Shown here: positions 1-38,660 of the stretch, in pieces
Numbering within the stretch: position 1 is the stretch's first letter
Layout: each line of letters starts with the position of its first letter
Source: Candidatus Pacearchaeota archaeon
GTDB taxonomy: Archaea; Nanobdellota; Nanobdellia; Pacearchaeales; GW2011-AR1
DNA length: 38,660 nt
NCBI GenBank assembly: GCA_019659125.1
Contig: JAIFVX010000001.1
Span: 79,437-118,096 of the forward strand
Direction of reading: 5' to 3'
The notes under the pieces: model-generated
Seen by the model: the letters and a program-made list of their open reading frames with translations, nothing else
Told to the model about the DNA's origin: nothing
Database searches by the model: none
Translations under genes and position numbers: made by a program

Positions 1-271
1 ATTGTCCGGGAGCTTGCTCGTCCATTACCTTGAGAAGCAACATTCTGCATGCCTCCAAGGCATTGTCTCGAATCTGAACGCCTTCCTCTGAAATAAGCGA
101 TAAAGCAAAGGGATATGCTCCCTGATCATATGCCTTCTGGTCGCCCATATGGAACTTGACAATCTTCTGCCCAGGGACGGTCTTAATATATGCCTTGCTC
201 TTGCTTCTCGAATTCCGTGTATATGGCCTCGCAGGCTTCTTAGAATATGCTAATGCTTTTCGAAATGCCAT
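1..271 (-). CDS. rpl10e: Ribosomal protein L10e (uL16 family), 3' part outside window
   Basis: Large-subunit ribosomal protein of the L16/L10e family, which helps shape the A-site tRNA and GTPase-factor region of the ribosome. Translating the minus strand from the ATG at 269-271 gives a protein starting MAFRKALAYSKKPARPYTR. It continues through KIVKFHMGD and EEGVQIRDNALEACRMLL, which matches the archaeal L10e pattern in which NALEA is well conserved. Only about the first 90 residues are inside the window; the rest lies before base 1. The start overlaps the stop of the upstream L35Ae gene by one base (TAATG), so the two are probably co-transcribed and translationally coupled. Confidence 0.9.
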   Translation of the reverse strand, partial: MAFRKALAYSKKPARPYTRNSRSKSKAYIKTVPGQKIVKFHMGDQKAYDQGAYPFALSLISEEGVQIRDNALEACRMLLLKVMDEQAPGQ

Positions 272-540
272 TATTTCTTTGCTCCTTCATGCACTTCAAT
301 CTCAGTGGTGATAGCCTGTCCTGGCAATCCAGTCTCAAAGATAGCTCGTACAAGGCCCTTATTGCCATGCGCATCGCTGATCTTTCCATGTAATATCTTT
401 CCAGCAGGGCTCTTCCAGGTTACCTGCTTGCCAACAAGCTTCTTTGCATCTTCTCTGCTTGTAGCTCCAAGATCAAGCAAATAATGCTTTTCATGTAAAC
501 TATGTCTTCCTCGTCTGAATTGTACAACAATGCCTTTCAT
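271..540 (-). CDS. rpl35ae: Ribosomal protein L35Ae (eL33)
   Basis: Archaeal/eukaryotic-type large-subunit protein. The 89-residue product starts MKGIVVQFRRGRH and contains GKQVTWKSPAGK, HGNKGLVRAIFE and GLPGQA, all typical of the family in order and spacing. An ATG two codons upstream (546) is possible. I chose 540 because family members begin MKG, and because the TATA-like box at 561-570 is centred about 26 bases before it, the spacing seen at most promoters in this window. It is followed directly by L10e with a one-base stop/start overlap. Confidence 0.9.
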   Translation of the reverse strand: MKGIVVQFRRGRHSLHEKHYLLDLGATSREDAKKLVGKQVTWKSPAGKILHGKISDAHGNKGLVRAIFETGLPGQAITTEIEVHEGAKK

Positions 541-560
541 ATTCATCCCTGGAATTGAGG

Positions 561-570
561 CTTTTTAAAA
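561..570 (-). promoter_or_regulatory. TATA box of the L35Ae-L10e operon
   Basis: TTTTAAAAAG on the minus strand, centred about 26 bases before the ATG at 540. That predicts transcription starting at or next to the start codon. Inferred from position and sequence only. Confidence 0.55.
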
Positions 571-581
571 CTTATTGATGC

Positions 582-1331
582 TTATGTAATGTAATTGCCA
601 AAGCAGTGTGGAGGAGGATTTTGACCTTGATCTTGCTCTTTTGCATATTGAGCAGCGAGATCAATATAATCGGAAATGCTGACCGTTCCGTCTCGGTTAA
701 TATCAGCATTGTTACACCATGTGGGAGCACTGCAACCATCGTTGTTATATTGAGCACGGAATATATTAAGATCGTCTGCTCTCACATGGTTGTCCCTGTT
801 TATGTCAGCCCCACAGCACCATTCACCAGAAATATAAGGTATATTGTTGCAGTCAGTCTTTTTTCTCTCATCATCAGTCAGCTCATGATTGCCAAGTGTC
901 TTTCCCGTAATAGGTTGGCCCGTGTTAGGATTCGTAATAAGCGGGGCCAAAATGATCTTTTTCAAGGAATTAATGCTTCCACTATAATCAATAACGACTA
1001 CTGCAGTCTCAAACTCCTTCATAGCTTTAGTTTCATAATCTCTAAATACCTTCCTGGTTCCATCAAAACCTTCTAGAACAACATCAAATCCCACAACCTC
1101 TCCAGGTCCTGACTCTCTCTTGACCATGAATGTAGTAACCTTTGCATTCGTATAATCAATAACTGTTCCCCGGACAATGATAAGAGAGGAAATCAATGAC
1201 TCTGTCTCAATGGATTGGGCGCTTTTTTTTAAGGCAGGTTGCAAAAACGCCCAGACAAGGACAATAGCCGCGAGAACAAGCAGTATAACGAGCACTGTCG
1301 TGACGACATCGCTCAATCCTCTTTTTGACAT
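582..1331 (-). CDS. Type IV pilin-like protein with C-terminal dockerin repeats
   Basis: 249 residues. The N-terminus MSKRGLSDVV followed by a hydrophobic helix (about 8-28) is an archaeal class III signal peptide with likely cleavage after Gly5, as in proteins processed by PibD/FlaK-type prepilin peptidase. A beta-rich pilin core follows to about 145. The C-terminal part holds two dockerin-like calcium-binding repeats, GADINRDNHVRADDLNIF (174-191) and NADINRDGTVSISDYIDLAA (208-227), with Cys residues between them. An earlier start is possible, but the ATG at 1331 has GAGG before it and a TATA-like box (1352-1360) about 25 bases upstream. The next gene is a paralogue with the same N-terminal half. 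Role: probably a surface filament subunit or a surface protein anchored by its pilin helix. A partner for the dockerin is not visible here. Confidence 0.82.
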   Translation of the reverse strand: MSKRGLSDVVTTVLVILLVLAAIVLVWAFLQPALKKSAQSIETESLISSLIIVRGTVIDYTNAKVTTFMVKRESGPGEVVGFDVVLEGFDGTRKVFRDYETKAMKEFETAVVVIDYSGSINSLKKIILAPLITNPNTGQPITGKTLGNHELTDDERKKTDCNNIPYISGEWCCGADINRDNHVRADDLNIFRAQYNNDGCSAPTWCNNADINRDGTVSISDYIDLAAQYAKEQDQGQNPPPHCFGNYIT

Positions 1332-1391
1332 TTCCTCTAATATGCAAGCGTCTTTATAAATATGGTGAAACACATATGGGTGGATTTACTA

Positions 1392-2192
1392 TCAACCGGA
1401 CCCGGGCGGATTGCAATCGGTCTCTGACGTACATGAAAGGCACGCCTTAGTTCCTGTGAAAGAAAGGCCAGTTCCTTGATCTATACCAGTGCACGAGATA
1501 GTACCACTGTAGTCGCACACTTCTGGTCCATTAACAACCCCATCACCACATCTCTGAGTAGTTGTGCATGAGTTGTATCCTGTACAGTCAGACTTGCAGG
1601 TCTGCGTTCCTGAATACCCGCCGGTTGTAGTACATGATTGAGAACCGCCATCACAGACTTCGTTGCCTTCACGCACACCGTTGCCGCACACTGAAGGACT
1701 CCCACCGCCTCCAGAGCTGCTTCCAGTTCCCGTTCCGGAACTAACAGTAGTAATGCTAGGGATCTTTCCAGTGATTATCTTCCCTGTCTGAGAGTTTTTG
1801 ACCAAAGGAACAAGAAGGATTTTCTTGATGGATGAAAGAGAGGTGTAATTCACGCTTACGCGAGCCGTTTCAAAAGCCTTCAGTGCAGTCGACTCGTAAT
1901 TAGTAAACTTCTTGGTGTTTCCAGAGGCATCCTCAAGTATCACGTCAAAGCCTACCACTTCCTCACTACCGGCATTTTTCTTGACAATGAATGAAATGTT
2001 TGAGGTCGAAGTATTGTCAGAAATGCTCTTCGATACCACGACAAGAACGGCCGTCAGGGAGTTTGTCTCTACCTGCTCTCCCGCACTACGTATGCTAGGA
2101 GCCGTGAATTTCCACACAATTACGATTGCCGCCAAAACAAGAAGTATGATAAGAACAGTGGTGACGACATCGCTTAAACCCCTCTTAGACAT
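1392..2192 (-). CDS. Type IV pilin-like protein with C-terminal Cys-rich repeats
   Basis: 266 residues. The first 145 or so are clearly paralogous to the downstream pilin: MSKRGLSDVVTTVL signal, then VVGFDV, FETA and SIKKILLVPLV at matching positions. After a Ser/Gly linker (about 151-165) the C-terminus is Cys-rich, with two units beginning CGNGVREGNEVCD (169-181) and CGDGVVNGPEVCD (215-227). These resemble DUF4215/myxococcus-type disulfide repeats found in surface proteins. The ATG at 2192 is preceded by GATAGGA and by a TTTATAAAT box centred about 25 bases upstream; the GTG at 2201 is a less likely start. Likely an exported pilin or filament-associated adhesin. Disulfides would suit the DsbA-like protein at 32462. 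Confidence 0.8.
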   Translation of the reverse strand: MSKRGLSDVVTTVLIILLVLAAIVIVWKFTAPSIRSAGEQVETNSLTAVLVVVSKSISDNTSTSNISFIVKKNAGSEEVVGFDVILEDASGNTKKFTNYESTALKAFETARVSVNYTSLSSIKKILLVPLVKNSQTGKIITGKIPSITTVSSGTGTGSSSGGGGSPSVCGNGVREGNEVCDGGSQSCTTTGGYSGTQTCKSDCTGYNSCTTTQRCGDGVVNGPEVCDYSGTISCTGIDQGTGLSFTGTKACLSCTSETDCNPPGSG

Positions 2193-2228
2193 TCCTATCA
2201 CAGTAATCGGTGATTTATAAATATAACG

Positions 2229-4004
2229 TTAAAACAAGATATCAAAATTGCCCAGTTCTTTCTTGAGCATGACAATCGTCTCACCAGACAATGACAGCTT
2301 TGTCCTATCCTTGGTCTTTGCCAGTGCCTCTTCAAGTTCCTTTCTGTCTGAAGCATGAAGCTTTCCATTATGTAGTTTTTGCACTCCCTGTGCGCTAGCC
2401 ACAAATAAACCTGCATCCGTTAAAACAAGATCTGCTTTCATACCATTGTAGGATATCTGGACAATTCCTTTTTCCATAACGGCAAATTCTTTTCTTTGGG
2501 AGTATTCAATGAGTCCTGCAAGAAGATCGGTTGCATCCCTGCTTAAGCTTTGGAGTTCATTCTGGTTCAGTTTCTTCCCCTTTGTCTTCTTCTTGACATC
2601 CAAGATCTGATGAGCAATACTCTTCATTCGAGGATGCAGTTTTCCCGTTTTAATGAGCTTTGTTTCCAATTCCCTAACGAGATCCTCTTCTTTCTTATCC
2701 CCGAACAAGTTCTTTAGGAGAGAAAAGACATCTGAATGGATCTTCTCAGCAAGGTGCTCCTGCAAGCGCGCTTCCAGTTTCTCTCGCAACTGCTTCATCT
2801 TCTTGACATACTCTTCAGATTCATGCATAAGAACATCAACTTCCTTCCCTGAGATGGCAGTTAGCTTTCCATGCTCATAATCCTTGTATAATCCAACAAC
2901 CTTCTCAAGAGTCTTAAGTGTATTCAGATCCATGATTTTTTCCTTGTCAACAAACAGCTTCTTGACGTCAGCAACGACCGTCTTTGGAACTGGTGGTGCT
3001 TCACCCGCTAACATCATGAGTGCTTGCGTAGGAGTAATGATTCCCCAATAAATATCAACCATTGCATCCAACAATCTTCGTTTTACCATGGAGTCAGTTT
3101 GATCACCAGACTTCATGAACATGTCAACAGCCTCGGGACTTGGCTTGATCTTTCCCATTTTCAACAATAATTTCCACGGGATGAAGGTTCCCCGATCATA
3201 GAATGGAATTCCATCTCGGATGAACGTGAACATGACAGGATGAGCATCCTTGACAGACTGCCAGAAATCAGTCAGTAAATAGACTTGTACATTAAGGATA
3301 TTCTTCACGCCTGCGAGAGCAGATGCCTCTCTGATATAATCGTGAATAATACCTCGCAATTTCTCAAGCAGTTCGATCCTGCTCATTCTCTTGACATCCG
3401 TATCATCAATAATGACAAAAGTATCAACATCACTATCCTTTCCAGCAGTTCCACGAACAAGACTGCCTCCAATAACGTAGCTAGCGACATATTTCTCAAA
3501 CTTTCGCAAGACGAGAGACTTGTGGATGCTTGCAACTCTCAATGCCCCCAAAAATCCTTTATCATGGAGGGGGAAACTTGCAGAAACAGCATCAAGAAAC
3601 TCATACTTGCTGTCAAGTCCATAATTCCATAAGTCTATGGGGGTCTTGACATGGAGCCATGCATTCTCCTTAGTATCCTTCAGCATCTTCACTGCCTCTG
3701 GCTTTATCTTTGCCAAGTTCTTATAGTGGTCCTCAGGAATGATCATAATCAAGTGTAAGGGTTTCGCTGCAGCTACTTCCTTGGGTATTTGTTCATCTTC
3801 TTCAAACAAAGGAGAGGCAGTTGCAGGTATAAGGCCGAGAGCCATAGTAAACGGATACTTCTTGATCAATGCTTTCTTAAAATTCTCAAATTTATCCCGA
3901 AGCTTCTCGATCTCACTCAAGGTAGGCTGATGTTGTGTAGGTTCTGGCTTGTCATACTTTCTCGAAGAAATCTCACCCGTAAGACCTTTGTTCTTATCAT
4001 CCAT
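2229..4004 (-). CDS. Large nucleotidyltransferase-fold protein of unknown role
   Basis: 591 residues, no signal peptide. Residues 179-198 carry a Pol-beta-type nucleotidyltransferase signature: G-S, ten residues, then D-V-D (Asp192, Asp194), in the context GGSLVRGTAGKDSDVDTFVI. In this fold the two Asp bind metal. The third carboxylate expected in a later strand is not obvious, since the likely strand NVQVYLLTDFW has Gln. The surrounding regions are helical and charged: an N-terminal part of about 170 residues and a long Lys/Glu-rich middle (380-530) with coiled-coil character. Substrate unknown. TATA-like box at 4025-4034. The gene diverges from 4110. Confidence 0.72.
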   Translation of the reverse strand: MDDKNKGLTGEISSRKYDKPEPTQHQPTLSEIEKLRDKFENFKKALIKKYPFTMALGLIPATASPLFEEDEQIPKEVAAAKPLHLIMIIPEDHYKNLAKIKPEAVKMLKDTKENAWLHVKTPIDLWNYGLDSKYEFLDAVSASFPLHDKGFLGALRVASIHKSLVLRKFEKYVASYVIGGSLVRGTAGKDSDVDTFVIIDDTDVKRMSRIELLEKLRGIIHDYIREASALAGVKNILNVQVYLLTDFWQSVKDAHPVMFTFIRDGIPFYDRGTFIPWKLLLKMGKIKPSPEAVDMFMKSGDQTDSMVKRRLLDAMVDIYWGIITPTQALMMLAGEAPPVPKTVVADVKKLFVDKEKIMDLNTLKTLEKVVGLYKDYEHGKLTAISGKEVDVLMHESEEYVKKMKQLREKLEARLQEHLAEKIHSDVFSLLKNLFGDKKEEDLVRELETKLIKTGKLHPRMKSIAHQILDVKKKTKGKKLNQNELQSLSRDATDLLAGLIEYSQRKEFAVMEKGIVQISYNGMKADLVLTDAGLFVASAQGVQKLHNGKLHASDRKELEEALAKTKDRTKLSLSGETIVMLKKELGNFDILF

Positions 4005-4109
4005 GCCTGGAAAAAGTAAAAGTTCATATTTAAATTTATCTGTACCTTTTCAATGGTAACAAAGTATACTTTCGATTAGTTTTTAAGGATAGAAACCAGT
4101 TGTTATCTG

Positions 4110-4388
4110 ATGAGACTTCCTCATGTTAAAAGAAAGGTGATGGTCACGCTCCTTTTTTCAATATTAGCCTCCATCGGGGGAATAATTCATGGGTTGTTCT
4201 TTGATGTAGATATTACTCAGCTGAAAAGACTTTCACTTGAAGGATTCCTGTTAACATTTCTCGTGGTTTTCCCTACATTGTTACTATTAGAATGGATTTT
4301 TGACTTAGAAGACAAGGAAGAATTCAAGAGCTTAGAAAAAAGGATAAGTAACTTAGAAAAAGAGAATAGATGGAAAAACAAACAGTAA
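4110..4388 (+). CDS. Small two-helix membrane protein
   Basis: 92 residues. Two hydrophobic segments (about 12-30 and 44-63) are followed by a charged, probably coiled-coil tail (about 65-92, rich in Glu and Lys). Family not recognised. Its last 19 bases overlap the start of the VIT1/CCC1-like transporter, so the two are likely co-expressed and might work together, but nothing in the sequence proves this. A TATA-like run (TTTTTAAGG, about 4079-4087) lies about 27 bases before the ATG. Confidence 0.65.
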   Translation: MRLPHVKRKVMVTLLFSILASIGGIIHGLFFDVDITQLKRLSLEGFLLTFLVVFPTLLLLEWIFDLEDKEEFKSLEKRISNLEKENRWKNKQ

Positions 4389-4870
4389 GGAAGAAATATC
4401 TTCCAGAATTCGTGTATGGGGGAATTGACGGGGCAGTCACCACCTTCGCAGTTGTTGCAGGGGCACTGGGAGCATCACTAAGCTCCGGAATTGTGGTCAT
4501 TCTTGGATTTGCAAATCTTGGAGCTGATGGATTCTCGATGGCAATCTCCAATTACCTGTCAACCAAATCAGACGAAACAAAGACAAAAATACCTATAAAA
4601 TCAGCTTTCGCCACCTTCCTCTCATTCATCCTTATTGGTTTCATCCCCTTAATTTCCTTCGTCATATCATTCTTTAATCCATCACTGGCACGCTATCAAT
4701 TTACATTTTCAATCATTCTGACAGGAATGGCACTTCTTATCGTGGGGGCAGTCAAGGGGAAGATCATGAGAAAGAATCAATTATTGTCATCCCTTGAAAC
4801 TCTTATCATTGGAGGATGCGCGGCTGCAGTCGCCTTCCTTGTCGGCTATGCACTACAAAGCCTCGCGTAA
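4370..4870 (+). CDS. VIT1/CCC1-family transporter, short form
   Basis: 166 residues with about five membrane segments. The N-terminal GGIDGAVTTFAVVAGALGA and the following NLGADGFSMAISNYLSTKS are hallmark motifs of the VIT1/CCC1 family, which moves iron or manganese across membranes. Classical members have about 230 residues with a cytoplasmic metal-binding helical insert after the second helix. Here that region is only a short charged loop (about 66-74), so this is a reduced form. Substrate inferred from family only. It ends directly next to the stop of the convergent small gene at 4871. Confidence 0.83.
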   Translation: MEKQTVRKKYLPEFVYGGIDGAVTTFAVVAGALGASLSSGIVVILGFANLGADGFSMAISNYLSTKSDETKTKIPIKSAFATFLSFILIGFIPLISFVISFFNPSLARYQFTFSIILTGMALLIVGAVKGKIMRKNQLLSSLETLIIGGCAAAVAFLVGYALQSLA

Positions 4871-5062
4871 TTATGCTCCTAGAAACTTAAGAAGCTCGTA
4901 GACTAAGAATGCAGGCCACAGCAGTGCCTTGAGTATGCCAAGAACTCCCATCCAGAAACCCGTCGAATTGGAAATATAATAGATCGCAGCTCCGATGACA
5001 CCCAATCCATACACGGCACCTCCGGACTTATGAAAGACCTTCTTGTGTATAATGTGGGCCAT
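4871..5062 (-). CDS. Small membrane protein, unknown
   Basis: 63 residues starting MAHIIHKKVFHKSGG, with two hydrophobic segments (about 17-35 and 40-60). Function not recognised. The longer reading frame to 5131 would run through the tRNA-Val gene. The ATG at 5062 is preferred: TTTAGGT precedes it and a TTTAAAT box is centred at about 5087, 25 bases upstream. Tail-to-tail with the VIT1-like gene, with no bases between the stops. Confidence 0.65.
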   Translation of the reverse strand: MAHIIHKKVFHKSGGAVYGLGVIGAAIYYISNSTGFWMGVLGILKALLWPAFLVYELLKFLGA

Positions 5063-5102
5063 ACCTAAAACAAAGAAATGATCTTTAAATATCTTATGAG
5101 AA

Positions 5103-5174
5103 TGGCCCCTACCAGAATCGAACTGGTGCATGCTCGGTGTAAACGAGCCGGTCTAACCACTAGCCTAAGGGGCC
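5103..5174 (-). tRNA. tRNA-Val (anticodon TAC)
   Basis: 72 nt without encoded CCA. The acceptor pairs GGCCCCT with AGGGGCC, the anticodon stem GCTCG/CGAGC encloses loop TTTACAC (anticodon TAC), and the T arm is ACCAG-TTCGATT-CTGGT. The D stem GGCT/GACC has one C-A mismatch and a T-G pair, but all other features are standard. Head-to-head with the gene at 5256. Confidence 0.93.
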
Positions 5175-5255
5175 TGAAACACTCAATAAAGGACGCTTTT
5201 TAAGATTGTCGTTTATCATCATTAATTTTATAAGATACCCTAAACAACATAGGGA

Positions 5256-5777
5256 ATGGTAAAAGGTAAGAGTGGACGGGTATCGACAAATCAACAGAAG
5301 ATACATTCAGTACGAGAGGCATACCGAGATGACCTCAGAGCAAGAATTATCTCTGGTAAAACCAAGGATTCTTTCACACTCGATAACCCTATTAAATATA
5401 TTACAAACACAAACCTATGTGTTCAATTCTATGCTAACAAAGTTGACAAAAAGCCATTTATGGAACTCTATTACCTTGGCTTGAAAGAAGATGGAAATGG
5501 ACAGCACGAATATTTGATCGATATCCAACCACGAGGGCAAACCATTGCAGAGGAAAGAAGTGCTGAGGAACTTGAAATAAAAGTCATAACTACGGAAAAA
5601 GACTCGTCATATGTCCCAGACAAAAATGACATCCATGAAAGGCAAGGAAGCACCAAGCACCTCTTCTATGATCCAAATAAGGTAACACGAAGAAAAGAAA
5701 GAGCATATAAAGAAGAGGAAGATCAACCAACCATAGAGGACATAGAGAAGATAGCAAGAAACCCTGAAGCGGCTTGA
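5256..5777 (+). CDS. Hypothetical charged protein
   Basis: 173 residues, soluble, no signal peptide. Residues 45-110 look strand-rich (for example NLCVQFYANK and FMELYYLGL). The C-terminal third is very rich in Lys, Arg and Glu and probably helical or disordered. Family not recognised. The ATG is preceded by TAGGGA and by a TTTTATAAG box centred about 26 bases upstream. It lies between tRNA-Val (divergent) and tRNA-Gly (same strand, 43 bases downstream), just outside the integrated element. Confidence 0.62.
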   Translation: MVKGKSGRVSTNQQKIHSVREAYRDDLRARIISGKTKDSFTLDNPIKYITNTNLCVQFYANKVDKKPFMELYYLGLKEDGNGQHEYLIDIQPRGQTIAEERSAEELEIKVITTEKDSSYVPDKNDIHERQGSTKHLFYDPNKVTRRKERAYKEEEDQPTIEDIEKIARNPEAA

Positions 5778-5820
5778 GCATTGATAATCTTTAAATAACA
5801 TCTTTTTATAGGAATTATAA

Positions 5821-5891
5821 GCGCTAGTAGTATAATGGTAGTACGCCTCGTTGCCAACGAGGTGGCCCGGGTTCGATCCCCGGCTTGCGCA
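5821..5891 (+). tRNA. tRNA-Gly (anticodon GCC), attachment site of the integrated element
   Basis: 71 nt without encoded CCA. D stem GTAT/GTAC, anticodon stem CCTCG/CGAGG with loop TTGCCAA (anticodon GCC), T arm CCGGG-TTCGATC-CCCGG. The acceptor GCGCTAG against CTTGCGC leaves a T-T mismatch at pair 5-68. Its last 11 bases plus one flanking base recur at 9902-9913, and a recombinase gene follows 56 bases downstream. This marks the tRNA 3' end as the integration site; the tRNA itself stays complete. Confidence 0.95.
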
Positions 5892-5892
5892 T
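5881..5892 (+). repeat. Left attachment repeat (attL core)
   Basis: CGGCTTGCGCAT: the last 11 bases of tRNA-Gly plus one base. Exact copy at 9902-9913 in the same orientation. Confidence 0.8.
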
Positions 5893-5895
5893 TCT

Positions 5896-5910
5896 AGAAT
5901 TGTTCAATGC
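5896..5910 (+). repeat. Left inner inverted repeat, possible recombinase arm site
   Basis: AGAATTGTTCAATGC. Its reverse complement occurs at 9879-9893 with one mismatch (14 of 15). The placement three bases inside the left attachment repeat suggests a recombinase-binding arm; binding is inferred. Confidence 0.55.
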
Positions 5911-5947
5911 TCCACCAGTCATCGACCTTTATTAGGCAGAAAAGAGA

Positions 5948-7138
5948 ATGAAAATCATGGATTTGTACAACAAGCAGGGAATGTTCGATACAACAGTAAG
6001 AAACATACAAAAGTCGCCAAACATCCTTTCTGAAAACAAAAAGACCATTCTTCGGTTTATAGATCACTTGAGAAGTGAAAACATAAGCATAGCAAGGATC
6101 ACTCGCTGCCTCTTTGATCTGAAGAGATATGACCGTTTACTCAGTAAACCCTTCCAGGAAGCCAATAAAGACGATATACGAAGGGTTGTAGGAGAAGTTA
6201 ATGGATCTCCATTAAGTGAGGCAAGCAAGAAAGAGATGAAGCTTATGATACGAAAGGTCCATTGTTTTATCAAAGGAGTTGAAGGGAAGGATTATCCTGA
6301 AGAGGTGAAATGGATATCTCTAAGAATGCCTTCCAATCATAAGAAACTGCCTGAAGAGCTTCTGACCGAAGAAGAAATACAGGCGCTCGTACGAGGATGT
6401 ACGAATACTCGTGATAAAGCATTAATCATGACTCTTGCAGAATCAGGTTGTAGAGTATCGGAGATAGGCACGAGGCAGATCAAGCATATCTCATTCGAAG
6501 AATATGGCACTCGGATAACAGTAGATGGGAAGACGGGAATGAGAAAGATCCTTGTCATTCACAGCACTCCATACTTACAAGAATGGATCAATAACCATCC
6601 ACATAATGATGATCCAGAAGCTGCTCTATGGTATAATCCTCAAAAGAGTGAGTTCCTGTGCTATGCCCGAATATCTCATATCTTGAAGGGAGCTGCAAAG
6701 AAAGCGAGAATAAAGAAGAAGGTCCATCTCCACCTCTTACGGCATTCAAGGGCCACTCAACTTGCATCAGTCATGTCCGACGCCCAACTCAAAACATATT
6801 TGGGATGGACTGCAGGCTCAAAAATGGCTAGTACCTATATCCACATGTCTGGAAAAGACACGGATAGTGCATTACTAAAGGCAAGTGGTATAGAAATAAA
6901 GAGGGAACATGAAAAACCTCTGCTTCAAAGCACACTATGTCTACGATGCAAAAGCAACAATAAAGGTACTAATCGCTGTTGCTATCATTGTGGCTTTATC
7001 TTAGATAACGAAGCAGCCAAGGAGGTCCTTGTGCAAGACACTAACCAAAAAGACATGAACCACGCCTTGGACATCCTCATTAGAGATCCCGAAGTTCTTA
7101 CTCTTCTTACACGCAAACTCAAGGAGCTTCGAGCATGA
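5948..7138 (+). CDS. Tyrosine recombinase/integrase with C-terminal zinc ribbon
   Basis: 396 residues, phage-integrase superfamily. An N-terminal helical SAM-like core-binding domain (about 15-120) is followed by the catalytic domain. ESGCRVSEIG carries the first catalytic Arg (about 169). HLHLLRHSRAT (about 263-273) holds the H-x-x-R pair, and GWTAGSKMASTYIHMSG carries the nucleophilic Tyr. After the catalytic domain, CLRCKSNNKGTNRCCYHCG (about 328-346) is a probable zinc ribbon, a common extra in archaeal recombinases. AGAGA precedes the ATG. Its position directly after a tRNA with repeated 3' end fits the integrase of the element. The stop overlaps the ATG at 7135 (ATGA). Confidence 0.93.
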   Translation: MKIMDLYNKQGMFDTTVRNIQKSPNILSENKKTILRFIDHLRSENISIARITRCLFDLKRYDRLLSKPFQEANKDDIRRVVGEVNGSPLSEASKKEMKLMIRKVHCFIKGVEGKDYPEEVKWISLRMPSNHKKLPEELLTEEEIQALVRGCTNTRDKALIMTLAESGCRVSEIGTRQIKHISFEEYGTRITVDGKTGMRKILVIHSTPYLQEWINNHPHNDDPEAALWYNPQKSEFLCYARISHILKGAAKKARIKKKVHLHLLRHSRATQLASVMSDAQLKTYLGWTAGSKMASTYIHMSGKDTDSALLKASGIEIKREHEKPLLQSTLCLRCKSNNKGTNRCCYHCGFILDNEAAKEVLVQDTNQKDMNHALDILIRDPEVLTLLTRKLKELRA

Positions 7139-7166
7139 TTGGAAAGGTTTATAAGGTTCTAAATAT

Positions 7167-7182
7167 AGGACTATATAGTCCT
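7167..7182. promoter_or_regulatory. Perfect palindrome over a TATA box, likely operator
   Basis: AGGACTATATAGTCCT is a perfect 16-bp palindrome. Its CTATATAG core is centred about 26 bases before the ATG at 7201, where the TATA box is expected. TATAGGACT is repeated directly at 7164-7172 and 7186-7194, 22 bases apart, about two helical turns. A repressor bound here would block the TATA-binding protein. The HTH-bearing product of the next gene is the obvious candidate (inference). Confidence 0.65.
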
Positions 7183-7200
7183 CTTTATAGGACTTATGAC

Positions 7201-7833
7201 ATGTACATCCTCAACGAAGAACATAAGATCAGTGCGGCTTTCCTTCAGAAGCCGTGGAAACAACTTACCTATTTGGAAATCCGCAAGCTTTCAGGCAAGA
7301 AGTCAAAAAGCTATATTTATCGAGCACTCAGTCATCTTATGAATCAACAAGTTATTAATACGGAACAAGTTGGGAAATCTCTGTTATACGGCCTTACTCT
7401 AGATTCTACCAGCACACAATCATACCTTGGGGCATTAAGTGAATATCTCGCATGGCAATTTACTCATGTGCCGGAACATATTGTAGAGAACCTTGCAAGC
7501 AAAGTCCGCACTATTACTCCTTTTTTCGTGTTTATTGTTACCGGTAGTTATGCCAAGAAAACTCAAACCAAAAAATCAGATCTTGACGTGACTATCATTT
7601 GCGATGATCATATTGATCCAAAAGCGATTGAAGCAGAGATTGGCCATGAAGCCAAGCTTAGCATCCCACAAGTGCATCTCTTTGTCTTTAGGAAGAAAGA
7701 TTTTCTTGAAATGTTGGTAAACAAGGAGTTTAACTATGGGAAAGAAGTTGCGCGTAACAACATGATTTTCTTTGGAGGAAATATATATTACAGCATTCTC
7801 AACGAGGCAATTGGACATGGATTCAGAGGTTGA
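7201..7833 (+). CDS. Winged-helix/nucleotidyltransferase (MNT) fusion, probable antitoxin
   Basis: 210 residues from the ATG at 7201. The N-terminal 60 or so look like a winged helix (LTYLEIRKLSGKKSKSYIYR, about 22-41). The C-terminal part is a minimal nucleotidyltransferase with a textbook motif: GS, ten residues, then DLD, in GSYAKKTQTKKSDLDV. MNT proteins of this type next to HEPN proteins act in known systems (MntA/HepT) as antitoxins that adenylylate the toxin; the role here is inferred from that. The frame also opens at 7135, overlapping the recombinase stop. The palindrome/TATA at 7167-7182 lies inside that extension, so 7201 is preferred. The stop overlaps the HEPN start. Confidence 0.82.
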   Translation: MYILNEEHKISAAFLQKPWKQLTYLEIRKLSGKKSKSYIYRALSHLMNQQVINTEQVGKSLLYGLTLDSTSTQSYLGALSEYLAWQFTHVPEHIVENLASKVRTITPFFVFIVTGSYAKKTQTKKSDLDVTIICDDHIDPKAIEAEIGHEAKLSIPQVHLFVFRKKDFLEMLVNKEFNYGKEVARNNMIFFGGNIYYSILNEAIGHGFRG

Positions 7834-8303
7834 GCTGTATTAAGAGAGTGCAGAACGAGCTTGTAGCAGCAGAAGCATTCTTCAGCTTGAGTGAATTAGC
7901 AGAAGCAAAAGTCTTATTGAAGGTTCCTCGTGATGAGACTTTCTACAGTGCAGTCATCGGGCATGCCTATTATTCTATATTTTATGCTGCCAAGGCATAT
8001 GTTCTTTATACAGGGACAAAGCTGCCTGAACAAGGGCAGCATAAAGCAGTGTACTCTGCCTTCAAGCGTTTGGTGAAACAGGGAAAGATAGACTCTGCAC
8101 TTCTTGAATTATATGACGAAGTCAAGGTCAAAGCTGAGACTTTGCTTGAAATCCTTGAAGGCGAAGAAAAGAAGCGCACCACGTTCACCTATAAAACACA
8201 CTCTCAGGCCAATAAAGACCCTGCCTCAGACTCTATTAAAAATGCACAGGTATTCTTCTCTCATTTGAAGGGCCTTATCGAGAAAAATCCAAATAGAAGA
8301 TGA
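7830..8303 (+). CDS. HEPN-domain protein, probable toxin partner
   Basis: 157 residues, all helical. GHAYYSIFYAAKAYVLY (about 44-60) followed by QHKAVYSAFKRLVKQG (about 71-86) and a final helix matches the UPF0332-type HEPN fold. Many HEPN proteins are RNases with an R-x4-6-H site. Here the nearest equivalent, RTTFTYKTH, has seven residues between Arg and His, so activity is uncertain. It starts at TTG (7830), overlapping the stop of the MNT gene and preceded by AGAGG; a GTG a few codons later is possible. HEPN next to MNT is a well-known toxin-antitoxin arrangement. Confidence 0.8.
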   Translation: MSCIKRVQNELVAAEAFFSLSELAEAKVLLKVPRDETFYSAVIGHAYYSIFYAAKAYVLYTGTKLPEQGQHKAVYSAFKRLVKQGKIDSALLELYDEVKVKAETLLEILEGEEKKRTTFTYKTHSQANKDPASDSIKNAQVFFSHLKGLIEKNPNRR

Positions 8304-8422
8304 AAAAAGTCAAACCTATTTATATCAAAGACAAGAATGGAAAGCGTATAAATATCGCTAATCCTAAGCTCATACGTAAGCTTGAATCTGAGGGACTTCT
8401 TAAGAAAAAAGAGCCAAGATAA
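8300..8422 (+). CDS. 40-residue basic protein, last gene of the MNT-HEPN operon
   Basis: ATG at 8300 overlaps the HEPN stop (ATGA). The product starts MKKVKPIYIKDKNGKR and ends LLKKKEPR: 40 residues, 13 of them Lys, with a short hydrophobic pattern (KPIYIKD, INIANPKLIRKL). Family not recognised. The junction type, strand and composition argue that it is a real third gene of the operon. Small basic proteins often bind nucleic acid, but no motif proves that here. Confidence 0.55.
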   Translation: MKKVKPIYIKDKNGKRINIANPKLIRKLESEGLLKKKEPR

Positions 8423-8550
8423 AGGAAGAAAGCTGTCAGTAAAGGGTACGTTACTTCATGTGCTGACCGTTTTCCATTTCCACCAATATGCCATCGACGA
8501 TAAAGAGGTCTAATTTGGCTGTTTTTAGGCACTTTTCTCACTGACGAAAT

Positions 8551-9204
8551 TTACTTTTTCCTGCTCGCTATATAATATGTAGTCATACCAATTCCTACCA
8601 GAATTGCCGTTATTATGAGTGTTTCGCTATAAGATATATATCCTGATTGGTACAAATAATCCAGGAGTATAATTGCAATAAAGGTCACGACCATCACCCA
8701 CTTTCTTACTTTAATTTGGACGGGAGTCATTTCTATTTTCTCAAATTTGGCTATACGTCTCTTTCTTGTAAACCATCCTATTACCGAAGATAGTATAAGG
8801 ATAGCTCCAAAAATGAAATACCAACCAATAGAACCTTGTGTTTTGTAATTGTCATATCCAACAGCAAGTGCACCTATGCCGCCGAATAAAAGTATAAGGT
8901 ATAATACTGGAGATTTTTGGATATACAAAGAATCTTCCTTTATTCCTTGCTGATCCAGGCTAACCTGTTCTCTTAAATATGATATCGAATAATACCATTC
9001 TACCAAAACAAGCGTAATAATAAATGGTATCAAAACTATGATTATAAATGAAATAAGAAAATATTGAGAAGGAATAATTTTTGCTTGTCCAAGGAAGAGC
9101 CATATTAGCCCACACACAATCATCACAATAAATGTGACTACTGTTCTCCTGACAAGTTTTTGTGTAGGAGACATTTTTGGTCTAGAGTCCAGCACCTTCT
9201 GCAT
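8551..9204 (-). CDS. Six-helix membrane protein of the integrated element
   Basis: 217 residues with about six membrane segments (about 20-37, 49-69, 100-118, 128-144, 168-183, 192-210) separated by charged loops; KEDSLYIQKSP lies between helices 2 and 3. Family not recognised. The DNA is more AT-rich than most chromosomal genes in the window. TATA-like TTTAAAAAG at 9224-9233 is centred 25 bases before the ATG. With the next minus-strand gene it forms the right half of the element. Confidence 0.65.
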   Translation of the reverse strand: MQKVLDSRPKMSPTQKLVRRTVVTFIVMIVCGLIWLFLGQAKIIPSQYFLISFIIIVLIPFIITLVLVEWYYSISYLREQVSLDQQGIKEDSLYIQKSPVLYLILLFGGIGALAVGYDNYKTQGSIGWYFIFGAILILSSVIGWFTRKRRIAKFEKIEMTPVQIKVRKWVMVVTFIAIILLDYLYQSGYISYSETLIITAILVGIGMTTYYIASRKK

Positions 9205-9270
9205 AATATTAAATTATTTTCGCCTTTTTAAATGATTGTACTAAAAAGAAAAATAAAAAATAAATTTTAT

Positions 9271-9723
9271 TTAAGGAGATTTCACACAAATGCCATACCC
9301 CTCTATGTTTGCCGGCTGGGTTCCTCCATTATATGCCGCACAACCAAAATCAATCATCGGATCACCTCCATCATATATGGGTCCTACTGAGAGAATGCTT
9401 ACATCGGGAATAAAAGTTGATGTTGGCAGTCCATTAATATCACATCCGACATTTAAGAGGTAAGTTCCCTTAGGACATTTACCACCTGCGTCGCCTCCAG
9501 TTTTTGGAGGAATAATAGCATTTCCTTTGACTACAGTCCAATTAGTAAGGCCGGCTAACTTGGCATCAACCTCTTGCTTTGTATAAACCTCAGCTGTACG
9601 AGTTTTTCCTATAGGATCAACTTTAATGATGTTTCCGGTTAATTTAGCAGTTACAAGTGTTGCAAGAACAGCAACAATCAAGGAGACAAGAACAACAGTC
9701 CACAATCCATTTTTTTCACTCAT
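9271..9723 (-). CDS. Membrane-anchored surface protein of the integrated element
   Basis: 150 residues. One N-terminal membrane helix (about 7-26) is followed by a short helical segment YTKQEVDAKLAGL (about 47-59), a form often seen in trimeric stalks. The outer part is Gly/Pro-rich with four Cys (CPKGTYLLNVGC and CAAYNGG...GYGIC), suggesting two disulfides. Family not recognised. It has an unusually strong ribosome binding site (AAAGGAGGTG) and a real leader, unlike nearly all other genes here. Possibly a surface or host-interaction protein of the element. Confidence 0.65.
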   Translation of the reverse strand: MSEKNGLWTVVLVSLIVAVLATLVTAKLTGNIIKVDPIGKTRTAEVYTKQEVDAKLAGLTNWTVVKGNAIIPPKTGGDAGGKCPKGTYLLNVGCDINGLPTSTFIPDVSILSVGPIYDGGDPMIDFGCAAYNGGTQPANIEGYGICVKSP

Positions 9724-9727
9724 TTCA

Positions 9728-9737
9728 CACCTCCTTT
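9728..9737 (-). promoter_or_regulatory. Strong Shine-Dalgarno site of the gene at 9271-9723
   Basis: AAAGGAGGTG, four bases before the ATG. It is nearly fully complementary to the archaeal 16S rRNA 3' end. The only site of this strength noticed in the window. Confidence 0.75.
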
Positions 9738-9750
9738 CATAGACACAATC

Positions 9751-9825
9751 ATGTTTCTAAAGAAACGAATTTTGATATATATATATATCTATTGTGGTGA
9801 AAAGATTTTATTTTAATAGAAACAT
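9751..9825. repeat. AT-rich region with inverted repeats and a TA tract
   Basis: Holds ATGTTTCTA (9751-9759) and its exact reverse complement TAGAAACAT (9817-9825); a short hairpin GTTTC-taaa-GAAAC (9753-9766, loop of four); and the self-complementary tract GATATATATATATATC (9774-9789). The TA tract is centred about 58 bases before the start of the gene at 9271-9723 and may be its TATA region. The arrangement could also be a regulator or recombinase site. Confidence 0.45.
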
Positions 9826-9878
9826 ATTTATACCAGGTGAACTAATAATAGAAGTAATAAAAAATAAGGGTTAAAAAG

Positions 9879-9893
9879 GCATTTAACAATTCT
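9879..9893 (-). repeat. Right inner inverted repeat, possible recombinase arm site
   Basis: GCATTTAACAATTCT on the plus strand is the reverse complement of 5896-5910 with one mismatch. It sits eight bases inside the right attachment repeat. Between them, GGCTTGTGC (9894-9902) is an imperfect extra copy of part of the core. Confidence 0.55.
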
Positions 9894-9901
9894 GGCTTGT
9901 G

Positions 9902-9913
9902 CGGCTTGCGCAT
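9902..9913 (+). repeat. Right attachment repeat (attR core)
   Basis: CGGCTTGCGCAT, exact copy of 5881-5892. It ends 36 bases before the start of the LamG gene, so the native promoter of that gene probably begins at the element boundary. Confidence 0.75.
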
Positions 9914-9949
9914 ATTTTAAGTATTTCATTGCATTCATATGTTTATTCC

Positions 9950-10627
9950 ATGGATTCATTAGTTGGTTACTGGCCGTTGAAAGAGAACGCTCAAGATGAA
10001 CAGGGAAATCATCATGGAAGAGAGGAGGATATCAAATATGTCTCAGATGAGAAATTTGGATCATGCGCATTCTTCAATGGCTCTTCATATATAGAAATTC
10101 CGAATAGTAAGGACTTCAGTGTCTCAGAAAAAGGCCTTACTGTTTCCGTATGGATCTCTCCCTCCACGCTTAATTTCACAAATTCAGAAAAGGAATATGT
10201 CCATTTTCTAGGGAAGGGAGATAAGGAAAATCATGAGTGGACATTCAGGATGTACAATAATAATTCAGAACGACCTAATAGACTATCATTCTATGTATTT
10301 AACCTTGAAGGAGGCCTTGGTGCAGGTAGTTATGTGCAGAAGACTGTAAAACAAAATGAATGGATTCATCTTGTTGGAATTATTGATGATAGGTTCATCT
10401 ATCTCTATAAGAATGGCGTGTTGCAAAAGGTAGAGGATTATCATCAGGCAGCCATTCCAAGTCGGGGAGAAATTATCGATATCTATCCAGAGCACGGAAG
10501 CGCTCCGGTACGAATAGGAACACGGGATCTCCACAGCTTTTTTGAAGGAAAAATGGCGGATCTTAGAATTTATAATTCTCCCATTTCGGAGAAAGAAGTC
10601 ATAGAGTTGTATAAAAATAAAAACTAA
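9950..10627 (+). CDS. LamG/concanavalin-A-like domain protein
   Basis: 225 residues, essentially one LamG-type beta-sandwich. It opens with MDSLVGYWPLKENAQDEQGN and continues with GSCAFFNGSSYIEIPNS, LTVSVWISPS, EWIHLVGIIDDRFIYLYKNG and MADLRIYNSPISEKEVIELY, the characteristic series of this fold. Such domains bind carbohydrate or protein. No signal peptide is present from the chosen ATG. The frame also runs back into the attachment site with a GTG at 9899, but the LamG fold starts at 9950. A TATTTTAAG run lies about 32 bases upstream. Outside the element, immediately to its right. Confidence 0.8.
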   Translation: MDSLVGYWPLKENAQDEQGNHHGREEDIKYVSDEKFGSCAFFNGSSYIEIPNSKDFSVSEKGLTVSVWISPSTLNFTNSEKEYVHFLGKGDKENHEWTFRMYNNNSERPNRLSFYVFNLEGGLGAGSYVQKTVKQNEWIHLVGIIDDRFIYLYKNGVLQKVEDYHQAAIPSRGEIIDIYPEHGSAPVRIGTRDLHSFFEGKMADLRIYNSPISEKEVIELYKNKN

Positions 10628-10699
10628 GACAGTGAAGGTTGGGTTAGTGAACGTGGATCGTACCCTCACCGCTCAGTTGAATAGAGGTAGATTGAGGGA

Positions 10700-10957
10700 T
10701 TATAAATCTTTGCCTTTAAGATTTCTAACATCGAGAATGTTGTTAGCATTGATTGCCCGCTCGACGAAATCTTCACCGAACTTCCTTGAGATCAAGATGG
10801 ACTTCCTCTCTTGGAGAGATTGGGCAATATAGTCCATCTCGCATCCACAGCCATAAAAATGATAATTGGGAGCCATAGCATACTGTATCACTAAGGACAA
10901 GTCAATGGTCTCCCTCTTCCCATTAATATATTCTATCTCCACGCTTCTATCTGCCAT
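10700..10957 (-). CDS. Small hypothetical protein with a GCGC motif
   Basis: 85 residues, soluble. It begins MADRSVEIEYINGKRETIDL, a beta hairpin-like start. It has FYGCGCEMD in the middle (Cys pair about 37 and 39) and FGEDFVERAINANNI near the end. Family not recognised; the C-x-C could bind metal, but that is a guess. TTTAAAT box centred at about 10983, 26 bases before the ATG. Convergent with the LamG gene. Confidence 0.6.
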   Translation of the reverse strand: MADRSVEIEYINGKRETIDLSLVIQYAMAPNYHFYGCGCEMDYIAQSLQERKSILISRKFGEDFVERAINANNILDVRNLKGKDL

Positions 10958-10997
10958 AAAGAAAATAACACTATCTGATATTTAAATTAATCTCACT

Positions 10998-12584
10998 CTA
11001 GTCGAGTTCAGGTGGTGGAAGCTTCTCCATCTGTTTTGCGCTGATAAGGACATCATCAATGCGCAAGATCATGGTAGCGACTTCAGAAGCTGACGCAATG
11101 GCCTGAGTCTTTACTTTAAGAGGCTCAATGATGCCTGCTTTCAAGCAGTCTTCAACCTTGTCCGTAAATAAGTTCAACCCTGCAGTTACCTCACCCATCT
11201 CATGCCTCTTCTTTAATTCGGTAAGGATTTCAATAGGGTCAAGTCCTGCATTCTCTGCAAGTGTTTCAGGGATAATTTCAAGGGCACGAGCAAATTCATC
11301 TACCGCAAGCTGCTCCCGTCCTCCAAGGGTTCTTGCATACTCCCGCAAGCGTCTTGCAAGCTCAACTTCAACAGCGCCACCTCCAGCGACAATTTTCCTG
11401 CTTCGGACTGCAGCTACAACATCTCCAAGACCATCATGCAATGCCCTCTCAATCTCATCCATGACATGCTCACTGCTTCCTCGGATGAGGATAGTTACTG
11501 ACTGAGGATTCTTACAACCTCGTACATAGGTTAATGATTGCTCACCATGCTTGACTTCCTCAACCATCTCTGCCTCCCCAAACTGAGAAGCATTCAATTC
11601 AGCAAGAGTAGAAACAACCGTTCCTCCGGTTGCTCGCGTAAGCTTTTCCATATCAGATTTTGAAACTCTCCGTGATGCAAAGATACCTGCCTTGGCAAGA
11701 TAATACTGAGCCACATCATCAATGCCTTTCTGGCAAAACACGACATTTGCCCCTGACTCTATAATCTTCTTAGTCATCTCTTTCAAGTATCGCTCTTCAG
11801 ATGCTACAAAACTTTCAAGCTGCTCAGGGGTTGACACGGAAATCCTCGCTTCAGATTCAGGATTTCTCAACTCCAAGGCAGCATCAGTAAGAAGGATTTG
11901 CGCCCTTTCAATACGTGAGGGCATATCTCCATGCGCTCTCTCTTTGTCTAAAACAACGCCCTGGATAAGTTCACTATCTGCAATTCTATCGCCCTTTACC
12001 TTTGCAATTTTGATATATTCTGGATCAATCGTATCTGAGGCGATAGTATCAACAGCACGAACAATAAGGTCTGCCAAAACCTCCTTATCGCCTTCAGCAC
12101 CCTTTCCAGTCATGGCCGTCATGGCAATCTGCTTCAGTACATGAGAATTCTCAACAGGAAAAGACATGTCCTGTAATAAGGTGAGGGATTTCTCGGCAGC
12201 TAATCGATATCCTTTAACGATAACGGTAGGATGAATTCGTTTGTCAAGCAGCTTTTCGCCATAATCAAGGAATGTTCCTGCAAGCAACGCTGCCGTGGTT
12301 GTTCCATCGCCTACTTCACTTTCCTGGGTCTTAGCTATCTCAACCATCATCTTGGCCGCAGGATGGTCAAGTTCCATTTCTTCCAAGATGGTGACTCCAT
12401 CATTAGTGACGGTTATGTTGCCCTGAGAATCAACTAACATCTTGTCCATCCCCTTGGGTCCTAGAGTAGTCTTGACAATGTCTGCAACAATCTTCGCTGC
12501 AAGAATATTATTTCTCTGTGCATCCTTTCCCAAAGTACGTGAAACATTTTCAGGCATGATATAAACAGGCTGTTTTTCCACCAT
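10998..12584 (-). CDS. thsA: Thermosome subunit (group II chaperonin)
   Basis: 528 residues, normal length for the family. ATP-driven cytosolic folding machine forming double rings. Visible motifs: [13 protein letters not shown] (40-52), [20 protein letters not shown] (61-80) and [14 protein letters not shown] (90-103) form the nucleotide pocket with Asp62 and Asp93. [18 protein letters not shown] and [20 protein letters not shown] are in the C-terminal equatorial domain. The tail ends KLPPPELD, lacking the Gly/Met-rich repeat common in archaeal subunits. A single subunit gene is seen in this window. TATA-like box at 12605-12612. Confidence 0.97.
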
Positions 12585-12604
12585 AAATCTTTATCAGGCC
12601 TTGA

Positions 12605-12612
12605 CTTTTAAG
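12605..12612 (-). promoter_or_regulatory. TATA box of the thermosome gene
   Basis: CTTAAAAG on the minus strand, centred about 25 bases before the ATG at 12584. Predicts a leaderless or nearly leaderless transcript. Confidence 0.55.
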
Positions 12613-12668
12613 ATTATGTGTACTGCTGTGGCTAGGTTTAAAATAAAAGAATGTAAAGATTAAAGAGA

Positions 12669-12791
12669 TTAGAATCCGTCTTCGGATTCTTCTTCCTCGT
12701 CGTCATCCAGGTCTTCGTCGTCGAAGTCTTCGCTGCCGTCAAGGTCGTCATCAGCTTTCTTTTCTTTCTTTTTCGTGTGATGGTCTTGCAT
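12669..12791 (-). CDS. 40-residue highly acidic protein
   Basis: A short frame from the ATG at 12791. It starts MQDHHTKKKEKKADDD; after the basic stretch, nearly every residue is Asp or Glu (DDEDLDDDEEEESEDGF at the end). A TTTAAAAAGG box (12811-12820) is centred 25 bases upstream, matching the other promoters here, and the acidic bias is carried by varied codons, so I believe it is real. Function unknown; such tails occur in nucleic-acid mimics, chaperones and acidic partners of basic proteins. It lies upstream of the thermosome gene on the same strand, with 84 bases between. Confidence 0.6.
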   Translation of the reverse strand: MQDHHTKKKEKKADDDLDGSEDFDDEDLDDDEEEESEDGF

Positions 12792-12828
12792 TATGCTTTG
12801 TAATAAAAACCCTTTTTAAATCTTTAGT

Positions 12829-13104
12829 TTAAGCTGTAGGATGCTTACGTATTATCGACCGACATTCTTTTTCTAAGCCCCTCATCTCCTGATGCAAGCT
12901 TCGAATATTCTTGACGTTATTCGGTACATGCCTATGATATCTTTTCAAATATTTAAGAACACTTCGCGCACCGACAACATCCTCAGATCTCGGTCCCTGC
13001 CTATCGCTAGGAAAGTAAAAAAGATGTGAAATAACACGAACATCGGCAATATAGTCTGCTATTTTTCCGACTTGCGCTGGAGTATACAGTGCTTTCTCTT
13101 CCAT
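12829..13104 (-). CDS. Small hypothetical helical protein
   Basis: 91 residues, soluble, Arg/Lys/His-rich, mostly helical. It opens MEEKALYTPAQVGKIADYIA and ends with a charged helix MRGLEKECRSIIRKHPTA. Family not recognised. TATA-like CTTAAATATG at 13124-13133 is centred 25 bases before the ATG, which supports expression from its own promoter. Confidence 0.58.
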   Translation of the reverse strand: MEEKALYTPAQVGKIADYIADVRVISHLFYFPSDRQGPRSEDVVGARSVLKYLKRYHRHVPNNVKNIRSLHQEMRGLEKECRSIIRKHPTA

Positions 13105-13148
13105 ACTACTTCTATTAAGAAATCATATTTAAGCATTATTGTAATAAG

Positions 13149-13343
13149 CTACCTTCCTGAAAATATAAATCTCACGTTCTTTACGATGCAAATCACACCA
13201 TACACTCCTGAGATGAGGAATGCGAGGCCGAAAATATGATAGAGGAATAGATCTTTATGGACGATAAGTGAAATGTATGAGGCACAGAAAAAAAGTATGT
13301 CTGCAATAATGCTCTTCACCACCGCCCTGTCAATACCACCCAT
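13149..13343 (-). CDS. Small two-helix membrane protein
   Basis: 64 residues with two hydrophobic segments (about 9-28 and 33-54) and a short basic C-terminus. Family not recognised. TTAAAAAA at 13365-13372 is centred about 25 bases before the ATG. Confidence 0.55.
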   Translation of the reverse strand: MGGIDRAVVKSIIADILFFCASYISLIVHKDLFLYHIFGLAFLISGVYGVICIVKNVRFIFSGR

Positions 13344-13480
13344 TCCGTAAAAAAGGAAAAAGGGTTTTTTAATCTATCTATACATAAAGTATATAAAGAA
13401 GTGGCACGTTAAAAAATAGAAAAAAGGTGCTTAAAGCTGTTTGTTCTTAGTTCATGCTTGAAGCTCACTTTTAACCTGTG

Positions 13481-13936
13481 ATGATGCCGCGATATGAATC
13501 AGAAAGTGAAAGTGTGTATGATATTCCAGCTATACTCGTAGCGGAAGATGATGAGGATTCCAGAACTGGACTCTGTCGCCTTCTTAAATCAATGTTCAAG
13601 AAAACTCCGGTAGACTGGGTTGAAGACGGTCACCTACTTGTAGAACAGATACAATCCCACCCCAATCGGTATGGAATTATTATATCGGACTTCAATATGC
13701 CTATCATGAATGGGGCTGATGCTTTAAAACGAGTGCGTGCGATCGATCCATCCATCATTTCATGCATTTACACAGCCGTATCTCATAAAGAGGCCGTGAA
13801 CAAGATATACCCTGCAGGCATCGATAAAGACCATGTATTTCATAAGCCAGACTTCAATCCTCTTCTTGACTTTGTTGAGAAGAGCTATAAATCACTCTTA
13901 GAGATGCGAAAGAGATATCAACGAGTGGCAGTTTAA
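13481..13936 (+). CDS. Stand-alone response-regulator receiver protein
   Basis: 151 residues; a single CheY-like receiver domain after a short acidic N-terminus. Expected residues are present: acidic cluster E22-D23-D24, phospho-acceptor Asp70 in IIISDFNMPIMNG, Thr98 in IYTAVS and Lys122 in FHKPD. There is no DNA-binding or output domain and no histidine kinase nearby, so it probably works by protein contact. Start choice is among GTG 13478, ATG 13481 and ATG 13484; no clear ribosome binding site decides it. Convergent with the gene at 13938. Confidence 0.82.
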   Translation: MMPRYESESESVYDIPAILVAEDDEDSRTGLCRLLKSMFKKTPVDWVEDGHLLVEQIQSHPNRYGIIISDFNMPIMNGADALKRVRAIDPSIISCIYTAVSHKEAVNKIYPAGIDKDHVFHKPDFNPLLDFVEKSYKSLLEMRKRYQRVAV

Positions 13937-13937
13937 C

Positions 13938-14858
13938 TTATTGGCCGAATATGCTCTGTAAAAATCCGAGAAATCCTTTTGGCCTATTTCTTTCTTCTTC
14001 CTCTTTCATTTTTGCCATATACGCATTATATTCCCTTAGGTTCTTTTCCTCTTCCTCGATAAGCCTTTTCCCTTCCGGATCACAAGTTTGATAGAAAAAA
14101 AGACGGCCTGCCTCTAACTCATAGATTCTTTTCCTAATTATAGTAAGATGGGGATTATCATCAAAAATCTGTTCAAGTCTTCGACGAGACTCATAACTCC
14201 ACTCCGGATCATTCATCCCTTGTACGATGGCTAGTCTAAAGATATTGTTTTCCTTATTCATGATAGTTCTTCTTATAGCATAATCTTGCAATTTCTTATC
14301 CTTTTCCTCCCATGATGCAGCACGCTCAAGCTGGGAAGGACTCATCTTGTTTAGCCTTGCTATATAAGGATCAATCTTTTCTTTAGGAGGTTCTGCTTTA
14401 TCTCGAGGCTTATGTTTTTTCTTTCTTGGCTTATCTGGAATAGGTAGAGTTCTTTCTACAGTTGGAGATACAGAGCTATAATCATCGCTAGAAGACGAAT
14501 CTGAATCATAGGGGCTACTATCATCACTTTCCTCATACGTTGGTGATGGTTCAGGTTTTTTATCAGGGACAAAGACCCTATTAGCTGTAAACGCATAAGG
14601 ATCCCCGAAGTTTGGAGTGTCCAGGCTTCCCGACTGTCCTCCGATGCTTGTTGTACGATGATCGTCGATATCAGAATTACTTACATGAATATCCTCCTTA
14701 GTTTCCGGATCTGTGACGTATTTTCCAGGTTCGAAATAGAAAAATAGACTTGAACGCTCCTCGAGCTCTCCTATTCTTCTATCAGGAGCAAAGATTCCAG
14801 GAGTTTCTTCATACATGACTTCTTTCCCATCTTCCCACTTCGTATATTTTCTTCCCAT
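13938..14858 (-). CDS. Hypothetical protein with a disordered Ser/Asp-rich middle
   Basis: 306 residues, no signal or membrane segments. Residues about 1-100 are mixed and 100-160 are low complexity (Pro, Ser, Asp, then a basic KPRKKKHKPRDKAEPPKEK stretch). The rest is helical and charged, with WEEKDKKLQDYAIRR and repeated EEE runs, and the end is GFLGFLQSIFGQ, a possible amphipathic helix. Family not recognised. TATA-like TTTATAA region centred at about 14885. Lies between the receiver gene (convergent) and tRNA-Tyr (same strand). Confidence 0.6.
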   Translation of the reverse strand: MGRKYTKWEDGKEVMYEETPGIFAPDRRIGELEERSSLFFYFEPGKYVTDPETKEDIHVSNSDIDDHRTTSIGGQSGSLDTPNFGDPYAFTANRVFVPDKKPEPSPTYEESDDSSPYDSDSSSSDDYSSVSPTVERTLPIPDKPRKKKHKPRDKAEPPKEKIDPYIARLNKMSPSQLERAASWEEKDKKLQDYAIRRTIMNKENNIFRLAIVQGMNDPEWSYESRRRLEQIFDDNPHLTIIRKRIYELEAGRLFFYQTCDPEGKRLIEEEEKNLREYNAYMAKMKEEEERNRPKGFLGFLQSIFGQ

Positions 14859-14892
14859 AATATCTCAAATACTTTGATAATTATAAATTTAA

Positions 14893-15031
14893 TCCCCCCG
14901 CCCAGAATCGAACTGGGGATCTTCCGGGTTCTGTTGGAAGAATCGGCTTATCACGCTTCATTCTAATCCCATAGGGAATGTCTGCGCTAGGTATCTACAG
15001 CCAGACGCTCTAACCACTGAGCTACGGAGGG
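14893..15031 (-). tRNA. tRNA-Tyr (anticodon GTA) with a 66-nt intron
   Basis: Exon 1 is 14995-15031 and exon 2 is 14893-14928; the mature tRNA is 73 nt without encoded CCA. It has the C1-G72 pair typical of archaeal tRNA-Tyr. Acceptor CCCTCCG/CGGGGGG, D arm GCTC/GAGC, anticodon stem TCTGG/CCGGA, T arm CCCAG-TTCGATT-CTGGG. The intron (14929-14994) begins right after position 37, the canonical archaeal site cut by the splicing endonuclease at a bulge-helix-bulge. Exon joining would use RtcB, encoded at 19053. Confidence 0.95.
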
Positions 15032-15154
15032 ACGCTCTCAACTCCGCAAGAAGAATTGCCCTCTGTACCGAGCTAAAAGTGAACTTCTATATTTCTGAGG
15101 CTTTTTAAGCTTGTCTATAGAAGATTTTTTAAACACTGGAATGAAACGATAGAG

Positions 15155-15739
15155 ATGGCAGATTATATGACTGTGTATGACATTACGAAGGAACGGATTG
15201 ATTTGTTTATCAACTCATATAAGGAGCTGACAGACTACGTGGTAAGTCAATTCTCACCCGAGAACAAGGGTGAAAAATCAAGTAAGATCTATGCAAGCAT
15301 TAAGAGAGACATGCAAGAAAGTGATGATATATCATATGCTCACGACCTTAAGAAAGTCCTTGACACCATGGATATGTACAAAAGTAACATCGTAGGAATA
15401 ACAGGCCAGGAATTACAGAACCTTGAGGCAATTGTCAGGTCAGCAGAAGGGGAATTATATAGGAGCTCCTGGATTGCCCCTTCAGAGATACCTACCCTTA
15501 AGAAATATTTTGAGAGATCAAATTTGAATGTCAGCAAAGTACTGGAAAGGAGATGCGGGTCAGTCATCAACCAGCTTAAGAGCCTATCAAAATCATCTGA
15601 AGGAACTCAAAAAAAGAAGCTGCTGAAGCAGGCAGAAAGCATGAACCTCCTTATGAGAGAGGCGATAGACAAATACGAGTCAATTTACATGCTTATTGAA
15701 GATATGTTGGATGAGTCAGGAAGAGAAAGCCCTAATTAA
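15155..15739 (+). CDS. Hypothetical all-helical protein
   Basis: 194 residues, no signal or membrane segment. The sequence is almost entirely amphipathic helix with charged faces, as in YDITKERIDLFINSYKELTD and KKKLLKQAESMNLLMREAID, suggesting a helical bundle or coiled coil. Family not recognised. TTTTTTAAAC at about 15125-15134 lies 25 bases before the ATG. Its last four bases overlap the end of the convergent surface-protein gene. Confidence 0.6.
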   Translation: MADYMTVYDITKERIDLFINSYKELTDYVVSQFSPENKGEKSSKIYASIKRDMQESDDISYAHDLKKVLDTMDMYKSNIVGITGQELQNLEAIVRSAEGELYRSSWIAPSEIPTLKKYFERSNLNVSKVLERRCGSVINQLKSLSKSSEGTQKKKLLKQAESMNLLMREAIDKYESIYMLIEDMLDESGRESPN

Positions 15740-17109
15740 TCTTCGTTCTTTGCATGCGCCGAGACAAAGAAAGCTCGGTTTGAGAAGGCAGTGTGATGCT
15801 GACCTTCTTTTTTATACGTGGCTTTTGCGGAAGGAAGCTCGTAGGCACCCATAACTCGCAACTTAGAGTAAATGATATAGGAGATTGTCCTTTCTTCCCC
15901 ATGATTCAATCGATGGATATTCCATGATAACATTCTTCCTTCAATATGATCTGGCTTTGTCCCATATTTCTCATAAAGGATTGCAGAACCAGGAAGATGA
16001 TCCTGAATGTGAATATCTTCAACAGGGGTTCGAGCGTGAATGCTCAGTGTTACTTTCAAAGCGAATTCTCCGCCTCTCGTCTTGACAAAGGATACTTTCT
16101 TACTAACAGCAAGAGCAGTCCTTACATACACTCGAGCGACAACAACCGAAAGCCCGACAAGAATGACAAGGATAAATGGCAAGGTGTAATTCGTTGTAGA
16201 GGTGACAACAAGCTCATCAGCAGGAGCAAGCTTCTTCTCCCATGCATAATCAACCAATAAGCCATTTCTCTGGACAGCAAGAGGATCGAGTGAATAGCTG
16301 GTGAAAAGTCGTGAGACGATGTCTTTGCTCATCTCGATCTTGGCTGAGGCAGGAGTGTTACCCTCATTTGTTTTTACGACGGTAGTTTCCCTGACAATGA
16401 ACCCGGTTACATGACTGCTCACTGAGATGCCTTCCCTTTCAAGATAGTTGACGACTCCTTCAATGCGTACCTTGGCATCATCAACTTGTATGTCTGCTTT
16501 GATGACATAAGGCCCTGCAACAAGTTTCTTGATGGCTTCCAATTTCACGTCAACAGGAACAAAGACCTCTTCATGAGGCTTCAGGGAAACAGTCGTCTCT
16601 CCATTGAACAATGCAGATGAGAATTTAACATGTACGTTCTCAAGGTAGGTATCCTTAAGGTTTTTAACATGGACAACTGCTTGAGAGTCTCCCGGCTTGA
16701 AGTTATCAGCGCTGATTGTCAATGCATTTTTAAGATCAACAATCTCGACCATCAAGGAATCCTTAAATATACCTGATTCAGATCCTTTTATTTCATACGT
16801 GAATGAAAAAAACCCTGGAGTCTTCCGCATCTCAGCAGGAAGATATGCTCGTGCTTCAATCGTGGTGACTCCTGAGGGCAACTCGAAAGTCCCCTTTGGA
16901 CTCATGGACACACCAAGCAAAGAGTATAATTGAGCTCCCTGCTGAGGTCCATCATTCGTGATTGTTAAATTAAAGACTGCCGGATTATTCAAGTCACTGA
17001 TAATGACCCGAGCAACATCATGTGCTTCAACCTTAATGTCGGCTGAGGCAGGAAAGAGGGAAAAGAGCAAAAGTGCAACGAAGGCTATCACCAGTTCAAT
17101 TTTTTTCAT
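15736..17109 (-). CDS. Secreted/membrane-anchored beta-domain surface protein
   Basis: 457 residues. A signal peptide (1-23, cleavage after ASA) is followed by an outer region of about 285 residues made of beta-rich, Ig-like or CARDB-like units (for example FNLTITNDGPQQG, VVHVKNLKDTYLENVHV). One membrane segment (about 309-328) is followed by a C-terminal beta domain (350-455, with VEDIHIQDHLPGSAILYEK) that resembles DUF11-like units and would face the cytoplasm if the topology is simple. Exact family not recognised. It probably belongs with the envelope proteins that follow. TATA-like TATATAAATA at 17131-17140. Confidence 0.68.
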   Translation of the reverse strand: MKKIELVIAFVALLLFSLFPASADIKVEAHDVARVIISDLNNPAVFNLTITNDGPQQGAQLYSLLGVSMSPKGTFELPSGVTTIEARAYLPAEMRKTPGFFSFTYEIKGSESGIFKDSLMVEIVDLKNALTISADNFKPGDSQAVVHVKNLKDTYLENVHVKFSSALFNGETTVSLKPHEEVFVPVDVKLEAIKKLVAGPYVIKADIQVDDAKVRIEGVVNYLEREGISVSSHVTGFIVRETTVVKTNEGNTPASAKIEMSKDIVSRLFTSYSLDPLAVQRNGLLVDYAWEKKLAPADELVVTSTTNYTLPFILVILVGLSVVVARVYVRTALAVSKKVSFVKTRGGEFALKVTLSIHARTPVEDIHIQDHLPGSAILYEKYGTKPDHIEGRMLSWNIHRLNHGEERTISYIIYSKLRVMGAYELPSAKATYKKEGQHHTAFSNRAFFVSAHAKNED

Positions 17110-17153
17110 GGAAACAAAGATCGATAATCCTATATAAATATTTGTGTAGTCCC

Positions 17154-17657
17154 TTATCGCTTGCCAGTGAGGTCAAGAAACGCTTTCAAATTATCCTTAA
17201 AGCCCATAACATCCCCTCTCACTATGTCTTTCATGTCTTTAACCCTGCTGGGGATGATGTATTTATTATAAATATCCCTCATCAGTTTGTTGATTGGGGA
17301 ATTCTCCCACTTGCTGTCGGGGTCTCGAATCAACGTCCCTTTGATTTCAACAGAAACCTTTCCTCGGTTCATTTTTTTCTTCGATCCTTCCATTTCAACC
17401 TCTACATCAGTCAACCCACGAACCTCATATTTAACGGAAAGTTCCACCCTAAAGTAATCTGAAAGACCTTTTGTAGCCTTCCACTCGATATCGATATCTC
17501 GTGAATTGCCTGAAACCTTTTCAGAATATTTCTCCTCGACAACTCCATAGTTTTCCTGGTCTTTTAGCCATGAATGCGCAAACCCATAGAGTGCAGCAAA
17601 ATCAAACAACCCAGAATTCTCAACTTTTTCTTTTAAAATAAGCTCTTTTTCAGCCAT
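17154..17657 (-). CDS. Hypothetical soluble protein
   Basis: 167 residues, no signal or membrane segment. N-terminal helices with FDFAALYGFAHSWLKDQ, then a long strand-rich region (about 40-115) of alternating charged and hydrophobic residues such as RVELSVKYEVRGLTDVEVEM. The C-terminal helical part includes INKLMRDIYNKYIIPSR. Might be a lipid- or ligand-binding beta sheet, but no family was recognised. TTTAAAT-type box centred at about 17686. Confidence 0.6.
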   Translation of the reverse strand: MAEKELILKEKVENSGLFDFAALYGFAHSWLKDQENYGVVEEKYSEKVSGNSRDIDIEWKATKGLSDYFRVELSVKYEVRGLTDVEVEMEGSKKKMNRGKVSVEIKGTLIRDPDSKWENSPINKLMRDIYNKYIIPSRVKDMKDIVRGDVMGFKDNLKAFLDLTGKR

Positions 17658-17698
17658 TCCATCTAAAAAGAGAGAAGGTTGTATTTAAAGATTCCCTT

Positions 17699-18604
17699 TT
17701 AAGTAAGAGTCAGCGTTGCATTATTATTCTCATATGACAGTTCGTGGTCAGTCGACTGCACACTGAAGGTAAGAACTCCTGGGTCTCGAGGGATTCTTAC
17801 ATTTTGGACATTGAGGAATTTTCTCGTCCCTATAGGGAGCTCATAAAGTTCAAACTCTCGGGCAATCTCATCTCCTGCATACACCACGAGTCGAACACCT
17901 GATGCGTCCTGCAATCCGAAATTTCCTATTGCAATATCAAAATTAAGATATCTTCCCGTAGTGTTGGCATTAACATGCTCAATTCCCAAGTCAGCTTCAG
18001 AAGGAACTGAATACAACCGATTAATCTCCTTAATAATAGACTGATCAAGCTCCTGATCGCAATCCGTGATGGGATACATGATGCTATGGCTATCATCGAT
18101 ATGATCAAATCCTAGGGCGTGAAGAATCTCATGAAGGGCAATATGGGGGCTCTCACAGCGCTCAGAACGATATAACGCAACCTTTCCCTTAAAGATGACA
18201 GAATAGCTGCTGGTATTGATGATCTCGCTTGGGCCACCCTCACCAGCGACAAAATGGCCTTGCTCTGTAGGTTCAGGAGCAAGTTGTGAACAAAGGATTC
18301 TTATCTCTGCCGGCGATGATGAAACGAACCTCAATGAAGTCTTTTCCGATAAGAGAGAGAATGAATCGACTGCTGATTGCCGTTTGCTTGCATCGCATGC
18401 AGCATCAATAGAATAGCTGATCGTCGAATCCCTATATCGCATATTAGGATAGAACTGCAATCCCTTGGAGATATCAGGAGATGAGCTATGAGTCATAGGG
18501 TGATAAGAGATGGCTTCTCCAGGAATGTAAAGCCACAAGACATACAGTCCTGCTCCCAACGCTACAAAGAGAAATATGAAAACAAAGAAATCGACCACTT
18601 TCAT
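17699..18604 (-). CDS. Membrane-anchored matrixin-like metallopeptidase
   Basis: 301 residues. One N-terminal membrane helix (about 7-28) places the rest outside. The zinc site HEILHALGFDH (158-168) is the metzincin pattern H-E-x-x-H-x-x-G-x-x-H with catalytic Glu159, and SIMYP (174-178) is the Met-turn. Four Cys in the catalytic region could form disulfides. The C-terminal ~100 residues are CARDB-like (FDIAIGNFGLQDASGVRLVV, SYENNNATLTL). Probably a surface protease for envelope proteins or external substrates. The promoter is shared with archease: one TTTATAAA box lies exactly midway between the two start codons. Confidence 0.85.
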   Translation of the reverse strand: MKVVDFFVFIFLFVALGAGLYVLWLYIPGEAISYHPMTHSSSPDISKGLQFYPNMRYRDSTISYSIDAACDASKRQSAVDSFSLLSEKTSLRFVSSSPAEIRILCSQLAPEPTEQGHFVAGEGGPSEIINTSSYSVIFKGKVALYRSERCESPHIALHEILHALGFDHIDDSHSIMYPITDCDQELDQSIIKEINRLYSVPSEADLGIEHVNANTTGRYLNFDIAIGNFGLQDASGVRLVVYAGDEIAREFELYELPIGTRKFLNVQNVRIPRDPGVLTFSVQSTDHELSYENNNATLTLT

Positions 18605-18625
18605 GCATCTATCAATAAAGGGAAA

Positions 18626-18633
18626 TTTATAAA
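18626..18633. promoter_or_regulatory. Shared symmetric TATA box of two divergent genes
   Basis: TTTATAAA is self-complementary. Its centre (18629.5) is 25.5 bases from the ATG of the metallopeptidase (18604, minus) and 25.5 bases from the ATG of archease (18655, plus). No second box is needed, so one box may drive both leaderless transcripts. Confidence 0.6.
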
Positions 18634-18654
18634 CTTAATTACCTGCCTTGAAGC

Positions 18655-19056
18655 ATGAAATTCATGTTTTTAGAGCATACGGCAGACATCAAATTCCAAG
18701 CATATGGGAAGACAATCAATGAGCTGTTCAAGCATGTAGCTGAAGCATTCTCCCATTATATCACCCATAGGAGCGCGGTAAAGAAAAAGCGAGGAAAGAC
18801 AATAGTAGTGTCTGGAACTGACTATGAGTCTCTTCTCTACAATTTTCTTGATGAGTTGATCTATCTCATAGATGCCGAGAATTTTGTGGCTACGACAGCT
18901 GAAGTCAAGATCCAAGGATTCAATCTCAAAGCAAAGGTATATGGAGATGACGTGAAGAACTATGATCTTAATCATGTCAAGGCAGCAACCTATGCTGAAA
19001 TGTACGTGAAGAAGAAGAGAAAGGCATGGGAGGCTCAAGCAGTTATAGACGTATGA
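18655..19056 (+). CDS. Archease, RtcB activator
   Basis: 133 residues, normal size. It starts MKFMFLEHTADIKFQAYG, with the metal-binding Asp11 in the HTAD motif. YESLLYNFLDELIYLIDAE is typical, and the end is AVIDV with the conserved C-terminal Asp. Archease speeds up guanylylation and turnover of the RNA ligase RtcB. Its stop overlaps the RtcB start by an ATGA junction, an operon that matches their partnership. Confidence 0.95.
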   Translation: MKFMFLEHTADIKFQAYGKTINELFKHVAEAFSHYITHRSAVKKKRGKTIVVSGTDYESLLYNFLDELIYLIDAENFVATTAEVKIQGFNLKAKVYGDDVKNYDLNHVKAATYAEMYVKKKRKAWEAQAVIDV

Positions 19057-20462
19057 TAAAGAAACTAAAGGAAAATATATGGGAAATCGAGAAGGAAGGG
19101 AAGATGAAAGTTCCGGCTATCATCTTTGCCTCAGATGATTTAATGGAAAAAATAAAAAATGACAAAACAATGGAACAGGCAAAAAATGTGGCTCAGCTTC
19201 CAGGGATTGTTGAAAAAATGGTTGTCATGCCTGACGCTCACCAAGGATATGGCTTCCCTATTGGAGGAGTCGCAGCATTTGATGCAGAAAAAGGGATCAT
19301 TTCTCCCGGAGGGGTTGGCTATGATATCAATTGCGGAGTGCGATTGCTAAGGACGAATCTTTCAACCAAGGATTTCCTTAAAAGAAGAAAAGAGTTTCTT
19401 GCCGACCTCTACAAGGTAGTTCCCTCAGGAGTGGGGGAAGGAAATAAAGATAAGTTATCTGACAAAGATATTGATGATATCTTGAATAAGGGATCCCAAT
19501 GGGGTCTCGAAAAAGGATATGCCACCCAGGAAGATATCAAGAAGACTGAAGATAAAGGCTGTTTGAAAGAAGCGGATGCCTCAAAAGTATCTCAAAAAGC
19601 AAAGGCTCGAGGAAGAAATCAGCTAGGGACTATTGGGGCAGGAAATCATTTTATCGAAATTCAGGAGGTTCAAGAAATATTCGATAAAAACGTTGCAAAG
19701 ATATTCGGACTGCAACAAGGCAACATTGTAATCATGATTCATACGGGAAGCCGAGGACTTGGGCATCAAACTGCATCTGATTATATCCAAAAGATGGAAA
19801 AAGAGTATGGGATTGAAAACCTTCCAGACCGGGAATTGATCAACGCACCCCTTGAGTCAAGATTAGGCAAAGAATATCGGGCTGCGATGGCTGCTGCCGC
19901 AAATTTTGCATTTGCAAATAGGCAAATCATAACTCACAAGATACGGGAGACTGTGAAAAAATACTTTTCAGCTACAACGGAGGTAGTCTATGATATTGCA
20001 CACAACATTGCAAAGTTCGAGGAATTTTCCATGCATGGAAAAAAGGAAATACTCTGCGTACATAGAAAGGGAGCGACTCGGTCATTTGGTCCTGGAAGAA
20101 AGGAAATTCCTGAAGAGTATAGAGATATCGGCTGCCCTATTTTCATTCCAGGAAGCATGGGGACCTTCTCCTATGTCCTTGTGGGAACAAAAAAAGCAGA
20201 GCAAACATCTTTTGCATCAACTGCGCATGGAGCAGGAAGGGTTTTGTCAAGAACATATGCAATAAAAAATCTTTCAGCAGAAAAAATAAGAAAAGAGTTG
20301 GAAGATAAAGATATCCTGTTGAAGGCGGGAAGCAGCAAGGGAATCGTCGAGGAAGCACCCGAGGCATACAAGGATGTCGACGAAGTGGTGCGTGTGAGCG
20401 ACGAGCTCGGCCTTGGAATCATGGTCGCAAAGCTAAAGCCTCTTGCAGTTATGAAAGGATAG
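19053..20462 (+). CDS. rtcB: RNA-splicing ligase RtcB (3'-phosphate/5'-OH RNA ligase)
   Basis: 469 residues from the ATG at 19053. Joins tRNA exons after splicing, using GTP and manganese. Motifs: GGVGYDINCGVRLLR with metal ligands Asp91 and Cys94; GAGNHFIEI with His199; HTGSRGLGH with His230; DIAHN with His317; and STAHGAGRVLSR with His392, the residue that becomes guanylylated. No intein is present. The frame extends nine codons upstream (19026), but 19053 overlaps the archease stop and gives the family-like start. The natural substrates include the intron-bearing tRNA-Tyr at 14893. Confidence 0.97.
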   Translation: MIKKLKENIWEIEKEGKMKVPAIIFASDDLMEKIKNDKTMEQAKNVAQLPGIVEKMVVMPDAHQGYGFPIGGVAAFDAEKGIISPGGVGYDINCGVRLLRTNLSTKDFLKRRKEFLADLYKVVPSGVGEGNKDKLSDKDIDDILNKGSQWGLEKGYATQEDIKKTEDKGCLKEADASKVSQKAKARGRNQLGTIGAGNHFIEIQEVQEIFDKNVAKIFGLQQGNIVIMIHTGSRGLGHQTASDYIQKMEKEYGIENLPDRELINAPLESRLGKEYRAAMAAAANFAFANRQIITHKIRETVKKYFSATTEVVYDIAHNIAKFEEFSMHGKKEILCVHRKGATRSFGPGRKEIPEEYRDIGCPIFIPGSMGTFSYVLVGTKKAEQTSFASTAHGAGRVLSRTYAIKNLSAEKIRKELEDKDILLKAGSSKGIVEEAPEAYKDVDEVVRVSDELGLGIMVAKLKPLAVMKG

Positions 20463-20492
20463 AATATAAATCCTTAAAAAGAAAAGAACGAT

Positions 20493-20822
20493 ATGAACAT
20501 AATGGGAAAAACTACCTATCGCATAATAAAAAGAAATATGAATCATCCTGTGTGTGCACGTATGGGAACATTCTATGTCATAGGACAACGGCCTGATGAT
20601 GATGAAGAATTAAGCGGCATGTATACATCACCTACATTAGAAGGCCTCGCGGAATCCTCTAGACAATCCCATCTCTTTCTTCACCGTGATAAGCCATATC
20701 AAATAGAAACAATAGCAGGTCCCCGCATGTTTATATCTGAGTCTAGAAGATATATACTCGATAGCCCTGTAACTACCGAAGAACTTACAAAATTCTGGGA
20801 ACATATCAATGCCAAAGAATAG
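20493..20822 (+). CDS. Small hypothetical protein
   Basis: 109 residues, soluble. Visible parts: MGTFYVIGQRPDDDEELSG, SHLFLHRDKPYQIETIAG and a C-terminal helix ending FWEHINAKE. Family not recognised. A TATAAAT box is centred about 26 bases before the ATG. It lies between rtcB and the HAD gene on the same strand with its own promoter. Confidence 0.55.
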   Translation: MNIMGKTTYRIIKRNMNHPVCARMGTFYVIGQRPDDDEELSGMYTSPTLEGLAESSRQSHLFLHRDKPYQIETIAGPRMFISESRRYILDSPVTTEELTKFWEHINAKE

Positions 20823-20875
20823 TTTGAAAAGGATAAAGTCTAAATACTTATTTTTACAATAACTATTGATGCAGA

Positions 20876-21577
20876 ATGCACTATAAAGCTGGACTTTTTG
20901 ACCTTGATGGCACGTTAGTTGATACATCCGACGAATACCGACACAGACTTCTAGGAGAAGTTCTAAAAAATTGTGGAAAAGAATATAATGCCAACCTCAT
21001 AGATAAATGGTGGTTTGACGCTGATCGTGACAAAACAATCCGCGATGGATTTGGAATTGATCCTCAGCAATTTTGGACACAACTTAAGCAATGCCAAGAT
21101 ATAGGCGAGCGATGCAGGTACACCAAACCTTATGATGACATTACTGTTCTCCCCATCTTAAAAAAATATAATGTGAAGCTTGGGATTATCACTGCCGCTC
21201 CTGCTACTGTTGCAGATCCTGAGATAGAGTTGGTTGGAAGAAATCAATTTGATGTCATCATCTATGCTCATTCTGATAATGGAGTACAGGACAAGCCTCA
21301 TCCGGAGGGCCTTCTGCTTGCTTTAGAAAAAATGAAAGTGAATAGGAATGAAGCATTCTACGTTGGAAATTCCCCTGAGGATATTAAACTTGCGAGAAAT
21401 GCGGGGATGGTAAGCTTCTATATAGAACGCGGCAAACATACCTTCAACGGCCAGACACCAACAATAAAAATCCACTCCTTACACGCTCTTGAAAAGGTAG
21501 TTCTTATGGGTGTAGATCTGGATGATCCTAGAATTACATTCCGACAGTCTCAGGATCCTGACGTTTCCGATACGTAA
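20876..21577 (+). CDS. HAD-superfamily phosphatase (phosphoglycolate phosphatase-like)
   Basis: 233 residues. Motif I FDLDGTLVDTS has nucleophile Asp9 and Asp11. Motif II is in LGIITAAP, the motif III Lys is in QDKPHPEGLLLALEKM, and motif IV is YVGNSPEDIKLARNAGM. The cap domain (about 17-85) is helical. Substrate cannot be read from sequence; small phosphorylated metabolites are usual. The 3' end overlaps the convergent G6PDH gene by 44 bases. Confidence 0.85.
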   Translation: MHYKAGLFDLDGTLVDTSDEYRHRLLGEVLKNCGKEYNANLIDKWWFDADRDKTIRDGFGIDPQQFWTQLKQCQDIGERCRYTKPYDDITVLPILKKYNVKLGIITAAPATVADPEIELVGRNQFDVIIYAHSDNGVQDKPHPEGLLLALEKMKVNRNEAFYVGNSPEDIKLARNAGMVSFYIERGKHTFNGQTPTIKIHSLHALEKVVLMGVDLDDPRITFRQSQDPDVSDT

Positions 21578-22766
21578 CAAACGGAACATCTTTCTTTATC
21601 TTCTCAAAATCATGAATGATTCTCCATGATTCCTGGATTTCGTCAAAACGCGGGAAAAATCTCTTATCTCCTCGTACCAAGTCTCCAAGAAGGACAGAAT
21701 ATTCATCACGTGCCCCTCGAGGCAATGCCAAGTCGAAGGTAAGAGTGTTATCATGAACATGGGGGATGTCTTTGAAATGTACAATAAACTCAGTTTTCTT
21801 TTTAGGCATGTTCTTTCCTGCACGAAGAAAGATAGGCACATTCTTCCATCGTTCCTGCTCTGATTCAACGCCAATCTTTGCAAATGTATCTATAGCGCTA
21901 TTACGAATACCGAATTTCTCTGCTTCCTCTCCATATCCTTCATATTGCCCAAGAAGATGAACATGGGGAGGCAAAACATGAATGCCTTTTAACACCCGGA
22001 CCTTCTCATCGTGTATAGCGTCAGGATTGCTTTCAGAAGGATGATTCATCAACAACAAAGATAAAACCTGAAGCAGATGGTTCTGGACCATATCCTTGAG
22101 CGCCCCAGCCTCATTATAATAACGAATTCTGGATTCAACGCCGAAATCTTCATCGGCAATGATATTGATTCGTTCAGCATGTACTGCAGAAAGCTTGCTT
22201 TCAAATTCCTTTTTCCTTCGTAACTCAAGAATTTGCTGCACGGTCTGTTTTCCAAGATAATGGTCAACCCTAAAGACATCTTTCTCGGGAAACACCTTAT
22301 GGATATGCTCGTTAAGTTCCTGCGAGGAGGCATAATCCGATCCAAATGGCTTTTCAAATACTATCTTCTTGCCCCAGGCTATGCCCTGCTGATGAAGCTG
22401 ATCTACAATGCTTGGAAACAAGGCATAACTCGTTGCAAGATAATAGAACACCGGTTGTGTGTTTGAAGGATCTATCTGGCGAAGAAGGTCTTTCAGTCCT
22501 GTAAGACTGTTAGGCTGAGAAACATCCCCTCGAAAGAATCTCACAGAAGAGGAATTCAACGCCTCCTTTCTGTGTTCTGGAAGAGAGCTTACAAGAAAAT
22601 CACGATAACTCTCATCAGTATATGCTCCCCGAGCGATTCCAATGATAGTAGAGTCAGGGGCAATAGTTTCCTCTTGACTTAGCAATGCAAGAGCGGGAGC
22701 AAGCTTATTTTTTACTAAGTCTCCAGTTCCCCCAAATAGGACAAAGATGACCTTATCTGATTCCAT
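21534..22766 (-). CDS. zwf: Glucose-6-phosphate dehydrogenase, bacterial type
   Basis: 410 residues. Oxidises glucose-6-phosphate with NAD(P)+ to the 6-phosphogluconolactone, the first step of the oxidative pentose phosphate pathway. Motifs: FGGTGDLVKNKLAPAL (Rossmann, 11-26), FEKPFG (137-142), RVDHYLGKQTVQQI (166-179; Lys173 and His169 area bind substrate) and EAGALKDMVQNHLLQ (219-233) with the catalytic-dyad His230. It is about 70-90 residues shorter than usual bacterial enzymes, with a shortened C-terminal part. The start at 22766 was chosen because the longer frame to 22799 runs over the TATA box. No lactonase or 6-phosphogluconate dehydrogenase is in the window. Rare in archaea, so likely acquired from bacteria. 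Confidence 0.93.
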   Translation of the reverse strand: MESDKVIFVLFGGTGDLVKNKLAPALALLSQEETIAPDSTIIGIARGAYTDESYRDFLVSSLPEHRKEALNSSSVRFFRGDVSQPNSLTGLKDLLRQIDPSNTQPVFYYLATSYALFPSIVDQLHQQGIAWGKKIVFEKPFGSDYASSQELNEHIHKVFPEKDVFRVDHYLGKQTVQQILELRRKKEFESKLSAVHAERINIIADEDFGVESRIRYYNEAGALKDMVQNHLLQVLSLLLMNHPSESNPDAIHDEKVRVLKGIHVLPPHVHLLGQYEGYGEEAEKFGIRNSAIDTFAKIGVESEQERWKNVPIFLRAGKNMPKKKTEFIVHFKDIPHVHDNTLTFDLALPRGARDEYSVLLGDLVRGDKRFFPRFDEIQESWRIIHDFEKIKKDVPFVTYRKRQDPETVGM

Positions 22767-22787
22767 CAATTCCACTACACAGAGTAT

Positions 22788-22795
22788 TTTATAAA
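22788..22795. promoter_or_regulatory. Shared symmetric TATA box of G6PDH and the Sfm1-like gene
   Basis: TTTATAAA, self-complementary. Its centre (22791.5) is 25.5 bases from both start codons (22766 minus, 22817 plus), the same geometry as at 18626-18633. A second TATA-like run, CTATATAAG, lies at 22801-22809, but it is too close to the plus start for the usual spacing. Confidence 0.6.
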
Positions 22796-22816
22796 TCAAT
22801 CTATATAAGTAAATAT

Positions 22817-23365
22817 ATGATCTATATCATAGAGCATTTAGAGCCTCGAGTATGGAAATGGTGCCTTATTGAGTATAAGCATATCTCCCGCATCGTAGGG
22901 AAAAAGAACCTCTGGTTTACAAACACGAATAATAAGGGCTTAAAAAAATACGGCACCGTAATAAAGAAGTCTGTAAGGGACTTGAAGCTAAAAAACGCAT
23001 GTGTGCTTGACCCTGAAGCACAGAAAACGCTGAATCCTCGTGAAGCAAAGAAATTTGATTATGTCATCTTTGGAGGCATACTAGGAGATCATCCTCCAAG
23101 AAAAAGAACTACCCTAGAGCTGACGCGATTCGTGAATTTTCCAGCAAGAAACATAGGGAAAGAGCAGATGAGCACTGATAATGCAGTTGCAGTGGTTCAT
23201 GAGATTGCTAAAGGAAAGAATTTTAGAGACTTGAAGTTCAAAAAAGGAATTGAAGTAAAGATAAATGACGTTGAGTCAACACTCTTCCCCTACACCTACT
23301 TAGTTAAGAACAAAAAACCACTCATAAGCAAAGACCTTATAGCATTTCTAAGAAAATCTAAATAA
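22817..23365 (+). CDS. SPOUT-class methyltransferase, Sfm1-like (PF04252 type)
   Basis: 182 residues. It starts MIYIIEHLEPRVWKWCLIEY. The knotted SAM site is visible as FDYVIFGGILGDHPPRKRT (80-98) and NIGKEQMSTDNAVAVVHEI (112-130), matching the pattern of yeast Sfm1 and its archaeal relatives. Yeast Sfm1 monomethylates an arginine of ribosomal protein Rps3; the archaeal target is not known to me. Gly86-Gly87 and the DHPP loop line the SAM pocket by family analogy. It overlaps the convergent gene at 23358 by eight bases and shares its promoter box with G6PDH. Confidence 0.82.
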   Translation: MIYIIEHLEPRVWKWCLIEYKHISRIVGKKNLWFTNTNNKGLKKYGTVIKKSVRDLKLKNACVLDPEAQKTLNPREAKKFDYVIFGGILGDHPPRKRTTLELTRFVNFPARNIGKEQMSTDNAVAVVHEIAKGKNFRDLKFKKGIEVKINDVESTLFPYTYLVKNKKPLISKDLIAFLRKSK

Positions 23366-25004
23366 AGGCATATCCCCCTTCGCTATCAGCATGCAGCGTA
23401 GGGACATTCGTGTTCACGACATGTTCACTAAACGTGTAAAAACCCTGAAGAGATTCTGGAGTGATCGTAACGTGAATGCTTGTATTTTCCCCTGAATCCA
23501 ATATGATTGTTGAGGGAGAGTCCTGCTTCCAGCCAGCAGGAAGCGTTCCATCGATGCTAAAGACTGATTCTGAACATCGAATATCATTATTTTTTATAGT
23601 AAGTGTATACGTAGCTGATTCATTTCCCCATTGGGAAAGAGGATAGAGTGAAACACTTGGATCTGCGTGAACGCACCGGGAAGGACCAAACAAAATACTA
23701 ACTGAAATATCCTCTTCTGAAAGAGAGGTAACACTAATACGTACATTTCTTGCAGAGTCAAAGAAATTCTCCCCTGGAAGAATAAGGTCGTCAACCATGA
23801 CGCTTTCTCCTGTATTTGAAACACGATAAAGGGAAATTCCCGAATTACGATATTCAAGATAATAATAGGAACCGTCAGATGCTATTCGCAAGACCTGGGT
23901 CCCATTAGTTCCAAGCCGAGAAATGGTGTAAACTCCACTCACGCTTATATCATAGATATTATTTCCCGTGATTATGCCGAGCTGATATCTATGAAATCCA
24001 TTTAGTGACTGTCCTCCATCCATGATATCATAATGATCTCCTTCTGTATCCCTCAATCCGAGAGTATTACCAACTTGGTGAGCAAGGGCAGCGCGAGAAT
24101 CATATTCTAAAAATACTGATTTTTGGTCCGAGCACGAAACTGCAGGCTGGCATGAATCGTTCGTTAGGGCAAGATAGATGATCGAGTCATAACTTCCATG
24201 AATAAACCCGTGTTCGCGTGCTGCTGCCTCTGCAGAGGTCACTACGGATGAAGAGACATCGGGTGTGCAATGTATGTCCTCGCACATTTGATGAGGAAGC
24301 GTATACCATCCATAGACGTGAGAGGTTAGATTGGATAACAAGCTGGTATTAAAGAGCGAAGCTGAGACTCCATCACTTTCTCCAGGTCGAGAGATTCCCC
24401 CTACACTAAAGAGGATTACGGCAGCATTCTTTGGAAATGGCCGTATGGCTAATGGCTCAAGTACGGTTATAGAATCAGCGACAAAAATTCTTTCAAGCCG
24501 AACTCCATGAATCGTTACATGGCCGGGGAGGGGGTCTAAAGAGGGATCAAAGAAAACTGAGAAGTCCTCGTTCTGAGAATGGAGAAAATAAAGCGGAACA
24601 GAGCCACCTAACATCATCGTTAAATCGCCTTCAAGTTCACTATCGGACTCAATTGAAGACTGTATAATAAGAGGAAGACGTTCCCTAAACTGAACGGGCA
24701 ATGCAAGCCTTAAAAATCTTCGAGGATCTTCATGAGCAAGAGAAAGAAGCGCCTGCTTTCTTTTTTCTGACATCTCAAGTGCAGCGCTAAATGCCTGCTG
24801 CCTATTATCGCCTTGCATATATTCCTCGCCGGCAGACACCAAAGCAAGAGTCATATTTTCAGGAGAAAGCACACGAGGTTGTTCAGGAGTATAGAAAATA
24901 TATCCAGTAGTACGAAACTTCCATGCCGTAACTAAAAAGAGTAAGACAATCACTATCATCATAAAAACAATAATAAGAACAATACCATCATCCTCTCTCA
25001 TCAT
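23358..25004 (-). CDS. Membrane-anchored pseudo-metallopeptidase with beta domain
   Basis: 548 residues. An N-terminal membrane helix (about 8-27) is followed by a helical region (50-115) and a larger outer domain. ALAHQVGNTLGLRDTEGDHY (307-326), with IMDG at 327-330, has the layout of an M6/M11-type zinc protease (H-E-x-G-H-x-L-G-L), but the catalytic Glu is Gln310 and the second His is Asn313. The site is therefore probably dead. The C-terminus (about 450-535, YTLTIKNNDIRCSESVFSI and onwards) resembles the NEW3 beta domain of surface enzymes. Likely an envelope protein that binds rather than cuts. TATA box near 25026. Confidence 0.65.
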   Translation of the reverse strand: MMREDDGIVLIIVFMMIVIVLLFLVTAWKFRTTGYIFYTPEQPRVLSPENMTLALVSAGEEYMQGDNRQQAFSAALEMSEKRKQALLSLAHEDPRRFLRLALPVQFRERLPLIIQSSIESDSELEGDLTMMLGGSVPLYFLHSQNEDFSVFFDPSLDPLPGHVTIHGVRLERIFVADSITVLEPLAIRPFPKNAAVILFSVGGISRPGESDGVSASLFNTSLLSNLTSHVYGWYTLPHQMCEDIHCTPDVSSSVVTSAEAAAREHGFIHGSYDSIIYLALTNDSCQPAVSCSDQKSVFLEYDSRAALAHQVGNTLGLRDTEGDHYDIMDGGQSLNGFHRYQLGIITGNNIYDISVSGVYTISRLGTNGTQVLRIASDGSYYYLEYRNSGISLYRVSNTGESVMVDDLILPGENFFDSARNVRISVTSLSEEDISVSILFGPSRCVHADPSVSLYPLSQWGNESATYTLTIKNNDIRCSESVFSIDGTLPAGWKQDSPSTIILDSGENTSIHVTITPESLQGFYTFSEHVVNTNVPTLHADSEGGYAFI

Positions 25005-25046
25005 TACAAAGGTGTCTAATTATTTATAAAGATTTATGCGTTAGAA

Positions 25047-26027
25047 TTAGTATCCGCTACCTGACTGGCTAGATGTCCCAGATCCAGAGTTGCTTCCCGT
25101 TGCCGACCCTGAAGCGCCGGTATTAGACTCTGTTGTTGATACCATATCAGACTCGAGACTGCTATTCGTAGTGTCTGTAGTAGTATTCTCGCGTGCTGTA
25201 ATGGATGCATTATTTGAAGAGGGTTGGCTGTTGTAAGGAGTTCCCTGAGTTGTATTATCACCTGCAGGGACGGTATAATCAAGGTTATTGCTACTACCAT
25301 TGGTAGTATTATAGTTTATGACAAGGAATGACCACCATGGTCTATCAACATCTAATACTTCACCCGTCTTTGCATTAACGTCAACGCTTGTTGTTTCAGT
25401 AGCAGGAAATAATCCAAGGATCCTTGTTGGTCTTCGTGTCTCGACCTTATATACAAGAGTATTCTCTCCATTATAGGTTTTAGATTCCAGTTTTATCGTA
25501 CAGTTAGTATCACATACCATGTCCGTCGTATTGCTCTCGGCAAGTGCAACAGCTGTCGTAGGAAGAAGAATTATTTCAGTTAAATTCGTGTCCTGAGGCG
25601 TGACTTCAAGCAGTGCAGGACCTGATGAAGTATAAGGAGCAACTACAAAATCCGTATGCGCTATAACATCTCCAACCATGATATCACTGCCCCCATTATC
25701 ACTTGCGATAATATCTATACCTCCATTGTCGCTCGTATTAACAGATGGTGTTTCATTAGTCGTATTTTCACTAAAGGTTGCGTTTGTAGAATTAACAGAG
25801 ATATTTGATCCAAATATATCAGACGGATTAAATGTTGTGGTGTCCGAACTGTTTGAAGAGAATATGTTTCCACCTAAGTCAGTACCATCAGTACTTCCGT
25901 TATCTGAGGCTGCAGCATCGTCTATGAATGGCTGACTATTATCCGCGCCTGTCTCGTTCTGTGCTGACACAGACACAACACCAAGCACGACAATTCCAAT
26001 AAGAAGAAATACTAGAAAACGATCCAT
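25047..26027 (-). CDS. Secreted Ser/Thr/Asn-rich protein with PepSY-like segment
   Basis: 326 residues. A signal peptide (1-22, ending SVSA) precedes a long low-complexity region (about 25-115) full of N-x-S/T sequons. A compact part (about 175-240) contains NTLVYKVETRRPTRILGLFP and TSVDVNAKTGEVLDVDRPWW, which fits a PepSY-like fold (KTGEVL is its usual hairpin). A second low-complexity tail ends SGSGTSSQSGSGY. It probably sits in the envelope and is heavily N-glycosylated. The start at 26027 rather than 26087 gives a proper signal peptide; TATATAAAT is centred near 26055. Confidence 0.68.
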   Translation of the reverse strand: MDRFLVFLLIGIVVLGVVSVSAQNETGADNSQPFIDDAAASDNGSTDGTDLGGNIFSSNSSDTTTFNPSDIFGSNISVNSTNATFSENTTNETPSVNTSDNGGIDIIASDNGGSDIMVGDVIAHTDFVVAPYTSSGPALLEVTPQDTNLTEIILLPTTAVALAESNTTDMVCDTNCTIKLESKTYNGENTLVYKVETRRPTRILGLFPATETTSVDVNAKTGEVLDVDRPWWSFLVINYNTTNGSSNNLDYTVPAGDNTTQGTPYNSQPSSNNASITARENTTTDTTNSSLESDMVSTTESNTGASGSATGSNSGSGTSSQSGSGY

Positions 26028-26064
26028 ACTAGTATTAAATGTTGAACTTGTATATAAATTTTTC

Positions 26065-26430
26065 CTATTTTTTTGAATATTCTCCAATCATTGCACGCAA
26101 TTTATTCCATCCCCTGAAAGTTTCAGTCGATGAATGACCTCGTGAATTGAGTTCATGGACGCGCTTAAAGATGTCGTCCAAGGCATCATCAAATGAATAC
26201 TGACCGAAAGTGTCCATTCTATGGAGTGTATCTTGAATAGAGTCCAGCTGGTGGTACGTCTCCTTAACGAGGACCAGAAGGAAAGATCCAACTCTCTTCC
26301 TCAAATCTGGAGTAATTGTCTTTTTGTAAAGGAGTGTATGCAACTGCTCATATTCATTTTTCCTGTCTTCATCCCAATACTTGAGAGCTGCATCGACATT
26401 CTCGCTGCTTTCGTGAAATTCTTCATGCAT
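26065..26430 (-). CDS. Small hypothetical helical protein
   Basis: 121 residues, soluble, strongly helical and charged. It starts MHEEFHESSENVDAALKYWD; the middle is RKRVGSFLLVLVKETYHQL and the end is FRGWNKLRAMIGEYSKK. Family not recognised. TTAAAAAA box centred about 26 bases before the ATG. It ends 37 bases before the start of the secreted PepSY-like gene on the same strand. Confidence 0.58.
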   Translation of the reverse strand: MHEEFHESSENVDAALKYWDEDRKNEYEQLHTLLYKKTITPDLRKRVGSFLLVLVKETYHQLDSIQDTLHRMDTFGQYSFDDALDDIFKRVHELNSRGHSSTETFRGWNKLRAMIGEYSKK

Positions 26431-26451
26431 AATAAGAAAAGGAAAACTCTG

Positions 26452-27372
26452 TTAAAAAATCTTTTGATGTATAAAATCGAACAATGTACTTTGATGCCTC
26501 TTCTTCCTTCTCCATCCCATTATACCGAGAGGTGCTGCGTCGAATCCCATTTTTCGCAGGTCAGAGGCGAATTCGTGAGCATAGCCATGGTGCGTATAAA
26601 CTCTGTCTGGATTGCATTTCTTTACAAATTCAACTAATGAAGGATAATCTGCATGACTCGAGAAAACAAAGTTCTTTCCTCCACCCCAGGATGAATCAGC
26701 ATTCCATCCAGTCAATTTTACCTGCTTGTATCCTGAAGGATCAAAATATTCATAAGAGTCGGTAATTCTTACCGTAGAACTCTGGTCATTATGCTTGAAG
26801 TCCAACCCCAAGGCGCTGTTCATCCTCCGTATCCGTTCATTGACGCTGAAGGGTATGCTGAATGTGTCTAAAGCAGAGCAAAGCTCCTGTATCTTCCCGA
26901 ACGATGAATCAGTCCCCGTAATAATTACCTTGTCGTTTTCCTCAACATACTCCTTCAGCTCTTGAAGTACTTCTTTCTTTGAAGGGAAAACATACTGGGG
27001 TCTTCCATACGTACATTCCATTATCAACGTTGAACATTTCACCGGCTTAGCTTTTCCTGCAAACTCTCCCTGTGGATTGAAATCTCCCGTATAGAGAAGC
27101 TTATTGTTTATGAGGAACATCCTGCTTCCCAATATATGCCCTGCATCTCTACTCTTGATGCCTGCATGAGAAAACCTTTTTGTTTGTTTGAGTCTTCTCC
27201 TTAACTCTATAACCCTTCTTGTTATGTTTGAGCACATAAGATGGTTGTTCTTATATCGTGTAGGAATATGGTCCGTATGGGCATGGCTGACTAAGGTCAC
27301 CTCCTCCTTACCCTTCTTATCTATGCCAAGTGATTCCGCCTTTAGTTGGAATAAGTTATCAAATGAGATCAT
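26452..27372 (-). CDS. Metallo-beta-lactamase-fold nuclease (RNA-processing type)
   Basis: 306 residues. Metal ligands: HAHTDH (30-35), His79 in DAGHILGSRMF and Asp97 in YTGDF, plus FSSHADY and YTHHG near the C-terminus. This is the motif order of archaeal CPSF-like/exonuclease members (COG1236-type), in which DAGHxxGS and SSHADY are typical. The beta-CASP insertion seems shortened (about 110-200). Predicted to cleave or trim RNA or DNA; the exact substrate is unknown. TATA-like AAATATAAATAAT is centred about 27 bases before the ATG. Divergent from the sulfite-oxidase-like gene. Confidence 0.82.
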   Translation of the reverse strand: MISFDNLFQLKAESLGIDKKGKEEVTLVSHAHTDHIPTRYKNNHLMCSNITRRVIELRRRLKQTKRFSHAGIKSRDAGHILGSRMFLINNKLLYTGDFNPQGEFAGKAKPVKCSTLIMECTYGRPQYVFPSKKEVLQELKEYVEENDKVIITGTDSSFGKIQELCSALDTFSIPFSVNERIRRMNSALGLDFKHNDQSSTVRITDSYEYFDPSGYKQVKLTGWNADSSWGGGKNFVFSSHADYPSLVEFVKKCNPDRVYTHHGYAHEFASDLRKMGFDAAPLGIMGWRRKKRHQSTLFDFIHQKIF

Positions 27373-27445
27373 ATCTTGTGGTTTGCCGACGATTATTTAT
27401 ATTTTTCTAAGCAAACTATAAAAACACCCTATTCCCTTAATAAGG

Positions 27446-28042
27446 ATGATCATAAACAAGGGATTTACGCAGAAAAGAACCTCTAACGGGCGACTGCCTC
27501 CTGGACAATATGAAACCAAGGACTTCCCCGTGCTTTCTCTAGGCCCAACACCTCGGGTAACAAAAGAATCCTGGGCTTTAGAGGTAAAAGGTCTTGCAAC
27601 GCCTATGAAGTGGAACTGGAAGGAATTCACCTCATTCCCAATAGAAAACATAAAGACAGACATCCATTGTGTAACACGGTGGTCGAAGTTTGATACTATG
27701 TGGAAAGGAGTGTCCATAGATCATATAATGAAGAAAGCAAAAGTATCTAACAGAGCCACCCATCTTATTGCACATTCCTATGACGGATATACAACGAATA
27801 TTCCTATAGCAGACATCATGGGAGGAAAGGCATGGGTTGCTATCGAATATGAAGGCAAGGATATTGAAGCAGATCATGGAGGGCCCGCACGCCTCTTTAT
27901 ACCTCATCTTTACTTCTGGAAAAGTGCAAAATGGTTGAAAGCGCTTGAATTTGTGCAAGGCGATCATCCAGGCTTCTGGGAAACGCGAGGATATCATAAT
28001 TATGGCGACCCCTGGAAAGAACAACGTTACACCTTCGACTGA
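27446..28042 (+). CDS. Molybdopterin-dependent sulfite-oxidase-like protein
   Basis: 198 residues, the small YuiH/COG2041-type member. DIHCVTRWSKFDTMWKGV holds Cys75, the expected molybdenum ligand. HGGPARLFIPHLYFWKSAKW (143-162) is the conserved cofactor-binding segment. There is no signal peptide and no heme or dimerisation domain, so it is probably cytosolic. Substrate unknown. It overlaps the flavin reductase gene by 41 bases, a pair likely to form one electron-transfer unit. TATA-like ACTATAAAAA at 27415-27424. No genes for molybdopterin synthesis are in this window. Confidence 0.88.
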   Translation: MIINKGFTQKRTSNGRLPPGQYETKDFPVLSLGPTPRVTKESWALEVKGLATPMKWNWKEFTSFPIENIKTDIHCVTRWSKFDTMWKGVSIDHIMKKAKVSNRATHLIAHSYDGYTTNIPIADIMGGKAWVAIEYEGKDIEADHGGPARLFIPHLYFWKSAKWLKALEFVQGDHPGFWETRGYHNYGDPWKEQRYTFD

Positions 28043-28757
28043 TAAAAGAAACTGGCATACGGCAACCCTGATAAAATCAGAGATGATAGCCTCAGACATA
28101 AAAGCATTAACATTTTCAGCAAAAAATGAAATCGAGCACAAGCCAGGCCAGCACTATGACATACGGCTCACCTCCGAGTCAGGATACCAAGCAGCGAGGA
28201 GCTATTCAGTAGCCTCTGCGCCTAATAAGAAAGGTCTTGTTGAATTTGGTATACAGCTCCTTCCTAATGGCGAGGTTTCCCCTTACTTGTTTGAACTTCA
28301 ACCAGGGGAAAGTGTGGAGATGAAGGGGCCCCTAGGAGGACATTTCATCTGGGATGACACAATGCCTGGCCCGCTTATCCTTATAGGGGGAGGATCGGGA
28401 GTTGTTCCTCTGATGAGCATGCTACGGCATGCCCAGGCAAAGAAAATAAAAAAAGAGATTCTTCTTCTCCTCAGTGCAAAAAGCGTAGAAAAGATCCCCT
28501 ATTATAAAGAGCTTGAATCCTATAAGGACAAGAGCACGCATATCATCTATACACTTACCGGTGAATCTCCTAAGGGATGGAAGGGACTTACAGGGAGAAT
28601 TAACAAGGATCTTCTTGATAAACTTCTGACCTCGTATAAGGAAAAGATGCCCATGGTCTATATATGTGGACCGACTCTATTCGTCGAAACCATTGCTGAT
28701 ACACTCATTCAGTCAGGATGGAATTCCCATGAGATTCGTACCGAACGGTTCGGCTAG
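28002..28757 (+). CDS. FAD/NAD(P)-binding ferredoxin-reductase-like protein
   Basis: 251 residues. FAD-binding motif RSYSVASAP (67-75), followed by VEFGIQLLPNGEVSPYL. NAD(P)-binding GGGSGVVPLMSM (129-140) and CGPTLFVE (222-229). The C-terminus is IRTERFG. No [2Fe-2S] domain is attached, so its partner is probably the Mo protein encoded just upstream. The start at 28002 overlaps that gene by 41 bases; an earlier in-frame start at 27945 would add residues not typical of the family. Confidence 0.88.
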   Translation: MATPGKNNVTPSTDKRNWHTATLIKSEMIASDIKALTFSAKNEIEHKPGQHYDIRLTSESGYQAARSYSVASAPNKKGLVEFGIQLLPNGEVSPYLFELQPGESVEMKGPLGGHFIWDDTMPGPLILIGGGSGVVPLMSMLRHAQAKKIKKEILLLLSAKSVEKIPYYKELESYKDKSTHIIYTLTGESPKGWKGLTGRINKDLLDKLLTSYKEKMPMVYICGPTLFVETIADTLIQSGWNSHEIRTERFG

Positions 28758-28763
28758 CACGGA

Positions 28764-29360
28764 TTATTTAACTGAATGCATTTTTGAATAAAAATAAACG
28801 AACATGATGTAGAGGGCAGTCCCTGTGGTGCCAAAAATAAGATCTACCATAGTATCGTCAAATTTGCTGACAATAAGGGAAAACGTATGGAGGTGGACAT
28901 TTTCGACATAGACTCCTTGGAGCATAAGGTAGTCGTGCAAAAAGAAATCTAACAAGTACTCGCCGACTTCATGAATGGCTAAAATCCCAATAGTGATAAA
29001 AAATGAAAACGTGAGCTTCCACTTCATGTCTAGAGTGTGTCTTGAAACCATAAATAACACCAGCGAGCAAGCAAGCATAGGTATGAAGAAATGAATCACC
29101 TTATCGTACTCGTTAAAGACAAAAAAGAGTGGGCTGAAGAGAATATTCAAGACAACAATGATGAAGATATAGGCATAATGTTTCTTGGTGAATCGCAGAT
29201 CAAAATAGCGATCCAAAGAATAAAAGAGCATTAAAGCACCAGCAACAGAAACTGCTCGAAGAACCTGGTAGATATCCCTGATAACGAGAATAGTGCAAAG
29301 AACAACAATCGACAACCCAAGTGTCACTCTAAACTTGCGCTGATAATTCCACCCATTCAT
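28764..29360 (-). CDS. Multi-pass membrane protein, DUF2238/YjdF-like
   Basis: 198 residues with about six membrane segments. FNEYDKVIHFFIPMLACSL (about 83-101), AIHEVGEYLLDFF (about 128-140) and SKFDDTMVDLIFGTTGTAL (about 164-182) hold His, Glu and Asp residues inside or next to membrane helices. They resemble the conserved polar motifs of the DUF2238/YjdF family, whose role is unknown. TATA-like CTTTAAATTA is centred about 26 bases before the ATG. Convergent with the flavin reductase gene, six bases apart. Confidence 0.6.
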   Translation of the reverse strand: MNGWNYQRKFRVTLGLSIVVLCTILVIRDIYQVLRAVSVAGALMLFYSLDRYFDLRFTKKHYAYIFIIVVLNILFSPLFFVFNEYDKVIHFFIPMLACSLVLFMVSRHTLDMKWKLTFSFFITIGILAIHEVGEYLLDFFLHDYLMLQGVYVENVHLHTFSLIVSKFDDTMVDLIFGTTGTALYIMFVYFYSKMHSVK

Positions 29361-29394
29361 AAGACACGAAAGAAAAAAACCTTTAAATTACTTT

Positions 29395-29703
29395 CTACGC
29401 TTGTGCTTTCTTGTTCTCAAAGTAACGCTGAATAAGCTGGGTTGCCTCTAATTTCGTCATGTTCATGTCTCCCTCGTAGCGGAGGTCTTTCAATAGTTTC
29501 CTCTGTCTTTCTGTGATGGGTGCATTGGCATTTCGCATTCCCCGTTGAGGCTTGTTGACATTGATAGTGGTAGAATTGTAGATTCGAACCGCACTATCAA
29601 GGACTATGGCATCCTCTACACGAAGCTTTTCCTCTTTCTTAATCCTCTTAAGGGCGCGAACAATTTCCTGTAATTGGTCAAAAGAATTCATGAGAAGATA
29701 CAT
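29395..29703 (-). CDS. Small hypothetical protein with C-terminal helical module
   Basis: 102 residues, soluble. An N-terminal helix LQEIVRALKRIKKEEKLRVE, then ITERQRKLLKDLRYEGDMNM (64-83) followed by TKLEATQLIQRYFENKK. This T-x-x-Q-x-x-L, Y-x-G, T-x-x-E-A pattern is found at the ends of various nucleic-acid-associated proteins; the assignment is tentative. Start 29703 or 29691; the TATTTATAAC box (29721-29730) fits the first somewhat better. Confidence 0.55.
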   Translation of the reverse strand: MYLLMNSFDQLQEIVRALKRIKKEEKLRVEDAIVLDSAVRIYNSTTINVNKPQRGMRNANAPITERQRKLLKDLRYEGDMNMTKLEATQLIQRYFENKKAQA

Positions 29704-29733
29704 ACACTAATGCCTATGAATATTTATAACTTG

Positions 29734-30309
29734 CTACTTCTTAAGCCGAGTAAAGTTCTTGATGGGACCGCCCCATATCTTAGAGTTGGGCACCGCAATA
29801 TAGACGCTCTTTTCAGCCACTAAGATGCAGAGAGACATGTTGATCTGCCGGACAGTTCCGCGTATCCCTGCAACATCCACATCATCGCCTACCCTGAAAG
29901 GCTTGTAGATAAGGAGCAAAAGACCTGCAGCGATATTGGAGAACACATCCCGGGTTGCAAACCCGATGATGAAACCAGCAGCACCAAGACCTGCAACGAA
30001 TCCAGTGACATTGAGGCCCAGGTTACTAAGGACAACAATAAGCAGCACAATCCATAAGAATATACTTATCGTTTTCTGGAGGAAATTGCTTGCAGTCTCA
30101 TCATACCTCCACCTGCGGAAAATCCTTCCCAGGATATTCGAGATGATCTTAATGACAAAGAATCCGACAACAAGGACAATAAGGGCAATAAGCAGCTCCC
30201 ATGAATGATAATACAAATAATCAATGCTTTTATGATAAATTCCTATCGGTGAAACTGCCGTTTGATTATTATCAGCTGCAACTTCCAGAAAAACACTCAT
30301 AAGGTCCAT
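29734..30309 (-). CDS. mscS: Small MscS-family mechanosensitive channel
   Basis: 191 residues. Two N-terminal membrane helices (about 38-58 and 78-98), then the pore helix region GFVAGLGAAGFIIGFATRDV and FSNIAAGLLLLIYKPFRVGD, which is diagnostic of MscS. A short beta domain follows (VDVAGIRGTVRQINMSLCIL, AVPNSKIWGGPIKNF). The large C-terminal alpha/beta cage of bacterial MscS is missing, giving a minimal form. It releases solutes on osmotic downshock in known members. Start at 30309 or three codons later. Confidence 0.88.
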   Translation of the reverse strand: MDLMSVFLEVAADNNQTAVSPIGIYHKSIDYLYYHSWELLIALIVLVVGFFVIKIISNILGRIFRRWRYDETASNFLQKTISIFLWIVLLIVVLSNLGLNVTGFVAGLGAAGFIIGFATRDVFSNIAAGLLLLIYKPFRVGDDVDVAGIRGTVRQINMSLCILVAEKSVYIAVPNSKIWGGPIKNFTRLKK

Positions 30310-30347
30310 AGAACTCTTATTCTATGATGCTGAGGAATTATATAAAA

Positions 30348-30605
30348 TTATCTCTGGGCAACGCTTTCCAAACCCTGTGCTTCCTTTTCATGCTTACAGT
30401 TGATTCCACCAAAAATAAGATATCCTGATAACATGAGCATGCCTGCAAAAAGAGGTATAGCTAGCTGCTTTCTAGAATATTCATCATGGTCAGAATATCT
30501 ATGATTTACAGTATAGTGAAGAGGTCCTACATGGTATGTAGTCTCGCGCTTGCCGCCATTAAGTCCGTTCCCTTTAACTTCCTTGTAAAACACTTTATTC
30601 GTCAT
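30348..30605 (-). CDS. Small single-helix membrane protein
   Basis: 85 residues. A polar N-terminal half (TTYHVGPLHYTVNHRYSDHD) precedes one membrane helix (about 48-68) and a short charged tail ending GLESVAQR. Family not recognised. ACTTTAAAAA at 30625-30634 is centred 25 bases before the ATG. Confidence 0.55.
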   Translation of the reverse strand: MTNKVFYKEVKGNGLNGGKRETTYHVGPLHYTVNHRYSDHDEYSRKQLAIPLFAGMLMLSGYLIFGGINCKHEKEAQGLESVAQR

Positions 30606-30644
30606 TGTTTCCCAAGTGGTTGAGACTTTAAAAATATGATGCTA

Positions 30645-31367
30645 TTACAAAAGCGAGGTGAGAAAAGCAATCAAAGCAATGCCAAGAAGCATGACAAAAA
30701 TCATTGCCTTGGATGGATGCTCTCGGGTTTCAGGCAATAAAGTCGAAGCTCCAATATAGATGAATTCTCCAACAAAGAACGCAAGAACATATGCTAAAGC
30801 GCTTTCAGGAATGACAATTAATGATGCAACAATCAACCCCAGGACAGGGGCTATGGCGTCCATGAGCAGGAACATTCGTGCTTTCTTGATAGGCTGGTGG
30901 TTTCTCAGCATGACAACCACGGTGTTAATACCATCAGTCATATCATGGAAAAGTACCGCGAATGCGACAATGATGCCTGCAGAGGTGCTGACATGGAACG
31001 CAACACCAATGGCCGCTCCATCAAGGAAGCTGTGCAGGATCAAGCTTGCCGCACCAATAGGGCCAAGAATATGCGCATGGTGATGCCCTCCCGATTCAAG
31101 ATGATGAGTAGCAAAGAACTTTTCAACTAAGCTGTAGAGGAAGAATGATCCCACAATCGTGAGCATAAGGCTCCTGACTGGAATTCCAGAAGTTCCAGCA
31201 ATCTCCAAACTCTCAGGCAAGATATCGAGGAAAGCAACAGCAATAATAGTACCAGCGGAAAATGCGAAGAAATATGGCAAGCTTTTCTTGAAATAAAGGA
31301 TAACCATTCCTCCAAAGAGCGTCGCAAGGAACGTCGCAAGCCCCAACACATAAATGAGTGCATCCAT
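30645..31367 (-). CDS. ZIP-family metal transporter
   Basis: 240 residues, about eight membrane segments. The metal-site helices are visible: HSFLDGAAIGVAF (112-124) and HDMTDGINTVV (141-151), with His112, Asp116, His141 and Asp145. A His-rich loop HHLESGGHHHAH (88-99) lies between helices 3 and 4, typical of ZIP proteins. Likely imports zinc or another divalent metal into the cytoplasm. TATA-like ATTTAAGG centred about 27 bases upstream. No regulator gene is adjacent. Confidence 0.92.
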   Translation of the reverse strand: MDALIYVLGLATFLATLFGGMVILYFKKSLPYFFAFSAGTIIAVAFLDILPESLEIAGTSGIPVRSLMLTIVGSFFLYSLVEKFFATHHLESGGHHHAHILGPIGAASLILHSFLDGAAIGVAFHVSTSAGIIVAFAVLFHDMTDGINTVVVMLRNHQPIKKARMFLLMDAIAPVLGLIVASLIVIPESALAYVLAFFVGEFIYIGASTLLPETREHPSKAMIFVMLLGIALIAFLTSLL

Positions 31368-31470
31368 TCCATAAATTTGGAATTTTCGCTATTTAAGGCT
31401 TTTCTTCCCTCAACGACACGCACTATATCTACTATAACAATATTTAAAAGCAAGAGGTCGATGGAAAATT

Positions 31471-31836
31471 ATGGGAAAATACTATTCCTTTAAAGAGAAA
31501 ACATGGTTCATAGGACTCGCCACTGCAGGAGTTCTTTCACTGATTGTTGTTAACCGTTACGCCTACAACGCACCATATAACGGATCAATAGGACATGAAG
31601 TTTCATGTTGGGCAAGAGCATTAGCCCAATCATTTACATCGAGTCTCTGCTGTATACCTGCAATGGTTTATACTGCAGGGATTGGAGGACTTTCTGGACT
31701 TATTACAGCAGAAACGATGAGGGAAAGTAGAGAGAAACAAGATAAGTTACACACTTCTGAGATAGACAATACTGTAGTGCCGCCCAGAAAAAAGCATAGC
31801 AAAACGATTGAAAGCAGAGTCATAGACAACGACTAA
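31471..31836 (+). CDS. Small membrane protein, unknown
   Basis: 121 residues with two hydrophobic segments (about 11-28 and 58-80). Three Cys (SCWARA, LCC) lie in the loop and second segment. A polar basic tail ends with PPRKKHSKTIESRVIDND. Family not recognised. ATTTAAAAG box centred 25 bases before the ATG. Divergent from the ZIP transporter, with a separate box. Confidence 0.55.
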   Translation: MGKYYSFKEKTWFIGLATAGVLSLIVVNRYAYNAPYNGSIGHEVSCWARALAQSFTSSLCCIPAMVYTAGIGGLSGLITAETMRESREKQDKLHTSEIDNTVVPPRKKHSKTIESRVIDND

Positions 31837-31880
31837 ATCGATTACAATAATCCTTAAATACACTCCCGCTACCCACATTT

Positions 31881-32309
31881 ATGACAGACACATTGCTAAA
31901 TGGTACTAAAGCAGTCATAGATTTTCCTATTGTGTTAGAAAAGTCTGGGCTAGAAAGATTATGCAAGTATGTAATAAGCGAAGCTGAACAACCTCATGAG
32001 GCAACTGTACATTATGAAGAATCAACAACCTATGGAGATGCAAATTCAAAAGAACCTATCCAGATGGAACGGATGAAAGTCTATACATTCAATGAAAAGA
32101 TATCTGGATCAATACGCAAAGGCACAGATGCTCTTCATTTTAATGTACGAAGATACATTAGCAATGAACTCGGAGCATTATATGATCAAATTACCTTTGA
32201 CACAGCTCAAGGATTTAATGAACCAGAAATAGAAAAAATGATGGATCTTTTTGGAAAAGGCGCTTACAAATTCTTTAGGGAATTGCACAACAATCGATAC
32301 AATAGATAA
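31881..32309 (+). CDS. Hypothetical soluble protein
   Basis: 142 residues. Strand-rich N-terminal two thirds (AVIDFPIVLEKSGLERLCKY, MKVYTFNEKISGSIRKGTD) and a C-terminal helix (EIEKMMDLFGKGAYKFFREL). No signal or membrane segment. Family not recognised. CCTTAAATA box centred about 24 bases before the ATG. Tail-to-tail with tRNA-Asp, three bases apart. Confidence 0.57.
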   Translation: MTDTLLNGTKAVIDFPIVLEKSGLERLCKYVISEAEQPHEATVHYEESTTYGDANSKEPIQMERMKVYTFNEKISGSIRKGTDALHFNVRRYISNELGALYDQITFDTAQGFNEPEIEKMMDLFGKGAYKFFRELHNNRYNR

Positions 32310-32312
32310 AAG

Positions 32313-32384
32313 CGCCCGCACCGGGAATCGGACCCGGGTCTCATCCGCGACAGGGATGTGTACTAGCCACTATACGATGCGAGC
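32313..32384 (-). tRNA. tRNA-Asp (anticodon GTC)
   Basis: 72 nt, no encoded CCA, no intron. Acceptor GCTCGCA/TGCGGGC (one T-G pair), D stem GTAT/GTAC, anticodon stem CATCC/GGATG with loop CTGTCGC (anticodon GTC), T arm CCGGG-TCCGATT-CCCGG, discriminator G as in Asp tRNAs. The T loop begins TCC rather than the usual TTC, a small variation. Confidence 0.94.
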
Positions 32385-32432
32385 ATAAGGGGGAACAGAA
32401 AAGGTGGTTTAAAAACATAACGATAAGGATAT

Positions 32433-32441
32433 CTTTAAATA
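32433..32441 (+). promoter_or_regulatory. TATA box of the DsbA-like gene
   Basis: CTTTAAATA, centred about 25 bases before the ATG at 32462; predicts a leaderless or nearly leaderless transcript. Confidence 0.5.
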
Positions 32442-32461
32442 ATTAGAAAACACGTATTGGG

Positions 32462-33166
32462 ATGGCTGAGCATATTAACACAAAGAGCGCTAATAAGGCA
32501 TTAATTCTCACAGGGATTGTCATAGCGTTGTTTGTAGTAGGGTTACTGACGAATGGATTTGGACTCTTCCATCATGGAGGTGGAAGCACGACCAATAGCA
32601 CTCAATTTGTTCCTCTTTCTGTCGGGAATGCTCCTACGTTGGGAAACAAAACTGCTCCTGTCACTATCTATGAATTTTCTGATTTCTCATGCCCCTTCTG
32701 CGCTGCCGAAGCAGGATATAATGATGAGTTTAGAAGCCAGAATCCTACATGGGAGCCTGGAATTAAAACACTAAAGGAGACCTACATTCCTCAAGGGAAA
32801 GTACGACTGGTTTTCAAATATGCTACTGGACATGGAGCAGGTCAGGCAGCACACCTCGTTGCATGGTGTTTGAATGACCAAGGACTGTTCTGGCAATTCC
32901 ACGAGAAAGCATTCCAATACCAGTCCGATACGGGAAATGTAGAAAAAATGAAACTGCGCGCCGAAGAGATAGGAGCCGATATGACTCAACTCAATCAATG
33001 TCTTGACTCAGGAAAATACGCTAACCAATTCCAGCTTGACGAGGCAATGGGGACCTCAAATGGTGTAAGAGGAACACCAGCATTCTTTGTTAATGGAAAA
33101 CTTATCAGTGGTGCAGTCTCATGGTCAGATCTCAAGAAAGCCATCGACAAAGAATTAGGCCAATAA
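32462..33166 (+). CDS. Membrane-anchored DsbA-like thiol-disulfide oxidoreductase
   Basis: 234 residues. One N-terminal helix (about 12-32) anchors it with the catalytic domain outside. The thioredoxin-fold active site is FSDFSCPFCAAEAG with the C77-P-F-C80 pair. The helical insert contains AAHLVAWCLNDQG, and the cis-Pro loop is GVRGTPAFFVNG. Related proteins form or shuffle disulfides in exported proteins. Likely clients here include the Cys-rich pilin at 1392 and the Cys-bearing surface proteins (inference). Confidence 0.9.
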   Translation: MAEHINTKSANKALILTGIVIALFVVGLLTNGFGLFHHGGGSTTNSTQFVPLSVGNAPTLGNKTAPVTIYEFSDFSCPFCAAEAGYNDEFRSQNPTWEPGIKTLKETYIPQGKVRLVFKYATGHGAGQAAHLVAWCLNDQGLFWQFHEKAFQYQSDTGNVEKMKLRAEEIGADMTQLNQCLDSGKYANQFQLDEAMGTSNGVRGTPAFFVNGKLISGAVSWSDLKKAIDKELGQ

Positions 33167-33230
33167 TTACTACTCCAAGTGGTAAAAAATAAGCAACAAG
33201 GCTTAAATAGAGAAAAGCTGTAATAAACAT

Positions 33231-33761
33231 ATGAATAGGAAATTACTTCTGAGTGTTGCTTCACTGATGACGGTTGTACTAACTCTTCATCTTATCTCCG
33301 CATATGGCTATAACTATCAAACATATACGTATGGCCAACCAAGCCAATACGGCATGAATGATTATGAAAAGTCAGCCTCATCATATGATTATGAGGAAGT
33401 AACGACGAAGAAAATTATAAAAAATGTCCAGTATACTCAGCAAAAGGAATCAAATTACGAATACAAGCCAGCCCATGTTAATTACGTCCCACGAGTACAG
33501 CCTATTTACGTAAAGTCGTTTGCACCAGACTATAGCAGGCCCTATGTTGTCCATAATCAGTACGGAACGTACGGAGATAAGTTGCCTCCAAAGACTTCAT
33601 GCCAGGCTTACTACTACGAGAATACCTGTGGAGGAAATCCAACCAACTTCAGGGAAAGGCCAGTCTACAATCCTCAGTTCTACGACAACTCAGATTATAA
33701 TTCATATTATTACGAACCTCAATACGACTGGCACGCAAGAATCTATAACTGGAATTACTAA
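33231..33761 (+). CDS. Secreted tyrosine-rich protein
   Basis: 176 residues. Signal peptide (1-24, ending LISA), then a mature part with 30 Tyr in about 152 residues (roughly 20%), also rich in Asn, Gln and Pro, with runs such as YGYNYQTYTYG and DYNSYYYEPQYDW. Two Cys (SCQAYYYENTC) may form one disulfide. Family not recognised. Tyr-rich secreted proteins can form adhesive or cross-linked layers; that is only analogy. CTTAAATA box centred 25 bases before the ATG. The end overlaps the convergent gene by four bases. Confidence 0.65.
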   Translation: MNRKLLLSVASLMTVVLTLHLISAYGYNYQTYTYGQPSQYGMNDYEKSASSYDYEEVTTKKIIKNVQYTQQKESNYEYKPAHVNYVPRVQPIYVKSFAPDYSRPYVVHNQYGTYGDKLPPKTSCQAYYYENTCGGNPTNFRERPVYNPQFYDNSDYNSYYYEPQYDWHARIYNWNY

Positions 33762-34405
33762 CTACTAAGAATACCTGCCAATAGTTTTCGAGTGATAGAA
33801 TTTTTTCTTTCTGCATATATCAAGTCCTGTGCATTGTTTGTTGGATGTAGCTTTGAGAGCTGATTTCGAAGGCGATAAAGTTTCTTCCTGCCTCTTTCGG
33901 AGAAGCTCATCCTCAAAAGCTGCGAATGCATCTCAAAAACCTCAAAAAGAAAAGGAGTAAAATGCCCGTGATAGGTAATACCCTGATCGGCTGTGACTGC
34001 ATGAAATATGTCGTCTCCCTTAACATGCCATACCGTGTACTCAGGGTGTACTCTAACTTCCCCTTCAACTAAGTTTTCCAATGCAATAGATTCAAGAAGA
34101 TTCTTAACAGGCTTCCGGGAAAGAAATGAACCCTTAATATTCGCACGCGCCTTAAAGTCTGCACGTATCGATGCAACGTTAAATTGACCGCATAAAAGCA
34201 TACTCCCGTATGAAATCCTTTCTCGACTTAATATGATGGGTTGATAAGACTGGGGATAGTCTACTTGTACATGCATATAACCTGCCTGAACTTTTTTAGT
34301 AATAGAGTCTGTAAGTGAGCTTTCCCCAAAGAAAAGAACTCGATGCGAAGGAAAGTTTTGTCCAGCAGTAAGCAAATCAGCACTATATTCAACCTTCGCT
34401 GCCAT
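33758..34405 (-). CDS. Hypothetical soluble protein
   Basis: 215 residues, no signal or membrane segment. It begins MAAKVEYSADLLTAGQNF. Strand-rich middle (HVQVDYPQSYQPIILSRERI), then GDDIFHAVTADQGITYHGHF, and a basic helical C-terminus (FSERGRKKLYRLRNQLSKLH). Family not recognised; the C-terminal charge could suit nucleic-acid contact. The ATG at 34405 was chosen over 34414 because the TTTTTAATA box (34427-34435) is centred 26 bases before it. Confidence 0.58.
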   Translation of the reverse strand: MAAKVEYSADLLTAGQNFPSHRVLFFGESSLTDSITKKVQAGYMHVQVDYPQSYQPIILSRERISYGSMLLCGQFNVASIRADFKARANIKGSFLSRKPVKNLLESIALENLVEGEVRVHPEYTVWHVKGDDIFHAVTADQGITYHGHFTPFLFEVFEMHSQLLRMSFSERGRKKLYRLRNQLSKLHPTNNAQDLIYAERKNSITRKLLAGILSS

Positions 34406-34444
34406 CTCCACCATAAGAAACGATCCTTTTTAATAATTTAGATT

Positions 34445-36973
34445 CTAAGCATCGAGCGTCTGCTGGCTAGGCGCTTCTGCCAGAGGGACTTTTGCTACGC
34501 TTACAACTCGATCTCCATCTTTCAATTTCACAACGTGAACGCCTTGTGTTGCTCTACCCATGACTCTCAATTCCTTCATATTGGTTCGCAAAACCATTCC
34601 CTTTGTGGTTGTCGCAATGACTGAATCCTGGTTGTCAACGGAAAGGGAAGCAATGACGTCCCCTGTCTTGTCAGTGGTCTTCAAGTTGATAACCCCTTTC
34701 CCTCCTCGCGATGTCTTTCTGTACTCCTCAAGGTCTGAACGCTTTCCAAACCCTTTTGTCGTGATGGTCAAGATTGTTGTCTTACCATCTAAAGGAAGGG
34801 ATTCAAGAGAGACAACCTGGTCTTTTCCATCAAGTTCTATTCCCTTAACTCCGTAACTTGACCTTCCCATAGGTCGAACCTCATCAGAGTTGAATCGTAT
34901 TGCCTGTCCATCCTTCGTGATGAGAAGAACTTCCTGCTTGTCAGCAACTCTCTCGACATTGATGATAGAGTCGGAATTGTCCATGGGCAAGTTGATGACT
35001 CGTATGCCTGTGCTTCGTGGCTTTGACAAGTCCTTCAAAGGAAGCTTCTTGACCAATCCAAGTTTTGTGGCAAACATGACATATCCTGATTCAAAATCAG
35101 TTAAGGGCATGACATTTGCAATCTTTTCCTCTCGTAAGTCAAGAACATTGATGATTGCCTTTCCCTTGCTCTGCCGTTCGCTTGCAGGAACATCATGCGC
35201 CTTAAGCCAATAGACTCTTCCTCGTGACGTGAAGAACATAAGATAGTCATGGGTGGAACAGGTAATAAGTATCTTTACAAAGTCCTCTTCCTTCAAGTCA
35301 GTGCCAGTAACTCCAGCACCTCCCCGTTTCTGCTCTCTATAGGTCTTCATATCAACTCTCTTCAAGTATCCTGATTCGGTGATCATGACAACAACGTCCT
35401 TCTTTTCAATCAAGTCCTGCTCGGTAATCTCATCAACCCTCTTCAATATCTTTGTCCTTCGCTCATCACCATATTTCCTCTTCAGCTCATTTACTTCCTG
35501 TTTGATGATCTTAAGAATCTCCTTCTCATCGCCCAAGATTGTCCTTAGTTCGCTAATAAGTTCCTTAAGCTTCTTTTCTTCATCCTTGAGCTTTCCAGCT
35601 TCAAGATGGGTAAGCTGTTGCAGTCGTATCTCAAGGACTGCCTTGGCTTGCCTATCAGTCAAGTCAAATTTCTTCATCAATCCGTCATGAGCGGTGCTTG
35701 CAGTATCAGATTTCTTTATGAATTCCACAACCTTGTCGATATCCTTGAGTGCAATAAGCAATCCAAGAACTATCTCAATTCTATCCTCAGCTTTCTTAAG
35801 GTCGAACTTAGTCCTATTACGTACGATAAGCTGTCTATACTTGACATATTCCTCGATAATATTCTTAAGATTCAGCACTCGTGGTTGCTTTCCAACAAGC
35901 GCAAGAAGATTTGCATCAAAGCTTGTCTGCAAGTTTGTCATCTTATAGAGCTTATTCAAGGTAAATTTAGGATCAACTTCTTTCTTGAGTTCAATGACGA
36001 TGCGTACTTTCCCTTTTGCAGATTCATCCCGTAAGTCAGAGACATCAGGAAGTTTCTTCTCGGTTGATAATCGAGCGATATCCTTGACAAGATCGGACTT
36101 ATTGACCATGTAGGGTATTTCCGTGATGATAATCCATGTTTTCCCTTTATGCTCCTCGGTGGTCGTCTTTCCTCTAACAATGATCTTTCCCTTTCCTGTC
36201 TTGTACATATCTTTGATCCCGCTTCCAGTAATCAATCCTCCTGTAGGAAAGTCAGGACCCTTTACGATCTCTGCCAGCTCATCAATGGTTACATTCGGCT
36301 TCTGGATGTACTCAATAATGCCATCACACACTTCAACAAGATTATGAGGAGGAATGTTGGTAGCCATTCCAACGGCAATGCCAGTAGCTCCATTCAAAAG
36401 AAGATTAGGGAGAGCTGCAGGAAGAGTTTCAGGCTCCTTGAGGGAGTTATCATAGTTAGGAAGCATCTTGACAGTATCCTTGTCGACATCTGATAATAAT
36501 TCGCTTGAAATCTTGCTGAGTTTAGCTTCAGTATAACGATCAGCGGCTGCAGAGTCCCCATCCAGGGATCCAAGATTACCCTGTCCGTGAACGAGAGGAT
36601 ACCGTAATGAGAAATCCTGAGCCATACGGACAAGAGCATCATACACGGCAAGGTTACCATGAGGGTGAAACTTACCCATAGTATCTCCAACAATACGAGC
36701 AGATTTGATGGTAGCTTTCGATGGTTCAAGCCCTAAAAGACTCATTGCCCATAAGATTCTTCGATGAACTGGCTTCAATCCATCTTCAACCGAAGGCAAG
36801 GCCCTCTGGACAATGACTGACATGGCATAGTCGATATATGCCTTCTCCATTTCCTCAACAATTTCAGTGCCGATGACTCCTTTCTCATTTCCAAGTTGGG
36901 ATTTCTCTCGTCTCTTCTCCTCTTCCTTAAGGATTTCCTTTTCTACTGCATCCTCATCATCAGGTTTACTCAT
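34445..36973 (-). CDS. gyrA: DNA gyrase subunit A
   Basis: 842 residues. With GyrB it introduces negative supercoils using ATP; GyrA cuts and rejoins DNA. After a charged N-terminal extension (about 1-33) come the breakage-reunion domain with [12 protein letters not shown] and the catalytic Tyr147 in [12 protein letters not shown], the coiled coil (about 385-500), and the C-terminal beta-pinwheel. The pinwheel starts with the GyrA box QKRGGAG (548-554), which marks gyrase rather than topoisomerase IV. The residue matching E. coli Ser83 is Leu. ATG 36973 or 36976 overlaps the stop of the zinc-ribbon gene. Third gene of the gyrB operon. Confidence 0.97.
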
Positions 36974-37200
36974 CATCTCTTCACCTTCTTGGTTTTTTTC
37001 ACAGCTTTCTTTTTCGCTAATTTTTTAACAAGCTTCTTTATAGGTTCCTCATCCATCTCTTCATCAAGCGCATCGCTTTCCTTGCTGATTGAGGTTTTAT
37101 CAGAATAACCGCATTCCCTACAAATCATATAGACTCCAGATCCTCCAGGCATCATATCAACCTGATCGCTGCCACATTCAGGGCACATTTCCTCGCTCAT
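36973..37200 (-). CDS. Zinc-ribbon protein with Lys-rich tail, between gyrB and gyrA
   Basis: 75 residues. N-terminal zinc ribbon: CPECGSDQ (Cys6, Cys9) and CRECGYSD (Cys27, Cys30), the form seen in many archaeal DNA/RNA-binding proteins. An acidic linker follows (about 41-52), then a Lys-rich tail ([21 protein letters not shown]) like that of histone-H1-type or nucleoid proteins. It overlaps gyrB (ATGA) and gyrA at both ends, so all three are translated as a unit. A role with gyrase on DNA is inferred from position and charge only. Confidence 0.78.
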
Positions 37201-38660
37201 ATGTCCACCATGGCTTCTTTGGCCCGTTCTGCAATGAACTGTCTTCGTGGCTCAACATCGTCACCCATAAGCTTTGAGAATACTTCATTTGCTTTAACTG
37301 CATCTTCGATGGTGACTTTCTTCAAGAGCCGTGCTTTGGGATCCATGGTTGTCTCCCATAACTGGTCTGCATTCATTTCTCCCAACCCCTTGAACCGAAG
37401 AACCTCTGCACTGCCCCCAAGCTTTGCAATGAGCTCTTTGAGCTCCTCATCTGAAAAGACATAATGGTCTTTTCTCTTCCTCACTCTATACAAAGGTGAT
37501 ACTGCAATGTAGATATTTCCATTCTTAATTAAGTCTGGCATGAATCTAAAGAAGAATGTCAATAACAAGGTCCTAATGTGTGCTCCATCCACGTCTGCAT
37601 CAGTCATGATAATGACTTTAGAGTATCTCAGTTTTGTTGGGTCCATCTGCTCTCCTATGCCTACTCCAATAGCAGTGATAAGATTGGAAATTTCCTCATT
37701 GGAAAGCACTTTGATAGGGTTTGCCTTCTCTACATTCAAAATCTTTCCTTTCAAAGGAAGGATTGCCTGGAACTCCTTATTTCGTGCAGACTTCGCACTT
37801 CCTCCTGCAGACTCTCCCTCAACCAAATATAATTCAGTATTCTCGCTGCTCTTAGCGGAACAGTCAGCAAGTTTTCCAGGGAGTCCTCCAAGGCCAAAGG
37901 CGCTCTTTCTTCGCACAAGGTCCTTTGCCTTTTTGGCCGCATTCCGTGCTTTCTGCGCTTCCATTGCCTTCATGACCACTCTCTTAGCGATGGCAGGATT
38001 TTCCTCGAAGAACATGATGAGTGAATTCATCGTGACGCTATCAACAATCCCCTTGATTTCGCTGTTTCCAAGCTTTGTCTTTGTCTGTCCTTCAAACTGA
38101 GGCTCAGGGACTTTTACAGAAATGACTGCAGTCAATCCCTCTCGCACATCATCTCCCGTAAGATTCTCATCCTTGATCATCTTATTCTTGTTGGCATAGT
38201 CATTGATTGCCCTCGTTAATGCTGACTTGAATCCAACAACATGGGTCCCGCCTTCGACAGTGTTGATAGTATTGACAAAACTCAAGACATTCTCTTGATA
38301 TCCATCATTATACTGCACAGATCCCTCGACAACAACATTGGATTCCTGTTTAATGAAGTAAATAGGCTTGTGAAGGGTCTCCTTTCCCGTGTTTGCCCAT
38401 TTGACGAACTCAACAAGTCCACCCTCATAAAAGAATTCTTCCTTCTTCTTGCTTGCTTCATCAGTTAACATGATTCTCAATCCCTTGTTAAGGAATGCAA
38501 TTTCTCTAAATCGTGTCTCAAGTGTTGAGAAGTCAAACTTTGTTGTTGAGAAAATGGTGTCATCAGGATAGAAAGTAACAGTAGTCCCTCGCTCTCCTTT
38601 CTCCGCATCACCAAGAACCTTCATGTCATGTGCAGGCTTGCCAATCTTGTACTCTTGCTG
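37197..38660 (-). CDS. gyrB: DNA gyrase subunit B, 5' end outside window
   Basis: About 487 residues are visible; the frame stays open to the window edge with typical upstream sequence (QEYKIGKPAHDMKVL), so the internal ATG at 38624 is not the start. Present are the second part of the ATPase/transducer region (TTVTFYPDDTIF) and the TOPRIM domain with EGESAGGSAKSARN and MTDADVDGAHIRTLLLTFFF. The C-terminus RRQFIAERAKEAM is typical of bacterial-type GyrB. There is no large insertion in the tail. It overlaps the zinc-ribbon gene by four bases (ATGA). Confidence 0.97.
   Translation of the reverse strand, partial: QQEYKIGKPAHDMKVLGDAEKGERGTTVTFYPDDTIFSTTKFDFSTLETRFREIAFLNKGLRIMLTDEASKKKEEFFYEGGLVEFVKWANTGKETLHKPIYFIKQESNVVVEGSVQYNDGYQENVLSFVNTINTVEGGTHVVGFKSALTRAINDYANKNKMIKDENLTGDDVREGLTAVISVKVPEPQFEGQTKTKLGNSEIKGIVDSVTMNSLIMFFEENPAIAKRVVMKAMEAQKARNAAKKAKDLVRRKSAFGLGGLPGKLADCSAKSSENTELYLVEGESAGGSAKSARNKEFQAILPLKGKILNVEKANPIKVLSNEEISNLITAIGVGIGEQMDPTKLRYSKVIIMTDADVDGAHIRTLLLTFFFRFMPDLIKNGNIYIAVSPLYRVRKRKDHYVFSDEELKELIAKLGGSAEVLRFKGLGEMNADQLWETTMDPKARLLKKVTIEDAVKANEVFSKLMGDDVEPRRQFIAERAKEAMVDI

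Follow-up and report, generated by a model that had tools for sequence, protein, structure and literature searches.

Neighbouring pilin genes with unrelated C-terminal modules suggest modular type IV pilins in a Pacearchaeota archaeon

Two adjacent genes of a very small, symbiont-type Candidatus Pacearchaeota archaeon, here called pilA and pilB, encode proteins that have a pilin signal, helix and core in common and differ completely past residue ~145, where pilA continues into a pair of dockerin repeats and pilB into Cys-rich repeats. We consider it probable, at roughly two chances in three, that they are archaeal modular type IV pilins displaying interchangeable adhesion or docking modules. 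The genes lie within a stretch of 38,660 nucleotides (hereafter the window), to which all coordinates refer unless a locus is named.

Results

Two pilin paralogues with a common core

Both genes are on the minus strand, with pilB (1392..2192, 266 aa from ATG) upstream of pilA (582..1331, 249 aa from ATG, beginning MSKRGLSDVV) and 60 bases between them; a longer version of pilA could start from a GTG at 1373. Their N-termini both read MSKRGLSDVVTTVL, a class III (pilin/archaellin) signal. Over 144 N-terminal residues the two proteins align with 53% identity (E 4e-50), or 44% for the core without the helix, the signal, helix and core of pilB being encoded at 1761..2192 (minus strand). The sequence-only reading of this DNA had described neighbouring pilin paralogues with a common signal, helix and core of about 145 residues, one ending in dockerin repeats and the other in Cys-rich repeats, and the alignment, together with the two calcium loops of pilA and the 12-Cys repeats of pilB, bears out that description.

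The pilA class III signal peptide MSKRG (1317..1331, minus strand) scores 20.7 bits with the NCBIfam model TIGR02537, above the cut-off of 20, and pilB scores 14.6, below it. Cleavage is predicted before LSDVV (MSKRG/LSDVVTTVL...), with a hydrophobic helix directly after the signal. Pfam Pilin_N (PF07790), a diagnostic model whose match is not required of every archaeal pilin, was not reported for pilA or pilB and was weak in two sister pilins only; the archaellin/pilin N-terminal domain was matched in 40 of the 61 family members. A profile of seven cores matched a solved archaeal filament subunit (8fk7) with an E value of 6e-4 over positions 1–70, that is, in the N-terminal part only, and matched Iho670 (5kyh) weakly. 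AlphaFold2, run with three sequences, modelled pilA as a helix (residues 4–43) followed by a beta-sandwich (about residues 50–150), with pLDDT mostly 70–86; together the helix and the core, taken to about residue 145, correspond to 897..1322 (minus strand). The structure prediction proposed in the earlier reading thus succeeded for the helix and the beta-sandwich core and failed for the dockerin tail, where pLDDT was below 50 and the sequences were too few. A PDB fold search with the whole pilA model gave no significant pilin match, and the profiles of the bindosome proteins BasC and BasA gave weak matches only.

The genome of the window (808,890 bases in five contigs, 85.6% complete) was examined by searches and sampled stretches. 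It encodes one A24 prepilin peptidase (PF01478), an enzyme on whose presence the sequence-only reading had made its proposal depend, and one cluster in which genes for a T2SSE ATPase and two T2SSF platform proteins occur together with those of two more pilins.

Dockerin pair and Cys-rich repeats

The Cys-flanked dockerin pair of pilA (636..815, minus strand) contains two calcium loops in F-hand repeats, D-I-N-R-D-N-H-V-R-A-D-D (residues 176–187, positions 771–806) and D-I-N-R-D-G-T-V-S-I-S-D (residues 210–221, positions 669–704). Both carry D, N, D and D at ligand positions 1, 3, 5 and 12, which is canonical, so that the earlier concern that these might be generic loops lacking calcium ligands does not apply; position 9 is R in the first loop and S in the second. 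About 20 sister repeats within the genus share these ligands, and in most of them one Cys precedes the loop and a second follows the helix. The Pfam Dockerin_1 scores of pilA straddle the cut-off of 22.9 bits, being 23.7 from the GTG start, 22.3 from the ATG start and 26.2 in a six-frame search. Solved dockerins and EF-hand proteins gave weak sequence matches to the pilA tail.

The pilB tail consists of a Gly/Ser linker and a Cys-rich module (1395..1688, minus strand) with 12 Cys in CGNGVxxGNExCD / CGDGVVNGPEVCD repeats. With TIGR02232 (myxo_disulf_rpt) the repeat scores 16.8 bits against a cut-off of 20.8, although the CGDGxxxxGExCD motif is clear by eye. In other family members the Myxo_disulf_rpt / DUF4215 Cys-rich repeat is matched with E values down to 3.4e-13.

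A family of cores with varied tails

About ten pilin-core matches, the last one weak, are found in the genome of the window, and their tails differ. Besides pilA there is a second dockerin pilin; among the paralogues, a protein of 226 aa has a single Cys-rich unit, one of 152 aa has no tail, one of 784 aa combines a Cys-rich part with a dockerin pair and a long C-terminus, and two have tails of about 650–680 aa with acidic disulfide repeats. The pilin core occurs in 106 of 140 related genomes. LamG forms the tail in nine of the 61 members examined, with Cys-rich, NosD/beta-helix, FN3, C25 peptidase, BNR, dockerin and still other tails among the rest; some cores among the relatives lack any tail, and several relatives have very large tails, the whole proteins reaching 800–1300 aa. 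No relative was found in viral contigs or phage records.

A dockerin on the pilin core is rare, with two lineages in the genus of the window, one in the genus of G041 and one in that of G036. The sequence-only reading had called dockerins on a pilin backbone unusual, which holds as far as rarity goes but not in the sense of uniqueness, given the second example in the same genome and those in G036 and G041. One locus in G041 (L099:1353-5249) encodes a protein that joins a pilin core to a peptidase of the C25 (gingipain) type and to a dockerin repeat. A modular pilin joins a pilin to a domain that is not pilus-specific, and this is the case here, for the dockerin of pilA as well as for LamG, FN3 and the C25 peptidase on its homologues.

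Elsewhere in the window there is a LamG (concanavalin A-like) domain protein with a GTG start (9899–10627, plus strand), and a tyrosine recombinase of the phage integrase family (5948–7138, plus strand) with a C-terminal CxxC...CxxC zinc-ribbon-like motif; two ORFs in the same direction follow the recombinase gene. This archaeal genome also encodes, at 34445–38660 (minus strand), subunits A and B of a bacterial-type DNA gyrase.

An old pair and signs of recent exchange elsewhere

pilB is adjoined by a nucleotidyltransferase-domain protein (2229..4004, minus strand, Pfam PF01909) and pilA by ribosomal protein L35Ae (271..546, minus strand, Pfam PF01247). In a congener the same block occurs in the same order, as VIT1, nucleotidyltransferase, Cys-rich pilin, dockerin pilin, L35Ae and L10e, the VIT1 and L10e of the congener being named by likeness to the genes of the window. 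The comparison across relatives that the earlier reading had suggested therefore finds the pair, its module order and its neighbours all retained. Core identity between the dockerin pilins of the two species is 71%, and tail identity 52%; since this core value is higher than the 53% between pilA and pilB, the pair with its different ends predates the species split. On these comparisons, the tail swap between pilA and pilB is not recent; the pair is old and conserved in the congener.

A tree built from 56 cores nests the pilA clade among Cys-tailed pilins (five rows, support 99/98), apart from the second dockerin lineage. On this tree at least 17 changes of tail type are needed, compared with a mean of 27 when the labels are shuffled, which indicates that tails are partly inherited and often replaced. 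Two gains of the dockerin tail within the genus are favoured by the tree but unproven, as a single origin was not rejected (AU p 0.179).

Two other pairs of paralogous pilins have nearly identical 5′ parts. Those in genome G047 (L066:1820-2926 and L067:1376-2668) are 93.7% identical in DNA over 647 bases, comprising the signal, the core and a Cys linker, after which one continues into LamG and the other into an unrelated domain; one of the genes begins beside a contig end, and a different contig end holds an incomplete third copy. Those in genome G010 (L068:1453-2541 and L069:1152-2222) show 95.9% identity along 612 bases, beginning at codon 3–5 and reaching mid-LamG; their upstream DNA is unrelated and their 3′ parts diverge. 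Such 94–96% identity over 610–650 bases of the 5′ part, with different 3′ ends, points to partial duplication or gene conversion in the recent past. Because the identity is below 100%, a simple chimera of the assembly is unlikely, and at the level of DNA sequence the two pairs, both from incomplete genomes, are direct evidence for partial duplication or module exchange. The module exchange proposed in the sequence-only reading is thus strongly supported on this core across relatives, G047 and G010 included, but not as a recent event between pilA and pilB.

Search for a dockerin partner

The genome encodes at least four more secreted proteins with dockerins, namely two beta-helix proteins, a polysaccharide deacetylase with LamG and a four-repeat protein. 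The search for cohesins that the earlier reading had recommended came out negative, with none in the genome of the window or in that of the congener (both about 86% complete), either by Pfam PF00963 or by a family-specific profile built from the cohesins of relatives; a weak match to the cohesin profile (E 0.01) was in a glycosyltransferase and was discarded. Cohesin matches were obtained in six of the 85 genomes of the same taxonomic family, with one match falling short of the Pfam cut-off, and every one of these six genomes belongs to the 28 that have dockerins (chance 9e-4). Because of this co-occurrence, a cohesin–dockerin pairing probably exists in the lineage. None of the cohesin loci examined has a cohesin on a pilin core. 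Within the genus, the dockerin partner may be absent, may have diverged too far to be recognised, may be encoded in the part of the genome left unsequenced, or may be carried by another cell.

Clusters of cohesin and dockerin proteins were seen in Pacearchaeota-type genomes at L141:2-12110 (G019), L139 and L140; among their products are a protein that has both a cohesin and, at its C-terminus, a dockerin, and a short protein in which a cohesin is accompanied by an N-terminal hydrophobic segment. At about 126–133.5 kb of genome C1 (L021:7451-15423) there are two tandem units, each pairing a secreted dockerin/beta-helix protein with a beta-helix protein that is anchored in the membrane and has an Ig-like domain at its C-terminus, and the congener has a similar dockerin/beta-helix arrangement (L154). 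By neighbourhood, the membrane-anchored beta-helix/Ig-like protein is a possible dockerin receptor. The Ig-like domain was considered as a cohesin analogue and rejected (hhalign probability 3.9%).

Discussion

If pilA and pilB are modular pilins, the class III signal KRG/LSD would be cut by the A24 prepilin peptidase of the genome, and the N-terminal helix would then anchor the protein, either in the membrane or in a pilus assembled by the ATPase/TadC-type machinery that other parts of the genome encode. The beta-sandwich head and, after it, the C-terminal module would be directed outward, the module being the working end of the pilin. A calcium-loaded dockerin pair might dock a further protein, either secreted or on the surface; the Cys-rich repeats, knotted by disulfides, might act as an adhesin or as a rigid spacer.

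Two alternatives concern single steps of this scheme, so that the confidence we give them overlaps with that in the scheme itself. The pilin part might serve only as a membrane anchor or as a bindosome-like scaffold that never forms a pilus, leaving the tails near the cell surface. This is a serious contender, though we lean against it: proteins of 800–1300 aa with very large tails would be awkward as bulk filament subunits, the Sulfolobus bindosome has large substrate-binding proteins that bear class III signals, archaeal pilins can promote adhesion in unassembled form (PMC4371748), and the BasC/BasA profiles do match, if weakly; yet the genome has a dedicated ATPase/platform cluster with pilins, and the core retains the full pilin helix and beta head. 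To much the same degree we doubt, without dismissing it, that the dockerin pair is a calcium- and disulfide-stabilised spacer or cap with no docking role. The lack of a cohesin by Pfam and by the family-specific profile in both species of the genus, the conserved Cys flanking each repeat as in a stabilised mini-domain, and the R at position 9 of the first loop favour such a role. On the other hand, both genomes are only about 86% complete, dockerin pairs common to at least four other secreted proteins are what a common docking code would produce, and the six cohesin genomes of the family all fall among the 28 with dockerins.

A third possibility, ordinary duplication followed by independent decay or drift of the tails with no real module exchange, seems to us improbable. 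It gains something from the age of the pair and from the single dockerin-tail origin that the AU test leaves standing, but the tails are recognisable, unrelated domains, the core tree needs at least 17 tail changes, against a shuffled mean of 27, and pilin parts with 94–96% identical DNA carry unrelated or divergent tails.

Beyond the modular reading of pilA and pilB, a bolder proposal, which we regard as speculative and rather unlikely in its full form, is that the lineage keeps a 5′ pilin cassette that is repeatedly recombined with 3′ modules, yielding combinatorial adhesins and docking proteins. In that case dockerin pilins would serve as ports at which secreted dockerin-binding proteins, or partner cells, are plugged onto the surface by way of a receptor other than a cohesin.

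Little is known of how small symbiont-type archaea attach to their partner cells, and the Nanohaloarchaeota are one DPANN group whose pilin genes went unannotated (PMC9563170). The pilin core described here marks a whole class of modular surface proteins and so provides candidate contact proteins in more than 100 genomes, while the dockerin on a pilin makes the search for a binding partner directly testable.

Among known systems, the bacterial modular type IV pilins, such as PilB and PilC of Streptococcus sanguinis, graft a functional module onto a small pilin module in a great variety of architectures (PMC8179133). The archaeal family resembles them in this grafting and in the recurrence of a LamG/concanavalin-type lectin module, but the bacterial pilins are of the IPR012902 type, whereas those described here belong to the archaellin/pilin type of archaea (TIGR02537), have a beta-sandwich core and include a dockerin among their modules; the text of PMC8179133 mentions neither archaea nor dockerins. 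With the Sulfolobus bindosome the family has in common archaeal pilin-type signals and large functional C-terminal parts, and differs from it in having no substrate-binding domains and a separate core with unrelated tails, in line with the weakness of the BasC/BasA matches. ANME archaea have non-cellulosomal dockerin and cohesin proteins, suggested to attach proteins to the surface (PMC9012536). As there, dockerins occur here on diverse secreted archaeal proteins outside cellulose degradation; ANME archaea, however, have cohesins and carry dockerins on substrate-binding or S-layer proteins, while here the dockerins are on pilins and the genus has no detected cohesin. In the survey of archaeal type IV pilus systems (Makarova et al. 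2016, PMC4858521), large class III proteins are predicted to be adhesins or minor pilins, and the genome of the window resembles the surveyed systems in its ATPase, TadC-type platform and prepilin peptidase and in having pilins encoded apart from the assembly cluster; dockerins and Woesearchaeota are not mentioned there. Neither dockerin pilins nor the present archaeal family are described in the literature searched, in which subscription papers were mostly not included. In principle, then, the arrangement is already known from the modular pilins of bacteria and from the archaeal bindosome, and what appears to be undescribed in that literature is the fusion of a dockerin to a pilin and the breadth of this family in Pacearchaeota-type archaea.
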